Positions 1 to 64,000 of a stretch of DNA of 64,000 nucleotides are shown in pieces. Within the stretch, counting starts at the first letter, position 1. The number at the start of each line of letters is the position of its first letter. The notes under the pieces were generated by a model that saw nothing but the letters and a program-made list of their open reading frames with translations, was not told the DNA's origin and made no database searches. Made by a program: the position numbers and the translations under genes. The stretch comes from Lawsonella clevelandensis (GTDB taxonomy: Bacteria; Actinomycetota; Actinomycetes; Mycobacteriales; Mycobacteriaceae): positions 556,192 through 620,191 of the forward strand of contig NZ_CP009312.1 of assembly GCF_001293125.1 (NCBI RefSeq), written 5' to 3'.

Positions 1-335
1 AAAAGATCATTTTCTCTTCTCTGAGTGCAACTTCTCCAGCTTACCATCTGATGTTGTCTCCGTCAAAATCGGCGGAAACTCTGTCTTGGTGACTGGGAGT
101 CGGCCTGAAACTGACGAGAAGTCTTTGGAGGCTTCCTTAGTCGCTTTCGCGGCCGGCCAGTTTCGCTGACTTGGAATAAGTTACCCACTCCGCCGAATGA
201 AGTCAAATCCCCTGGTCAAAGCGATTTCCTTAATTGCATCAGTGAAAGTTTAGAAGGTGTAGAAACCTCCCTCCACAGCGCCTGCAAGTACTTTCCGAAA
301 GAGGCCAACAACAGTTGAAAAGCAACCCCGGTTGT
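1..335 (-). other. Non-coding region after murA, probable rRNA operon leader
   Basis: I see no convincing gene in these 335 bases. Read on the minus strand, the region follows murA and contains a promoter-like pair of hexamers (described separately). In mycobacteria and corynebacteria an rRNA operon lies directly downstream of murA, so this stretch is probably the promoter and leader of 16S rRNA, whose gene would start beyond the left edge. The rRNA assignment is inferred from gene order; no 16S sequence is visible in the window. Confidence 0.45.
178..206 (-). promoter_or_regulatory. Candidate sigma-70-type promoter, probably for an rRNA operon
   Basis: On the minus strand a TTGACT hexamer (206-201) is followed after exactly 17 bases by TAACTT (183-178). 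This is close to the vegetative promoter consensus and points away from murA, towards the left edge. Its position downstream of murA matches rRNA promoters of related actinobacteria. The hexamers are seen; the link to an rRNA operon is inference. Confidence 0.5.
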
Positions 336-1637
336 TTACCTTGTGGGCTCCTCCGCAATGGAAACGCGCTCAATTTGCCCACCCAGTTCCTGTAATTGGG
401 CCACCATATCGGGGTAGCCGCGGTCGATATGGTAGACATCGTGGATCTCCGTCGCGCCATCAGCCACCAGCGCAGCCAGCACCAACGCAGCGCCTGCCCG
501 AATATCCGATGACCACACAGGCGCAGAAGACAACCGCTCCACCCCACGAATAACCGCATGATGTCCATCAATGTAGGCATCAGCGCCTAACCGCACCATC
601 TCATCAACAAAACGGAACCGCGCTTCAAACACATTCTCCGTCACCAACGAGTCCCCTTCTGCAACCGCAGCCAACCCAATGGCCATAGGCTGCAAGTCGG
701 TCGGAAAACCTGGGTACGGCAACGTTTGAAAATTCACCGCGTTAGGACGATCCCGCTGTACCACCCGGAAGCCATCGTCCTCACGGGTAATCTCTGCCCC
801 CGCCGCCTGCAACTTCATAAGCACGACATTGAGGTAGTCCGGATTAATCCCCGTCACCCGAATATCCCCACGCGTCATCGATGCAGCAAACGCCCACGTA
901 GCTGCCACAATACGATCCCCTACCACACGATGGTGTGCCGGGTGCATCGACTCCACCCCATGCACGGTAACGGTGCTCTCCCCCACACCCTCAATCTGGG
1001 CACCCATCTGCTGCAGTATGGTGCACAGGTCAACCACCTCTGGTTCGCACGCAGCATTCTCCAGCACAGTCGTCCCCTGCGCCAACACTGCCGCCGTCAC
1101 AATGTTCTCCGTCGCCCCCACAGACGGGAAAGCCAACTTAATATGCGCCCCGTGTAAGTCACCCGCCTGTGCTACCAAACACCCATGGGAAATCGAGGTC
1201 TCTGCCCCCAGCGCCTCCAATCCCGACTGGTGCATATCCAGCGGACGAGAACCAATAGCATCACCCCCCGGAAGAGCCACGATAGCTTTTCCCGTCCGCG
1301 ACACTAGCGGACCCAACACACAGACAGAGGCACGGAACTGCCGAACTGCCTCAAAATTCGCCTCGGAACTCGGCTGTGCCGGGGTGGTGATGGTGATGCG
1401 ACCCTGGTCCTCTTCCCAGGTCACCTCACATCCCAAGCCGCGCAACACCTCAATCATGAGAGGCACATCCTGAATACGTGGACAGTTGTCAAGAACCGTG
1501 GTTCCCTCTGCCAAGAGCGCTGCTGCCATCAATTTCAGCACGCTGTTCTTCGCACCCGAGACAGCCACTTCGCCCGAAAGACGGGTTCCACCGGTTACGA
1601 GAAAACTATCGTTCACGACAGGGTCCACTTTCTTCAC
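336..1637 (-). CDS. murA: UDP-N-acetylglucosamine 1-carboxyvinyltransferase (MurA), Asp-type active site
   Basis: MurA transfers enolpyruvate from PEP to UDP-GlcNAc, the first committed step of peptidoglycan synthesis in the cytoplasm. The N-terminal motif [10 protein letters not shown] holds the substrate-binding Lys30-Asn31, and the two-lobed EPSP-synthase fold continues to residue 433. The active-site loop reads [10 protein letters not shown], with Asp126 where most bacteria have the Cys that fosfomycin alkylates. Mycobacterial MurA also has Asp here and is intrinsically fosfomycin resistant, so the same is expected. The first codon is GTG at 1637 with a poor ribosome site. A GTG at 1616 would start the protein seven residues later, in better agreement with mycobacterial MurA, so the true start may be there. 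The gene is downstream of the RamA-like regulator on the same strand, with a 124-base gap. Confidence 0.96.
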
Positions 1638-1761
1638 GCCCTACTGTTCGCCCTCTAGAGTAACGCAGAGCCTCCACCACGGCAGCCCAACAAAGGGCAC
1701 TACATACAGCGCGAACACTGTGCTAGCGGCCGACCATAGCAGCTCTGTCACCCCACAAAAG

Positions 1762-2655
1762 CTACGGAATAACACCCAACGAACGAGCGGAACTGACTGC
1801 CTCATAACGGTTATGGGCATCCAGCTTGCGCATGCAATTGCGCAAGTAGGACTTCACCGTCTCAGCACCCACTCCCATTTCCGTCGCAGCCTCAATATTC
1901 GTCAGCCCCATAGCCACACAAGACAGCACGTCAATCTCGCGCGTCGAGAGGTGAATATGCATCATCCGAGGGGACGTAATGAGAAGATCGGAAATCGCTT
2001 CAATCTCCCGCTGAACCTCCCGGTCATTTACCCGCGTTGCCAGCACCCGTAGGCGGGTATGAGCTTGCCGAATCTGTTCCCACTCCGGACCTGACCGGAC
2101 CGAATCTGTGCCGGCCATACCCCCCAACATTTCTGACGCGGAGACGATCTCATCAACCCGGGTATGCTCACGGTCTTCCGGAAGGACAATCGTCGCATCC
2201 ATCACTGCGATATCCTGCTCCAGACTGCGTGCAGCGTGCGTCAACTCTTCCAGGATCCGATCCGACAGACGCACCGCGGCATGCACACCTGCGTAGAGCA
2301 CAGCACGCACCTTCCGCTGCACTACCACCGGGGCAGCAGCCAACGAACGGATCCCCTCTTCCTGGATATACGCATCAAGTTCATGGCTGATAGACTGCGA
2401 CCGCAGATAGTCCGTCACACCCATAACGCGCTGGGTAGAAAAAACTCGGCCACCGACACCGCTGCCGGAGTCGATTCGGAGATTACGCATGGCATCCGTG
2501 CGCAAACCGCATCCCTCAATGATGCGGATCTCGTTTGGGGGTATGACCTGTGCGCCGAGTGCCACTGACACACCTGACTGCTGGTGAAAGGTGTGAACAG
2601 CGGCGGAAATAAGATCATGTTCTTGTTGAGCTAAGAAATCTTCTGGGCTGGTCAC
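1762..2655 (-). CDS. ramA: GAF/LuxR-type transcriptional regulator, RamA-like
   Basis: The 297-residue protein has a GAF-like sensory region (about residues 10-150), a helical linker and a C-terminal LuxR-type helix-turn-helix (about 230-290, with LSTREIDVLSCVAMGLTN and a recognition helix around ETVKSYLRNCMRKL). This architecture and length match RamA of Corynebacterium glutamicum, the activator of acetate and central carbon metabolism genes. The identification is by family resemblance; the regulon here is unknown. Translation starts at GTG behind a strong GAGGAGGT ribosome site (2668-2661). The upstream region holds a candidate promoter overlapped by a CRP/GlxR-like site, which fits known control of ramA by GlxR in corynebacteria. 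Other LuxR-type regulators share this layout, so the symbol is provisional. Confidence 0.72.
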   Translation of the reverse strand: MTSPEDFLAQQEHDLISAAVHTFHQQSGVSVALGAQVIPPNEIRIIEGCGLRTDAMRNLRIDSGSGVGGRVFSTQRVMGVTDYLRSQSISHELDAYIQEEGIRSLAAAPVVVQRKVRAVLYAGVHAAVRLSDRILEELTHAARSLEQDIAVMDATIVLPEDREHTRVDEIVSASEMLGGMAGTDSVRSGPEWEQIRQAHTRLRVLATRVNDREVQREIEAISDLLITSPRMMHIHLSTREIDVLSCVAMGLTNIEAATEMGVGAETVKSYLRNCMRKLDAHNRYEAVSSARSLGVIP

Positions 2656-2728
2656 GCACGACCTCCTCGCTGGAGTGAGCAGAAGCGAAGTCCCTCATCA
2701 CCCCCCAAAAAGGGGTGCCACGTCTAGA

Positions 2729-2757
2729 CTAGTATCTCACATGTCACGCTGGTCACA
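2729..2757 (-). promoter_or_regulatory. Candidate promoter of the RamA-like gene with an overlapping CRP/GlxR-like site
   Basis: On the minus strand TGTGAC (2757-2752) and TACTAG (2734-2729) are separated by 17 bases and could be the -35 and -10 elements. The segment 2757-2742 reads TGTGACCAGCGTGACA, one mismatch from the CRP/GlxR palindrome TGTGA-N6-TCACA. Because it covers the -35 element, binding would be expected to repress. A G/C hairpin (2699-2717, CACCCC/GGGGTG) lies in the presumed leader. The sequence matches are seen; the function is inferred. Confidence 0.4.
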
Positions 2758-2857
2758 TATCCCGCCGACTTCCCATTTTGGGCGCAGACAACGGCAATAA
2801 TTTGCCCTATTTCTCCGCTACAGCGGGAGACTACAGCTGGAAACTATGGGCAGGAAA

Positions 2858-4282
2858 CTACGGTAAGAACGTCGGATCGTCCTCTGGCTCCACCAAGTAG
2901 ACCTCTCCGGCAGCGGACTCTCCTTCCCAGTCTTCCCACCAGTAATCCTCCGGATCCGCCGCGACGTCCTCCAGATAAGGGTAAAACGCCCACAACTCGC
3001 CCTCGCTTACTGGGTCCGCCTCAGTCCCCTCCCACACGCATGCCGCACACACCTCGGCAATAGCTGACTCATCAAGCTCCACCCCAATGAAGACGAGACC
3101 AGACTGTGCCGATTCCTCGCTTCCCGACAACGCCGTATCAGCTGACATGGGATCTGCCAGCATCACATCGGCCGGTGCACTATCCGCAGGTGCAGTACCA
3201 GTTGGTGCAGCAGTGGCCGGTGTCATGTTCGCACTACCCTGGGGGAACCAACGCTGCAGCGCAATATGCTGTCCCGTCTTTTCAAAAACAAAAGACTCTG
3301 GCTCCCGCGGTCCAGCCAACTGCAGGAAACCTTTCACCCGGTAAGCACCGCCAGCACCATTTCTGACGAAGTCCATAAACCGAGCTGGGTGCAGCGGTGC
3401 GTGCAAGGACAGCGAGACCGTGCGGTAGCTGTCATGCAGATGGTGATGGTCATGATGGTCGTGGCCATGGTGATGCTCGGAACAGTCGCAGCTCTCGTGA
3501 TGGTCGTGGCCATCATCATGACAGTGCTCATAGTCGCCGTGACCACTGTGAGCGTGATCCGCGTGATGATCGTGTTCGTGATGGCTGTGTTCGGCGTACT
3601 GATCCCGGTGCTCTGCCACCAGCTCAGCAAAATTCTGCGGGGCCGCCTGCGGGCGGTCAAATAGCACGCGCGCATCTACCCGCCCATAGGCAGTCGTCAC
3701 CGTCATCACTGCGGGCGCTGCCTCCGCTAAAAGCTGACGCACCTGCTGGAGCTCCGCCGGCTCTACACGATCAGCCTTATTCAGAACGATCAGATCCGCA
3801 TTATGGAGGCGCTTCACCACCGCGGGATGCTGCCGCACAGTATCTAGCACTTCCCCCGCATCGATAACCTCGATAAGTCCGCCGACGGCCACCTCGGTGA
3901 CAGTTGTAGCCGTCGCCACCATGGACATCAGCACTTGCGGCTCGGCAAGACCGGATGCCTCAATGATGATGCCTTCCACTCCGGGAGTGTGGGCCAGCTG
4001 GTCGAGTGCCGCATCCAGCTCCTCATCGGAGGACTCACAACAGAGGCAACCATTAGCCATCGAAACGAGAGAATCTACTTGCCCCGCGACCAGCATCGCG
4101 TCAACTGGAATTGTGCCGAAATCGTTGACGATCACAGCGAGTTTAATACCGTGGTCATCCTGCAGAAGGTGGTTAAGAAGGGTGGTCTTTCCAGACCCCA
4201 GAAAGCCAGCAAGAACAAACACCGGTACCCGCGGTGAGGTAGCGGAAGCACTGGTAGAAGCATTCGTGCTAGGAATATCCAC
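2858..4282 (-). CDS. CobW/COG0523-family metal GTPase with a His-rich segment
   Basis: This is a G3E-family P-loop GTPase of the COG0523 group, whose members act as metallochaperones, mostly for zinc. The P-loop is GFLGSGKTT (residues 26-34), and the family CxCC metal site appears as NGCLCC. A GTP-specificity motif VLNKADR follows. A roughly 60-residue stretch packed with His, Asp and Cys precedes the CobW C-terminal domain (around ARFMDFVRNG to HIALQRWFPQG). That domain is followed by an Ala/Pro-rich insert and an acidic tail rich in Glu, Asp and Trp. I place the start at GTG 4282, behind AGGAG. The frame stays open farther upstream only by reading through a terminator and tRNA-Asp, so a longer protein is not credible. 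Zinc handling is inferred from the family and the His-rich region; no clear Zur operator was found upstream. Confidence 0.85.
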   Translation of the reverse strand: MDIPSTNASTSASATSPRVPVFVLAGFLGSGKTTLLNHLLQDDHGIKLAVIVNDFGTIPVDAMLVAGQVDSLVSMANGCLCCESSDEELDAALDQLAHTPGVEGIIIEASGLAEPQVLMSMVATATTVTEVAVGGLIEVIDAGEVLDTVRQHPAVVKRLHNADLIVLNKADRVEPAELQQVRQLLAEAAPAVMTVTTAYGRVDARVLFDRPQAAPQNFAELVAEHRDQYAEHSHHEHDHHADHAHSGHGDYEHCHDDGHDHHESCDCSEHHHGHDHHDHHHLHDSYRTVSLSLHAPLHPARFMDFVRNGAGGAYRVKGFLQLAGPREPESFVFEKTGQHIALQRWFPQGSANMTPATAAPTGTAPADSAPADVMLADPMSADTALSGSEESAQSGLVFIGVELDESAIAEVCAACVWEGTEADPVSEGELWAFYPYLEDVAADPEDYWWEDWEGESAAGEVYLVEPEDDPTFLP

Positions 4283-4391
4283 GGGCTCTCCTCTCCACGC
4301 GGGGGACGGTGTTGCAGTGCTATGCACAGGGTACCGCACCTGTATAGGGGAGCGAGTGGAGCAGCGGAAGGAGCCATCGTCCGACATTAGG

Positions 4392-4427
4392 CATAAAAGA
4401 AACCCCCTACCTGCAGTAGGGGGTTTC
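4392..4427 (-). terminator. Rho-independent terminator of the tRNA operon
   Basis: A perfect 12-bp inverted repeat (4399-4410 with 4416-4427, arms GAAACCCCCTAC and GTAGGGGGTTTC) encloses a 5-base loop. On the minus strand it is followed by a T-rich run, so it ends transcription of the Glu-Asp-Phe-Asp tRNA cluster just before the CobW-like gene. Confidence 0.85.
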
Positions 4428-4433
4428 ACATGC

Positions 4434-4510
4434 TGGCGACCCTGACGGGACTTGAACCCGCGACCTCCGCCGTGACAGGGCGGCGCGCTAACCAACTGCG
4501 CCACAGGGCC
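4434..4510 (-). tRNA. tRNA-Asp (GTC), copy 2
   Basis: The cloverleaf is complete: acceptor GGCCCTG pairs with CAGGGTC (one G-U pair), the anticodon loop is CTGTCAC with anticodon GTC, and the T-arm GGTTCAAGTCC is intact. The 3' CCA is encoded (4436-4434). It is the last gene of the cluster and is base-for-base identical to the copy at 4631-4707. Confidence 0.97.
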
Positions 4511-4537
4511 ATATGAAAAAAGCTGCTAATGCAGCAG

Positions 4538-4611
4538 TGGCCAGGGCCGGGATCGAACCGGCGACCTTCCGCTTTTCAGGCGGACGCTCGTACCGACTGA
4601 GCTACCTGGCC
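4538..4611 (-). tRNA. tRNA-Phe (GAA)
   Basis: Acceptor GGCCAGG pairs with CCTGGCC, the discriminator is A, and the anticodon loop CTGAAAA carries GAA. No 3' CCA is encoded, unlike the Asp and Glu genes beside it, so CCA must be added after transcription. Confidence 0.96.
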
Positions 4612-4630
4612 TTAGTAAGACGATGACGTC

Positions 4631-4707
4631 TGGCGACCCTGACGGGACTTGAACCCGCGACCTCCGCCGTGACAGGGCGGCGCGCTAACCAACTGCGCCA
4701 CAGGGCC
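4631..4707 (-). tRNA. tRNA-Asp (GTC), copy 1
   Basis: Identical over 77 bases, including the encoded CCA, to the tRNA-Asp at 4434-4510. The anticodon is GTC. It starts one base downstream of the encoded CCA of tRNA-Glu, so the two are processed from one transcript. Confidence 0.97.
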
Positions 4708-4708
4708 T

Positions 4709-4784
4709 TGGTACCCCCAACGGGATTCGAACCCGTGCCGCTGCCGTGAAAGGGCAGTGTCCTAGGCCGCTAGACGATGGGGGC
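4709..4784 (-). tRNA. tRNA-Glu (TTC)
   Basis: This is the first gene of the minus-strand tRNA cluster. The acceptor stem is GCCCCCA/TGGGGGT with a terminal G-U pair as in other actinobacterial tRNA-Glu, the anticodon loop CTTTCAC gives TTC, and the 3' CCA is encoded. The transcript order Glu-Asp-Phe is common in actinobacteria; the trailing second Asp is extra. Confidence 0.96.
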
Positions 4785-4936
4785 ATCTCTCTATTACCAG
4801 AGCGAGACTAAGCCTAAAGGATAACTACCGGTTTCTGCAAAACCACTGGTAAATCCGTTGCATTTAGATGTTATTGCGGCAGTATTCATACTGAGTTTCG
4901 TCATTGGCGATGTTTCGACTAGATTATTAGCTGCAA
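4785..4936. promoter_or_regulatory. Intergenic region between divergent tRNA operons
   Basis: The 152 bases separate tRNA-Glu (minus) from tRNA-Lys (plus) and must carry both promoters. The stretch is AT-rich compared with its surroundings. I could not choose a single convincing -35/-10 pair for either direction; TAATAG near 4795 on the minus strand and TAGATT near 4920 on the plus strand are possible -10 elements. Confidence 0.4.
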
Positions 4937-5009
4937 GCCCCTATAGCTCAGTTGGTAGAGCTACGGACTTTTAATCCGCAGGTCTAGGGTTCGAGTCCCT
5001 ATGGGGGCA
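4937..5009 (+). tRNA. tRNA-Lys (TTT)
   Basis: Acceptor GCCCCTA pairs with TGGGGGC (one U-G pair), the D-arm reads AGCTCAGTTGGTAGAGCT, the anticodon loop CTTTTAA carries TTT, and the T-loop GGTTCGAGTCC is standard. No CCA is encoded. A strong terminator follows eight bases later, so the gene is transcribed alone. Confidence 0.97.
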
Positions 5010-5016
5010 CGCACAG

Positions 5017-5066
5017 AAACCCCCGGGTGGAAAGCATTCACTGCCTTCACCTGGGGGTTTTCGTTT
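5017..5066 (+). terminator. Terminator of tRNA-Lys
   Basis: A 13-bp stem (5017-5029 with 5048-5060, AAACCCCC-G-GGTG against CACC-T-GGGGGTTT, one G-U pair) with an 18-base loop is followed by TTTCGTTT. It stops tRNA-Lys transcription and, since dnaE2 ends at 5095 on the other strand, may also serve dnaE2. Confidence 0.75.
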
Positions 5067-5094
5067 GTCACCGGTAATGTGCAGCACAACTGCT

Positions 5095-8000
5095 CTACCG
5101 GAAGTCACGGGATGGTACTACCCATCCAACATCGAGCGGTTCAATCTTGTCAGCCACGATACTCACCGCTCCCTCCGCGCTATCGACAAGACCACGCACC
5201 ACCAGTGCTGTCGATTGCGTGAGAATAGCCCGGTATCGTTTCCACAATCCCGCAGAACAGATAACGTTCATGAGCCCTGTTTCATCCTCCATGCTAAGGA
5301 ACGTCACTCCCCCTGCTGAAGGGGGGCGTTGGCGGTGGGTGACCACTCCGGCAATGCGGACTCGCTGCCCATTGGGTTGCGCAAATAGATCCCGCGCACA
5401 GGTCACTCCCTGCTCCGTGAGGCTTTTCCGCAGGAATACTGTGGGGTAGGTGGAGATGCCGGTACTGACATAGTCCGCCATGGCAATTTCCCATGCACTC
5501 ATTCCGGGTAGATGCGGTGCGGTGGTGACGGTAATGCCGGGTAAGTAGGCAGGGTGTGTTTGTGCTTCCACCCCGGCACGCCACAGCGCCTCGTGTCGTC
5601 CTGCACCCCCCTGTTGTTGGGTGAGACAGTCTAAAGCTCCCGCAAGCGCCAGGGATTCCACCTGTTCGGTGGTGAGCCCGGCGCGCAGGACCAGATCTGC
5701 GATGGAGCTGAAGGGCCCATCTTCCTGCCGAGCAGTAACTAAACGGCTGGCAGGGTCTTTCCCGAATCCACGTACGGAGGTGAGCCCTAGCCGTAGTTCC
5801 TCACCGTGTTGTTCACAGGTGGCCTCGACATCGCTGTGGTGGATGTCGACGGGGTGGACGCGAACACCGTGCCGTTGGGCATCCTGCACTAGCGATTGGG
5901 GGGAGTAGAAACCCATAGGTTGGCTGCGGAGGAGGGCAGCGCAGTAGATGGCGGGATAGTGGCATTTGAACCAGGCGGAGTAGTAGACGAGAGAGGCGAA
6001 TGATTGCGCATGACTTTCGGGAAAACCGTAGGCAGAGAATGCTTTCATTTTCTCCCAGAGGCGTTCTCCGATCTCGCGCGGGCACGGTTGCCAGTCCGGT
6101 TCTGCTAACGGCCCAGGCGCCTCACCAGGGGCGGCTCCGATGCCATGCCGTTCCCGCATCCCCGCGAAAAAGCGCGCCTTTATGCGTTCCATTTTTTCTG
6201 CGGATCGTTTGGAACCAATGGCGCGTCGTAGCTGGTCTGCTTCTCCCCCGTTAAATCCTGCTGCGGCTTGTGCAATTTCCATGAGTTGTTCTTGGAAAAG
6301 TGGAATGCCGAGGGTTTTCCCAAGGGCTGCTTCAAGACAGGGATGGTCGAAGGTGACGGGTTCGCTCCCGTTACGGCGACGAATGTAGGGGTGAACGGAA
6401 TTGCCTTGGATGGGCCCCGGGCGTACAAGTGCCACTTCGACGACAAGATCGAAGAAGTTGCGGGGACGCAGCCGCGGCAGTGTGTTCATTTGTGCTCGCG
6501 ATTCCACTTGGAAGACGCCCACGGTATCTGCTTGTTGCAGCATGCGATACACGGCAGGGTCGTCCATGGGAATGTCGGTGAGTTCCTTATCGTCCTCTTT
6601 TTCTTCTTTGAGGAGGTCTAGGCAGTGTCGAAGAGCTGTGAGGATACCGAGCCCGAGGAGGTCAAACTTGACGAGTCCCACTGCTGCGCAGTCGTCTTTA
6701 TCCCATTGCACGACACTGCGGCCTGGCCTTCTCCCCCACTCGACAGGAACAACATCGGTGACGGGTCTATCGCAGATCACCATGCCGCCGGAATGAATGC
6801 TCATGTGTTGCGGTATGCGGTGGAAGCCTGCGGCTAGGCTCTGCACCAGTGGTGGGATACCAGCACAGGGATCGGGGTCCTGTTCGGTGGCGTGGGGGAT
6901 GGAGTACAGGCGGCTTACTTTTTTACTCCAGGCGTCCTGTTGCCCCGGAGGATATCCGAGGGCGCGGGCAGCATCACGTACTGCGGATCGCTGGCGGTAA
7001 GTGATGACGTTAGCGACTTGTGCGGCGTTACGGCGTCCGTAGCGCCGGTAAACGTACTGGATGATGTCTTCCCGCCGCTGCGACTCGATATCCACGTCAA
7101 TATCTGGTGGTCCATCTCGCTCCGGTGAAAGAAAACGCTCAAAAAGGAGTTGGTTGGCAATGGGGTCGACAGCTGTGATGCCGAGACAGTAGCAGACAGC
7201 AGAGTTGGCGGCGGAGCCGCGGCCTTGGCAGAGAATATGGTGGTCCCGACAGAACTGGACAATATCGTTGACGATGAGGAAGTAACCGGGGAAGTCGAGT
7301 TGACGAATAATCTCGAGCTCATACGTGATCTGCTGTAGAGCCGCCTCTTCACTGTCTTTTCCGCGATAACGCCGCCGTGCTCCCGCTAGGGTGAGAGCGC
7401 GCAGGTAGCTATTTTCATCCTCACCAGGGGGAACTGGGAAAGGCGGTAACCCCGGCGAGACAAGATGCAGGTTAAAAGCACATTCTGTACCAATACGAGC
7501 AGCAGCAGTAAGGGCCCGCTGATGCGGCCCCGCTAGAGTGGACATCTCCTGGGGGGTATGAAGGAACGCAGCTCCACCCGGATGAATGTATCCAGCATTC
7601 TCTTCCACTGTACGGTAGGCGCCCAAGGCTTGTACGGCGGCAGCAGTTCTCCCCTCGCGGGGTGTTCCCATCGCAGGGCAAGACGTGGCAATATAGGCCA
7701 CGGGTGGCTGGTGGCTCTCGCAGATTTCAACGAGTGCATCATTGCGCTCGCATTCTCCCATTCGCCCGCTATACACAAGTTCTACCACGACGTTATCTGC
7801 TCCATAACGCGTTATGCAGCGGGTGAGTTCTGCTGCTGCGTCGGTAATGCCGGAGCTGTCGAGGGCCTGTCGTAGGAGACTGCCGGGCCCACCGGTAAGG
7901 ACCCAGCAGTGCCCTGCACGCACAAAGTCGAGAAGTTCCGACTGGTCGTAGTGCACATGGTCTTTATCGCCAGCCCGCAAATATGCTTCCCCGATGAGGT

Positions 8001-8364
8001 GTGAGAGAGCACGGTAGCCATCGACATTGCGTACGAGGATGGGAACAATTTCGGCAGTGGGATCGTCTCGCTGGTGAGTACTGCTGAGGGTGAGTTCTGC
8101 CCCGAAGGCGGTGCCAAGAGGAGAGCGGTGAGGGAGAAGACCTGCCTGCATGTCCTCGGTGAGGTCACGCACAGTTTCTGCCACTTGGACGGCGGAGTAG
8201 AGGCCGTCACGTTCTAGGAGAGCGATGGTGCTGAGCCCTGCTTTCCACGCGGTCTCTACCATATGTTGGGGAGTGGCGGCACTATGGGAGAAGGTAAAGG
8301 AGCTGTGTGCATGTAGCTCGGCATAAAGCGTGGTGGGACGCTGTGCCGAAGGCTGCGGATCCAT
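5095..8364 (-). CDS. dnaE2: Error-prone DNA polymerase III alpha subunit DnaE2
   Basis: DnaE2 is the translesion C-family polymerase that works with ImuA' and ImuB after DNA damage. At 1089 residues it has the usual length. The palm motif PDIDVDIESQRREDI carries catalytic aspartates, the fingers motif SAYGFPESHAQSFA is intact, and an OB-fold lies near the C-terminus (about 970-1050). The N-terminal PHP domain keeps HAH (His18, His20), but the usual TDHDG is LERDG (residues 50-54), so metal ligands are lost and proofreading by this domain is unlikely. ATG 8364 is preceded by a GGAAG ribosome site. Two overlapping LexA-type boxes just upstream give it its own damage-inducible promoter. Confidence 0.95.
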   Translation of the reverse strand: MDPQPSAQRPTTLYAELHAHSSFTFSHSAATPQHMVETAWKAGLSTIALLERDGLYSAVQVAETVRDLTEDMQAGLLPHRSPLGTAFGAELTLSSTHQRDDPTAEIVPILVRNVDGYRALSHLIGEAYLRAGDKDHVHYDQSELLDFVRAGHCWVLTGGPGSLLRQALDSSGITDAAAELTRCITRYGADNVVVELVYSGRMGECERNDALVEICESHQPPVAYIATSCPAMGTPREGRTAAAVQALGAYRTVEENAGYIHPGGAAFLHTPQEMSTLAGPHQRALTAAARIGTECAFNLHLVSPGLPPFPVPPGEDENSYLRALTLAGARRRYRGKDSEEAALQQITYELEIIRQLDFPGYFLIVNDIVQFCRDHHILCQGRGSAANSAVCYCLGITAVDPIANQLLFERFLSPERDGPPDIDVDIESQRREDIIQYVYRRYGRRNAAQVANVITYRQRSAVRDAARALGYPPGQQDAWSKKVSRLYSIPHATEQDPDPCAGIPPLVQSLAAGFHRIPQHMSIHSGGMVICDRPVTDVVPVEWGRRPGRSVVQWDKDDCAAVGLVKFDLLGLGILTALRHCLDLLKEEKEDDKELTDIPMDDPAVYRMLQQADTVGVFQVESRAQMNTLPRLRPRNFFDLVVEVALVRPGPIQGNSVHPYIRRRNGSEPVTFDHPCLEAALGKTLGIPLFQEQLMEIAQAAAGFNGGEADQLRRAIGSKRSAEKMERIKARFFAGMRERHGIGAAPGEAPGPLAEPDWQPCPREIGERLWEKMKAFSAYGFPESHAQSFASLVYYSAWFKCHYPAIYCAALLRSQPMGFYSPQSLVQDAQRHGVRVHPVDIHHSDVEATCEQHGEELRLGLTSVRGFGKDPASRLVTARQEDGPFSSIADLVLRAGLTTEQVESLALAGALDCLTQQQGGAGRHEALWRAGVEAQTHPAYLPGITVTTAPHLPGMSAWEIAMADYVSTGISTYPTVFLRKSLTEQGVTCARDLFAQPNGQRVRIAGVVTHRQRPPSAGGVTFLSMEDETGLMNVICSAGLWKRYRAILTQSTALVVRGLVDSAEGAVSIVADKIEPLDVGWVVPSRDFR

Positions 8365-8385
8365 ATGTCACTTCCCATACCATAA

Positions 8386-8413
8386 TCGAAACTATGTTCG
8401 AATAGTATGTCGA
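8386..8413 (-). promoter_or_regulatory. Two overlapping LexA (SOS) boxes upstream of dnaE2
   Basis: On the minus strand 8401-8386 reads TCGAACATAGTTTCGA, one mismatch from the actinobacterial SOS box TCGAAC-N4-GTTCGA. A second, weaker palindrome at 8413-8398 (TCGACATACTATTCGA, two mismatches) shares a TCGA half-site with it. Both lie 22-49 bases before the dnaE2 start, so the polymerase is expected to be LexA-repressed. Confidence 0.75.
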
Positions 8414-8455
8414 AGGTGCACCACATTTCAATGGAAGGAACCCAGCGCTAGCGCG

Positions 8456-9481
8456 CTACTCTGACACTTCGTTCAGTGAGTACAGCTGCCAACTCCAGCA
8501 CGGCTTGGGGCGGGCCCCACAACTTTGTGGACGGGAAGGTAACTGGATAGTTCGCAGTACCACGTTCCACACCCTTCCCTCAGGATGGATGACGCGCACT
8601 TCCGCCTCATCTCCCCCACGCGGCAATGTCCTCTTTACCAGTGTCGTAGCCTTCAACAAACCGGGGGTGAGCAGCTGGGCTTCTCGCGCAAGAATTTGCG
8701 CAACCACCAATTCGGCCGCCTGCGCGGGAGCATCAAGGGACGTCCGTCCCCGTAGTTTTGTGAGGTCAACGTAACCGTGACGGGCTGCACTAGCGACTGC
8801 GATGGCTTCTTCTGGGGTAAGTCGGCCGTACATGTAGTTTCCCGGCAGTGTCATGAATGCCGGGGCGAAGCGATGCCCAGCGATATGGGAGATTTCCCAT
8901 ATCGCCGGCTCCTCTCCCCAGTTTTCGCGACTGTATTTATCGAGGGCATCGGCCACAGGCCGCCCATTAATAGCGCAACACCGGTCTCGCTTGCCATGTG
9001 TACACACGACGGAGATAGGTGCACAGCGGGTACACCCAAAGAGAGCTGGGGACAGGGGGTCCCACCGCAGGATATCTCGCAGGTGGACAATACTTCCCGT
9101 CCACAGTTCAGGCAGTCCATCGAGGGAGGGGGAGATGTAGATACGCCGTCGCTCAATGGCACAGTGTCCTTGGCGGCCATGCCGACGAATGAAGGCAATC
9201 CGCATGCCGTAGGTGTCGGCATAGTCTTTCAATGCTGCACTAACCTCGGGCAGAACTGTTTCGCCATCGAAAATATCGTGACTCCACGCACCCGTGTGCT
9301 CAATGAGAATCCACCCATGTGCAACATAGGGGGCGGTTCCGGGGAGAGGCTCATCAGCACGGCTGGAGCAGCGCACCAGGGCGCCAGTGAGAGGAGCATC
9401 CGTAGTTGTCGCACACTGTTCCATAGCGGGAATTACCGGCGGGTCGAGGCGGCCGAAAAAATTCGGGGCAGAATCTGCCAT
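8456..9481 (-). CDS. Sucrase/ferredoxin-like family protein
   Basis: The 341-residue protein belongs to the Suc_Fer-like (Apd1-type) family, thioredoxin-fold ferredoxin-like proteins thought to bind an iron-sulfur cluster. The diagnostic motif CTHGKRDRCCAINGRP is present, as is the family ISHIAGHRFAP ... LPGNYMYGR segment, with a further CTRC upstream. Its function in bacteria is not established. ATG 9481 sits behind a strong AAAAGGAGG ribosome site. It lies between imuB and dnaE2 in the same direction, 69 bases from imuB, so it may be co-transcribed from the imuA' SOS promoter. No LexA-like box was seen directly upstream of it. Confidence 0.85.
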   Translation of the reverse strand: MADSAPNFFGRLDPPVIPAMEQCATTTDAPLTGALVRCSSRADEPLPGTAPYVAHGWILIEHTGAWSHDIFDGETVLPEVSAALKDYADTYGMRIAFIRRHGRQGHCAIERRRIYISPSLDGLPELWTGSIVHLRDILRWDPLSPALFGCTRCAPISVVCTHGKRDRCCAINGRPVADALDKYSRENWGEEPAIWEISHIAGHRFAPAFMTLPGNYMYGRLTPEEAIAVASAARHGYVDLTKLRGRTSLDAPAQAAELVVAQILAREAQLLTPGLLKATTLVKRTLPRGGDEAEVRVIHPEGRVWNVVLRTIQLPSRPQSCGARPKPCWSWQLYSLNEVSE

Positions 9482-9550
9482 CAGACCTCCTTTTAGCGTT
9501 CCTTCCCGCTACACACTGACGGGGAGAGAACTTTTCTCCTTTGTAGTTTC

Positions 9551-11104
9551 TCAGTACTCCCCTTCGATGTACCACCTCTTTTCTCGAATCACGAGCAGAA
9601 AAAGTTCATTTCTACTGGTCTGAACCTGAATACGCGCACAGCGAACAGGGTTATCCTCCCACCATTTATCGTCAAAAGTCCACGGACCCGCCCAATTCGT
9701 AATGGAAGAGGGGCGTCCTTGATCCTCCAGATAGGCAGGCGCAGCCGTCATCACACCTCGTCCCGTCACCCCGACACTGTGACGGGAGCTATCCAGGAGG
9801 GTGACGGGTCGCTGCGCAATAGTGGCAGGGAGGGGGCATAGCATCCTGCCTTCCCACGGGGCAGCAGCGCGTTGCTGCTGGCGGACGGCGGGGGCATCCC
9901 CATACGGCACCCACGAGACTGCGTCGTTGGGCCCCCATCCTCCACTGGGAACAGCACTGAGCACATCGTTTTCTCCCAGCATCCCTTGGACACGAGTGAG
10001 GCACCGGCGGCGTGTCATCTCTCGATCGCTGACTCCACTCCACAGATCTGACTGTTGGTGCCCTGCCCCCATCACATCGAGGGGACGCATCCACACCTGT
10101 TGTAGCCCTGCAGTGAGAGTGCCGGCGGTTAGCCACCCTTCCAGCTGCCATCGCATCCGGTCGGCCATGGCGGTGGAGCTGAGTGGTTCACTACACCGCC
10201 AGGTGCGTACCAGTTCTACTCCGTCCGTAGTACAGGCTCCCACCTCTACTGTGTGGCAGCAGAGGTCTTGGGCGACGAGTTGTTCATGTAGCTCAACTGC
10301 GAGGCGACGTGCGAGGAAGGCTGCCTCGTCGATACGACAGAGGGGCGGCTCGCAGGTGTGTTGTACGGTGGAGCTCACTTCTGCGGGGTGCGGAAGGACT
10401 GCACGGAGCGGCTCACCGCAAGCCATGGAATGAATGTCTCGTGCATCATTTCCGAAGCGCTGCACAACATCTGGTCTTGGCAAGTGAGCAAATTGCCCCA
10501 TTGTCTGCACTCCCATACGCGCCAACATCGCCGCCATATGGCACCGTTGCGAAAAGAACGGCAGAGCACTTTCTTCTGCCAACACACGTATTGGCAGGTT
10601 ATGTAGGAAATGTGGAGTCTGTCCTACTGGCACCAGTACACTCCGGGCAGCTGCCCATACCGCGGCCTCCATACTGTCTGCGCTGCCCACCAGACACTCC
10701 ACCCCAGCCTGCTCCATCTCCGTGGCTAACACCTCACAGGCTGCTTCCTCTCCCCCGTAAAAAGACGCCACACTCTGTGCAGAAACCACAATGAGCCCGG
10801 GGCGTAGCACTTCCATATGGGGGGTGACGGTATTGCAGCGCTGTATGACCGGTTCAAACCAGCGGGCGTCACGGTCATCATCATGTGTAGCGAGAAGCAC
10901 TTCTGAGCAACGAGAATGCGCATCCCGCTGGCGCATGCCCACCTGGATGCCGTACTGCCGTGCGCGCACGTTCACCGCCGTCACCTGATAATTATCGACA
11001 ATGACAACAGGGGTAGAGAGGTCCCTCTCTGTGTCGAGCAACAGTGCGGTGGCCGGCCAATCGGGAAAAAGACAGGCAATAACGCGCTGTGATTTAACTG
11101 ACAT
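9551..11104 (-). CDS. imuB: Y-family polymerase-like mutasome subunit ImuB
   Basis: ImuB is the non-catalytic Y-family homologue that bridges DnaE2 to the beta clamp during damage-induced mutagenesis. The 517 residues show the Y-family fold (RVIACLFPDWPATALLL at the start, a helix-hairpin-helix near LARMGVQTMGQFAHLP), but the acidic catalytic residues expected in the first motif and in the SxDE region are absent (LIVVSAQSVASFYGG instead), as in other ImuB proteins. The start ATG overlaps the end of imuA' by 11 bases, so the two are translationally coupled. A beta-clamp motif is not obvious by eye. Confidence 0.9.
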   Translation of the reverse strand: MSVKSQRVIACLFPDWPATALLLDTERDLSTPVVIVDNYQVTAVNVRARQYGIQVGMRQRDAHSRCSEVLLATHDDDRDARWFEPVIQRCNTVTPHMEVLRPGLIVVSAQSVASFYGGEEAACEVLATEMEQAGVECLVGSADSMEAAVWAAARSVLVPVGQTPHFLHNLPIRVLAEESALPFFSQRCHMAAMLARMGVQTMGQFAHLPRPDVVQRFGNDARDIHSMACGEPLRAVLPHPAEVSSTVQHTCEPPLCRIDEAAFLARRLAVELHEQLVAQDLCCHTVEVGACTTDGVELVRTWRCSEPLSSTAMADRMRWQLEGWLTAGTLTAGLQQVWMRPLDVMGAGHQQSDLWSGVSDREMTRRRCLTRVQGMLGENDVLSAVPSGGWGPNDAVSWVPYGDAPAVRQQQRAAAPWEGRMLCPLPATIAQRPVTLLDSSRHSVGVTGRGVMTAAPAYLEDQGRPSSITNWAGPWTFDDKWWEDNPVRCARIQVQTSRNELFLLVIREKRWYIEGEY

Positions 11105-11972
11105 GCTGACACTCCGTCAGCTCCCCACCCGCTGAGTGAAGCCTCTGTACTGGTTGGTGAGCACCGTAATGGTTCCGTCCAATGCTCCACTGGTAGCGCC
11201 GTGTTTGCTGGTACCTTCGCGAGACTGCCACATCTAACGTGACAGTGGCGATACGGCCATACCCGTGCTGTAACCCGGCTGCCGACACTTGGCTGGTATG
11301 AATAGCCAAGGCTGTCTGCGGCCACACACAGTCCACTGCTATGAGGGTGCCCACAGAATGCCGTAGAGAACTCTCATAGGTGCGGCATCTCCGGGGAGTA
11401 GGAGAGAAATCGGCAAAGTCGGCAACCACAAGATCGAAACCGGCTGCGAGGATCATGCAGGGGCCAGCTACATCACTGCCGGGATGCGGTACCCAGATGA
11501 GGTTGGAGCTACACGCTCCCATTTCCACAGCTGCAGACCACCCCACTGCGGGAAAACCCACAAGGGCCACACTGTGGTTCACGCTGGCAGCCGCCACCAC
11601 CCCCAGTAACCCCTGCCGTGAGCCACTCAGGCAAGACACCGCCCCGCGGGGAATCCCCTGCGGTCCGAGCATCTCCGACCACGGGGCTGCCAGCCTGAGC
11701 GTGTTATCGGCAGGATCGTACGAGCGTCCCGTCACCACTCCTAAAGAAGACGAGGTGTCCGCCACAGCAGACACTGAAGAGTGCCCCATCGCGAGAGTGC
11801 CAACAGAAGAACCGGCCCCCTCTGCCACCGTGAAACGGTGCCGCGATGCACTTTCCATCACCGTCATTCGTTGCCGCAAAAACGCAATTGTCTCTGCCTG
11901 CGACATTCCCTCTACAGCGTTCCGCATTGTCGTCTCAACCTGCGACGATGTTATAGCATGCACATTCTCCAC
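11094..11972 (-). CDS. imuA': Mutasome accessory protein ImuA'
   Basis: ImuA' is a RecA-like accessory protein needed with ImuB and DnaE2 for translesion synthesis. The central region (from TLRLAAPWSEMLGPQGIPRG through LVVADFADFSP) resembles the RecA core, but the Walker A loop is degenerate (GSRQGLLG), which is normal for this family. I take the start as GTG 11972, with GGAG seven bases upstream. The frame is open to an ATG at 12038, but that start would place the LexA-type box at 12007-12022 inside the coding region, so it is unlikely. The 3' end overlaps imuB. The stop-to-start overlap and common direction indicate an imuA'-imuB operon. Confidence 0.85.
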   Translation of the reverse strand: MENVHAITSSQVETTMRNAVEGMSQAETIAFLRQRMTVMESASRHRFTVAEGAGSSVGTLAMGHSSVSAVADTSSSLGVVTGRSYDPADNTLRLAAPWSEMLGPQGIPRGAVSCLSGSRQGLLGVVAAASVNHSVALVGFPAVGWSAAVEMGACSSNLIWVPHPGSDVAGPCMILAAGFDLVVADFADFSPTPRRCRTYESSLRHSVGTLIAVDCVWPQTALAIHTSQVSAAGLQHGYGRIATVTLDVAVSRRYQQTRRYQWSIGRNHYGAHQPVQRLHSAGGELTECQHVS

Positions 11973-12006
11973 CCCTTCTCTCCAGACCTTTTCACTCCCC
12001 TCATAG

Positions 12007-12022
12007 TAGAACATACTTTCGA
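12007..12022 (-). promoter_or_regulatory. LexA (SOS) box upstream of imuA'
   Basis: On the minus strand 12022-12007 reads TCGAAAGTATGTTCTA, two mismatches from TCGAAC-N4-GTTCGA. A -10-like TACTAT (12008-12003) overlaps its end, and the presumed GTG start of imuA' lies about 35 bases downstream. This fits LexA repression of imuA'-imuB. Confidence 0.65.
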
Positions 12023-12065
12023 AAAGAGAGGCGGTCAAGGAGTAAGGAGAGAAGGGGGAGGGAAA

Positions 12066-12728
12066 TTAATTCTCGGCAGCCATTCGGGTTGACATCATTT
12101 GAAAAACTTGGTCCCGCAACGCTGTTACTGCCGCCACATACTCATCTTCGGCAGGATAGGACGGAGGATAGACCGGCGGCAACACTTCCACGCGCATGCC
12201 ACGCCGCAGATCCCCCCACCACATTTTGCGGGTTTCGGGAACCGCCACAATAGGAAGAATGGGGACCTGCTCCGTGATCGCCACATGGAATGCACCCTTA
12301 TGGAAAGGCTGCAGCTCTTTCTCGAAGGAACGGAGATTACCCTCCGGGTAAATCACCACCGATTTCCCCTCATGGAGCAACACTCCCACCTGGGCATTAA
12401 ACAGCTCTTTGCCGCCCTCCCCGCTGACAACACCCACCACATCCCAGAAAGAGAGAATGCGGCCCGCTACCGGCAGGGAAAAGTTCTGCGCTTGTGAAGT
12501 AAACCAGAGACGACGCGGCCACAGTGCCCACACGGCGAACGCAGAGTCGAGGTAGTGCGTGTGGTTGCAGACCACGATTCCACCGCGATGTTTCGTCAAT
12601 CCACGAAAACGCATCGCGTTAGAACGCCCGATAAGCCGCACACGCGTCAGCAGTCGGAGAACCCCCACCGTCGCAGGCCCAAAAGCAAAGCGGAAAATAT
12701 TATCTTTGATGCTGCTCCACAGCCGCAT
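12066..12728 (-). CDS. 1-acyl-glycerol-3-phosphate acyltransferase-like protein (PlsC family)
   Basis: This 220-residue acyltransferase has the PlsC motifs NHTHYLDS (the HX4D catalytic pair) and YPEGNLRSF, about 70 residues apart. Such enzymes acylate lysophosphatidate or related lipids at the membrane. I chose ATG 12728, preceded by GAGGAAA, which puts the first 29 bases inside the end of the glycosyltransferase gene in another frame. The frame stays open upstream, but that extension has no acyltransferase features. Overlap with a GT4 gene suggests a shared glycolipid or lipoglycan task; the substrate cannot be told from sequence. Confidence 0.82.
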   Translation of the reverse strand: MRLWSSIKDNIFRFAFGPATVGVLRLLTRVRLIGRSNAMRFRGLTKHRGGIVVCNHTHYLDSAFAVWALWPRRLWFTSQAQNFSLPVAGRILSFWDVVGVVSGEGGKELFNAQVGVLLHEGKSVVIYPEGNLRSFEKELQPFHKGAFHVAITEQVPILPIVAVPETRKMWWGDLRRGMRVEVLPPVYPPSYPAEDEYVAAVTALRDQVFQMMSTRMAAEN

Positions 12729-13947
12729 ACAACATTTCCTCCATCTTCCGGCCACACTCAGCCATCCGATAGTCATTCGCCGATTCTGCATAAACCTTCG
12801 ACATCTGGATACGCTGCACCGGGTGCTCAATCCAGTAGTCGATCTGGCGCGCCAAGTCGCGCGGATCATTATTGATAAAGAGGCTACGCTCATCGAGCGC
12901 AAATTGCCGAGTCGCAGACTTCGGAGAATTTGCGATGAGAGGGACTAAACCCGTTGCAACAGCCTCCAAACAGGAAATGGCTTCAATCTCCACCGAAGCG
13001 GTATGCACATACAAATCGCACGAGTGCATCAGTTTGAGCAGCTCATCTTGCGAATAGTAGTGAATACTGGGAGGGTGGGGCAGCACACTTCCCATGCTCT
13101 GCAGCATCTTCCGATCCGCTCCGCCCCCAGCGAAGAAGATGCGAATGTACTCCGCGTAGCGAGAGAGCTGCACCGCACGAATAAGAACCTTCTGGTTCTT
13201 TTCAGGAGACAGCCGTCCCACCATCAAAATGTCGAATGTGCCCTTATAAAGAGGGAAGACACGACGATCTGGAACCGGCGGATGGAACCGGTCTCCCACC
13301 CCGTTAGAAATGACGACAAGTTCAGCGTGCTTGTCGTACCCATTGGCGACCAGCTGTTCCTTAATGAATTCGGTGGGACAGTGGATAAAGGGGAACGAGT
13401 CGTAGAAAATCTCGTACAGAACTTTGTATACACGGTTAGCAGCCCAGTCCACCCCCTGCAGACGCGGGCTGATGTTGTAGGTAATGTTTTCCGGCTGGAT
13501 ATGGAACGCGGCAGTAACGGGAAGCCCCATCCGTTTAGCAACGCGCACACCCACTTGCTCCAGCATCATCGGCATGAAGAAATGCACTACGTCGGCATCT
13601 TCAAAAGCCTCACGCAAGGTCGAGATCTTGGGAGTGCCGAACACAAAGCTTTGCTTCTTCGCGAATCGATTTACCACCGGAATATGGAGCTCGCGAACAA
13701 CATAACGATCCTCTAGATCGTCATCAACGTCATCCCCCAGTTGTCGCACGTGCGCCTTCGTGGAATCTTCATCCCCCGACGCTGCTATGTTCTTAGTACC
13801 TGCGGAAACAACACGGACAGTGTGTCCCTGAGAGCGAAGCTGCGCACACATCCGCCGTGCTGACGTGACAATACCGTTCTTCTCAACGTCAAACATGTCT
13901 GTCACAAAGACAATGGTGAGGGGACGGCGCCCGGATGACCTCATCAT
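12700..13947 (-). CDS. GT4-family glycosyltransferase
   Basis: The 415-residue protein has the GT-B fold of family 4: an N-terminal Rossmann half starting TIVFVTDMFDVEKNGI, and a C-terminal nucleotide-sugar half with ILMVGRLSPEKNQKVLIRAV and a catalytic-region EXXXXXXE motif in EIEAISCLEAVATGLVPL. It resembles diacylglycerol and phosphatidylinositol glycosyltransferases that make membrane glycolipids. ATG 13947 follows AAGGAG by only two bases; the second ATG (13944) has better spacing. The gene overlaps the acyltransferase by 29 bases. Donor and acceptor are not determinable here. Confidence 0.85.
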   Translation of the reverse strand: MMRSSGRRPLTIVFVTDMFDVEKNGIVTSARRMCAQLRSQGHTVRVVSAGTKNIAASGDEDSTKAHVRQLGDDVDDDLEDRYVVRELHIPVVNRFAKKQSFVFGTPKISTLREAFEDADVVHFFMPMMLEQVGVRVAKRMGLPVTAAFHIQPENITYNISPRLQGVDWAANRVYKVLYEIFYDSFPFIHCPTEFIKEQLVANGYDKHAELVVISNGVGDRFHPPVPDRRVFPLYKGTFDILMVGRLSPEKNQKVLIRAVQLSRYAEYIRIFFAGGGADRKMLQSMGSVLPHPPSIHYYSQDELLKLMHSCDLYVHTASVEIEAISCLEAVATGLVPLIANSPKSATRQFALDERSLFINNDPRDLARQIDYWIEHPVQRIQMSKVYAESANDYRMAECGRKMEEMLYAAVEQHQR

Positions 13948-14119
13948 CGCTCCTTGCAGTTGTACTAATAATGTAGGAATGCTTCTTATACCCTACCTGT
14001 ATCGGTAAAAATCGGTAGAAACAAATAATGTGACTCAGCTAACTCAACTGGGATAACGGTGGTACGCGAGATGTTGACCCATATGGAGAACCTAGTTCGA
14101 ACTGAGGAAGCGTGACTTT

Positions 14120-14766
14120 ATGAGCACCCCCACACCGACTACACAATATGACAACCTTGTTTCCGACTACGATCACTGGTTCGTTGATAACGCCGCCATT
14201 GTGGCATCAGAATTCCACGCCCTACGCCAAGTCCTCCCCAATTTCGACAATGCCCTCGAGGTAGGTGTCGGCACTGGCTTTTCGCAACCGAGCTGGAAAT
14301 TCAGAACGGCGTTGACCCTTCCACAAAGATGCTCGAGCGCGCCCGTGACCATGGTATCCGCGTAGAACAGGCGAGCGCCGAGGACCTCCCCTATGGCGAC
14401 AACATTTTTGATGCCGTCTTCTTCATTACCGTGGGCGGGTACGTCGACCTTCCCGCCGCTCTGGCAGAAGCCAAGCGCGTTCTCACCCCCGACGGCACAC
14501 TGGTGGTAGGCATGCTCGATTGGAATACCCCAGTAGGCGCAGAACGCCGCGCCAGCCACGCAGACAGCCCATACTTCGCCGGCATCTCCTTCCGCAGCTC
14601 CGCAGATATGGTGGCAGCTCTACAGACTGCCTGATTCACCGTGGAAGACACACGCCAGACCGTCTTTAGTTGGGCAGACGACCTCAGCAATCCTCTCGAC
14701 CAGCAAGAGGTACGAGAAGGTTTGGGAGAAGGTTACTTTGCAGTACTGACTGCACGTATCGCCTAG
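14120..14766 (+). pseudogene. Decayed class I SAM-dependent methyltransferase
   Basis: The N-terminal part (from ATG 14120) reads through a motif I segment ALEVGVGTGF and then leaves the family frame. From about 14281 another frame continues as FATELEIQNGVDPSTKMLER, followed by the rest of motif I/II and LPYGDNIFDAVFF. The join needs a one-base deletion, most simply in the TTTT run at 14279-14282. A second lesion, an in-frame TGA at 14632-14634, precedes recognisable coding sequence (FTVEDTRQTVFSW to a TAG at 14764-14766). Two independent disruptions argue for a real pseudogene over a sequencing error. In the family this would be a small-molecule methyltransferase of about 215 residues; the substrate is unknown. 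Confidence 0.85.
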
Positions 14767-15103
14767 CGTTCCACCCCGTCGAAGCACTCCGCACAGTAAC
14801 ACAGCAACTCCGCCAGTGCGGCTCCACCACACTAAGAACACCTTTACCACCTCACAGAAACCGCCCCCCCTCAGCTGCACACAACATCTCAACCTCAAGA
14901 ACACGCCGATAGCCTGCACCCAACTCAGTCACAAAATATTGTGGCCGCGACGGCTGATCAAACCCCCGCCTGACGCAATGCTGCACGCGCCCGCGCCACC
15001 AGCAGAGCCGCCACATACACGTCACCCCATCTAGCCGAGTGATGGAACTCAGGGCCAGATGGGGTGACGGTGGTCTAAAGAGAGAGTGGAGACGCGCTCG
15101 CCA
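14767..15103. other. Non-coding stretch between the methyltransferase pseudogene and guaA
   Basis: No frame here looks like a real protein on either strand. The first part may be further decayed sequence after the pseudogene. Near the right end lies a long inverted repeat (listed separately) that probably terminates guaA transcription. Confidence 0.5.
15020..15069 (-). terminator. Long inverted repeat, probable guaA terminator
   Basis: A perfect 13-bp inverted repeat (15020-15032 CGTCACCCCATCT with 15057-15069) encloses a 24-base loop, 35 bases after the guaA stop. There is no T-run on either side. Actinobacterial terminators often lack one, so termination is plausible but not certain. Confidence 0.5.
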
Positions 15104-16687
15104 CTACTCCCACTCGATAGTTCCCGGCGGCTTGGACGTGCAGTCCAACACCACGCGGTTAATCTCCGGTACCTCATTGGTGATGCGGGTAGAGATACGC
15201 TCAAGCACATCGTAGGGAATGCGCGTCCAATCAGCAGTCATCGCGTCCTCGGAGCTCACCGGGCGTAGCACAATGGGATGGCCGTAGGTACGGCCATCTC
15301 CCTGCACGCCCACTGAACGAACATCGGCTAGCAGTACCACCGGGCACTGCCAGATCTCGTTGTCGAGCCCAGCGTTGGTAAGTTCGGTGCGGGCAATCTC
15401 GTCTGCTGCCCGGAGAATCTCCAGTCGCTCACGGGTGATGGCGCCGACGATACGAATACCCAAACCGGGGCCGGGGAACGGCTGGCGGCCCACAATGACC
15501 TCCGGTAGCCCCAGCTCGCGGCCCACTGCACGCACTTCATCCTTGAAGAGCAGGCGGAGCGGCTCGCATAGAGTAAATTCGAGGTCTTCTGGCAGACCGC
15601 CCACGTTATGGTGGGACTTGATGTTGGCAGTACCAGCACCACCACCGGATTCCACTACATCCGGGTAGAGCGTGCCTTGTACCAGGAAGTCGACAGTGGC
15701 GCCTTCCACGGCACTCTCGCCGAGAACCTCACTGACGGCATCTTCGAAGGAACGGATGAAAAGCCGACCGATGGTCTTGCGCTTCGCTTCTGGATCGGTG
15801 ACGCCATCGAGCTCAGCAAGGAACTTATCGACAGCATTAATGGTGACGAGTCGAGCACCAGTAGCAGCCACAAAGTCCTGCTGCACCTGTTCCTTTTCAC
15901 CTGCCCGCAACAGACCATGGTCCACGAACACGCAGGTCAAGCGATCGCCAATGGCGCGCTGCACGAGCGCAGCAGCCACCGCAGAATCCACGCCGCCAGA
16001 GAGGCCACAGATGGCTCGGCTAGTGTCACCAATCTGTTCCTTTACCTGGGCTACCAGCTGGTCCACAATGTTTTCCGTGGTCCAGTCCGGGGAAAGACCC
16101 GCCACCTTGGTGAGGAAGTTAACGAGCACTTCCTGACCATGCGGGGAGTGCATAACTTCGGGGTGATACTGCACACCGGCGATACGGCGTTCTGTGTCTT
16201 CAAAAGCTGCGACCGGAGCCCCCGGTGTAGAGGCAGTGACGGTGCAGCCGGCCGGTGCCTCCAGCACGGCATCACCGTGGCTCATCCACACCTTGTGCTC
16301 CGCTTCCAAACCACTGTGGAGGATGCCCCCCAGGCCTGCGGGAGTGCCCTGTAGGCTCATCTCGGTGCGGCCATACTCACGGTCGCCGGTGTTGGACACC
16401 ACTCCGCCGAGGTTCTTGGCGAGGAACTGGAAGCCGTAGCAGATACCAAAGACGGGGACCCCCATCTCTAGCACGGCCGGATCCATAGTGGGGGCACCGT
16501 CTGCATAGACGGATGCAGGGCCACCGGACAGTACAATGGCAGCCGGGTTCTTGGCCTGGAACTCCGCCAAGGTGGCGGTGTGCGGAATGACCTCAGAGTA
16601 AATCTTGGCCTCGCGGATGCGACGGGCGATCAGCTGAGAGTATTGCGCGCCAAAGTCGACAACGAGGACAGGCTGCGGAGTGTTCAA
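15104..16687 (-). CDS. guaA: GMP synthase (glutamine-hydrolysing)
   Basis: GuaA aminates XMP to GMP using ATP and glutamine. The N-terminal class I amidotransferase has Cys83 in GICYGFQ and the His175/Glu177 pair in YHPEV. The ATP pyrophosphatase domain carries the PP-loop SGGVDS (230-235), and the C-terminal dimerisation domain ends in [12 protein letters not shown]. The length of 527 is typical. The start codon is TTG at 16687, with a weak ribosome site; no better in-frame start was found nearby. It lies downstream of guaB3 (33-base gap) and guaB in the same direction, giving a GMP-synthesis operon. Confidence 0.97.
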
Positions 16688-16720
16688 CGTACGTCTCTTT
16701 TCTGGTGGTCGCGGAACTCG

Positions 16721-17881
16721 TTAGTGGACGGTCAGTTCGACGCGCTGGAATTCCTTCAGCGACGTGAAACCACACTTGGCCATTGAGCGACGCAGGCCAC
16801 CGGCCAGGTCGCAGGTACCGAATGGCTCAGAGGACGGACCGTGCAGCACAACCTCCAGGGAGGGGCCTTCATAGTCTTCGCCATCTGCTTCGTAGTCGAC
16901 CATCAGTGGGACGATGGCACCACGCGGGTTGGCAGGATGGCCGGCCACGATCGGCCAGTACACACCCTTACCCGCGGCTTCCTGAGCCTGGGCAAGCAGC
17001 GGGCCGGCCATAACGGCGTCAGCACCGCAGGCAATCGCCTTGGCGATATCACCGGAGGAGTTCACGTCGCCGTTGGCGATAACGTGCACGTAGCGGCCGC
17101 CGGATTCTTCCATGTAGTCGCGGCGGGCAGCTGCAGCATCGGCGATAGCGGTCGCCATCGCAACGTTGATACCCAGCACCTCGCCGGTGGTGGTGATAGC
17201 GTCAGTGGCACCGTAGCCCACAACGATACCGGCCGCGCCGGTGCGCATCAGGTGCATAGCAGTGTGGTAGTTGACGCAGCCGCCGACGACCACCGGAATA
17301 TCGGTGCCGCGCACCAGCTCTTTAATGTCGAGGGGCAATTCCTCGCCTTCCCACACGTACTGGGCAGACACCATGGTGCCCTGCACGAAGAGAATATCCA
17401 TGCCGGCCTGTACCAGCAGCGGACCGAGTTCGCGGGCATGCTGAGGAGAGACGCGGACGGCCGTCACCACGCCAGCATCGTGAATCTTTTTCACTGCGGC
17501 GACGAGGAGTTCTTCCTTGATGGGTTCGCGGCTGAGCTCCTGCAGCAGAGCCACTGCGGTGGAGGGGTCATCAGATTCGAGAGCAGCCTTGCGGACCTCA
17601 GCGATCTTTTCCTCGGCATTCTCCCAGCGGGCCCACAAGCCTTCTGCGTTAAAGACACCGAGGCCACCGTTCTTGCCCATTTCGATAACGAACTCGGGGG
17701 AGGCAAGGGCGTCCGAAGCGTCGGCGACAAAGGGAACGTCAAACTGGTAGGCGTCCATCCGCCAATCCAGGGACACCTCACGGTGGCTGCAGAGAGGGCG
17801 CGAGGGCACCAGGCTAATGTCTTCGAGTTCATAAGTGCGAACGGCCTCGCGACCAATTCCGATTTCTACGACGTCACGCAT
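16721..17881 (-). CDS. guaB3: GuaB3-family IMP dehydrogenase-like protein
   Basis: The 386-residue TIM barrel belongs to the GuaB3 family, found next to guaB in actinobacteria. It has no CBS domains. The phosphate-binding segments GGRYVHVIANGDVNSSGDIA and AIACGADAVMAGP are conserved. In IMP dehydrogenases the catalytic loop contains Cys (GSICTT), but here the equivalent loop is GYGATDAITTTGEVLG with no Cys, so the normal thioimidate chemistry cannot take place at that position. The family's physiological reaction is poorly settled. ATG 17881 follows GGAG at 11 bases, and the gene is 18 bases from the end of guaB, so the two are co-transcribed. Confidence 0.9.
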   Translation of the reverse strand: MRDVVEIGIGREAVRTYELEDISLVPSRPLCSHREVSLDWRMDAYQFDVPFVADASDALASPEFVIEMGKNGGLGVFNAEGLWARWENAEEKIAEVRKAALESDDPSTAVALLQELSREPIKEELLVAAVKKIHDAGVVTAVRVSPQHARELGPLLVQAGMDILFVQGTMVSAQYVWEGEELPLDIKELVRGTDIPVVVGGCVNYHTAMHLMRTGAAGIVVGYGATDAITTTGEVLGINVAMATAIADAAAARRDYMEESGGRYVHVIANGDVNSSGDIAKAIACGADAVMAGPLLAQAQEAAGKGVYWPIVAGHPANPRGAIVPLMVDYEADGEDYEGPSLEVVLHGPSSEPFGTCDLAGGLRRSMAKCGFTSLKEFQRVELTVH

Positions 17882-17899
17882 AGCTTTGTCGTCTCCTTC

Positions 17900-19450
<1,551 letters not shown>

Positions 19451-19556
19451 TCATCAAGCGTTCTAGCCCCTAAGAATACCCGCCCAGGTGGTGAACTACG
19501 AAGTGAAAGCTGATGGTTCTCCAGCGGGGCAGAGAAAAGCGAACTAACGTGAGGTT

Positions 19557-19967
19557 ATGGGCACACCGCCTGCACCATTGGAGCTACCGCCGGACCCGTT
19601 CCTCGGGCCCGATGATCCTGCTACTGTGCTCGTTCCGGCTCTCCCCCACGAGCACCACGCGGCCCTCACCCCCACCGAAAGTGCTGAGGTGTGTGAAGAG
19701 CTCGAAGATATCCGTCTCTTCCAAGCAATTTTGGCCCCCCACGGCATCCGCGGCATTGCCGAATCCTGCAACGATTGCCAGGATATTCACTACTTCGACT
19801 GGGAGATCCTGCTAGCTATCTACGAGCAACTTCTCACAGAAGGCTCGAGCCAACCACACGAACCGCTCCTCAACGCAGATCCCACCGAATACGTCACCTG
19901 GGATTACTGCCGAGGGTATTGTGACCACGTGCGTTTTCAGACCCCTAACCCCTTCCGCATGTGCTAA
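19557..19967 (+). CDS. DUF5319 family protein (Rv3412-like)
   Basis: A 136-residue protein of unknown function, matching by position and features the DUF5319 family that lies beside guaB and sigD in Mycobacteriales. It starts with a Pro-rich segment, has a helical middle (SAEVCEELEDIRLFQAILAP), then CNDCQDIHYFDW and a C-terminal YCRGYCDHV. The two Cys pairs could bind metal or form disulfides; this is inference. No signal peptide or membrane segment. ATG 19557 follows GAGG. It is transcribed away from guaB. Confidence 0.75.
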   Translation: MGTPPAPLELPPDPFLGPDDPATVLVPALPHEHHAALTPTESAEVCEELEDIRLFQAILAPHGIRGIAESCNDCQDIHYFDWEILLAIYEQLLTEGSSQPHEPLLNADPTEYVTWDYCRGYCDHVRFQTPNPFRMC

Positions 19968-20014
19968 CCCAGTCGCAGCAGGAAAAGCGGGGAAAACGGG
20001 GAAAACCCTACTCG

Positions 20015-21037
20015 CTAGCGCAGTGGCACAAGCGGCGAGAGAGGTTCATCCAGAGATGACACTGTGGGGGAACGCTGAGGCTGCACCTGCGAAGAGTGTG
20101 CACTACCAGAGGAACTCTTCTCGCTCGAGGGGGAACCGGTGAGGTTATCCGTCACGGACGATGGCTTCTCTGCCACCGACGAATCGTGCTCCGCAGACTC
20201 CACATCGGACACCTTTGTACTTTCTGACGCGGATGCCTCATCTCGGTCCTTCCTCTCCACAGAGATGCTGGACGTGCTCTCCGGAGACGTTATGCCGTTA
20301 GGGGTCTTCTTGGTTCCGTTCACCTGAGACTGATCGTCGGCTCCGCTGACCTCCTTGCGAGTGGCATCCAGCCGCTTCTGCACATCGACGCGGCGGGATT
20401 CTGCCCCAATACCGTCTATCTTGGTTTGTACCCGGTCAAGAACTCGGAGCGCTTCCTGATCCTGGCCTGAATCTGCCAGGGAGCGGGCGCGGTCAATGTC
20501 CTGATTCAGGTATGTCGCCAGTTCAATGTCATTTGCGTTGCTAGTAAAGAGCGCACGGTTAACCGACCACAGTGGGTCGTTAAGACCGGCCGACTGAATA
20601 GCAATGGTAAGGCCACCCGCCGCCAGGATAAGGAAGGCGGCTGCACCCGAGACGGCCCGCACGGCTTCCCGGCGCCACGAGGAAAAACGGGGGTGCTTCC
20701 GAATATCCACCACGGTACTGTCTGTAGCATCGGCAACGGCGCCTCCGTTGTGGGCAGCTGGCTGCGGGGCGGGGACATCGTCCGAGAGACCCAGCAGAGA
20801 ATCGAGCGTGGGGGTGGGAGGAATCGGAGCGGCTCCGATAGTGCCGCGCCAGTCCGTGAAAAGCAAGGTGAGCTCTGGTGCTACGTCATCGCGACCAGTA
20901 GGGGTTTGCCCTGCTGCAAGGAAGTCGAAGTAACGATCCGCTGCCCGGAGGGCCAACAAATCGTCGTCGCCCGTCGTTGTGGGCTGCGCCGGTGCCGTCG
21001 TCAATTCCGGCTGTGGGGTGGTGCGATCGTGCTCCAT
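20015..21037 (-). CDS. rsdA: Anti-sigma-D factor RsdA
   Basis: RsdA holds SigD inactive at the membrane. The N-terminal sigma-binding segment reads DDLLALRAADRYFDFLAAG (about residues 25-43), as in mycobacterial RsdA. A single membrane helix (AAAFLILAAGGLTIAIQ) lies near residues 130-150. The outer part has a helical repeat-like region (DIDRARSLADSGQDQEAL) and a long Ser/Glu/Asp-rich tail of about 110 residues, probably disordered. The start ATG overlaps the sigD stop (TAATG), so translation is coupled. The pairing with sigD is known from Mycobacterium; the signal released by proteolysis here is unknown. Confidence 0.88.
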   Translation of the reverse strand: MEHDRTTPQPELTTAPAQPTTTGDDDLLALRAADRYFDFLAAGQTPTGRDDVAPELTLLFTDWRGTIGAAPIPPTPTLDSLLGLSDDVPAPQPAAHNGGAVADATDSTVVDIRKHPRFSSWRREAVRAVSGAAAFLILAAGGLTIAIQSAGLNDPLWSVNRALFTSNANDIELATYLNQDIDRARSLADSGQDQEALRVLDRVQTKIDGIGAESRRVDVQKRLDATRKEVSGADDQSQVNGTKKTPNGITSPESTSSISVERKDRDEASASESTKVSDVESAEHDSSVAEKPSSVTDNLTGSPSSEKSSSGSAHSSQVQPQRSPTVSSLDEPLSPLVPLR

Positions 21038-21726
21038 TACTCTCCTCCTTTCCTTCTATGGGGAGCGCTCTTAGAGGCGGTAGAGCTCTCCGGTGTGGTG
21101 GTTTCGACTGCCGGGGCAGCAGCTGCGATTGCTGCCTCTTCAGCGTCCTGTGCGACACGACGCCGACGGTCGTACTCCTTCCGGAGCTTGGCGAGGGCCC
21201 GGTACTGTGCGACACGGACGGCGCCCGGGGTGGACTGCAGCACTGCCGCTGTTTCAGCCGCGGACATACCGACAATGACACGCAAACGGATAATCTCACG
21301 CGCTGATGGAGAAAGCGTGTTGAGGAGATCCTCCACCTCGGCAGAACTCTCGTTGTGCAGCGCTAGAGTTTCCGGTCCTTCGCCTTCATCAAGGATGTCG
21401 GCGCTGTCATCTAGAACATCGTTGGGATGACGGAAAGCGTTACGTTTTGCATCCGCAACTTTATGGGCAGCAATTCCGTAAACGAAGGCCATAAAAGGAT
21501 AGCCCTGCTCCTGGTACTTGGGAAGCCCAGTGACCACTGCCAAACAGATCTCTTGGGCAACGTCATCAGCTGCTGCATATCCCGGTGTGGCCCATGTAAT
21601 GCGCGCACGGCAGTAGGACACAATGGCCGGGAAAATCTCCCGTAGCAACTCATTTGTGGCGGCAGCATCACCTTCGCGCGCGGCAACCACCAAGGGAGCC
21701 AGGCGATCGTCGGCAGCTGCGGCCAT
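21037..21726 (-). CDS. sigD: RNA polymerase sigma factor SigD (ECF group)
   Basis: A 229-residue ECF sigma factor. Region 2 contains YAAADDVAQEICLAVVTGLP and the -10-recognition helix; region 4 contains LSPSAREIIRLRVIVGMSAAE with the helix-turn-helix TPGAVRVAQYRALAKLR. The C-terminus has an Ala/Thr/Ser-rich extension. The ATG at 21726 has GGAGG at good spacing; the frame extends six codons further upstream, but that start has no ribosome site. It is followed directly by rsdA. In M. tuberculosis SigD controls ribosomal and chaperone-related genes; here only the gene arrangement supports this. Confidence 0.9.
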   Translation of the reverse strand: MAAAADDRLAPLVVAAREGDAAATNELLREIFPAIVSYCRARITWATPGYAAADDVAQEICLAVVTGLPKYQEQGYPFMAFVYGIAAHKVADAKRNAFRHPNDVLDDSADILDEGEGPETLALHNESSAEVEDLLNTLSPSAREIIRLRVIVGMSAAETAAVLQSTPGAVRVAQYRALAKLRKEYDRRRRVAQDAEEAAIAAAAPAVETTTPESSTASKSAPHRRKGGE

Positions 21727-21828
21727 TGTCTGTCCTCCACACATTAGGGGCTAGGCGCGTAGTTGGCCCAGCACAAGCTTACGAGAGCACCCTAAACTAT
21801 TGCTCCCATACTGTCACAATAATGGAGT

Positions 21829-22731
21829 TTAGTGGAGAGAAGCGGCTGCCCCGCGTTCGACCAGCTCTTTTTCTAGCTCCTCGCAGGTACCATTCCAGCG
21901 TGTTGCCTCTTCGCTGCCATCCTCGGCAAGATCACGGAGCAGCAGAGAGGCTGCCCATTGAAGCGGCACGAAGCCTTCATTTTTCGCTTCCTGGTAAGCA
22001 CGTTCGGCTTTCTTCACTGCTGCTGCAGTGTCGGTTCCCGACCAAGCGGCTGCGTCAATGAGTAACGACTTCACATGATGGCGTGCGGAGAACCACTCCC
22101 CTGACAGTTCAGCCCCTTGCAATGCGCAGGCCTGCGCATGTTCCCAACGGTCTTCTGCAATAGCCACTTCGGTACTCACCCACGCGTGGCGAATCACTAC
22201 CCGCGGAGTATTAAGCCCGCAGTAACCCCACATGGAATTCGTGGGGTCTTCACCAACGGCAGTCTCAAGCTCGGGTGGGAAACTCATCTCGTGAAGGGCA
22301 ACAAGTACCTCATCCCCCTTGTCAACAAAGGTTCGGGCGTTGCCGGAGACGTCCAGGCCCAGACTATCTGCCGCCCGTCCGGAGGTGGCATCGGCGAGCG
22401 CCAAAAGCCGTAGGTAAGCTGCTGTTTCTACCTGCATGCAGCCCTTCTCGCAGGGGAGATCTTGGGCCAGCAGTTCGATAGCTTTCTCGTCCAGCGTGGC
22501 AGCAGTGGCGTGGTTTCCCATCTGTCGCTGCCACGATGCTTGGGAAGAGAGGCAAAGGGAGGCCAGCAGATATCCATCTGGGGAGGGAAGGTTCTGGCAG
22601 TCTTCCATGACGGAGGACAGTTGTTCGGTCGCTGCCCCGTAGTAGCCTAATCCGGCTACTTCCACGGCATTCCACCAGCGTTGTGCGCACTGCCAGGTCG
22701 GTTTGGTGAGCTGTGAACTCTGCGAGGGCAT
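21829..22731 (-). CDS. Helical (TPR-like) protein of unknown function
   Basis: I do not recognise a family. The 300-residue protein appears mostly alpha-helical with repeated Ala/Leu-rich helix pairs (for example LASLCLSSQASWQRQMGNH, TAAYLRLLALADATSG and AERAYQEAKNEGF), suggesting a TPR-type scaffold. It contains no signal peptide, membrane segment or recognisable active site. ATG 22731 has GGAGGA just upstream. It lies between groEL1 and sigD in the same direction, 206 bases after groEL1, so a role in stress response or protein handling is possible but unproven. Confidence 0.6.
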   Translation of the reverse strand: MPSQSSQLTKPTWQCAQRWWNAVEVAGLGYYGAATEQLSSVMEDCQNLPSPDGYLLASLCLSSQASWQRQMGNHATAATLDEKAIELLAQDLPCEKGCMQVETAAYLRLLALADATSGRAADSLGLDVSGNARTFVDKGDEVLVALHEMSFPPELETAVGEDPTNSMWGYCGLNTPRVVIRHAWVSTEVAIAEDRWEHAQACALQGAELSGEWFSARHHVKSLLIDAAAWSGTDTAAAVKKAERAYQEAKNEGFVPLQWAASLLLRDLAEDGSEEATRWNGTCEELEKELVERGAAASLH

Positions 22732-22937
22732 TCTTCCTCCTTATGGGTAGCCGATCTCTGGACCAACTAACTCTGTTGGTTCTCAGGCTACCCGCTTTAC
22801 GGTGGCGGCTGGAGAATTTCTCAACCCCGCTGTGTTGTCCGTACTCGGGCTGCAACTATGCGGCAGCCGGCCGACAAACAACCAACGGGGTTGAGGGTAG
22901 CAACAATATTTACGGTGTAAAGAGTGGGGATACTGAC

Positions 22938-24572
<1,635 letters not shown>

Positions 24573-24664
24573 TCACGATATAGTTCCGCAGGCACTCACA
24601 ACTGGATCGCCAGCATGGTGAGTGTCCTGCGGAAACTGTGGTTTATGTGGTGATGGGGCTGACG

Positions 24665-24961
24665 TTACTTGGTGACGACAGCAAGCAGATCACGAGCGGA
24701 CAGAATGAGGTATTCCTCACCGTCGTACTTGATTTCAGTTCCGCCGTACTTGCTGTACAGGACGATGTCGCCTTCCTTGACGTCGAGCGGAATGCGGCGT
24801 TCGCCGTCTTCATCCCAGCGGCCGGGGCCGACTGCCACGACGGTTGCCTCGAGCGGCTTTTCCTTAGCGGAATCCGGAATCACCAGACCGGAAGCGGTGG
24901 TGGTCTCAGCCTCGATGGCTTGAACGAGAATCTTGTCCTCGAGCGGCTTAATTTTCGCCAC
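24665..24961 (-). CDS. groES: Co-chaperonin GroES
   Basis: The 98-residue Cpn10 caps the GroEL ring. Typical blocks are [11 protein letters not shown], the mobile loop near [17 protein letters not shown], and [20 protein letters not shown] place the start at GTG 24961 ([10 protein letters not shown]), behind GGAGGG; the frame is open seven codons further, but the extra residues are not part of the family. First gene of groES-groEL1, with CIRCE elements about 70-115 bases upstream. Confidence 0.97.
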
Positions 24962-25032
24962 GATGACCCTCCATAAGATCAATCAGTAGTTCAACGTTAT
25001 GCGCTAGGAGCACGCTAACCGTCGCGGGTAGC

Positions 25033-25077
25033 TAGCACGCTCAGTGCTAATTAGCACTCTACATTCATGAGTGCCAG
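25033..25077 (-). promoter_or_regulatory. Tandem CIRCE (HrcA-binding) elements upstream of groES
   Basis: At 25051-25077 TTAGCACTC is followed after nine bases by GAGTGCCAG, two mismatches from the CIRCE consensus TTAGCACTC-N9-GAGTGCTAA. Immediately next to it, 25033-25049 forms a second perfect inverted repeat TAGCAC-N5-GTGCTA that uses the same half-site bases with a shorter spacer. HrcA repression of groES-groEL1 is therefore expected. Confidence 0.8.
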
Positions 25078-25199
25078 CCTTCAACATCTCTCAGGGCAAG
25101 AACTCGGCAGATTTATGAGCACAAACTAACCCCATGGGAACTATTTGGGCATGCGCAGCGTTCTGATTAATGAAGACAGACCGCATTAAGGAGATGATG

Positions 25200-25655
25200 A
25201 TGGGCGAGAAATACAGCACCCCTGAGAGCTCTTACCCAACAGCACCCACCATGCCATTACCCCCGCTGAGTGCTGACGGGGCAACAATGGCACATATTTA
25301 TCCGCTTGCTGCGGAAAGCTATCCCTCCCCACCTATTCCCGCAGATAGCTCTGCACTCGCTCCTACACAGTACGGACGTGCTCCCTCGGCGGTTAATACC
25401 CTGGCGATCGCAGCTTTCGTCCTGGGAATTGTCAGCTGGGTCATCCCTATTCTCATGCCAGTAAGTATTATCGCCGCCGTGGTATGCGGACATCTAGCAC
25501 TCAAACAGATCAGCCACGAACCGCACCAGGAAGGACGTTCTCTCGCCGTCACCGGTCTCGTCCTGGGCTACCTTCCCCTTGCCTTCATCGCACTCGCCGT
25601 CATTCTCGCTACTATTGCTGTCATAGTGTTTCTACTAGCCGGACTTGCCGTCTAA
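25200..25655 (+). CDS. DUF4190 membrane protein, copy 1
   Basis: A 151-residue protein with a Pro/Ala/Ser-rich cytoplasmic N-terminus (about 65 residues) and a DUF4190 domain with hydrophobic helices at about 70-105 and 120-150, joined by CGHLALKQIS. This domain is common in small actinobacterial membrane proteins of unknown function. Three ATGs occur in a row; the third (25200) has AAGGAG six bases upstream and is the best start. It is followed 15 bases later by a second DUF4190 gene, so they form an operon of paralogues. It is transcribed divergently from groES. Confidence 0.8.
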   Translation: MGEKYSTPESSYPTAPTMPLPPLSADGATMAHIYPLAAESYPSPPIPADSSALAPTQYGRAPSAVNTLAIAAFVLGIVSWVIPILMPVSIIAAVVCGHLALKQISHEPHQEGRSLAVTGLVLGYLPLAFIALAVILATIAVIVFLLAGLAV

Positions 25656-25669
25656 ATTCGAGGAGCATC

Positions 25670-26086
25670 GTGTACTACAACGATCCATACGCCAACGGGA
25701 ACTATGGGAATGGCCCCTACCCGACCTACCCCCAGGGCCCCAGCCTCAATGGCGGCTACCCCTATCTGCCTGGCCCCCAAACCACAAACAGCCTTGCAAT
25801 TGCGGCCTTTGTCCTGGCGATGATGCAGTTCTTCACCGTCATCACAGTGATCCCTGCCATCATCTGCGGCCACATCGCGCTCGGTCAGATTAAACAATAT
25901 GGTAGTAGCGGGCGTGGACTGGCAATTGCAGCCCTCGTCATCAGCTATGTCTTCCTCGGCATCCTAGTACTGGCCCTCACCCTTATCCTTCTTGGCGTTT
26001 TTGGCAGTTTCGCCGCTTTGATGGACGAAGCAAGCGGCACAGGCGGAAGCTACGCCATGGCACTTATGCCGCTCCTGCAGGTCTAA
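25670..26086 (+). CDS. DUF4190 membrane protein, copy 2
   Basis: A 138-residue paralogue of the preceding gene: a Tyr/Asn/Gly/Pro-rich N-terminus (YNDPYANGNYGNGPYPTYPQ), then two hydrophobic segments around the shared motif CGHIALGQI. The start is GTG 25670, behind GAGGAG. Function unknown. It ends 20 bases before the convergent tsaD. Confidence 0.8.
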   Translation: MYYNDPYANGNYGNGPYPTYPQGPSLNGGYPYLPGPQTTNSLAIAAFVLAMMQFFTVITVIPAIICGHIALGQIKQYGSSGRGLAIAALVISYVFLGILVLALTLILLGVFGSFAALMDEASGTGGSYAMALMPLLQV

Positions 26087-26105
26087 AACAGCCCTCCGGC
26101 TATCA

Positions 26106-27251
26106 CTAGCCTTGCACTAACGACACTTCAACAGGTAGACCCGGGTCCGCTGCACACGTCAGCGGGGTCGGGTTTGCCCCATTTGCGATCAAATAACTCG
26201 CGGCAGCTGCAATCATGGCCCCATTGTCAGTGCAATAGTGCGGGCTAGGAACGCGCAATGTAATACCCGCTTTCGCACAGCGCTCCGCTGCCAGCTCTCG
26301 AAGCCGCGAGTTGGCAGCCACACCCCCACCCACAATCAACGTATCCGCCCCAGTGTCCTGGCAAGCACGCAGCGCCTTCGCGGTCAACACATCCGCAACT
26401 GCCTCCTGGAAGCTCGCACACAAGTCGGCCGCGTCCACCGTCTCCCCCGCCGCTTCAACCGTCTCCACATGCCGCGCCACCGCCGTCTTCACACCAGAGA
26501 ACGAGAAGTTATAGCGGTCATCCTGCTGCCGCATCATGCCACGTGGGAATGCAATCGCCTGCGGATTACCTTCTTTCGCCAAAGCATCAATAAGCGGACC
26601 ACCCGGGTAGCCCAGCCCCAGCAAACGTGCCACCTTGTCGTAGGCTTCGCCAGCAGCATCATCCACCGTCGTGCCCATCTCCTCCATCGGCTCATAGAGG
26701 CTCCGTACCCGCAACAACTGGGTATGGCCGCCGGACACCAGCAAAGCAATCGCATTCGTCGCCGCCCCATGTTGGAACGCATCCACTGCCACATGGCCCG
26801 CCAAATGGTTCACCCCATAGAAGGGCACACCCCACCCGGCAGCATAGGCCTTGGCAGCGGCTGCCCCCACCAACAATGCACCCGCCAAACCAGGTCCCAC
26901 CGTCGCCGCCACCATATCGGGCTTCTCAATACCAGCCTCCGCCAACGCCGCATGCATCGTCGGCACCAGCGCCTCCAAATGTGCACGGGAGGCAATCTCC
27001 GGCACCACACCCCCAAAACGGCGGTGTTCCTCCATCGAAGACGCCACCTGATCAGCGATAAGCTCAACCAACAGGGGTTCACCCTCACGTAATGTCACGC
27101 GGGCGATACCAACACCGGTCTCATCGCAGGAGCTTTCCAGACCCAACACCGTAAACGAATCACCCGAGGCCCACTGGGTGCGGTCAATGCTGGACATCAC
27201 CTCACGTGGCGAAGCTGCGTCACGGGCCGCGGAAGTCATCGCGTCGTTCAT
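26106..27251 (-). CDS. tsaD: tRNA threonylcarbamoyladenosine synthase TsaD
   Basis: TsaD transfers threonylcarbamoyl from its AMP adduct to A37 of ANN-decoding tRNAs. The ASKHA fold starts [15 protein letters not shown], the metal-binding histidines are in [10 protein letters not shown], and the nucleotide site includes [11 protein letters not shown]. The C-terminal [13 protein letters not shown] is conserved. The reading frame is open to 27305, but ATG 27251 (or GTG 27254) follows AAAGGAG and removes a non-conserved leader. The protein of 381 residues has a longer N-terminus than usual. Last gene of the glmS-to-tsaD run; it needs TsaB and TsaE from the same run. Confidence 0.95.
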
Positions 27252-27317
27252 CACTTTCTGCTCCTTTGGAGAAGTCGTTACCGCTGGCGTGTAGTGCAGG
27301 TTCACAAGGCCGCCGGG

Positions 27318-27854
27318 CTATCTTTCGGAAACAAGCGGTGGACGGCGCATGACGACAGCATCCGTCCCAATCGGCTGGTAGTAATTCGGGCGGATACCGA
27401 CCACTTCGAAACCGCACGACTTGTACAAGTTAATCGCCCGCTCATTGTCCGCGCGAACCTCCAAAAAGACTGTCCCCTGCTCCGTCCCCTCCAACAATGC
27501 CGAGAACAACGCACGGCCCCAGCCGCAGCTTTGCACCTTCGGACTTACCGCAATCGTGAGTACCTCATATTCCGGAAAATCCCCTGGGGCGCCCCGTTGG
27601 CCGCAACCAGCAAAGCCCACCAACTGGCCTGGTTCGAGCGACGGCTCCACTTCAATCTGCGCCTCCGCCAGATCCTCTGCGGAAGCCACCCGCAGTGCCA
27701 GATAGCGAGTGGCAGGCTGGTTGATCTCTTCTCGGAAAGACTGCTCACTCCACGGACTTTCTGCGGCAAAAACATTCGCTTCTAGCTCGGCGCAAGCGGG
27801 CGCATCCGCCAAGTAGAGCGGTCCGATACGGCAGAGACATTCACGGGTTGTCAT
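27318..27854 (-). CDS. rimI: Ribosomal-protein-alanine N-acetyltransferase RimI-like
   Basis: A 178-residue GNAT acetyltransferase between tsaB and tsaD, the usual rimI position. The acetyl-CoA segment is TIAVSPKVQSCGWGRALFSA and the C-terminal part has LEVRADNERAINLYKSCGF, as in RimI, which acetylates the N-terminus of protein S18 and other proteins. The Q/RxxGxG/A loop is unusual (SCGWGRA). Starts at ATG 27854, four bases after the tsaB stop. Confidence 0.9.
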   Translation of the reverse strand: MTTRECLCRIGPLYLADAPACAELEANVFAAESPWSEQSFREEINQPATRYLALRVASAEDLAEAQIEVEPSLEPGQLVGFAGCGQRGAPGDFPEYEVLTIAVSPKVQSCGWGRALFSALLEGTEQGTVFLEVRADNERAINLYKSCGFEVVGIRPNYYQPIGTDAVVMRRPPLVSER

Positions 27855-27858
27855 CGTG

Positions 27859-28680
27859 CTAACTTCTTTCCCCCAAACCGGTTATGGCGGCAGATACGGG
27901 GCGGGGTCGTGGCGGCACCGCATCGGGGCGACGAAGGTAGAGCGGCTGGAGAGGGGCAGCAGCGGCACTACTCAGCAATTGCTCCCGCGCCACCATCACC
28001 AACGCTGCAGGGTCGGGATACTCCACATCCACATGGGGACATTGAAAACTGCTGCGGTACTTGCGAGTACCGGCTACACACGCAACACGAGTGACGGAAA
28101 TATCATCAGGCTTATTGACGGCTGGGCCATCCAGACGCGCAGGCACTGCCCAGGCCAGCAATTGTGCAGTATCCCCCTGTGGGCCGGAATCGGCTGTCTC
28201 CAGCACCTCGTCAGCCAGAATGCCCTGCAAAGAATAGGTTGCCCAATACACTTCCCGGCGACGCGCATCCGTCACCACCAGGAGTTTCTGGGCGGCGAGC
28301 ACCCTCTCATCCTGGTTCGTACGGGCCGCCAGTTCCGCCCGGCGAATCTCATCCCACGTGTCAACAGCAATAGCGTCCAAACTGCACACCCCATAGACCG
28401 GAATATGCAGGGCATCGCCTAGTGCGGTGGCGGTGGCCAACCCTACCCGCAGACCAGTAAACGGCCCTGGCCCGGTACCCGCCACAATGGCGTCAACATC
28501 AGCTAGGTCAACCCCGGCATCTGCACAACACTCCAGCACATGCGGGGTGAGGAGCTCGCAGTGCGCCTTAGGATTAATAGTGACGCGCCGCGCCAGCGTG
28601 GTAGGGAATGCTTCCTCTTCCAGGGACACCAGACCCGCAGTCACGGCAGGGGTGGACGTATCCAGGGCAAAGACCAGCAT
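27859..28680 (-). CDS. tsaB: tRNA threonylcarbamoyladenosine biosynthesis protein TsaB
   Basis: TsaB is the inactive ASKHA partner that dimerises with TsaD. The 273 residues begin VFALDTSTPAVTAGLV and include the family block VDAIVAGTGPGPFTGLRVGL. It lies 15 bases after the alr-tsaE fusion and four bases before rimI, so the t6A genes are translated from one message. Confidence 0.93.
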   Translation of the reverse strand: MLVFALDTSTPAVTAGLVSLEEEAFPTTLARRVTINPKAHCELLTPHVLECCADAGVDLADVDAIVAGTGPGPFTGLRVGLATATALGDALHIPVYGVCSLDAIAVDTWDEIRRAELAARTNQDERVLAAQKLLVVTDARRREVYWATYSLQGILADEVLETADSGPQGDTAQLLAWAVPARLDGPAVNKPDDISVTRVACVAGTRKYRSSFQCPHVDVEYPDPAALVMVAREQLLSSAAAAPLQPLYLRRPDAVPPRPRPVSAAITGLGERS

Positions 28681-28695
28681 ACGGGGGCATCCTTT

Positions 28696-30396
28696 CTAGG
28701 GAAGTTCGCGGTACGGGTCATCAACCCACCGCCAGGTAGCGTGCCGTTTATCGGAACCGGGTGAGCGTGCCAGGGTAACGACCAGGCTACGCTCAACCAG
28801 GCGTTCCACTACACCGCCGCCCCACTCCACGACCACAACCGAATCGGTCAGTTCAGTATCGAGGTCCAGGGCATCAAGTTCATCGAGGAGGGCTTCCCCC
28901 GCGTTGGGGTCATCCTCCATCCCGTCGAGCAGCCGGTAGGCATCCACATGCACCATGCCAACTCCACCCGGGGTGCCCGGCCGATGGCTCCGAGCAATCA
29001 CAAACGTGGGCGAGGTGACGCGCCCCTGTACGCCCAGTCCTTCGGAGATACCGCGCGCCAGCACTGTCTTGCCAGCACCCAAAGCACCATCTAGCACCAC
29101 CACATCGCCGGCACGCAGCTGGGCAGCAAGCTCTCGCCCCAACTGGAGAGTGTCTTCCACGGTGGACAGTTTACGCAGACCTGCGGGGCCAGCGGGATGT
29201 GCTTCAGCACTACTAGAGGCACGGGTGGGAGTGACCGGTCGGTGTTCGTAGCGGCGTGTGGTGCGGCCGCCCACGGCACAAATAACCTCGTAGGGAATGG
29301 TGCCAATAAGGTTGGCCCAGTCCAGCGCAGTCAGTTCACCACGGCTACCGTCACCGAAGAGGAACGCTTCATCGCCCTGGGACACTCCCCCGCCATCATC
29401 TCCCAAATTGACGACAATCTGGTCCATGGAGATACGCCCTACCTCCGGGAAACGCTTCCCATTGATGGTGACCTCCAACTGGTTGGTAAGGCGACGGTCA
29501 ATACCATCGGCGTACCCGCATGGGACAATAGCGGTCACGGTATCGGCGGGGGCATGCCAGTCGTGGTTATAGGACACTCCGGCGCCCGCTGGGAAGGGTT
29601 TGGTGAGGGTGACGGCCGCTGACCAGGTCAGTGCTGGAACAAGATCGAGGTCGCCCAGCTCCGGCATGGGTGAGATACCATAGATGCCCAACCCAGGGCG
29701 TGCAAGCTCAAAGCCCATCCCCCCATGGGTGAGAAGTGCGGCAGTGTTGGCGTGGTGGTTGTGGTCAAGACGGAGCCCGGCGCGACGCCCGTGATCGATA
29801 GCGACTCGGAGTCCCTCTGCCTGCCGATCGGTTACCGGGTTGCCGAGTTCATCGGCACTGGAGAAGTGGGCCATCAGCCCACGAATATGTACCATTCCGC
29901 TGGCTTCCGCCTCACAGAGGCGAGGCAATAGTGTGTTCCATTGGTGGCTGGTAAAACCGGAGCGGCCCATACCGGTGTCGAGTTTGATGGTGAGGGAGGC
30001 GCTGATACCGGTGTTTTTGACGGCGGCGAGAACAGCATCCAATTGCCATTCTGCAGCGACGGCAATCATGAGGTTGGCGCGGAGGGCTTCTTCCACGGGT
30101 GTGGAGGGCCCCCACATCCAGAAGAGGATGGGGGCGTCGACGATACCGGCGTTGCGTAGCTGCATGGCCTCTTCGTAGGTGGCACAGCCAAGCTCCACGG
30201 CGCCAGCGGCTAGGGCAGTCTTCGATACCTCAATAGCACCGTGACCGTAGGCATCCGCCTTCACCACCGCCATGATTTGGGTATCACCGGCGAACCGTTG
30301 CATGACGCCGATATTGTGGGCGATGGCGTCCAGGTTGACGGTGGCGAAAAGCTGGGTGGAGGGGGTGAGAATGGTCTCACCGGTGTATAAGGTCAC
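28696..30396 (-). CDS. alr: Alanine racemase fused to TsaE ATPase
   Basis: One uninterrupted 566-codon frame encodes two enzymes. Residues 10-385 are a PLP alanine racemase: Lys46 in VVKADAYGHG forms the Schiff base and Tyr276 in GVSYNHDW is the second base. Racemase output, D-alanine, feeds peptidoglycan synthesis. After a Ser/Ala/Pro-rich linker (390-408), residues 409-566 are TsaE, the ATPase that drives the TsaBD complex, with Walker A GALGAGKT (437-444), the SPTFVIARSH segment and VVVEWGGGV. In related bacteria alr and tsaE are neighbouring separate genes. The GTG start has a weak ribosome site. No stop or frame change separates the halves. Confidence 0.9.
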   Translation of the reverse strand: MTLYTGETILTPSTQLFATVNLDAIAHNIGVMQRFAGDTQIMAVVKADAYGHGAIEVSKTALAAGAVELGCATYEEAMQLRNAGIVDAPILFWMWGPSTPVEEALRANLMIAVAAEWQLDAVLAAVKNTGISASLTIKLDTGMGRSGFTSHQWNTLLPRLCEAEASGMVHIRGLMAHFSSADELGNPVTDRQAEGLRVAIDHGRRAGLRLDHNHHANTAALLTHGGMGFELARPGLGIYGISPMPELGDLDLVPALTWSAAVTLTKPFPAGAGVSYNHDWHAPADTVTAIVPCGYADGIDRRLTNQLEVTINGKRFPEVGRISMDQIVVNLGDDGGGVSQGDEAFLFGDGSRGELTALDWANLIGTIPYEVICAVGGRTTRRYEHRPVTPTRASSSAEAHPAGPAGLRKLSTVEDTLQLGRELAAQLRAGDVVVLDGALGAGKTVLARGISEGLGVQGRVTSPTFVIARSHRPGTPGGVGMVHVDAYRLLDGMEDDPNAGEALLDELDALDLDTELTDSVVVVEWGGGVVERLVERSLVVTLARSPGSDKRHATWRWVDDPYRELP

Positions 30397-30413
30397 GGCC
30401 TCATCTTAGTCTC

Positions 30414-32483
30414 TTACTTAAAGAAACCCTTAAGCACTGTCCCAAGGATCTTCTTTCCACCATTGTCTTTCACCAACTCACGCGACAGTTGGGTACCCAG
30501 GGATCGGGCGAAGGAATTGGCGGCTTTGGAGGCAGCACCCCGGAATCCGGTACGGGCCCGACGCTCCGCGTCCCGCTCTTCTTCCCGCCGGCGGCGCTCT
30601 TCTTCGCGACGCCGCTTCTCTTCTTCCTTGGCCTGCTTTTCGGCCTCTTTGCGGGCTTTTTCTTCCGCTTCCGCCTTGGCTGCTGCGGCCGCGGCGGCCT
30701 CTGCTTCCTCTTGCCGCTTCTGCGCTTCAGCACGAAGCTTCTCAAAGGCGGACTCTCGGTCTTCCGGCGTCATGTATTTGACGGCTAATGCGGAGGCTTC
30801 TACGGCTTTCTTGACCTGTGCATTATCGACAGGCCCCATCACCGACTGGGGTGCCCACAATTTGGTGGGGGCAACTGGGCTGGGGCGGCCTTTCTCGTCG
30901 AGGATCGTGACGATGGCTTCACCCACACCTAGCGAAGTGAGGAGTTCTTCGAGGTCGAAGTCGGAGACGGGAAAAGTGGAGACAGTGGCACGCAGCGCTT
31001 TGGCGTCCTTCGGGGTGAAAGCACGAAGCGCATGCTGGACCCGCGAGCCCAACTGGCCCAGTACCTCTTCGGGGATGTCAGTGGGAGTTTGGGTGAGGAA
31101 GTAGATACCTACGCCTTTGGAGCGGATGAGTTTCACTACTTGTTCCACCTGTGCCAGGAATTCTTTGGAAGCGCCTTCGAAGAGCAGGTGCGCTTCGTCA
31201 AAGAAGAACACCAGTTTCGGCTTGTCTGCATCTCCAACTTCCGGCAGAGTGCGGAAGAGGTCGTTGAGAAGCCACATGATGAAGGCGGAGACGAGGGCGG
31301 GTTTCTCGGACATATTCGTCATCCGCAGGAGGCTGATGACACCACGTCCATCCGCTGCAGTGCGGAGGAAGTGAGCGGTGTCGAAGGCGGGAAGGCCGAA
31401 GAATACGTCTCCGCCCTGGGCGGCGAGGGCGGCGACAGAGCGGAGGATGACCCCGGCAGTGGGACGACTAACCCCACCAATGCTGTTCAGCTCGGTTTTG
31501 CCTTCGTCAGTGGAGGTAAGGAAGGTGACGACTTCTTGGAGGTCTTTGAGATCGTCGAGGGCCATAGTGCGTTGTTCGCAATACTCGAAGATGAGTTGGA
31601 GTGCCTCAGTTTGGGTGGCGTTGAGGCCGAGTGCGCGGGAGAGCAGGAGCGCCCCAAAATTCTGGACGGTGGTGCGGACGGGTGCGCCGGGGGCGCTCTC
31701 ACTGGATACCCCTAGTGTGAGGAACTCGGTGGGGTACCCGGTGGGCTGCCAACTGCTTTGCCCTTGAGCGGTGGTACGCGCCTGGAGCTTCTCAGAGGGC
31801 GCCCCGGGGGACATGAGTCCGGAGAGATCGCCTTTCACATCAGTGATAAAGACGGGGACGCCGGCAGCGGAGAGGCCCTCTGCCATAAGTTGCAGAGTGC
31901 GGGTTTTACCGGTACCGGTGGCTCCCGCAACCAAACCATGCCGGTTCATCATGCGGAGCGGCAGTGAGATAGTGATATCCGGGTAGTTGTGGCCGTCAAT
32001 GAGGGCACAACCGAGTGGCATGGTGGGAGTGTCGAAGGAGTATCCGGCGGCGATAGTGCCAGCGCGGGGGTCTGCCGGGGGCTCATGTGTGGAGGGCGTG
32101 ACGGCCGGCTCTGTGGTTTCCGCTGCTTTCTCAGCAGTGTCGTCCGATGCAGCGGCGGGGGCCGCAGGGGGAGCTACCGCGTCTGGTGAAGCCGCGCCCA
32201 GCGCTGCATTAACTTCTACAGCGGCACCTTCCGCTTCTTTAGCTGCGGCCTCGTCGGTTTTAGTGACCGCGGTTGAGTCTGCGGCAGCTGCCTCTTTGCG
32301 TAGCACTTCTGCTTCTGTCTGGTCTGTGGTGGAAGCGAGTTTCGCCTGTAGTTCGGCGGCCTTCACCGCAGCTTCGGCGGCAGCTAGCTTGGCAGCTGCA
32401 GCTTCTGCACGGAGGCGGGCGAGCTCTGCCTCCTGAGCAGCGTTACGGGCAACTTCGGCAGGGGACGTAAAGTTCTCAGACAT
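30414..32483 (-). CDS. HerA-like ATPase (DUF853) with charged coiled-coil ends
   Basis: The 689-residue protein has a FtsK/HerA-type ATPase core (about residues 150-530): Walker A GATGTGKTRTLQ, Walker B LVFFFDEAHLL, and sensor FLTQTPTDIPEEVLGQLGSR, matching the DUF853 family whose role is unknown. Residues 10-150 are an Ala/Glu/Lys coiled coil plus a disordered linker. The C-terminus has a second Lys/Arg/Glu coiled coil, then GFRGAASKAANSFARSLGTQ. ATG 32483 is chosen; the frame is open to 32666 inside nnr, but that part has no relevant features. It lies between nnr (10-base gap) and alr::tsaE. Confidence 0.85.
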   Translation of the reverse strand: MSENFTSPAEVARNAAQEAELARLRAEAAAAKLAAAEAAVKAAELQAKLASTTDQTEAEVLRKEAAAADSTAVTKTDEAAAKEAEGAAVEVNAALGAASPDAVAPPAAPAAASDDTAEKAAETTEPAVTPSTHEPPADPRAGTIAAGYSFDTPTMPLGCALIDGHNYPDITISLPLRMMNRHGLVAGATGTGKTRTLQLMAEGLSAAGVPVFITDVKGDLSGLMSPGAPSEKLQARTTAQGQSSWQPTGYPTEFLTLGVSSESAPGAPVRTTVQNFGALLLSRALGLNATQTEALQLIFEYCEQRTMALDDLKDLQEVVTFLTSTDEGKTELNSIGGVSRPTAGVILRSVAALAAQGGDVFFGLPAFDTAHFLRTAADGRGVISLLRMTNMSEKPALVSAFIMWLLNDLFRTLPEVGDADKPKLVFFFDEAHLLFEGASKEFLAQVEQVVKLIRSKGVGIYFLTQTPTDIPEEVLGQLGSRVQHALRAFTPKDAKALRATVSTFPVSDFDLEELLTSLGVGEAIVTILDEKGRPSPVAPTKLWAPQSVMGPVDNAQVKKAVEASALAVKYMTPEDRESAFEKLRAEAQKRQEEAEAAAAAAAKAEAEEKARKEAEKQAKEEEKRRREEERRRREEERDAERRARTGFRGAASKAANSFARSLGTQLSRELVKDNGGKKILGTVLKGFFK

Positions 32484-32493
32484 ACTGAGAATT

Positions 32494-34116
32494 CTACTGG
32501 AGAGTGTCCTCTCCCCCGGCCTGCACGTCACGGATTGCCGCTGATATCGAGAGGGAAATCTCAGAGGCAGTAACGGGTGCCCCATGGGGCAACTGTGCTC
32601 CTTCGTCAACCAAATAATCCAGCGTGTGCCAGGTTTGTCCGCCCATGGCGGCGAGGAGTGCTGCACGTGAGTGAACTCGGACGGCCATCGCTGCCGATTC
32701 TTCGACGGATCGGCCTACCACCATACCGTGTGCCACTATGGCGCCGATGAGGCCCGTCAACACATCGCCACTACCGGGTGTTGCAGCCCAGGAGGATCCA
32801 GTGTCTTCGGCAAAGACTCCTCCTGGTCCCGCAATGTAGGTGGTGCGGCCTTTGAGAAGGATGCTTATGGTGATGCCTTGGTTTTCCCACGCTTTCTGGC
32901 AGGCGGTAACGGCGGCAGGGCGTCCCATACGCTCAATATCTGCGACGGAGGTGGGCAGGGGGTAGTGTGGGGTCTCCGGGTAGGACGTGCAGAGGCGGAG
33001 GAATTCACCGGTATGCGGGGTGAGGAGGGTTACGGCGTCGCGGGGGCGTTTGTCCATCAGCTCTGGGGTGTTCGAGATGAGGGTGATGGCGTCGGCGTCC
33101 AGCACTATCGGTACTTCTTGTTTGAGAATCCAGCTGAGGCGGTCGTAGGCGCCTTCATCGGTCCCCATGCCGGGCCCTGCGATCCACGCGTTCACACGGC
33201 CTGCTTGTTTGGGTGAGCCGGTGCAGACGGTATCGGGCCGGTGGGAGAGGACGAGGTCGGAGACGGAGCCGGTGTAGCGCACCATGGCGGAGCTGGCGTG
33301 GGCTGCTCCTGAGACGGTCAGGAGGGCTGCTCCCGGATAGGCGGCAGAACCGGCGCACACACCGACAACGCCGGTGGTGTATTTGTTGTCGCTGACACCA
33401 GGGATGGGCCACTGAGCGGCAACGTCGGCGTCGGAGAGCACCTGCATGACGGGGGTTTCACCGCTGAGGTCGAGGCCAATGTCGACGAGCGAAATGCGGC
33501 CGCAGGATGGGCCAGCGAGGACGTGGCACGGTTTTAGGGCCCCGAAGGTGACGGTGGCAACGGGGTGGACGTGGGGGGCATGCCGTACCCCCGTATCGGG
33601 GTCGATACCGGAGGGGATATCAACGGAGACGATGGGTACGTGGGCGTCGTCGAGGAGGCCGATGACGGTACTGGCGGGTTCGCGGAGAGGGCCCCGTCCA
33701 CCGATCCCAACAATGCCATCTAACGCGAGGTCGGTGGTGTGGATGGCGGCAGTGAGAGCAGTGTTTGCAGAGAGGTCTGTCTCTTCTGGGGGCAGGGGGA
33801 TGACGTGTCCATGGACCGCCCGAAGGGCGGCGAGACCAGCGGCATGGGTGTGGTCGGGGTTGAGGAGGACCGCGGTGACGGCAGCTCCTTTCCCGCGTAG
33901 GTAGGTGCCGGCCCAGAGGGTATCTCCACCGTTGTCGCCGGCACCGACGATGAGCAGAATGTGACTGCCGTAGACGGTTCCGCAGCGACGGCGGATTTCG
34001 TCTAGGACGTGAATGTAGAGGCCGTAGGAGGCACGCCGCATGAGGTCTCCCTCCGGGAGGGAAGCCAGTAGGGGCGCTTCGGCTGCGCGGATACTGTCGG
34101 CGGTATAGACGTTCAT
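32494..34116 (-). CDS. nnr: Bifunctional NAD(P)H-hydrate epimerase / ADP-dependent dehydratase
   Basis: This enzyme repairs hydrated NAD(P)H. The N-terminal epimerase domain (1-210) has GAGDNGGDTLW and VDIPSGIDPDTG. The C-terminal ADP-dependent dehydratase domain (from about 235) has AGPGMGTDEG, LTPHTGEFLRL and TPGSGDVLTGLIGA. ATG 34116 overlaps the stop of the upstream membrane protein gene as TGATG, which implies coupled translation. At 540 residues it has the usual fused length. Confidence 0.92.
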   Translation of the reverse strand: MNVYTADSIRAAEAPLLASLPEGDLMRRASYGLYIHVLDEIRRRCGTVYGSHILLIVGAGDNGGDTLWAGTYLRGKGAAVTAVLLNPDHTHAAGLAALRAVHGHVIPLPPEETDLSANTALTAAIHTTDLALDGIVGIGGRGPLREPASTVIGLLDDAHVPIVSVDIPSGIDPDTGVRHAPHVHPVATVTFGALKPCHVLAGPSCGRISLVDIGLDLSGETPVMQVLSDADVAAQWPIPGVSDNKYTTGVVGVCAGSAAYPGAALLTVSGAAHASSAMVRYTGSVSDLVLSHRPDTVCTGSPKQAGRVNAWIAGPGMGTDEGAYDRLSWILKQEVPIVLDADAITLISNTPELMDKRPRDAVTLLTPHTGEFLRLCTSYPETPHYPLPTSVADIERMGRPAAVTACQKAWENQGITISILLKGRTTYIAGPGGVFAEDTGSSWAATPGSGDVLTGLIGAIVAHGMVVGRSVEESAAMAVRVHSRAALLAAMGGQTWHTLDYLVDEGAQLPHGAPVTASEISLSISAAIRDVQAGGEDTLQ

Positions 34117-34511
34117 CAGTGTTCTCTCTCTGGCAGAGGTACCCAAAGGAACGCGAAACCCAGCGCGGCGAAGATCACCACCCAACCACCCAGTCGGATG
34201 ATGGTGGCTTCGCCTCCCATCGGTATGGCTTGCGCGAGGACGCTTGCGACCAAAGTGACGAGGCTGAGCACGCTTGTGGTAATACGGGCCCAGATGTGAC
34301 CCCGAGCGAGGTACCACAGCACCACCACAATGGCGACGAAGCACACTGCGGCGGCTGCGGGGATCATTCCGGCACCGCCATTTGTCGGTTCTTGGGCGCG
34401 CGCAACTACCACGGTGGCGATTGCGGCCCCCAGGAGGAGGACCAAGATGTTGCACACGACGGCGATGGGGAGGGCGGCGCGGGTGTCCAGCCCTGCGATC
34501 CAACGACGCAT
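34116..34511 (-). CDS. Small four-helix membrane protein
   Basis: I do not recognise a family. The 131-residue protein has four predicted membrane helices: ALPIAVVCNILVLLLGAAIA, AAAVCFVAIVVVLWYLA, ITTSVLSLVTLVASVLA and WVVIFAALGFAFLWV. ATG 34511 is preceded by AGGAG at eight bases. It lies 11 bases after glmS and overlaps nnr, so it is part of the operon. Conserved position between glmS and nnr suggests a role linked to the cell envelope; this is inference. Confidence 0.75.
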   Translation of the reverse strand: MRRWIAGLDTRAALPIAVVCNILVLLLGAAIATVVVARAQEPTNGGAGMIPAAAAVCFVAIVVVLWYLARGHIWARITTSVLSLVTLVASVLAQAIPMGGEATIIRLGGWVVIFAALGFAFLWVPLPEREH

Positions 34512-34522
34512 GGCTTCAGCTC

Positions 34523-36400
<1,878 letters not shown>

Positions 36401-36554
36401 ACCTACACCCTACTTGGTCGGAGTCCCTAGAGTCGCCTTGAGCTGACCTGTTGCCCGCTCTTTTTTACCACTGCTGTGGATTTCGGGAGATTCTGTGGCA
36501 TGTTTCCCTCAATCTCTACGTTTCTTGGGGGTGTTATTGACTAGGCTTAGGGAC

Positions 36555-37415
36555 GTGGCTACGAAATTGAAGAAACTAGTTTCTGATCTCTCTTACATTG
36601 GTCCGAAGCGCGTGATGCGCGGCGACCTGTCCGATGCCCATCTCGAGGGTGTCGTTTTCGCTCCGACGGGACGTACTTCGGTGCCTACTGTCATTGTTAT
36701 TCCTGACTGGTTAACCCCGGTGGGCGCGTACCACGAGTTGGCACGCCATCTTGCTTCGTGGGGTATGGCCTGTGTGGTGCCCAAGTTGAAGAACAATGGG
36801 CTGAATGATGCTGCTGATATGACTGAGCAAGTGGCGGCGTTGGTGCAGACCTTGCGAGGTGTGCAGTTGGGTAATGGCACAGCGCAGTTGGATGGCGACA
36901 AGGTAGCATTGTTGGGCCATGGTCTGGGTGGTGCTGTGGTGGCAGAAACTGCTGCTAAGGGTGTGCCGTTGAAGGCTGTGGTTGCCGCCTATCCAACTGA
37001 GGCGTCACCGTCTCCGCTGGAGTACACGGTTCGTGCCACAGTTCCTGCTTTGGTGATTACTCCGGAGTTCCCGCCGCTGTTGTCGGTTGATGTGTCGGAG
37101 GATTTTGCTCATTCCTGGGGCGCGTCTGTGGTGATGCGGAAGGTTCCGGGTTGTACTCGTATGGGTATGACGGGGAATAGCTTGCTGGAGCGTTTTGGTC
37201 TTTCGGAGACGAATGACAAGAAGCCTTTGCGCGCGCAGACGGCGCTGATGACCGGCTACCTGTGGTACCAGTTGACGGGCGAGAAGGATTTCAAGGGTTT
37301 TGCGGCTCTGGATTCTGACATCGCTGGGACTGAAGTGGTGCTGACGGAGCAGCAGGAGAATGATGACGCTGCTCCGAAGCGGTCGAAGCGTCCGTTCGCC
37401 CGGTTGGTTCGTTAG
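36555..37415 (+). CDS. Alpha/beta hydrolase, dienelactone-hydrolase-like
   Basis: The 286-residue protein is an alpha/beta hydrolase: strand VPTVIVIPDWLTPVGAYHELAR and a nucleophile elbow GHGLGG. The central residue of the elbow is Leu where Ser or Cys is expected, so the catalytic nucleophile may be missing or lie elsewhere. The C-terminus carries a Lys/Arg-rich tail (PKRSKRPFARLVR). I take GTG 36555 as start; a -10-like TAGGCT ends eight bases before it, so the message may be leaderless. An earlier ATG (36495) precedes this element. The gene is closed by a strong terminator. Function unknown. Confidence 0.72.
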   Translation: MATKLKKLVSDLSYIGPKRVMRGDLSDAHLEGVVFAPTGRTSVPTVIVIPDWLTPVGAYHELARHLASWGMACVVPKLKNNGLNDAADMTEQVAALVQTLRGVQLGNGTAQLDGDKVALLGHGLGGAVVAETAAKGVPLKAVVAAYPTEASPSPLEYTVRATVPALVITPEFPPLLSVDVSEDFAHSWGASVVMRKVPGCTRMGMTGNSLLERFGLSETNDKKPLRAQTALMTGYLWYQLTGEKDFKGFAALDSDIAGTEVVLTEQQENDDAAPKRSKRPFARLVR

Positions 37416-37439
37416 TTTCTTTTTCTGAGCTCAAGACAT

Positions 37440-37473
37440 AAGTGGTGGCCCCGGTTGGGGCCACCACTTTTTT
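37440..37473 (+). terminator. Strong rho-independent terminator
   Basis: A 13-bp perfect stem (37440-37452 with 37457-37469) with a GGTT loop is followed by a T-run, 25 bases after the hydrolase stop. On the other strand there is no T-run, so it acts mainly on the plus strand. Confidence 0.92.
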
Positions 37474-37539
37474 GGGAGCCTCCCCTCTCCCGATTGAGGG
37501 CACATGTTGGGAGAGAGGTGGAAAGCAACCGTCTTGGGG

Positions 37540-37758
37540 CTAGAGCTGATCTAGCATCTTCAGGGTCTCCGGTTCGAGCTCGATGTAGCCGGCTTTTGCA
37601 AGTTCCTTGAAGTTATGAAGGCACTCGATGATTTCTTCGGTTTCTTCTTCAGAGAATTCAAAGGGTTCATCCTCGCTGATTGGCCGAAAACAGCTTTCTA
37701 CATCGTCTTCGCTAATATTTTGATGAACTTTCCGCTGGGGTTGATCGAAGAGCGACAT
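37540..37758 (-). CDS. Small acidic protein, third gene of a putative type VII secretion cassette
   Basis: I do not recognise this 72-residue protein. It is very acidic (FEFSEEETEEIIECLH in the middle) and looks helical. The ATG at 37758 has GGAAGGTGG upstream and lies two bases after the stop of the 791-residue gene, so the two are co-translated. Possible roles are a chaperone or immunity partner of the large protein; that is inference from position, size and charge only. No membrane segment or signal peptide. Confidence 0.6.
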   Translation of the reverse strand: MSLFDQPQRKVHQNISEDDVESCFRPISEDEPFEFSEEETEEIIECLHNFKELAKAGYIELEPETLKMLDQL

Positions 37759-37760
37759 CG

Positions 37761-40136
37761 CTACCACCTTCCCGCATGAGAAACATCTGAGTGAGTAAAC
37801 ATGCTCTCTGGCGAGACAGATTGCGGAGCTGCGACAGCTTCAGCCGAGGTAGTCTCGACAGCTGCAGTTGCTGTCCTCGATAGCTTAGCTTTGACGCCAG
37901 GGCTGTCCTCATCTGCATCGGGAGATGGAACTTTCTCCTCAACGCTCGAGTTATCGTTTCCTTGAGTAGTCGCTTCGCTGTTGAGGTCCTTAGCAGGGTG
38001 CTGCGACGCTCCGTTCCCCTTGGATTCCGCACCTTTAGTATCGGAAGTGTGAGCCTCGTCGTGACAAGAGGAATCTCCTTCAGAATCGCTCGTGTGATTG
38101 TCCGAGGCATTGTTTCCACCCTGATGGAGTTGGGCATTATCCGAGTGTTCTGTCGTCACGTATTCATCGTCACCAGAACCAACGGTGATATCAGCATGTC
38201 CATCACTGGAAATGTCGATACTAACCTCACTTTCTATGCGGAGAGTCCAACTCGGCTTTGTATCATGATGTTCCTGAGAATCAGGTTGGTCTGGAGTTTC
38301 GTTGTCCGAACGTCCTTCGCCATCTGTGCCCATGTTGTGCTCATACGCTCCACTCATCCCTGCATCGAACGAGTGCTCATGTGATCCCGAATAGGCATAA
38401 CTTAAGTCATAGGGAGATCCAGGCATTGTCTGATGCCCGTAAGGAATCGGTGGGGGACTTGCCAGATCGCCGTAGAACCCTTGAGGAGTCGGCTGAGCAT
38501 ACGATGTGCCCACTCCAAACTGAGCGCCAGCTCCTACTCCACTCATTCCTGGATGTTCTCCAAGGAAAGCTTGCCAAAGCTGACTATGGACCATCTGAGC
38601 TCGTTGTAGCCCGGTTTGCAGATAGTTTCCTGCTGGTTGTTTAGCCGTGTGATAGGCATCTACCTGTTGGTTACCAGACTGGGAGTACTGGTCTTGCTGT
38701 TCAACACCAGTCTGAGTATTTGCGTGACGACCATCATCTGAGTATCCATAGACATTCTGATGGTTGGGAAAAGTCATCTCCTGTTGAACAGGTTGGGTAG
38801 TATGCCCGCTTCCATACTCGTAATGATGGTCATTTGAGGAAGTACGATAGTCATGCTCAACCTTTTTCATACCAGCTTGGCTATGGTGTGCACCTACCTC
38901 ACCAGCTTGGACTTCCACATGGGCATTACCTTTAGCTGAGTAGCTCTGACGCTTAGCGTTACCCGTAGAGCTGTGATCTCCCATCGACTCCTTATGGTTG
39001 TACCGTTTCTCAGTTTGAAGACCAGATTCTTGAGAACCCTTCTTCTCACTAGAGTGTTCATCCGGAAGTGCAGTGCACATCGTGCTTTGTTTCCTGTGCT
39101 TCGACTGTGACTCTTGCTTTTTTAATACCGGAGGTTGTTGTGCCTTAGGCTTTTCATCACGAAGGGAGCGCAGCTTTACAGGTTTTAGTTGGTGCCCAAG
39201 GTTAGCAGGAACTTTTTCACCACGGACTAGGCACTGAACAGTAATCTCCCAGATCCGATTAAGTTCGTTACCTGCATCATCAATAAGCTTCTTAATTGCC
39301 TCAACTGCCTCACGTGCAATTGAGTGGGATGCCTGCATATCATGAAGCGCTTTGGCACCCTCGCTCTTAGCTGCATTACACCCGCGTGCAATTCCCAGCG
39401 TCGCGTCCACCAACGTATCTAAGAGAACACTGGCTGGGTTGACTAAAAATGCAAGTTTTGAGCCTTTCTCAGCCTTCACCGCCTTAGCTCCAGCTTTTAG
39501 GGCACTACCTGCAGCTTTACCCGCAGTTTTTGCCCCTAGACCCGTTCCTCCACTGACGACTGTCGATGCAATATCACCAACTGCAGTGAGCCCCTGCTTC
39601 CCTACAGCGAGAACTCCGTCGCACAACATTCCAAGGATGTTATCAATTGCAACAGGCTTCTTCGTGACTGCGATTGTCATCGCTTGGTCAGACACAAATG
39701 CCATCAATTGCTGTGACGCGTTAAGTGCCGCAGAGAAGTTATGGTCTGCTACCTCATAGATGCTTTGCCGTTGATCAGTCTGTTTGACCGTCCTCCTAAG
39801 TGAAGAACGTGCCTCATCTGCAGCCGCACCCGACCATACATCTTTTGATTCCTTGATACTGACATCGACGGTTTCGCCAGCTGTTTTCCACGCAAGTAGG
39901 CGATTCTGATATGCAGCAATCAGCGTCTCAATCTTCGTAATGTCTAGCTCAAGAACGGTAAAGTCAGGTTGGTTTAGACTAGGGACAGCGGGGAGCAATC
40001 GCCCTCGGTACAACATGCCCGGAATGAAATTCATAGTCTCCCAGGCGAAACGGATATAGTGCTCTGAACTCGCCAGGATATAGGCTTCTTTAGTCTTAGC
40101 AATATACCCGTTATAGATGCCTTGTCCATTGCTCAT
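37761..40136 (-). CDS. Putative type VII secretion substrate, WXG-type N-terminus and long disordered tail
   Basis: The 791-residue protein begins with an extended segment, then a helix pair around DVWSGAAADEARSSLRRTVK (W101-S-G103) that resembles the WXG turn of ESX substrates. A helical region with a Gly/Ala-rich hydrophobic stretch (SGGTGLGAKTAGKAAGSALK) reaches about residue 320. From about 335 to the end the sequence is low-complexity and polar, rich in His, Ser, Gln, Asp and Gly, with no recognised enzymatic domain. There is no Sec signal. It follows the EspC-like gene by two bases and precedes the acidic gene by two, forming an operon. The stretch is more AT-rich than flanking housekeeping genes, which suggests later acquisition. 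The secretion assignment is inferred. Confidence 0.6.
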   Translation of the reverse strand: MSNGQGIYNGYIAKTKEAYILASSEHYIRFAWETMNFIPGMLYRGRLLPAVPSLNQPDFTVLELDITKIETLIAAYQNRLLAWKTAGETVDVSIKESKDVWSGAAADEARSSLRRTVKQTDQRQSIYEVADHNFSAALNASQQLMAFVSDQAMTIAVTKKPVAIDNILGMLCDGVLAVGKQGLTAVGDIASTVVSGGTGLGAKTAGKAAGSALKAGAKAVKAEKGSKLAFLVNPASVLLDTLVDATLGIARGCNAAKSEGAKALHDMQASHSIAREAVEAIKKLIDDAGNELNRIWEITVQCLVRGEKVPANLGHQLKPVKLRSLRDEKPKAQQPPVLKKQESQSKHRKQSTMCTALPDEHSSEKKGSQESGLQTEKRYNHKESMGDHSSTGNAKRQSYSAKGNAHVEVQAGEVGAHHSQAGMKKVEHDYRTSSNDHHYEYGSGHTTQPVQQEMTFPNHQNVYGYSDDGRHANTQTGVEQQDQYSQSGNQQVDAYHTAKQPAGNYLQTGLQRAQMVHSQLWQAFLGEHPGMSGVGAGAQFGVGTSYAQPTPQGFYGDLASPPPIPYGHQTMPGSPYDLSYAYSGSHEHSFDAGMSGAYEHNMGTDGEGRSDNETPDQPDSQEHHDTKPSWTLRIESEVSIDISSDGHADITVGSGDDEYVTTEHSDNAQLHQGGNNASDNHTSDSEGDSSCHDEAHTSDTKGAESKGNGASQHPAKDLNSEATTQGNDNSSVEEKVPSPDADEDSPGVKAKLSRTATAAVETTSAEAVAAPQSVSPESMFTHSDVSHAGRW

Positions 40137-40138
40137 GG

Positions 40139-40444
40139 TTACATACCAGCCTTACCGAGAGCGGCACGATGCTCTGCATCTTGACCTGAAAATGCTGCAA
40201 TATCAGCAACGATATGATCGGCTTTTACACGAATATTCTTATCTAACGACGTATCTTTATCGGTTTCACCAGCAGCCCAGTCGCCGAGAACACCCGTGAG
40301 GTTCTTTCGATGAGGGCCAAACATGGTGGAATCAATAAGGAGCTGATGAGACTGCATCTCAGAATCGCATCGAAGAGCAGCATCAGTGAGACGATCTGCA
40401 ATAGCCCTTAAGTCGATTGCATCAAGTGTGACTTCGTCAGGCAT
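40139..40444 (-). CDS. EspC/DUF2580-like small helical protein
   Basis: A 101-residue helical protein. Its start VTLDAIDLRAIADRLTDAAL and two long helices resemble the EspC/DUF2580 group, small ESX-associated proteins often encoded before larger substrates. The similarity is a pattern I see by eye and is not strong. ATG 40444 follows GGGAAG; an open frame upstream to 40528 is probably not coding. First gene of the three-gene cassette, separated from glmM by a terminator, so it needs its own promoter in 40445-40550. Confidence 0.55.
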   Translation of the reverse strand: MPDEVTLDAIDLRAIADRLTDAALRCDSEMQSHQLLIDSTMFGPHRKNLTGVLGDWAAGETDKDTSLDKNIRVKADHIVADIAAFSGQDAEHRAALGKAGM

Positions 40445-40550
40445 GGCTTCCCAGTTCGTTGTAGGTACGGAGCACGAAGTTGTGCGTTTATACATATGAC
40501 GCTGCGAGGCGCAGTGGGGTTCCATCACACCGGGAAAAAGTCCAGAAATA

Positions 40551-40588
40551 GCAAAAGGTGACGATGCTCTGCAGCATCGTCACCTTTC
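40551..40588 (-). terminator. Terminator after glmM
   Basis: A 14-bp perfect stem (40554-40567 with 40574-40587, arms AAAGGTGACGATGC and its complement) with a six-base loop is followed on the minus strand by TTTT. It separates glmM from the cassette downstream. Confidence 0.88.
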
Positions 40589-40600
40589 TCTACTGAAGGT

Positions 40601-41944
40601 CTACACAGACCCCACAATCTCGGCGAGGCGACCTGCCACCTGTTGAGCCTGTTCTTCCGTGGCAGCCTCCACCATGACACGTACCAGCTGTTCTGTTCCG
40701 GAGGCCCGCAACAGCACCCGCCCGGTCTCCCCCAGGTCATGCTCGGCTGCGAGTGTCGCTGCAACCACTGCGGGATCCGACGCCACCGCATCACGATCTG
40801 AGACAGCCACATTGATGAGTACCTGCGGCAGCACCGTCACCACGCTGGCGAGCTCTGCCAAACTCTGCCCGGTTGCCGCCATCCGGTCCATCAACTGCAG
40901 GCCAGTCAGCACGCCGTCACCAGTGGTCGCATAGGCGGGTAGCACAATATGCCCAGACTGTTCGCCGCCCAGACTGTAGTCTCCAGCACGCAGATCTTCC
41001 AGCACATACCGGTCTCCCACCGCTGTGCACCGCAGGTTAATACCTTCTTCTTTCATCGCCAGATGGAGCCCAAGATTGGACATTACGGTAGCCACTAGAG
41101 TGTCGTCGGCAAGTTCACCGCGCTCTTTCATCGCGATGGCCATGATTGCCATAATCTGATCGCCGTCTACCAGGTTGCCCTCTGCATCAATGGCTAGGCA
41201 GCGGTCAGCGTCTCCATCGTGGGCCAACCCGAGGTCCGCGCCGTGAGACAGCACTGCGTCGCGTAGGCTCTCCATGTGAGTGGAGCCGCAATTGTCGTTG
41301 ATATTGAGGCCATTGGGCTCATTGTGAAGTGCGATGACGGTTGCGCCAGCTCGCTCATAAGCTTCCGGAGCGGCATATGAGGCAGCCCCATTGGCAGCAT
41401 CAACAACAACCGTCAGACCACTCAAATGGTGGGTACGAGTGGAGAGAAGGTGCTCTAGGTAGGCTTCGTGCGCTTCTGTTTGTGCCTGGTTGATGCGCCC
41501 AATGTCACCCCCAGTCGGGGACGTCTTGTGTGTGGAGCCGAGACGCGCCTCGATCTCGTCTTCTAGCGCATCATCGAGTTTGTGGCCGCCCGCGGCAAAA
41601 AATTTGATGCCATTATCCGGCATAGGGTTATGCGAGGCCGAGATCATGACCCCAAAAGCGGCATCGCGTTGAGCTGTTTCGAAAGCTACAGCGGGGGTTG
41701 GTAACACCCCTAGGAGGTCGACGTCGACACCGCGGCTAGAGATACCCGCCGCCAATGCAGCCTCCAGCATTTCTCCCGAGATGCGCGGATCGCGCCCTAA
41801 CACGACACGGGGGTGTCCAGTACCATTCACCGCATGGGCGGCGAGCACTTCCGCAGCTGCCGCTCCCAGTTGGAGAGCGAGATGCGGGGTGAGGGTGTCG
41901 TTCGCGAGACCACGAACGCCGTCGGTACCGAAAAGTCGTGCCAT
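40601..41944 (-). CDS. glmM: Phosphoglucosamine mutase
   Basis: GlmM converts glucosamine-6-phosphate to glucosamine-1-phosphate. The active phosphoserine is Ser104 in [12 protein letters not shown], the Mg2+ loop is DGDADR, and the sugar-binding GEQSGH is conserved. The length of 447 is normal. A -10-like TATAAG (41963-41958) lies 14 bases before ATG 41944, with AAGGA as ribosome site, so glmM probably has its own promoter. Confidence 0.97.
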
Positions 41945-42102
41945 AGTGTGTACGTTCCTTATAGGTGTGGGTGACGGGTCACTACTGGGGAAAAATGCTG
42001 ACCAGCGAAAAGGGACAGTTCTTCAGTGGGGAGGCTGTCTCTTCCCAGTAACTGCCCATTCTACTCCGTCGAGGGCTTTCGACGGGAGCAGCCTGGTTAT
42101 CT

Positions 42103-42134
42103 GCATGCCCCTGCCAGCAGGACAGGGGGCATGC
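42103..42134 (-). terminator. Hairpin between rpsI and glmM
   Basis: GCATGCCCCTG (42103-42113) pairs with CAGGGG-GCATGC (42123-42134) with one bulged G. No T-run follows. It lies about 50 bases beyond the main rpsI terminator and may be a back-up or an RNA processing element. Confidence 0.35.
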
Positions 42135-42185
42135 CGACTGAGCATTCCGGCGTTTGCCAGAAAGGTGTGCGACTCTCCGAAATGG

Positions 42186-42215
42186 GGAATGCCCCGACCT
42201 GGGCCGGGGCATTCC
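42186..42215 (-). terminator. Terminator after rpsI
   Basis: An 11-bp perfect inverted repeat (GGAATGCCCCG 42186-42196 with 42205-42215) with an eight-base loop lies 18 bases after the rpsI stop. The minus-strand trailing sequence CCCATTTCGG is only weakly T-rich, but placement supports termination of rplM-rpsI. Confidence 0.65.
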
Positions 42216-42232
42216 ATACAAGCTGTTGTTGA

Positions 42233-42757
42233 TTAACGCTTGGAGTACTGCGGGGCACGGCGAGCCTTGTGCAGACCGGCCTTCTTACGCTCGACAGCAC
42301 GGGAGTCGCGGGTGAGGAATCCAGCCTTCTTGAGGGCAGGACGATCATCCGGGTTAGCGACGTTCAGGGCACGGGCGATAGCAAGACGTAGTGCGCCGGC
42401 CTGGCCGGAAGGGCCACCACCCCTGAGGTTAGCCTGAATGTCGAACTGCTCTTCGCGCTCAACGAGAACCAGCGGGGACTTCACGAGCTGCTGGTGAACC
42501 TTGTTGGGGAAGTAGTTTTCCAGGGTGCGGCCGTTCAGCACGAACTGGCCGGTGCCGGGAACCATGCGAACACGCACGACGGCTTCCTTGCGGCGACCAA
42601 CCGTCTGGACCGGGTTGGAAACGGCGGCAGGGGTAACCTCTACCTCGATGCTGTCGACGGCGATGTCGGCGGTGAGCTCTTCCGCAACTTCCTGGGAAGC
42701 AGCGTCAATCACGGCGTCTTCTGCAACGACTTCGTTGTTGATGTTCTCTTCGGCCAT
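42233..42757 (-). CDS. rpsI: 30S ribosomal protein S9
   Basis: Residues 45-174 are S9, with [17 protein letters not shown] at its start, [14 protein letters not shown] in the middle and the conserved positively charged end [17 protein letters not shown] that reaches the tRNA in the ribosome P site. The first 45 residues are an acidic, Ala/Glu/Val-rich extension typical of actinobacterial S9. The ATG overlaps the rplM stop (TAATG). Confidence 0.97.
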
Positions 42758-43200
42758 TACTGTGCCACCTGCTTAATCTCGTAGGGAACGGGCTGCTGGG
42801 CGGTGTGGGGATGCTCGGGGCCAGCATAGACCTTGAGCTTCTTCACCATCTGACGTCCGAGAGAGTTGTGGGGGAGCATGCCCTTCACAGCCTTCTCGAT
42901 GACGTATGCGGGGTTGGTGTCCAGCATGTCGCCCAGGGCGTCAGCGCGGAGACCACCCGGGTAGCCGGAGTGGCGGTACAGCTTGACCTGTTCGCGCTTG
43001 TTAGCGGAAACAGCGACCTTTTCAGCGTTGATGATGACGACAAAGTCGCCGCCATCAAAGTTGGGGGCATAGGTGGGCTTGTTCTTCCCACGGAGCAGGT
43101 TTGCGGTCTGGACAGCCAGGCGGCCCAGCACCACATCGGTGGCATCAATGACGTACCACTTGCGGTCGACGTCACCAGCCTTAGGTGCATAAGTAGACAA
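42757..43200 (-). CDS. rplM: 50S ribosomal protein L13
   Basis: A 147-residue L13 with [26 protein letters not shown] and [14 protein letters not shown]. The start is TTG at 43200 with AGGAAG upstream. Cotranscribed with rpsI. In Mycobacterium the esx-4 genes lie immediately upstream, as here. Confidence 0.97.
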
Positions 43201-43336
43201 AGCGACTTCCTCGTCTCTTCGAAACTGCCGGCCACAGAGTGTTTTTCAGATCGTTGACAGCGGCCGGTTGAGACCTGTCAGGATACTTGTCCCCTGCCTT
43301 TGCGGGGCGGGCGACGTGAAGAAACACCGGTGGTCA

Positions 43337-43364
43337 ATACTACCAGCTCATAGTGGTAGACAAA
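43337..43364 (-). promoter_or_regulatory. Candidate rplM-rpsI promoter
   Basis: On the minus strand TTTGTC (43364-43359) and TAGTAT (43342-43337) are 16 bases apart, giving a leader of about 130 bases before rplM. The -35 side overlaps the tail of the esxT terminator. Match to consensus is moderate. Confidence 0.35.
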
Positions 43365-43414
43365 AATTAAGGGAGGCTCTGCCGACCAGCGGTAATGGCT
43401 GAAGCAGAGCCTCC
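43362..43414 (-). terminator. Terminator of the ESX-4 minus-strand operon
   Basis: An 11-bp inverted repeat (GGAGGCTCTGC 43372-43382 with 43404-43414) with a 21-base loop is followed on the minus strand by CTTAATTTTTG. It lies 29 bases after esxT and separates the secretion genes from rplM. Confidence 0.8.
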
Positions 43415-43442
43415 ATGAAAGTAGAGTTTAGCTGCGATGTTA

Positions 43443-43736
43443 TTACATCCAGGAGGCGGCAGCGCGACGGTTGGTGTCGTTCATGGCATCGTTACCCTGG
43501 CCGACGATCACACCGATGCGGTCGAGAACCTGGTTGAGTTCTTCCTGTGCGCGATCCCACTTCTGCTGCTGGGCCTGGTAAGCATCAGCTGCTTCACCTT
43601 CCCAGGTCGACACCATGGGAGCAAGATAAGCTTTGAGGTCACCCAGGGCAGTGTTGAGGCGAGAAGCAGCCTGGGCGATGTCCATGCGGCTGACCTCGAT
43701 GGAAGCGAAGTCGTAACGAATGGTATCCACTTGCAT
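43443..43736 (-). CDS. esxT: ESX-4 WXG100 protein EsxT-like
   Basis: A 97-residue WXG100 protein, helical hairpin with WEG (W45-E-G47) in the turn. By position directly before rplM it corresponds to EsxT of M. tuberculosis ESX-4. It should pair with the EsxU-like protein encoded just upstream and be exported through the EccC channel. AAAGGAG touches the ATG at 43736, which is too close; the GTG at 43730 has ideal spacing and is probably used, giving 95 residues. Confidence 0.88.
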   Translation of the reverse strand: MQVDTIRYDFASIEVSRMDIAQAASRLNTALGDLKAYLAPMVSTWEGEAADAYQAQQQKWDRAQEELNQVLDRIGVIVGQGNDAMNDTNRRAAASWM

Positions 43737-43741
43737 CTCCT

Positions 43742-44041
43742 TTAGATGTTAAGGGTGTTGAGCTGAGCCAGGTGGTCATCCTGGGAAGCCTGGTAAGCAA
43801 CGCTGTTGGCACGGATGGTCTCGGCGATGCTGTTAAGGGACTCGTTGAGGTGCCGGCCTGCATCCTGCCAACGAACCATAAGCTGGTCGAACGCCATCTT
43901 GGCGGAACCCTGCCAGGCTGCATCCAGGGACCCCAGACGCATCTGCAGGCCATTCATCTCCTGCTGAACGTGCTGTGCGATATCAACAACATGATTGGCC
44001 GCAGTCGCCATAGTGTCAGTCTGCGTATTAAGAGCAACCAT
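43742..44041 (-). CDS. esxU: ESX-4 WXG100 protein EsxU-like
   Basis: A 99-residue WXG100 protein with WQG (W43-Q-G45) between two helices. ATG 44041 has AGGAG at good spacing; the frame extends 16 codons further upstream without support. It lies five bases before esxT, forming the heterodimer pair typical of type VII secretion. Corresponds to EsxU by order. Confidence 0.88.
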   Translation of the reverse strand: MVALNTQTDTMATAANHVVDIAQHVQQEMNGLQMRLGSLDAAWQGSAKMAFDQLMVRWQDAGRHLNESLNSIAETIRANSVAYQASQDDHLAQLNTLNI

Positions 44042-44160
44042 GTTCACTCCTTCAACTATTAGAAAGTGGTGTCCTAGCCACACCCTCAACGGCTGCGGCT
44101 ATATTGTCGTTTAATATGACGCCGCTAAGGGCAGCAGGGTTCCATCGGTTCGACAAAACT

Positions 44161-45477
44161 TTAAGAAACTCGAATTCCATTGAGAATTTCCTGGCAGAGC
44201 TTATGGGCCTTCTGCTCCGTCATGTCCTCACGCACCCGATACTGGCAGGCCAGTGAGTACGCATAGCGTTCCGTATAGAAGACCACCCAATCCGCCCAGG
44301 ACACGTCACCAGTAATTTCCCGGTAGCTCAGCGCCACCGACGGCACCCACCCATTAGTGGGCCACTGGTAGGTACTTACCCACGGCTTTATGGCGGCCGT
44401 CGGATCAGACAGATGGCGTTGCAGAGAATCCCGCAGGTGATGATCAGGATCCTGTTTCAACGTCAACAACATCCGTAGATCCGGTTCATTCACCGGGGAA
44501 ATAATCGTCCGCCATTGCTCATGGGTATTGAGATCCACGACCGGCGGGGAATCGTGCGACACCATCCATGCCCCCGGCAGCGCCAACATGCCTCCGGGGA
44601 AAGTAATCACCTGCGCCGGATCCACGGAGCGAATACCCTGCCGCCCATACGCATCCTCAGGACGTTTTTCGGTACCAAACGCCCCCGCCAGCACCATCGA
44701 TAGCATTGCTATTACCGTCATAATGATCACTGCGTAATCGGTGCGAGTTGGTTTCCGGAAACGCTTCTTCCGCAATGCTGCTTTGCGGGCGAGCAGTACA
44801 TCTCGCTGGTGTTCTGCATTGGCGCGCCACTTCCGCTCTTTGAAGATCACCCACATATCGGTGGGACTGAGGCGGTAGGAGACGACACCCGCGGCACGAA
44901 GGGTTTCACACGCCAGCTCGCACGCATGAGTTTCGAGACTGGGAGGACCGGTTAGCACCAGGACGTCACAGTCACGGCGCAGATCGTGCACCATTAGACG
45001 TGCGGTGGAGGCAATGGCCTGCGCCCACTCAATAGCTTGCCCTTGTTGGTCCGGTTCGTTCTCCTGCACCACAGGGGCGAACCCCATACCGGGGTAGAGA
45101 GTGGTGGAGAACCGCCGTGCATCGCGGGTCCTTACCAGTGTGAACGTAGCGTTCAGCTGCGTGCACTCGATAACGAGCAGGAATCGTGGGAGGCACTCGG
45201 CGGCATCAATCTTGACCCACTCGGTGGCTATCTGCCAGGCCGGGTAGACAAGCGTCTCTTGCTGGCACAGACGGGCCAAGGCGCGCCGTCGTGGTATCCC
45301 CCATGTACTGGGAGCAACCACCAGATGGTCCTCGTCAATAGGACCAGGGAAATACTCGTCAAGGGGCGAGTACCCGTGGTCGATGTTGATGGCATCGTTC
45401 ATCTCATCTGCAGTGAGGGTGAGGAACTGGTTGTTGCGAACAACTGTATTACCCCAAATACCTGTAAAAGTCGTCAT
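44161..45477 (-). CDS. Type VII secretion-associated protein, Rv3446c family
   Basis: The 438-residue protein lies between eccC and the esx pair, as Rv3446c does in M. tuberculosis. The N-terminal 210 residues look like a cytoplasmic actin-like or nucleotide-binding-like fold without clear motifs. One membrane helix (YAVIIMTVIAMLSMVLAGAFG) is near residue 255, and the rest is outside, including the family C-terminal domain. ATG 45477 overlaps the eccC stop (ATGA). ESX-4 loci often have it although its task is unknown; it may serve as a local accessory subunit. Confidence 0.82.
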   Translation of the reverse strand: MTTFTGIWGNTVVRNNQFLTLTADEMNDAINIDHGYSPLDEYFPGPIDEDHLVVAPSTWGIPRRRALARLCQQETLVYPAWQIATEWVKIDAAECLPRFLLVIECTQLNATFTLVRTRDARRFSTTLYPGMGFAPVVQENEPDQQGQAIEWAQAIASTARLMVHDLRRDCDVLVLTGPPSLETHACELACETLRAAGVVSYRLSPTDMWVIFKERKWRANAEHQRDVLLARKAALRKKRFRKPTRTDYAVIIMTVIAMLSMVLAGAFGTEKRPEDAYGRQGIRSVDPAQVITFPGGMLALPGAWMVSHDSPPVVDLNTHEQWRTIISPVNEPDLRMLLTLKQDPDHHLRDSLQRHLSDPTAAIKPWVSTYQWPTNGWVPSVALSYREITGDVSWADWVVFYTERYAYSLACQYRVREDMTEQKAHKLCQEILNGIRVS

Positions 45478-48400
45478 TCAGCATTCTCCTCTACCGGGAG
45501 GTAGGCCAACTGCACCACCTGGTGCTTACCCTGGCTATTAATCACGTCTGTACGACCCTCAGGCAGTGCACGGGCCTTGCGACCACCGGCAATGGTGCCT
45601 TCCTCAGAAGTACCGTTCATCACGAAAACGGTGGGATGCAATTCGCGGATACGCGACATGATGGGTTCGAAGGAGGTACGGGAGAAACCAGTGCAGCGGC
45701 GTGCAACCACCATGTGCAGGCCAATGTCTCGCCCGTACGGCAGAAGTTCGAGAAGCCCCAGCAGAGGGTTACCAGAACTGGTAGCCACCAGATCATAATC
45801 ATCCACAATGAGGAAAATGTCCGGACCCTCCCACCAGCTACGGTCACGCAGCGTCTGCGGGTCGTTCACACCAGCCGGCATGCGGGATTCCAGCAGTGGC
45901 GTCAGCTGCGCGATGAAGTCCTGCACATCCTGCTTAGTGGAGGCGTAACCGGCCAGATGGCTGGATGGGCACTCACCGAGCAGCTGGCGACGGTAATCGA
46001 CCACCAGCATCTTCGCTTCGGTGGCGGGGATATTCTCCGCGATACGGTGAACGATGATACGGAGCAACGTTGATTTGCCGGAGGAGTCACCCACCACAAG
46101 GATGTTCTCCTCCTGCCCCGTATCGATAACAAATTCACCTAAGCTGTCGCCCTCAATACCCAGTGGGATGCGGTAGCCGTGCTTGCCAGAGGCGGTGACG
46201 GGTCCCAGTTCCCCGGCGGAGACTATTCGTGGTAGGAGTGCCAATGGGGTTACCGGAGCGTCCTGCGACCACTGTGTGGCGATAGCACGCAGGCCTTTCT
46301 CATCTTGTAGTGCGAAGAGGAAATGGAGACCATCTGGGGTCATACCGCGGCCTGGCAGCGCCGGAACTTTTTCTGCATTCTTGCGGCCTAGGACAGAGTC
46401 TGCGGGATCGCCCAAGCGCAGCTCCCACCGGGTGGTAAGGGAGTCACGCAGAGCGGCACGGACATCTGCCCAGCGAGATGCGGCGAGAACGAGGTGAATA
46501 TTGTACGAGAGGCCTTCCCGTACCAGCTGCCGCACCTTCTCCTCGATCTCCATAGTGTTCTCGACGAGAGCTGCCCAACCGTCAATGAACAACACAATAT
46601 GTTGATCGATGGGGGCACCGGCCATCCGATTTCGCAGTTCTTGCCTGATCTCTGCGAAGGTACGCTCCATGATTTCGTCATTTTGCGTTGAGCAGACAGA
46701 GGCACACTGCGGGAGTATCCGCAGCCGTGCAAGCACTCCACCACCAGCGTCAACAGCGTACATCTTGAGTGTCGCCGGAGAGTTCTCCTGGGCGAGAGCG
46801 CTCGCAATGGTAACGAGTGCCTGCGACTTTCCAGTCTGTGTGGTCCCGACGATGAGAGCGTGGTTGAGCGTGGGAAGCGAAACACGCATAGACGTGCGTA
46901 TCTGCTCTGCTGGTACATCAACGAGACCGACAATGCCTCGGTGGGACAGTTCGTCCATGGTTGTTCCCACAGCGGCACCGATCGCCAACTCTGCACATTC
47001 GGCGGCACTCGCGTACAGAGGTAGCGGCGGCAGCCACACCTGGTGGGCTCGTGGCACATTAGAGGGGAAGCTGTTGAGCAGCACATGGAAAATAGTGCGT
47101 TCTTCCCCGTCACTGTCGGTGAGCTGGGCAGGTTCGTCGTCTTCCTCTCCTTCAACAGCCATCGGCACCGGCTGACGCGTTTCAATAGACCACCCAAAAG
47201 GATTTCCCACCAATGGTTTTGATCCATAAATCTGGAGGTAGTTATCTGCTTCGGTAAGGATCTCTTGCGTGGTGCGTACCCGTCGTTGCGACCGCCTCTT
47301 GAGAGTGCCTGAAACGTAGAAAGCCCGGAATTTCTGCAGCGTGTCGGTGCCATCCAGGAGATATCCGGCACCTGGCTGCTGCGGCAGGTTGAAGGCATCC
47401 GGAGTACCGATAACGGAACGGGACTCGACCACTGAGAAGGTCTTCAGGGCGATGCGATAGGACAAGTGGGATTCCAGACCACGCAGTTTGCCGGCATCAA
47501 TACGCTGTGATGCGAGCAGCAGATGTACGTGCAGCGAACGACCCAGACGGCCGATCTGAACAAAGAGCTCCGCGAACTCAGGGCGCTCCGCCAACAGTTC
47601 AGAGAATTCATCCACAATGATCAGGAGAGCGGGGAGATGCGGAAAACGATCCGTATCCACCTGTCCACGCGAGCGAGCCTTGACATACTCGTCAATGTTC
47701 GCGAAGCCGCCGGCGGCGTGGAGGATCTCCTGGCGACGTCGTAGTTCGCCTTCTAACGCAGCGTACATACGCTCAACTGCCAGGGTGTCATCTGACAGGT
47801 TGGTGATGAGTGCTGCTACGTGAGGCGCTCCAGAAATGCCGGAGAAAGTTGCGCCACCTTTAAAATCGACAAGAACCACGTTAACTTGTTCGGGGCTATG
47901 TGACCCGATGAGGCCGACTACCAGGGTGCGCAGCAGTTCCGATTTACCGGAGCCCGTCGCGCCAATACAGAGGCCATGCGGCCCCATACCGCCCTGTGCC
48001 GATTCTTTGAGGTCAAGGTAGACCGAACGTCCGTCGTCATTCAGACCGATGGGAACACGGAGCCGATCTCGACCCACTTTCAAGGCCCAGTCTCGTTCTG
48101 GCAGGAAGTTCTCTACCGATCCCATTCCCAACAGTTCAAAAAGATCAGCAGCCGGCTTATCCCCATCGACGTCATCCCCACCGTCCTCGGCGGCACTCCC
48201 CGCAGTGGTATACCCAGCGAGCCGCCACGCAATGGCCGCCGCTACGGAGGGAGTCAGTTGGTCAGCAGTACCGAGAGGACAGGATTCTCCATGGAACCAC
48301 ACATGCACGACACCCTCATCATCAACCTCCAAGTGAAGACCCGTCTCGGTATGTTCCGTCTCCGGGAGAATGGCGAGGATATGAGGAAAGTAAGAACCGT

Positions 48401-49478
48401 AGGCGTTGACGAACTCGATGTTATCAGCAATAAGGAGCGTCGTCCCCTGCTGGGGAACGTCTTCACGCAGGTCAAAAGGCTGGTGGAGAAGGTTAAAGGG
48501 GTAGAGTTCACAGTCTGAGCGGCGGACGGTGTGAGGTAACCACTTCAACAGTTCTGGCCATTGGGGATCCCGGCAGGCCAATATGACATGACAGTCCTCG
48601 GGATGGTGGGTAAGGAAGAACGTCATCAACATGGCGCGAAAGAGGCTGTCGGCTTTGCCTTTCTCCCCACTCACCACACAGCGGCTAAATCCGCGCACAC
48701 TCACCACAATGGGCATGTCGTCGATGGTGTTAGCAGTACGGGAGAACAGTCGCAGCGCACTCACTGAGACCGGTTCCAGATCTTCCTCCCGCGGCAACTC
48801 CGGAAAAACAAAATGATCGTCGGTGGAGACGGAACCACTTCCAACCCGGAAGCAGAGGAAGGAGTCATCATCCTGCCGCACATTCCACAGGTAGTGCTCG
48901 TTAAGGTAGGCACGATAGCGCTCTGGGGGAGGGAAGCGCAGCGTCTCCTCATTGCGAATCAGGCCGTGGAATTCCTCCCGATCCTCATCCAAATCCGCCA
49001 AATAGCGCAGATACTCCTGCCGCCGGCGGGCAATTTCTTGCATCGCATTGCCGCCACCCAAGCTGGTGGAGATCATGGTGCCGGCGGAAGCCAGCATCAT
49101 GACGGGGAACATCAGCATCATCGGGCTCATCCGGCCACCGGACTTCGCCATCCAAATAACGGAACCCAACACGCCCACCACCATGACAAGCGGCATAAGC
49201 TTCGGCAGCAATGGCTGCGATCCCGAGGTGGGGATCTCCGGCGCAAGTTCAACGTCAACTGAGAGAACCTCGTCGCTGGTGCGTTCCGGCAGTTCACGAC
49301 TATGGAAAAAGCGGGTTGCTCCAGCGCGGAAGCCAACGAGCCCGTGCACACCCCGCGGTTTCTTGTTCGCGGATCCGTCGGCTCCGGAAGGAGCGAAAGT
49401 AGCAGGGGAGGCAGCAGCATGTTCCCGAACGGCTGTGGCCGAATCGGGGAGCTGCGCAGGTGAAGACATCTCAGGCAC
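45474..49478 (-). CDS. eccC4: Type VII secretion FtsK/SpoIIIE ATPase EccC (ESX-4)
   Basis: The motor of the secretion complex, 1334 residues in one chain. Two membrane helices lie near residues 90-140 (MPLVMVVGVLGSVIWMA; MLMFPVMMLASAGTMI). Three ATPase domains follow: D1 has Walker A GATGSGKSE and Walker B with Glu, LLIIVDEFSELL; D2 has GTTQTGKSQ with VLFIDGWAALV; D3 has GDSSGKST with FLIVDDYDLV. Only D1 has the usual catalytic Glu, as in other EccC proteins. The start is GTG 49478 or ATG 49469; a -10-like TATAAG (49498-49493) lies close, so the leader is very short. The stop overlaps the next gene. Confidence 0.95.
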   Translation of the reverse strand: MPEMSSPAQLPDSATAVREHAAASPATFAPSGADGSANKKPRGVHGLVGFRAGATRFFHSRELPERTSDEVLSVDVELAPEIPTSGSQPLLPKLMPLVMVVGVLGSVIWMAKSGGRMSPMMLMFPVMMLASAGTMISTSLGGGNAMQEIARRRQEYLRYLADLDEDREEFHGLIRNEETLRFPPPERYRAYLNEHYLWNVRQDDDSFLCFRVGSGSVSTDDHFVFPELPREEDLEPVSVSALRLFSRTANTIDDMPIVVSVRGFSRCVVSGEKGKADSLFRAMLMTFFLTHHPEDCHVILACRDPQWPELLKWLPHTVRRSDCELYPFNLLHQPFDLREDVPQQGTTLLIADNIEFVNAYGSYFPHILAILPETEHTETGLHLEVDDEGVVHVWFHGESCPLGTADQLTPSVAAAIAWRLAGYTTAGSAAEDGGDDVDGDKPAADLFELLGMGSVENFLPERDWALKVGRDRLRVPIGLNDDGRSVYLDLKESAQGGMGPHGLCIGATGSGKSELLRTLVVGLIGSHSPEQVNVVLVDFKGGATFSGISGAPHVAALITNLSDDTLAVERMYAALEGELRRRQEILHAAGGFANIDEYVKARSRGQVDTDRFPHLPALLIIVDEFSELLAERPEFAELFVQIGRLGRSLHVHLLLASQRIDAGKLRGLESHLSYRIALKTFSVVESRSVIGTPDAFNLPQQPGAGYLLDGTDTLQKFRAFYVSGTLKRRSQRRVRTTQEILTEADNYLQIYGSKPLVGNPFGWSIETRQPVPMAVEGEEDDEPAQLTDSDGEERTIFHVLLNSFPSNVPRAHQVWLPPLPLYASAAECAELAIGAAVGTTMDELSHRGIVGLVDVPAEQIRTSMRVSLPTLNHALIVGTTQTGKSQALVTIASALAQENSPATLKMYAVDAGGGVLARLRILPQCASVCSTQNDEIMERTFAEIRQELRNRMAGAPIDQHIVLFIDGWAALVENTMEIEEKVRQLVREGLSYNIHLVLAASRWADVRAALRDSLTTRWELRLGDPADSVLGRKNAEKVPALPGRGMTPDGLHFLFALQDEKGLRAIATQWSQDAPVTPLALLPRIVSAGELGPVTASGKHGYRIPLGIEGDSLGEFVIDTGQEENILVVGDSSGKSTLLRIIVHRIAENIPATEAKMLVVDYRRQLLGECPSSHLAGYASTKQDVQDFIAQLTPLLESRMPAGVNDPQTLRDRSWWEGPDIFLIVDDYDLVATSSGNPLLGLLELLPYGRDIGLHMVVARRCTGFSRTSFEPIMSRIRELHPTVFVMNGTSEEGTIAGGRKARALPEGRTDVINSQGKHQVVQLAYLPVEENAE

Positions 49479-49755
49479 GAGTCGAAAGTTCCCTTATATG
49501 TCCGTGTGTGAAAACTTCTAACGGCCCGATGGTAGGAACTTACCTCCCCACGTGGGACTGCTACATTTATCAAAACCTTTTTTCTAAGACGAAAAACCGA
49601 CGTCTATCTGCAGAAATAGTGCGAAAAAAGTTTGTTAAAGAGAAAGTAACGCATCCGCTACGGGGCACTAACAGCTATTGATAGGGAGCTAACAGTATGC
49701 CTGGGGTCGCTCCCCGGCACCCACCACCATCGTCCGGGACGATAAGGAGACCATC
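49479..49755. promoter_or_regulatory. Divergent promoter region of the ESX-4 locus
   Basis: This 277-base AT-rich gap separates eccC (minus) from eccD (plus) and should carry both promoters. A minus-strand TATAAG at 49498-49493 is the clearest element. On the plus side I see a small G/C hairpin around 49701-49718 and AAGGAG before eccD, but no clear -35/-10 pair. Confidence 0.4.
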
Positions 49756-51156
49756 GTGGTCGCGCTCCGCGTTATCGTGCACACCCCCTATGAGCGGGTA
49801 GCTCTCTCTATCCCCTCGACCCTCTATCCTTCAGAAGCCACCTTCTTTGTGCAATTTCTTCTCCAGCAGCACCACAGCTTGGACCCAGTTGGCACCGACT
49901 CTCCCCACTACGTTGATGTCGTGAGCTCCTCCCCCTGGCAGCTGGCCCACCTCACCAACGGGGTACTGCGAGAAGACCGAAGTCTCTCCGACAATGGGAT
50001 CCGTGACGGCGACGTCCTCCTCTTCGAACGAGACCTCACCCCAGAACCCGTTACCACCTCCGCAATCACCAGCGGTCCACAGTCACTTACCAACAAAGAA
50101 CGGCTCAACGAACTGCAACAAACAAGTCGCTACATAAGCCTCGGTACCGTCGCTCTGTGGGTACTCGGATGCATCATTGCTGCGGCTTTCCCCAGCTGGT
50201 GGAGCTTTGGCGGCGTGTTCAGTAGCCTCGCACTCCTCTTCGCCTTCACTATGCTCGTCATCTTCCGACGGGGACGGGACGACGCCCCCCTCCTAGGATG
50301 GTCTGCACTCACCATGGCGGGGGCAGGAGGCATGGCCCTGCCCGGCGCCAGCTTTGACCTCAGTTGGCCCACTCGTATCCTCATCGCCGTCAGCTGTATC
50401 GTCGTCACCTTGTTGTTCTGTCACCTCATCGGCACCACTTCGCTCAAACAAGAGCCTTTCGCAGCCTTACTGGCCGTTCTCGTCCTCCTTATGGTGGGTC
50501 TCACCCTGGTCGAATATGCGCGAATACCGGCACACAGCATCGCTGCCGGGGGAATGATTCTGGCCGCTATTCTGCTGCTTGCTGCCCCACGTCTAGCACT
50601 CTGGATGGCCCGGGTGAAGATTCCGCTGACGGCACTCATCGATGTGGATCTACCGCTCCTTCCCCAGGCAGCCATTGATGCAGCCCTCGACAAGAAGATT
50701 CAACGTGCACGCTGGCTGCAAGCGGTCCTCACCCTCACCGGGGCGTTCTTAAGTGTCGTCTGCACTGTTCCCCTGTTGGGTTGGCCTTGGTCCGCCCCTT
50801 ATGATCCGCCTAACCCCTGGCAGTGGATTCTCCTTGTCCTGCTTGTGGTAAGCCTGCTCAGCGCCGCACTCCACACCGTCTACCGCACCCAGGTGGGGTG
50901 GATTTTGGGAACGCTGCTGGCCATCACTGCCCTGGTAGCCGTCCTAGTCGCCGCCATGACGCTCCCCCTCGTCGGGCTCGTCCTTGTGGTCGTCTGTTTG
51001 CTTATCGTCAGTTCGCTGTGGCTCTGGGCGGCCCAATGGAACCTCACCCCCATTGCCCAAAAGATTCTTGAAGTCATCGAATCGGTACTTCTCGCCATCA
51101 TCTTCCCCATTGGCATCGTGGCAACCGGCCTAGTGTCTCTCCTCCTCACCCTCTAG
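49756..51156 (+). CDS. eccD4: Type VII secretion integral membrane protein EccD (ESX-4)
   Basis: The 466-residue protein begins with a ubiquitin-like (YukD) domain (about 1-85, LRVIVHTPYERVALSIPSTL), then a linker and about eleven membrane helices (from YISLGTVALWVLGCIIAAAF to IFPIGIVATGLVSLLLTL). EccD lines the ESX membrane pore. The start is GTG 49756 with AAGGAG upstream. Followed by mycP. Confidence 0.93.
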   Translation: MVALRVIVHTPYERVALSIPSTLYPSEATFFVQFLLQQHHSLDPVGTDSPHYVDVVSSSPWQLAHLTNGVLREDRSLSDNGIRDGDVLLFERDLTPEPVTTSAITSGPQSLTNKERLNELQQTSRYISLGTVALWVLGCIIAAAFPSWWSFGGVFSSLALLFAFTMLVIFRRGRDDAPLLGWSALTMAGAGGMALPGASFDLSWPTRILIAVSCIVVTLLFCHLIGTTSLKQEPFAALLAVLVLLMVGLTLVEYARIPAHSIAAGGMILAAILLLAAPRLALWMARVKIPLTALIDVDLPLLPQAAIDAALDKKIQRARWLQAVLTLTGAFLSVVCTVPLLGWPWSAPYDPPNPWQWILLVLLVVSLLSAALHTVYRTQVGWILGTLLAITALVAVLVAAMTLPLVGLVLVVVCLLIVSSLWLWAAQWNLTPIAQKILEVIESVLLAIIFPIGIVATGLVSLLLTL

Positions 51157-51271
51157 CTAGCCGCGGGAGCCGGTAGTTCACCTCAAGAGGCAACCCACTG
51201 GCCCCCTCCCCTCTCTTCCCCGTTATACGCCGTGGAGTCTCCGACTGCCCCACCCGTCAGAATGCGAGAGA

Positions 51272-52645
51272 ATGTCCCCTTCCCGACTCACCCCAGCCGC
51301 TCTGCTCGCGACCAGCCTCATCCTTAGCAGCGGCATTGCTGCCCCCTCCCACGCCGAGAATTACCATGCCCCCGTGGTCGATAGCTCCCTGTTACCCAGT
51401 GGATCCCTCCACGTGCGGGTAGCCCAAACGTCCCCCTGCGTCACCCCTATCGCCTCTCCTAATCTGGCAGGCCACATGCGCACCCAACAGTTCCATCCGT
51501 TGGTCAATGCGCGGCCAATCTGGCCCCTCACCAAAGGCGAGGGACAAACTGTCGCCATTATCGACACCGGTATCAACCCCAACGGGCGGCTCCACAACCT
51601 CCAAGGCCTCGGAGACTTCGACACCCACCAAAACGGCCTCCACGACTGCGATGAACACGGCACTTTTGTGGCTGGTGTACTAGCCGCCCAACCCGCCGAC
51701 GACGGTTTCGCCGGTATCGCACCTGGCGTGCGTATCCTCTCCATCCGGCAAACCTCCGGGCACTACGGGGTCTTCCCCGACCCGCCCCGAAACATGCCAC
51801 CTCAGCTGCGTCAACACTACCAAGAGCGCCCCGAAGATAGCCCGGGCAACGTCGTTACCCTGGCGAAAGCCGTCCGAATGGCAGCCGACGCGGGCGCCAC
51901 CGTCATCAACATCTCCCAGGCAGCCTGCCGCCCCTTCGGCATGGACCTCGGTGACGGGCCCCTAGGCGCCGCCCTCCAGTATGCGGTACAGGTACGGGAC
52001 ACTGTCGTTGTCACCGCAGCCGGCAACCTCACCCAGACCTGCCGTGCCCAGAACGTCATCCACACCGTCACCTCCGCTGCCGTCCCACAGTCGGATGTTG
52101 TTACCGTCGTCTCCCCCGCCCGCTTCGACGATCTCGTCCTCACTGTCGGTTCAGTTGCGCAAGACGGACGTCCCTCCGAATTCTCTATCGCCGGCCCATG
52201 GGTAGACATTGCCGCCCCTGGGGAGGAAATCGTCTCTGTTAGCACACACGGCCTCGTCGATGCCGTGCGCACCGAAGACGGGCAGATCAACGAACTACGG
52301 GGAACGAGCTTCGCAACTCCCTTCGTCAGCGGTGTCGTGGCACTTGTGCGGTCCCAACACCCCGACTGGAACGCCTACACCGTGATGGAGCACGTTAAGC
52401 GCACAGCCCGTCCCGTCGCTGGTGGGCGGAACACACAGCTGGGGTACGGCATTGTTGACCCTATTGCAGCAGTCTCAATCACCAGCACAGTGGCGCAAGG
52501 CAGCAGCCAAGGGCTGCCCTTCCGGGAACGCACAACAGCCGTTCACCACACTGTATTCTCTGCCATCCTGGGAAGCTTTGCAGCAGCCGGCCTGCTCTTC
52601 GGAATTAGCCGGTGGCGGCAACGTTACCGCTCGAACCAGACTTAG
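51272..52645 (+). CDS. mycP4: Mycosin, type VII secretion subtilisin-like protease (ESX-4)
   Basis: MycP is the serine protease at the outer face of the ESX complex. It has a Sec signal peptide (cleavage near SHA-EN), the catalytic triad Asp98 in IIDTGIN, His129 in DEHGTFVAG and Ser346 in GTSFATPFVSG, oxyanion Asn252, and a C-terminal membrane anchor (FSAILGSFAAAGLLFGI). ATG 51272 follows GAGAGA. Its last 41 bases overlap eccB on the other strand. Confidence 0.95.
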   Translation: MSPSRLTPAALLATSLILSSGIAAPSHAENYHAPVVDSSLLPSGSLHVRVAQTSPCVTPIASPNLAGHMRTQQFHPLVNARPIWPLTKGEGQTVAIIDTGINPNGRLHNLQGLGDFDTHQNGLHDCDEHGTFVAGVLAAQPADDGFAGIAPGVRILSIRQTSGHYGVFPDPPRNMPPQLRQHYQERPEDSPGNVVTLAKAVRMAADAGATVINISQAACRPFGMDLGDGPLGAALQYAVQVRDTVVVTAAGNLTQTCRAQNVIHTVTSAAVPQSDVVTVVSPARFDDLVLTVGSVAQDGRPSEFSIAGPWVDIAAPGEEIVSVSTHGLVDAVRTEDGQINELRGTSFATPFVSGVVALVRSQHPDWNAYTVMEHVKRTARPVAGGRNTQLGYGIVDPIAAVSITSTVAQGSSQGLPFRERTTAVHHTVFSAILGSFAAAGLLFGISRWRQRYRSNQT

Positions 52646-53777
52646 CTAAATAAGGACCGGTGCTCAGCTGGGAAATCATTGCCCAAGGCAGCGGCATAGC
52701 TTCCGCCCCCAAACCCAACGTCTCCAGGGTCTCCCGCTGGGTACCGAACCGAATACCATCATCCCCCACAACCCACACGTCTGCCTGTCGTTGGGCTGCC
52801 TCCTCCGACTCGTCCAATGCTGACTGCACAGCACCACCACCCACCAAAGGTGCCGCAAAACCCACCACCGTCCGCCGACCCACCAGCAGGAAAGCATCAA
52901 CTCGGTCGCCATCATTATCCTGCTGCACCAAATCAGTGGCTTGCTTCCACTCCTTATTGAGATCACCCGCGCGCAGCGAAAGACGCGGCTCTGCTTCTCC
53001 CGACTTCACACGCCACACGGCACACAGAGACGTCTCCCCTATATCTGTCGGCAACTTACTGGGCTTAATACTGGGCATTTCTACCAGAGAGTTCAGGAGA
53101 GCACCCGACACAATACGGGCACCCTTCCGCACAGCATCGCTCCGCGTCATCCCCCTCACCTCCCGCCGGTACCCCTGCTCCAGCAGCCACACATCCTCAT
53201 CGTGCACCGCCAGCATGGATACGGGGCGAAGCTTGTCCAGCGCTGAGTCCGTCACCGCTCCCATCAGCATGGTCGACCGCACTTTGAAGAACCTGTCCGT
53301 GGTGGGCTCCGCGTAGTCACACATCGCCCATGTTTGGCCGTTGTCCCCCACCCGGCCGGCGTCGTCGGGGAGCGCACGTGGCCCCTGCCCGATGCCCAAC
53401 GGAACACCCTGCGGCACCTTGGAAATGTCTTTATCGGTGACCATCGTGGGGTTGACGGCTTTCCCTAACACCAGACGAGCCGCCGCAATACCCGAGACGG
53501 GATGCAGACGACCGTCCTTTATGAGATACATCTGCCCAGAATTTTTACTGAGAACAAGATCGTTTCCAGCCACGCCTCGCGACGGTGAAATCAGGGCGAC
53601 AACACCCACTACTACAAGCACCAAAACCATCAGGATGACACCCGCAATAAGAGACTTTGACCTGCGCGACGGGACATCCTCATCCCATCTCCACGACTGG
53701 TCCGGCATCCCTGCTTGCAGGTGCTTGATGATGAAGCTGTAGGCGTTAATACGTGCCCGAGATTGTTCCTGGCCCAT
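52605..53777 (-). CDS. eccB4: Type VII secretion protein EccB (ESX-4)
   Basis: EccB is a single-pass membrane subunit. The short cytoplasmic N-terminus (SRARINAYSFIIKHLQAGMP) is typical, a membrane helix lies at about 43-66, and the outer repeat domain follows (LVLSKNSGQMYLIKDGRLHPV and IRFGTQRETLETLGLG). At 390 residues it is shorter than most EccB proteins, mainly at the C-terminus. Convergent overlap of 41 bases with mycP. ATG 53777 is preceded by GGGAGAG. Confidence 0.93.
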   Translation of the reverse strand: MGQEQSRARINAYSFIIKHLQAGMPDQSWRWDEDVPSRRSKSLIAGVILMVLVLVVVGVVALISPSRGVAGNDLVLSKNSGQMYLIKDGRLHPVSGIAAARLVLGKAVNPTMVTDKDISKVPQGVPLGIGQGPRALPDDAGRVGDNGQTWAMCDYAEPTTDRFFKVRSTMLMGAVTDSALDKLRPVSMLAVHDEDVWLLEQGYRREVRGMTRSDAVRKGARIVSGALLNSLVEMPSIKPSKLPTDIGETSLCAVWRVKSGEAEPRLSLRAGDLNKEWKQATDLVQQDNDGDRVDAFLLVGRRTVVGFAAPLVGGGAVQSALDESEEAAQRQADVWVVGDDGIRFGTQRETLETLGLGAEAMPLPWAMISQLSTGPYLAKSGSSGNVAATG

Positions 53778-53868
53778 AAAGTAGCTCTCCCACGGTTAGC
53801 GATCGACCAGTACCATACAGATCGTTCCGTCCCTTGGGGAATGCTACTTTGCGCGCAGAAGGGTAGAT

Positions 53869-55116
53869 ATGATCACCACAAGCACTACAAATATTTCTGT
53901 GTCCTCGGCAAATAGCGAGCAGAATGAGGTCGCAACACGTCTTGCAAATGGTGAGCATTGTCTGGGCTGGGCACTGCGCCTCCAACCCACGTCGGAACAC
54001 TGCTACCGCGAGTCCGTCTCCCTCGAAATCCAGCACATTCTGCGCCATCACCCCAACGCCCTCCTCACCGTCCTCACCCTTTACAATCGCACCCTCTATG
54101 GCGGCAACAACAGCAGTTCCCAGCTCACCTGGGAAGACCAAGACGTCCAGATCTCCATCAGCTACCGGCATCCCTCCCCCACAGATCTGCTCACCCATTC
54201 CACCGCTCTCGACGACCTCCAACACACCATGCGGGACCACCGTAAAGCGGTTTTCACCTGGGCCCACCATACACACTGGCACGCCTCCTCCCTGCCCTGG
54301 GAAAAAACTCTGCAAACCGCTCGTGAATGGGAAAACGTGGGAACCTTCCACCACCCCCCAACACTCCGCACCAACACCTACCAGCTAGGCTCTTACGCCC
54401 CCACCACCACTGAGTCCCCTAAACTCCGCATTGCCAACCGCGTCTGGTGGGATGATGTATCCCAATGCTTCATGGTGACAGAATGCTCCTACCACGACTT
54501 CAGCGTGGCACCCGACTACGAGAATGGCCCACTGGAGATGTCCCATCAGCTCATTCGCAACCATTGCCCGTGCCGACACTGGATCCTCCCCACTCCTCTC
54601 AGCAGCATCCTCATCGGTGTCGATGACGGAAGCACCCCCACAGCCGTCAACCTTCAGTTTGGTAACCGCATGGCGATGGTGCACGCCTACGATGAAGCCA
54701 GCGCCACCTGGCACCCGTTGCTCTTCAACACGTGTCTACGGGCTGCCGCCGCCGGTCTCCGCGCCTACGTCGCCACACACAACCCCGAACCGTGGATCAA
54801 ACTGCGTACCTATGTGGGGCGCCAACAGCTCACGTTCCTGGAAGACGCCCACGAGGACCAGTATCCCCGCCAGCTCCTCTTCTGGGACTACCCAGAACCG
54901 CCCACCTACGATGTGATGAATCGCTATTCCTCTGTCGGTACGGTGGTGTGGACGCGTCTCGAATCCATAGCGCAGTGCGCAACTCTCTTCCCAACCTACG
55001 TGGTCGAGTGTCTGTGGCCGGATACCCCCCAACACCATGTGGAGCGATACACCGGGGTGCTGCATCGCCACGGCGACAAACGCCATATCCGCTGTGTCGC
55101 TGACCGTCCACAGTAG
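53869..55116 (+). CDS. Hypothetical protein at the ESX-4 boundary
   Basis: I do not recognise this 415-residue protein. It has no membrane helix or signal peptide, is rich in Thr, His and Trp, and contains CPCRHW near residue 235. It starts at ATG 53869 behind GAAGGG and is divergent from eccB with a 91-base gap, so it may share regulation. It is not EccE-like, since EccE has N-terminal membrane helices. A cytoplasmic accessory or substrate role is possible but unproven. Confidence 0.6.
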   Translation: MITTSTTNISVSSANSEQNEVATRLANGEHCLGWALRLQPTSEHCYRESVSLEIQHILRHHPNALLTVLTLYNRTLYGGNNSSSQLTWEDQDVQISISYRHPSPTDLLTHSTALDDLQHTMRDHRKAVFTWAHHTHWHASSLPWEKTLQTAREWENVGTFHHPPTLRTNTYQLGSYAPTTTESPKLRIANRVWWDDVSQCFMVTECSYHDFSVAPDYENGPLEMSHQLIRNHCPCRHWILPTPLSSILIGVDDGSTPTAVNLQFGNRMAMVHAYDEASATWHPLLFNTCLRAAAAGLRAYVATHNPEPWIKLRTYVGRQQLTFLEDAHEDQYPRQLLFWDYPEPPTYDVMNRYSSVGTVVWTRLESIAQCATLFPTYVVECLWPDTPQHHVERYTGVLHRHGDKRHIRCVADRPQ

Positions 55117-55144
55117 AAAGCGAGCCTGCAGCGAGAGTCACTAA

Positions 55145-55171
55145 CCCTGGCGGCGGGAGAGACCGCCAGGG
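55145..55171. terminator. G/C hairpin after the hypothetical gene
   Basis: CCCTGGCGG (55145-55153) pairs perfectly with 55163-55171 around a nine-base loop, 28 bases after the stop. No T-run, so termination is only probable. It could act in both directions between convergent genes. Confidence 0.5.
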
Positions 55172-55209
55172 AACCCGGCTATAGAGGGCATCCCAATGAG
55201 GTCGTGTTG

Positions 55210-55322
55210 TTATCGAAACACCACCAGCGGCACAGACGGCACCGGCGTTACCGGGTTCCACACTTTCGCAGCCCTAGCCCGCAACTGTAGATCTACCCCA
55301 TCGGCTACCTGTTGTTCTTTCT
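55210..55322 (-). pseudogene. 3' relic of a second GH20 hexosaminidase gene
   Basis: Directly after the GH20 stop, another minus-strand frame reads KEQQVADGVDLQLRARAAKV, then W and a short segment ending SVPLVVFR before TAA (55212-55210). It matches the C-terminal part of the intact enzyme, GINERLRAFAAKMW ... SVVTFR: over 17 residues nine are identical. It has no start of its own and is in a different frame, so it is best seen as the end of a lost tandem paralogue. Confidence 0.65.
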
Positions 55323-57077
55323 CTACCTCCAGGCGGCAAGGTACTGGCTGGGGTTAGGCGGTTCACCAATCTGACGATGCTCCAGGCGGAACGTGACCAC
55401 GGAGGTTGTCGGCTGGGTTTTCCACATCTTGGCGGCAAAGGCGCGCAGCCGTTCATTAATCCCCTGCGAGACACTCTCCTGGGTGGCAACATCTGGTTTA
55501 TCGCACCAGACGGAGAAGGCGCCGCCAGTGATCCAACTGGGACTGGGTTCCGGCCAGTATTGCCGCTTCTCCTGACTGTGGAAGATGGTTGTTCCGATAC
55601 GCTGCGGGAACACACCTGGCGTCCAAGAGTAGATCTTGCTGACGGACGGCTTCAGATAATAGCCCTGACCGGGGGTAGTCAGCGTGTAGTAGAGGTAGTC
55701 GCCATTAAAATTGATGATTTTGTGGCCGTGGCGGCGGATCTCTGCCACCGACTGCCAGGTTTTGAACCACACGGACCAGTACGTGATGGTCATGCGCGGG
55801 TCGAGATACTCGGTAGTGCCGTCCCAGTAGAGGGCGTCATTCCAGGCACGGATATCTGTCTTCCCTAGCGAGCGCAGATAGTTGTTGATCTGATTGAGAA
55901 AGTAGGTGTATCCATCCAAGATGGTTGCGGAGGTACCGGCCTTGGCGTACTGCCGTGCGTAGGCCAGTAGCTGGGGGAAGTTCTGCCCCATTTGGTTGAG
56001 GGTGTTGTCCAGGTTGAAGACTTCGTCGCCGCCCAGATGCCAGGTTGTGGAGGGGAATAAGACGGCGTATTCCGAGATTAGGCTCTTGATGAAGGCCATC
56101 GCCTTGGGATCGGCATAGTTGAGGATCTTCTGCCCTTCGGGGGTTTGCGACGCACGGTACTGCGGGAAGTGGCTGAGGATCGCTTTCATATGTCCCGGCA
56201 CGTCGAATGCCGGCACAATCTCAACATGGTAACGCTGTGCGTACGCAATGATATCCCGCAGCTGCGCTTTAGTGATGTACTGCTTCGACATGAGCTGCGG
56301 ATACTGGGTGGATTCGAGCCGGAACCCCTCATTTTCAGAGAAGTGGTACTGGAGCTCATTAAGTTTGACGTAGCTCATCCGCCGGATTTGTTCTTTGAAC
56401 CATTCCGGGGAGAAATACTTCCGTCCGGCATCCACATGGAAAATACGGTGCGGTTTGGACGGCCAGTCAACAACCACACCAGCCGGGGCGCTCCCTTGTG
56501 CAGCAAGGCTCTGTAGCAGCGTCCGGGTACCGTAGAACAATCCTTGTGTCGTGGGGGCTTGGATCTCTGCCCACACACCTAACTGTATGCGGTACCCTTC
56601 AGCTGCACGTACGCCGGTAATCCCCAGGGCTGGCATCTGCCGCAACACGATGTCACCGCGTCGATAGTGAGTACTGAAAACGACGGGGAGGCGTTTCACG
56701 CCCTTCCACCCGTAGACGAGGGGAAGCTCCTGGGCCACCAGCTGGGCATCTCGCAGCACTACGTGAGGGGTCCCTGGTGCGAGCACAATACGGGACTTTT
56801 CCGTGGCGTAGAACGGGAGGCTACCGATGCGTGGAGTGTAGCGCTGTACCTCGGGGATAGAGGTGAAAGTGGTGAGCTGAGTGGCACGATCGAGACACGA
56901 GGTCTTGCGAGTGGCTCGGTGGACTGTGGTTCCTACCGCTGCGGTAGCGGTGGTATCGGTGGCCGGGGCGGCATGTGCCGTCACGGAGCTAGTGGTGATG
57001 AGTCCCGTTAGCAGTGCCAGGGCACTCGTCAAAGACATGGCTTTACGCCAGAAAGTTACACGCAGAAAGTTTCCCAT
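55323..57077 (-). CDS. Secreted beta-N-acetylhexosaminidase (GH20)
   Basis: The 584-residue protein has a signal peptide (charged start, hydrophobic SALALLTGLITT, cleavage near AHA-AP), a GH20b-type N-terminal domain and the GH20 barrel. The catalytic Asp351-Glu352 lie in HLGGDE. It should release terminal GlcNAc or GalNAc outside the cell, from peptidoglycan fragments or host glycans. No sortase or lipobox signal, so it is free or loosely attached. It lies between ESX-4 and truA, where M. tuberculosis has cutinase genes. Confidence 0.93.
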   Translation of the reverse strand: MGNFLRVTFWRKAMSLTSALALLTGLITTSSVTAHAAPATDTTATAAVGTTVHRATRKTSCLDRATQLTTFTSIPEVQRYTPRIGSLPFYATEKSRIVLAPGTPHVVLRDAQLVAQELPLVYGWKGVKRLPVVFSTHYRRGDIVLRQMPALGITGVRAAEGYRIQLGVWAEIQAPTTQGLFYGTRTLLQSLAAQGSAPAGVVVDWPSKPHRIFHVDAGRKYFSPEWFKEQIRRMSYVKLNELQYHFSENEGFRLESTQYPQLMSKQYITKAQLRDIIAYAQRYHVEIVPAFDVPGHMKAILSHFPQYRASQTPEGQKILNYADPKAMAFIKSLISEYAVLFPSTTWHLGGDEVFNLDNTLNQMGQNFPQLLAYARQYAKAGTSATILDGYTYFLNQINNYLRSLGKTDIRAWNDALYWDGTTEYLDPRMTITYWSVWFKTWQSVAEIRRHGHKIINFNGDYLYYTLTTPGQGYYLKPSVSKIYSWTPGVFPQRIGTTIFHSQEKRQYWPEPSPSWITGGAFSVWCDKPDVATQESVSQGINERLRAFAAKMWKTQPTTSVVTFRLEHRQIGEPPNPSQYLAAWR

Positions 57078-57094
57078 AGCCCAAGTTTATGGGT

Positions 57095-57943
57095 TTAATC
57101 GCACTCGCAGGCCTCTCTCATGCCACGAGTTTGCCGCTGCCGCGCCGCCAACTCACTATCGGCGGGATAGTCGACTTGGTACAGGCAGAGACCGTGTGCA
57201 TCCGCTACCGGAACCTGTGAGTTGCGTGATCCGGGCCCCAATAAGGAGGCAGGCCAATCGACGGGTTTCCGCCCGTCGCCTACCAGAAACAGTGCCCCCA
57301 CCAAGCTTCGCACCATGGACCAACAGAACGCATCGGCAGTCACATAGGCCTCGAGTACTGGGCCGAGAGTTTCGTCGCGCCACTCCCAGTCGAATCGTTG
57401 CAGGTCCCGAATGGTCGTGGAGCCTTCGCGATAGCGGCAGAAGGCAGAAAAGTCGTTAAGCCCGAGCAGGCGTTGACTTGCCTCTTGCATCCGCGCGCGG
57501 TCAAGCGGGCGATGCCAGGAGGCGGTATCGCGTGCTCGCAGTGGGTTTGCGCCGAAAGGCTGGTTGGCGACTCTATACACGTAGTGCCGGCGGAGGGCAG
57601 AGAAGCGGGCATCGAATTCAGCGGGGGTTTCGACCACACTGCTGATGGTGACGTCTGGGGGAAGCAGGCGGGCGACGCGTCGTACTAGCCGCTGCGGATC
57701 GCCAGCAAGTGAGCGGGTAGCCAGGCGATCCCGCGGGATGTCGACGTGGGCTACCTGACCGGTGGCGTGGACGCCGGCGTCGGTCCGCCCTGCCACGGTG
57801 AGGTGGAGGGGGCTTTGCAGCACCAGTTCCAGAGCTTGGGTGATTTCTCCACAGACGGTGCGCTGATCTGGTTGGATGGCCCATCCGGAGAAGTCGGTAC
57901 CGTCATAGGCGATGTCGAGACGCAGCCGCATGATGTTATCCAT
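57095..57943 (-). CDS. truA: tRNA pseudouridine synthase A
   Basis: TruA makes pseudouridine at tRNA positions 38-40. Motifs are AYDGTDFSGW and GRTDAGVHATGQ with the catalytic Asp, and FCRYREGSTTIRDL near the middle. ATG 57943 has AGGAGG directly upstream; the open frame before it adds 30 residues of no family character. 282 residues, usual length. Ends in a Cys/Asp tail. Confidence 0.95.
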   Translation of the reverse strand: MDNIMRLRLDIAYDGTDFSGWAIQPDQRTVCGEITQALELVLQSPLHLTVAGRTDAGVHATGQVAHVDIPRDRLATRSLAGDPQRLVRRVARLLPPDVTISSVVETPAEFDARFSALRRHYVYRVANQPFGANPLRARDTASWHRPLDRARMQEASQRLLGLNDFSAFCRYREGSTTIRDLQRFDWEWRDETLGPVLEAYVTADAFCWSMVRSLVGALFLVGDGRKPVDWPASLLGPGSRNSQVPVADAHGLCLYQVDYPADSELAARQRQTRGMREACECD

Positions 57944-58103
57944 ACTCCTCCTGTCGATCGAGTTGCGGATGGGTGGCGCGCACTGATGGTCTATCACCCG
58001 CATCTGGTCTGCACACCTAGATAGTTTGCGCACACATATGGTAACGATAGTAATCCACCCCCGTACTGCGCAGCGACGGGGGTGGCGGGATTGGAGTGTC
58101 TAG

Positions 58104-58283
58104 CTAAAGGCTAGTGCGGTAGGCGCCGGGCTCATCTGCCAGGAGGGGTTTGGTGGGCGACTGGCCGAAACCGCGGTAATCCATCACGGGGCTTTCCGGC
58201 TTCACATATTCCTTGACGAGGAGGGAGCCGATGCCCATCAGCAGAGCGACCAGGCCGACCGTGCTGAACGTGCTCTTAGCCAT
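58104..58283 (-). CDS. Small single-pass membrane protein
   Basis: I do not recognise this 59-residue protein. One membrane helix (FSTVGLVALLMGIGSLLV) is followed by a short polar tail with DYRGFG and a C-terminal AYRTSL. ATG 58283 has GGAAGG upstream. It lies between rplQ and truA in the same direction but after the rplQ terminator, so it needs its own promoter. Function unknown. Confidence 0.6.
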   Translation of the reverse strand: MAKSTFSTVGLVALLMGIGSLLVKEYVKPESPVMDYRGFGQSPTKPLLADEPGAYRTSL

Positions 58284-58411
58284 AATGTTTATCCTTCCGA
58301 TTTCACCGAGTTTCACTAGGAATACTACTCAAAATCGCCTTCGTGGGAGCTATGTTCGGCCGAGTTTTCCATCCGGTTTGTGGGGCAGTGGGGAAACGTG
58401 ATGACAAAGGC

Positions 58412-58449
58412 AAAAAAGTGCCCCTGCTCTATAGAACAGGGGCACTTTT
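58412..58449 (-). terminator. Terminator after rplQ
   Basis: A 13-bp perfect stem (58414-58426 with 58437-58449, AAAAGTGCCCCTG) with a ten-base loop is followed on the minus strand by a T-run. It ends the ribosomal/rpoA operon. Confidence 0.92.
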
Positions 58450-58503
58450 CATGATGATGTCGAGGTAGAGATACCCCGCGCAACAGCGGAAGCTTTAGTA
58501 CTA

Positions 58504-59211
58504 CTACTTCTGCTGGGACTTGGGCTTCTCGTAGCCGGCAGCCTCTGCATCTTCTTCAGTAGCGAACCAAATTTCAGCAATGGTGCGGTCGTAGAAGCTA
58601 GAGCCCGGAACGTGGTACTTCTTGGAGTTGGCGTTGCCCTTGATGGGGAAGCCTTCCGGAGCCTCGTTCGGATCCTCAAGCGGTGCGTGGGCACCGGCGG
58701 GGAGCTCGGTCTCAGCAGCGTCAGCAGCGGGAGCAGCCTCAGCGGTCTTCTCCTCGGCAGCGGCCTGGTCTGCGTTCTGCTTCGCAGCCTTTTCCTCATC
58801 CGCCTTCTTGGAGGCGGCGACGCGGGTGGCGCGAGAGGCTTCTGCAGCAGCGGTGGACTCGGTTACGAGGGAGATCTGCGCCATGGGGGCATTGTCACCC
58901 TTGCGGTTCTCGAGCTTGATAATGCGGGTGTAACCACCGTTACGCTCAGCAAACATGGGGCCGATTTCTTCGAAAAGCGTAGCCAGAACGTCCTTGTTAC
59001 GGATGATCTTGGCGGCGTTGCGGCGGGCGGCAAGGGAACCGTCCTTGGCCTTGGTGATGAGCTTTTCGGCGTAGGGGCGAAGGTTCTTGGCCTTCGTCTC
59101 AGTGGTGGTGATTACACCATGCTCGAACAGCTGGGAGGCCATGTTGGCCAGGATCTTTTCCTGGTGGGAGGCCGAGCCGCCGAGTCGGTTACCCTTCTTG
59201 GGTTTTGGCAT
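58504..59211 (-). CDS. rplQ: 50S ribosomal protein L17 with C-terminal sunset-type domain
   Basis: Residues 1-118 are L17 ([12 protein letters not shown] ... [15 protein letters not shown]). An Ala/Glu/Lys-rich linker (about 119-180) follows. The last 50 residues ([20 protein letters not shown] and the [13 protein letters not shown] segment) match the small sunset domain otherwise seen at ends of secreted nucleases and unrelated proteins. Total 235 residues, against about 120-200 for most L17. Last gene of the operon. Confidence 0.93.
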
Positions 59212-59240
59212 GATTTTCTCCTGTTAAGGGGTTGGCGAGA

Positions 59241-60266
59241 CTAAAGCTGTTCGGTCTCGGAGTAAGCGTCAGCACCCCAGCCGTTGTCGTCCTGGTCGTA
59301 GCCATCCAGCATCGTGGTATCGAAGTTGGGGTCGGCATCCTTGAGGGTGAGCCCCAGCTCAGCAAGCTTGAGCTGAACTTCCACGATGGACTTCTGACCG
59401 AAGTTACGGATATCCAGCAGGTCGGATTCCGTGCGGGCAACCAGTTCACCAACGGTGTGGATGCCTTCGCGCTTCAGGCAGTTGTAGGAACGGACGGTGA
59501 GATCGAGATCGTCGATCGGCATGGAGTACGCCGCAATGTGATCGTGTTCAACGGGGGAAGGCCCAAGCTCGATACCTTCGGCTTCGGTGTTGAGCTCACG
59601 GCACAAGCCGAAGAGTTCAACCAGGGTGGTACCGGCGGAAGCAAGTGCATCGCGGGCGGCGATGGAGTTCTTGGTCTCCACGTCGATAACCAGCTTGTCG
59701 AAGTCGGTACGCTGCTCAACGCGGGTGGCCTCAACCTTGTAGGACACCTTCAGCACCGGAGAGTAGATAGCGTCCATGGGGATGCGACCAATCTCGACAC
59801 CCTGCACCTTGGTGTCGGGAGCAGGCACGTAGCCGCGACCGCGCTCAACGACCAACTCCATGTCCAGCTTGCCTTTTTCAGACAGGGTGGCGATATGGAG
59901 GTCAGGGTTGTGGATGGTGACGCCGGCGGACGGAACGATGTCCGCACCGGTAACCTCACCCGGCCCCTGCTTGCGCAGGTACATGGTGACGGGCTCGTCA
60001 TCCTCGGAAGACACAACGAGGTGCTTCAGATTCAGGATGATTTCCGTAACGTCTTCTGTCACACCATTAATGGTGGAGAACTCGTGGAGGACACCATCGA
60101 TGCGAACGGACGTGACAGCTGCACCCGGAATAGAGGACAGCAGGGCACGGCGCAGCGAGTTACCAATGGTGTAGCCGAAACCAGGCTCAAGGGGTTCGAT
60201 GGTGAAGCGCGAGCGGCTTTCGGTGACGAACTCCTCGTGGAGGGTGGGGCGCTGAGAGATCAGCAT
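59241..60266 (-). CDS. rpoA: DNA-directed RNA polymerase subunit alpha
   Basis: Assembly platform of RNA polymerase. The N-terminal dimerisation domain has [20 protein letters not shown]; the C-terminal domain (about 255-315) has [20 protein letters not shown] and [13 protein letters not shown] for promoter UP-element and activator contact. 341 residues, with an acidic tail. Between rpsD and rplQ. Confidence 0.98.
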
Positions 60267-60334
60267 GGGGGTTTTCTCCTTACGGGCGACCGCTATATGA
60301 CGCCCATTGAGGGATGATCACTAATGCGATCGGA

Positions 60335-60940
60335 TTACTTCGAGTAGAGCTCGACGATGAGCTGTTCCTGAACAGGAACGTCGATCTGGGCGCGCTCGGG
60401 CAGCTGGTGCACGAGGACGCGGAGGTTCGACGGAACAACCTGCAGCCAGCCCGGAACGGGACGGTCGCCAAGGTTATCCATGGCATCCTGGAACGGCAGC
60501 ATCTCCAGCGACTTGGGGCGCACGTCGATGATGTCGTACTGGGACACACGGTAGCTCGGGATGGTCACCTTCTGGTCGTTGACCAGGAAGTGACCGTGGC
60601 TAACTAGCTGGCGGGCCTGGCGGCGGGTGCGAGCCAGACCAGCACGGTACACAACGTTGTCAAGGCGAGACTCGAGAATCTGCAGGAGGTTCTCACCGGT
60701 CTTGCCAGGACGACGGTTAGCTTCTTCGTAGTAGCGACGGAATTGACGCTCGAGAACGCCGTAGGTGTAGCGGGCCTTCTGCTTTTCCTGGAGCTGAACG
60801 AGATATTCAGATTCCTTGACACGGTTGCGGCCATGCTGACCCGGGGCGTACGGGCGGCGCTCGAACGCTACGTCTCCACCGACAAGGTCAACCTTGAGGC
60901 GGCGGGACTTCTTAGTGATAGGTCCAGTGTAACGAGCCAT
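60335..60940 (-). CDS. rpsD: 30S ribosomal protein S4
   Basis: A 201-residue S4 with the S4 RNA-binding domain (RLDNVVYRAGLARTRRQARQ, LVSHGHFLVN). It helps start 30S assembly and in many bacteria regulates its own operon. No Cys zinc site is present in the N-terminus, so it is the zinc-independent form. Confidence 0.98.
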   Translation of the reverse strand: MARYTGPITKKSRRLKVDLVGGDVAFERRPYAPGQHGRNRVKESEYLVQLQEKQKARYTYGVLERQFRRYYEEANRRPGKTGENLLQILESRLDNVVYRAGLARTRRQARQLVSHGHFLVNDQKVTIPSYRVSQYDIIDVRPKSLEMLPFQDAMDNLGDRPVPGWLQVVPSNLRVLVHQLPERAQIDVPVQEQLIVELYSK

Positions 60941-60960
60941 GATTTATCTATCTCCCTTTC

Positions 60961-61359
60961 CTAGACCCGGCGACGCTTCGGCGGACGGCAGCCGTTGTGT
61001 GGCTGCGGAGTCACGTCGGAAATCGTGCCAACCTCAAGACCGGCAGCCTGGAGGGAGCGGATGGCGGTCTCACGGCCGGAGCCGGGACCCTTAACAAGAA
61101 CGTCGACCTTCTTCATGCCCTGATCCATGGCCTTGCGGGCAGCATTCTCGGCAGCCAGCTGAGCGGCGAACGGGGTGGACTTACGGGAGCCCTTGAATCC
61201 CACGTGGCCAGAGGAGGCCCAAGAGATGACAGCACCGGAGGGATCCGTGATGGACACAATGGTGTTGTTGAAGGTGGACTTGATGTGAGCGACGCCGTGC
61301 TGAACGTTCTTCTTCTCGCGACGACGACCGCCCTTAACGGAACGAGTCTTAGGAGGCAT
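60961..61359 (-). CDS. rpsK: 30S ribosomal protein S11
   Basis: A 132-residue S11 with [37 protein letters not shown] and the end [13 protein letters not shown]. The ATG overlaps the rpsM stop (TAATG). Confidence 0.98.
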
Positions 61360-61727
61360 TACTTCTTCTTCCCGGCGATGGTCTTCTTCGGGCCCTTACG
61401 AGTGCGGGCGTTGGTCTTGGTGCGCTGACCGTGAACGGGCAGGCCACGACGGTGGCGCAGACCCTGGTAACAGCCGATTTCCATCTTGCGACGGATGTCG
61501 GCCTGAACTTCGCGGCGGAGGTCACCCTCAACCTTGTAGTTATTTTCGATGTGGTCGCGTAGCTTGGCGACATCATCATCGGTCAGGTCCTTGGAACGAA
61601 GGTCCGGGCTAATGCCGGTGGCGTCAAGGATGTCCTTGGCGGTCTTCCGGCCAATGCCATAGATGTAGGTCAGTGCGATCTCCATCCGCTTTTCGCGGGG
61701 GAGGTCGACACCAGCAAGGCGTGCCAT
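61359..61727 (-). CDS. rpsM: 30S ribosomal protein S13
   Basis: A 122-residue S13 starting [19 protein letters not shown], with [13 protein letters not shown] and the basic tail [19 protein letters not shown]. The frame is open to 61772, but ATG 61727 is the family start. No rpmJ (L36) gene is present between infA and this gene, as in corynebacteria. Confidence 0.97.
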
Positions 61728-61882
61728 AGAGGCATTTCCTTCCAGTACAGTGACGGTTTTCTCCCATTCCATCCCTGTTGACCACGCATTGTCTCTTGCG
61801 TGGGCGAGGCCTCAGCCGTCACAGCCGAGGGTATTGCGGAGAGTCTGGGACTGCCCGCAAGGCAGTGGGAGGCGAAAATTTC

Positions 61883-62104
61883 TTACTTGTAGCGGTAGAC
61901 GATTCGCCCGCGAGTCAGGTCGTACGGGGACAGCTCGACGACGACACGGTCCTCGGGGAGAATACGGATGTAGTGCTGACGCATCTTTCCGCTAATGTGG
62001 GCGAGCACCTTGTGTCCGTTCTCTAGCTCGATGCGAAACATTGCATTCGGCAGAGGCTCGACAACGCGGCCCTCAACCTCGATGGCTCCCTCTTTCTTGG
62101 CCAT
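61883..62104 (-). CDS. infA: Translation initiation factor IF-1
   Basis: A 73-residue OB-fold protein ([37 protein letters not shown]) that blocks the ribosomal A site during initiation. ATG 62104 with GAGG just upstream; the open frame to 62164 is not part of IF-1. First gene of the block; 155 bases separate it from rpsM. Confidence 0.97.
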
Positions 62105-62245
62105 ATCCTCTACTATCCAGACCGGTAGACGGTCTTTCTCGTTGACAATTATCTGGTGGATCACCTATAACACAAGCGCTTTCGAGACTCTTGGGAGAAC
62201 CGCAAGCGATGCGCATGAGGCGCTACTGATCCGTTTGTGGGCACA

Positions 62246-62275
62246 CTTATAGAAAGGTACCGACAAACAAGTCTA
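62246..62275 (-). promoter_or_regulatory. Candidate infA operon promoter
   Basis: In the 213-base gap between map and infA, the minus strand has TATAAG (62251-62246) with TAGACT 18 bases upstream (62275-62270). The leader would be about 135 bases. The -10 is good, the -35 modest. Confidence 0.35.
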
Positions 62276-62317
62276 GCCATTCGCAGCTAAATGCCGCAAA
62301 TCCTGCACAAATGGGGT

Positions 62318-63115
62318 TTAGGAATCCTCACGGATAGTGAGAATCCGGGGTCCTTCAGCCGTTGCGGCAACGGTGTGTTCCCAGTGTGCCGAGAAAGAGT
62401 CATCGTCGGTGATGGTGGTCCAGTTGTCTGAGAGCTCCACCGTCCAGGGGCTTCCCAACGTCAACATGGGCTCAATTGCCAGTACCGAACCTTCTTCGAG
62501 GAAGGGGCCGCGGTGGGGTTTACCCTCGTTGGGAAGGTAGGGATCCATGTGCATTTCTCGGCCAATACCGTGTCCACCGAACTCTTTCACGATGGCGAAC
62601 GTATAGCCATAGCGACGGGAGGCCTCGTTGGCCGCGACTTCAATGGCGTGGGAGATATCCCCTAATCGGTTCCCCGGCACCATTTGGGCGATACCTGCCG
62701 CGAGAACGTCATGAGTCGCGCGGTTGAGGGCAGCAACATCTGCGTCAACAGTGCCGATCTCTACAGTGAGGGCGGAGTCTCCGTGCCATCCATCGAGAAT
62801 TGCTCCGCAGTCGATAGAGAGGAGATCCCCCTCTTTGAGGATGGTGCTACGTCGGGGGATGCCATGGACAACGACTTCATTGGGGGATGTACAAATGGAG
62901 CCGGGAAAACCATGATAGCCCTTGAAGGAGGGAACGGCACCGGCGTCACGAATCACGCTTTCGGCGAGTGCATCGAGCTCTAATGTGTTCACACCCGGAG
63001 CCGCCGCGGCTTGAACTGCCAGGAGAGCCTGGCCGACGATGCGGCCAGCAGCTTCCATAGCGTCAAGTTCACCGGGGGTCCGGGTGGGAACAGTATGCTT
63101 TTTGAAAATACCCAT
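62318..63115 (-). CDS. map: Methionine aminopeptidase, type I
   Basis: Removes the initiator Met. The pita-bread fold has the five metal ligands in [18 protein letters not shown] (two Asp), [10 protein letters not shown] (His), [12 protein letters not shown] (Glu) and the final Glu in HWEHTVA. 265 residues, without an N-terminal zinc finger. ATG 63115 with AGGAG upstream. Follows adk by 15 bases. Confidence 0.97.
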
Positions 63116-63130
63116 GCGTTGGGCGGGCTC

Positions 63131-63676
63131 CTACTTCTGGAGAGCTGCCATGGTGCGCTCGTGAATATCTTCCACGGTGCCCACAGCGTTGATCGGGATG
63201 ATCACATCTTTGTAATAGTCGATGAGGGGTTCAGTCTCGGAGCGGTAGACAGCCATACGGTTGCGGATGACGTCTTCGGTGTCGTCTGCGCGTCCGCGAG
63301 CCAGCATACGCTCGACAACGGTATCTTCATCGACCTGGAACTCCACCACCGCATCAAGGGTAACGCCGCGCCCATCCAGCATTTCCTTGAGGGCATCGGC
63401 CTGCTCAACGGAGCGGGGGAAGCCATCCAGTAGGAAGCCATTCTGAGCGTCAGCTTCGTCGAGGCGTGCATCTACCATACGGTTGGTGAGTTCGGCGGGC
63501 ACGAGGTTTCCGGAGTCCATGTAGCTCTTGGCTTCCAGACCTAGCTCGGTGCCTTCGCCGATGTTGGCACGGAAGAGGTCACCGGTAGAGACGTGGGGAA
63601 TACCAAGCTTTTCAGCGAGGAGAGTGGCTTGGGTGCCTTTACCTGCCCCAGGAGGGCCGACGAGTACGAGTCTCAC
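63131..63676 (-). CDS. adk: Adenylate kinase
   Basis: Interconverts ATP + AMP and two ADP. P-loop [13 protein letters not shown] site [11 protein letters not shown] and [13 protein letters not shown]; short-lid form of 181 residues, the usual actinobacterial length. Start codon GTG overlaps the secY stop (GTGA), so translation is coupled. Confidence 0.98.
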
Positions 63677-64000
63677 TTGAGGAATCCTTCGTAGTTGCGT
63701 TGCATCTGCTGGCTTTCCAGCTGTTTAATCGTGTCGAGGCCAACACTGACAAGAATCAGCACTGCGGTACCACCGAACGGGAAGTTGTGGCCGGAGCCAC
63801 CGGACCCGATGCTGATCAAGAGGTTCGGCAGAATAGCGATAACAGCGAGGTAGAGGGAACCAACGAGGAGGAGTCGGTTCATAACGAAGCCGAGGTACTC
63901 GGCAGTGGGGCGGCCGGGGCGAATGCCGGGGATGAAGCCGCCGTATTTTTTCATGTTGTCAGCCTGCTCGGTGGGATCGAACTGCACCGACACATAGAAG
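63673..64000 (-). CDS. secY: Preprotein translocase subunit SecY (C-terminal part)
   Basis: The window holds only the last 109 codons or so; the gene continues past the right edge. The sequence [20 protein letters not shown] is the conserved loop between helices 8 and 9, with two hydrophobic helices ([40 protein letters not shown]) and the end [12 protein letters not shown]. SecY forms the protein-conducting channel. The order secY-adk-map-infA is the usual one. Confidence 0.95.

What the first reader, a model, noticed from the sequence alone, without database searches (positions are those of the whole stretch)
37540..40444. Candidate new type VII secretion cassette between glmS and glmM
Three genes with two-base gaps encode an EspC-like helical protein, a 791-residue protein with a WSG turn and a 450-residue polar disordered tail, and an acidic 72-residue protein. 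The region is more AT-rich than the surroundings and only 3 kb from ESX-4. No toxin domain is visible. The tail may be a novel adhesin, biofilm or host-interaction module, and the acidic protein a chaperone or immunity factor.
Basis: partly seen in the sequence, partly recalled or inferred. Interest (0 to 1): 0.72.

Follow-up and report, generated by a model that had tools for sequence, protein, structure and literature searches.

The report
Likely ESX-4-linked secreted protein pair
Next to its type VII secretion machine this bacterium carries a small helical protein and a large partner that look like a matched cargo pair for that machine; the same pair, very changed in sequence, sits in the same place in most relatives including mycobacteria and corynebacteria, which gives a testable answer to what this oldest version of the machine exports.

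Summary
In detail: three minus-strand genes (101, 791 and 72 aa) with two-base gaps lie between glmM and glmS, 3 kb from a complete ESX-4, at 46-50% GC against about 58%. They are not a local novelty. A positionally conserved, fast-diverging pair follows glmM in 59 of 63 sampled ESX-positive genomes. Gene A is EspC/WXG100-like: named Mycolicibacter relatives pass Pfam's EspC cut-off, a family profile against the PDB puts WXG100 proteins in ranks 1-6, and the AlphaFold hairpin matches them. 94% of A proteins carry D/E in a C-terminal [Y/F/H/aliphatic]xxx[D/E] motif. Gene B carries WxG in a predicted hairpin turn, then a Pro/polar tail with a lineage-specific C-terminal peptide (AGPL, LAGDx, RKAGxW). 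Together they hold both halves of the T7SS signal. Six assessable genomes without EccB and EccC all lack B; one keeps an orphan A. Best reading: a secreted A:B heterodimer, probably exported by ESX-4, by synteny the Rv3440c-Rv3439c pair of M. tuberculosis. Secretion and the tail's role are not shown. The window proteins link to the family through a sister species, since they match no family model themselves.

The parts
40139..40444 (-). Gene A: 101-aa EspC/WXG100-like helical hairpin protein
40178..40192 (-). F85-S-G-Q-D89 of A: window version of the YxxxD/E-type C-terminal secretion motif
   Evidence: aligned acidic column present in 60 of 64 family A rows
37761..40136 (-). Gene B: 791-aa protein, WXG-like N-terminal helical domain plus polar tail
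39663..39962 (-). B residues 59-158: predicted two-helix hairpin (WXG domain)
   Evidence: AlphaFold H59-100 and H104-158, block pLDDT about 61-87
39828..39836 (-). W101-S-G103 in the hairpin turn of B (WxGxAAxDxA)
37764..39131 (-). B residues 336-791: low-hydrophobic polar tail, length and sequence hypervariable in the family
   Evidence: composition; relatives
38214..38255 (-). Short conserved tail segment PSWTLRIESEVSID, also in the sister species
   Evidence: E=0.008
37764..37775 (-). C-terminal peptide AGRW of B (Corynebacterium: RKAGxW; others: LAEAGPL, LALAGDx)
37540..37758 (-). Gene C: acidic 72-aa protein, conserved in the sister species
40553..40588 (-). Terminator-like hairpin between glmM and A

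Best explanation
A and B form a heterodimeric type VII secretion substrate, most likely of the neighbouring ESX-4. A is an EspC-type WXG100-fold partner carrying the C-terminal YxxxD/E-type export motif (FSGQD here). B carries the complementary WxG hairpin at its N-terminus. The four-helix A:B complex would be recognised by EccC and exported folded, taking B's long polar tail into or beyond the envelope, where the conserved C-terminal peptide probably docks to a lineage-specific partner. Shown: gene order, conservation, fold of A (good confidence) and B's hairpin (moderate), both halves of the bipartite signal, and loss together with ESX. Inferred: the heterodimer, export by ESX-4, and the function of the tail. 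C is an operon partner of unknown role.
For: Synteny: rplM-rpsI-glmM-A-B-(C)-hydrolase-glmS recurs across genera. Family links: B members of different genera find each other at 1e-8 to 1e-24; Corynebacterium vs other A 91% and B 94% hhalign probability; B vs EsxT 88%, A vs EsxT 66%; reversed controls at most 4%. PF10824 EspC above cut-off in three of ten relatives tested; WXG100 models recognise 8-9 of 20 B members. PDB sequence search with the A profile: ranks 1-6 all WXG100 proteins. Fold of A: nearly all top rows WXG100, Z 8.6-8.9. Motif: acidic residue in 60/64 A rows, with Y, F or H at -4 in half and mostly an aliphatic residue in the rest. Co-loss: the six assessable genomes lacking EccB and EccC all lack B at glmM, while the three with EccB but no full-length EccC match keep it. 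Outgroup Actinomycetes without EsxU/T at glmM lack the pair. Literature: EsxT lacks YxxxD/E (PMC10117145) and further ESX-4 substrates are unidentified (PMC11791044).
Against: P0001 and P0002 match no Pfam family and no meaningful NCBIfam family themselves; the link runs through the sister species (family profile E: L036 A 7e-4, L036 B 4e-9; window A 0.16, window B 12). The B model is poor outside the hairpin (mean pLDDT 56). Helical hairpins match many folds at Z about 8. Dietzia and one further genus keep ESX-4, relocated, without a convincing B, so ESX-4 can work without the pair. Co-loss rests on two or three independent events. No secretome evidence exists here.
Confidence: 0.77

Rival explanations
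1. Export-linked factor that stays inside: A:B is an adaptor or chaperone of ESX-4, or (as reported by yeast two-hybrid for Rv3439c/Ppr2) a regulator that binds the Rip1 PDZ domain, and is not itself exported.
For: Rv3439c, the gene at this position in M. tuberculosis by gene order (own knowledge), was found as Rip1 PDZ interactor Ppr2 (PMC6963305). The conserved C-terminal peptide would suit a docking ligand.
Against: A has the export motif and B the WxG as in secreted pairs; the tail is hypervariable, unlike a chaperone.
Confidence: 0.12
2. Polymorphic toxin with immunity gene: B is an LXG/WXG-type toxin and C its immunity protein.
For: WXG domain plus variable C-terminal part plus small acidic gene is the usual layout (own knowledge).
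Against: No toxin domain; the tail is low-complexity with a conserved, not exchanged, C-terminus; C is absent or unrelated in many genera.
Confidence: 0.05
3. Horizontally acquired AT-rich island inserted between glmM and glmS.
For: Low GC and GC3 in this genome.
Against: Same position in most genera, with GC about 0.60-0.76 elsewhere; sister species has it too.
Confidence: 0.04
4. The three ORFs are chance or decayed frames.
For: None of the three matches a family model on its own.
Against: All three are conserved in the sister species at 22-28% identity.
Confidence: 0.01

Closest known systems
EspC-EspA (espACD) and EspF-EspE substrate pairs of ESX-1 (own knowledge of these pairs)
   Same: Small EspC-family partner plus a large WxG-bearing partner with a variable C-terminal region; partners in one operon
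   Different: Linked to glmM/ESX-4 rather than ESX-1; B did not match the EspA_EspE model PF18879; distinct C-terminal peptides; the EspC-like gene comes first
EsxU-EsxT (ESX-4 WXG100 pair, window 43443-44089)
   Same: WXG100 fold, same locus
   Different: EsxU/T are single-domain proteins of about 100 aa; EsxT is reported to lack YxxxD/E (PMC10117145); B has a tail of up to about 450 residues
Rv3440c-Rv3439c (Ppr2) of M. tuberculosis
   Same: Same position between glmM and glmS and similar sizes (own knowledge of gene order); named Mycolicibacter/Mycobacterium loci with the pair downstream of glmM belong to the families
   Different: M. tuberculosis itself was not retrieved here; the published lead is Rip1 PDZ binding (PMC6963305), not secretion
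LXG effectors with Lap partners (T7SSb)
   Same: Small WXG100-like partner plus large protein with helical N-terminus; LapA4 was a weak PDB hit of the A profile
   Different: No toxin domain in B; actinobacterial ESX-4 context

Membership tests
T7SS_ESX_EspC (PF10824) | Match above Pfam's curated cut-off | tested here: inconclusive
   Met in relatives L130 (32.1 bits), L147 (24.9) and L098 (37.4) against cut-off 23.5; the window protein has no match
WXG100/EspC superfamily | About 100 aa two-helix hairpin | tested here: met
   A: H9-32 and H44-100, pLDDT 81; top fold rows WXG100, Z 8.6-8.9
Type VII substrate pair | WxG in the hairpin turn of one partner | tested here: met
   W101-S-G103 between H59-100 and H104-158 in B; WxG present in most genera but missing in several
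Type VII substrate pair | YxxxD/E motif at the C-terminus of the other partner | tested here: inconclusive
   Exact Y in 16 rows, F 9, H 5 of 60 with the acidic residue; the window has FSGQD
Type VII substrate pair | Secretion dependent on an ESX ATPase | not testable with these tools
   Needs the secretome of an eccC or eccD deletion strain
EspA_EspE (PF18879) | Match of B to the Pfam model | tested here: not met
   No match at E up to 10 for the window protein or up to 0.1 for 20 relatives' N-terminal 330 residues
Polymorphic toxin/immunity | Recognisable toxin domain with exchangeable C-terminus | tested here: not met
   No toxin domain; conserved C-terminal peptides within lineages

The most novel reading that the evidence does not exclude
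B is an export reporter: once ESX-4 carries A:B across the membrane, B's conserved C-terminal peptide binds the extracytoplasmic PDZ domain of the site-2 protease Rip1 (or a similar PDZ protease) and so feeds secretion status back to the sigma factor (SigM) that drives ESX-4, much as DegS/AlgW PDZ domains read envelope protein C-termini. Pieces: Rv3439c-Rip1 PDZ two-hybrid (PMC6963305), Rip1 cleaves the SigM anti-sigma factor (PMC10202637), SigM induces ESX-4 genes (PMC8593097), lineage-conserved C-terminal peptides.
Probability: 0.08. Interest if true: 0.85.

Novelty: new member of a known kind. Interest (0 to 1): 0.56.

Why it matters
ESX-4 is regarded as the ancestral ESX system, yet beyond EsxU/EsxT its substrates are stated to be unidentified (PMC11791044), and EsxT lacks the usual YxxxD/E motif (PMC10117145). 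An old, glmM-linked EspC-like plus WxG pair that carries both halves of the signal and disappears with the machine is a direct candidate for the missing cargo, testable in harmless laboratory strains. It would also give a framework for Rv3440c-Rv3439c, known mainly as hypothetical genes and a two-hybrid hit.

Tried and rejected
Direct Pfam/NCBIfam scans of the three window proteins: nothing of use. A genome-contig scan with B's N-terminus: no relative. Matches of B in G014 and G136 are chance (not a gene of this kind there, or with stops inside). Iterating the B profile without limits absorbed EsxT/EsxU; this was taken only as a hint and repeated with B-only sets and reversed controls. Fold search with the B model: no WXG protein among the 50 listed rows, and the model is too poor outside the hairpin to say anything. 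Horizontal island rejected by synteny. Apparent exceptions to co-loss (G317, G337, G347) turned out to have EccB (and in G337 a split EccC). The SigM regulon papers that might list the pair are not held. Searches for papers on Lawsonella T7SS or on this pair as an ESX substrate found none.

Full report
WHAT IS THERE. The window lies in a complete 1.86 Mb genome; size, GC and gene content suggest Lawsonella (my inference, not shown by a tool). Between glmM (40601-41944) and an alpha/beta hydrolase gene (36495-37415) next to glmS (34523-36400) there are three minus-strand genes with two-base gaps: A (101 aa), B (791 aa) and C (72 aa). ESX-4 follows beyond glmM, rpsI and rplM: two WXG100 genes, a 438-aa gene without Pfam match, EccC, EccD, MycP, EccB. 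A strong hairpin with a T run separates glmM from A. The cassette is AT-rich, also at third positions.

THE GENES ARE REAL AND FAST. The only other genome of the genus held (G001, L036) has the same three genes in the same order between glmM and the hydrolase/glmS. The proteins are only 22% (A), 28% (B, N-terminal part) and 26% (C) identical, against 79-80% for glmM and glmS. In that draft genome B is broken by a frame change at an A8 run; the other frame ends in SGGW, which resembles the window's AGRW.

THE PLACE IS CONSERVED ACROSS THE ORDER. Taking glmM in the other genera sampled, the stretch between glmM and the hydrolase/glmS mostly holds a gene of about 100 aa and one of 300-790 aa, overlapping by 4 bases or nearly so, often followed by a small third gene. 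B proteins of different genera find each other directly (E 1e-8 to 1e-24). By my count 59 of 63 ESX-positive genomes examined have B; the four without are one Dietzia (G004), two genomes of genus g13 (G013, which keeps A, and G059) and one of genus g3 (G033, L066). Named loci show the pair in Corynebacterium, Mycolicibacter, Mycobacterium sp., Gordonia, Tsukamurella, Rhodococcus, Williamsia and Kutzneria, and not in Dietzia, Streptomyces, Arthrobacter, Actinoplanes or Nocardioides (for Corynebacterium the profile was partly built from these loci). In one genus (g15, L049) the pair lies on the other side of rplM. From my own knowledge of the M. tuberculosis map (Rv3436c glmS, Rv3441c glmM) the positional counterparts are Rv3440c and Rv3439c; M. 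tuberculosis itself was not retrieved.

WHAT A IS. Mycolicibacter relatives of A and one other pass Pfam's cut-off for T7SS_ESX_EspC. A profile of the family (window first) searched against all PDB sequences puts six WXG100 proteins at ranks 1-6 over the full length (E 0.006-0.18). The AlphaFold model (pLDDT 81) is two helices, 9-32 and 44-100, and its best structural matches are EsxA/EsxB-type proteins (Z 8.6-8.9; unrelated hairpins follow closely, so the fold alone is weak evidence). Aligned A proteins share an acidic residue near the C-terminus in 60 of 64 rows (the window counted twice); four residues before it stand Y 16, L 10, F 9, V 8, I 7, H 5: the YxxxD/E signal in relaxed form. The window has FSGQD; Mycolicibacter and Mycobacterium have YGAAE and YGQAD.

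WHAT B IS. WXG100 models recognise 8-9 of 20 B members. Profile-profile comparison gives B vs EsxT 88% and EsxU 69%, Corynebacterium B vs other B 94%; reversed alignments give at most 4%. The window model has a hairpin 59-100/104-158 with W101-S-G103 in the turn; the rest is low confidence. The tail is polar or Pro-rich and hypervariable, but its last residues are conserved within lineages: AGPL in 22 of 62 sequences outside Corynebacterium and the window's genus, LALAGDx in Gordonia/Williamsia types, [AST]GxW in 21 of 22 Corynebacterium sequences (0.01 expected from composition). Window B joins the family through L036 (window-L036 E 3e-8; L036-family E 4e-9); on its own it does not reach the family profile.

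TEST BY CO-LOSS. EccC was sought in 361 genomes of the family; ten lacked a strong match. Three of these have EccB, one with a split EccC, and keep the pair. Seven have neither EccB nor EccC; the glmM region could be assessed in six (three of the Dietzia genus g4, one of g9, two of g23), and none has B there. G104 keeps an orphan A (E 2.5e-15); in G229 what follows glmM looks by eye like a B tail without its T7 domain. Ignoring kinship, 0/6 against 59/63 has a probability of about 2e-6 (hand calculation); realistically it is two or three events, since the Dietzia genomes examined lack B at glmM with or without ESX-4.

HOW IT WORKS. The pair supplies both halves of the bipartite signal reported as needed for export (WxG in one partner, YxxxD/E in the other; PMC10117145). 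The simplest mechanism is a heterodimer recognised by EccC4 and exported. What the tail does is open: the conserved ends and variable middle suggest a flexible spacer with a docking peptide. The reported binding of Rv3439c to the Rip1 PDZ domain (PMC6963305) allows a feedback reading, which I rate at 8%.

VERDICT. A real, old and neglected cassette of a known kind.

Noticed in passing
L036:7224-7303: In the sister species B is interrupted by a frame change at an A8 run in a draft genome: assembly error or a slippage-prone tract.
   Followed up: partly
window 37540-40444: Third-position GC is strongly lowered in the cassette (0.35-0.53 against 0.61-0.74) in this genome, and the sister species' cassette is also AT-rich, although the pair is GC-rich in other genera: unexplained.
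   Followed up: partly
L039, L076, L077, L162: In Dietzia ESX-4 lies away from glmM and the pair is gone from glmM.
   Followed up: partly
L049:10341-12541: In one genome of genus g15 (G015) the pair lies upstream of rplM instead of downstream of glmM.
   Followed up: no
L054, L058, L075, L112: Two genera (g20, g24) have B proteins with a different C-terminal pattern (about LLxRAxxFGxxR); those of g24 also lack WxG.
   Followed up: no
window 44161-45477: 438-aa gene between the WXG100 pair and EccC has no Pfam match.
   Followed up: no
L117, L131, L138 and other Corynebacterium loci, third gene: In Corynebacterium the small third gene has its own conserved ends (FEEFxxQFRxRTxxRMxEFEKALAKAQ ... 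VQSVLRRG), unrelated to the window's gene C as far as visible.
   Followed up: no
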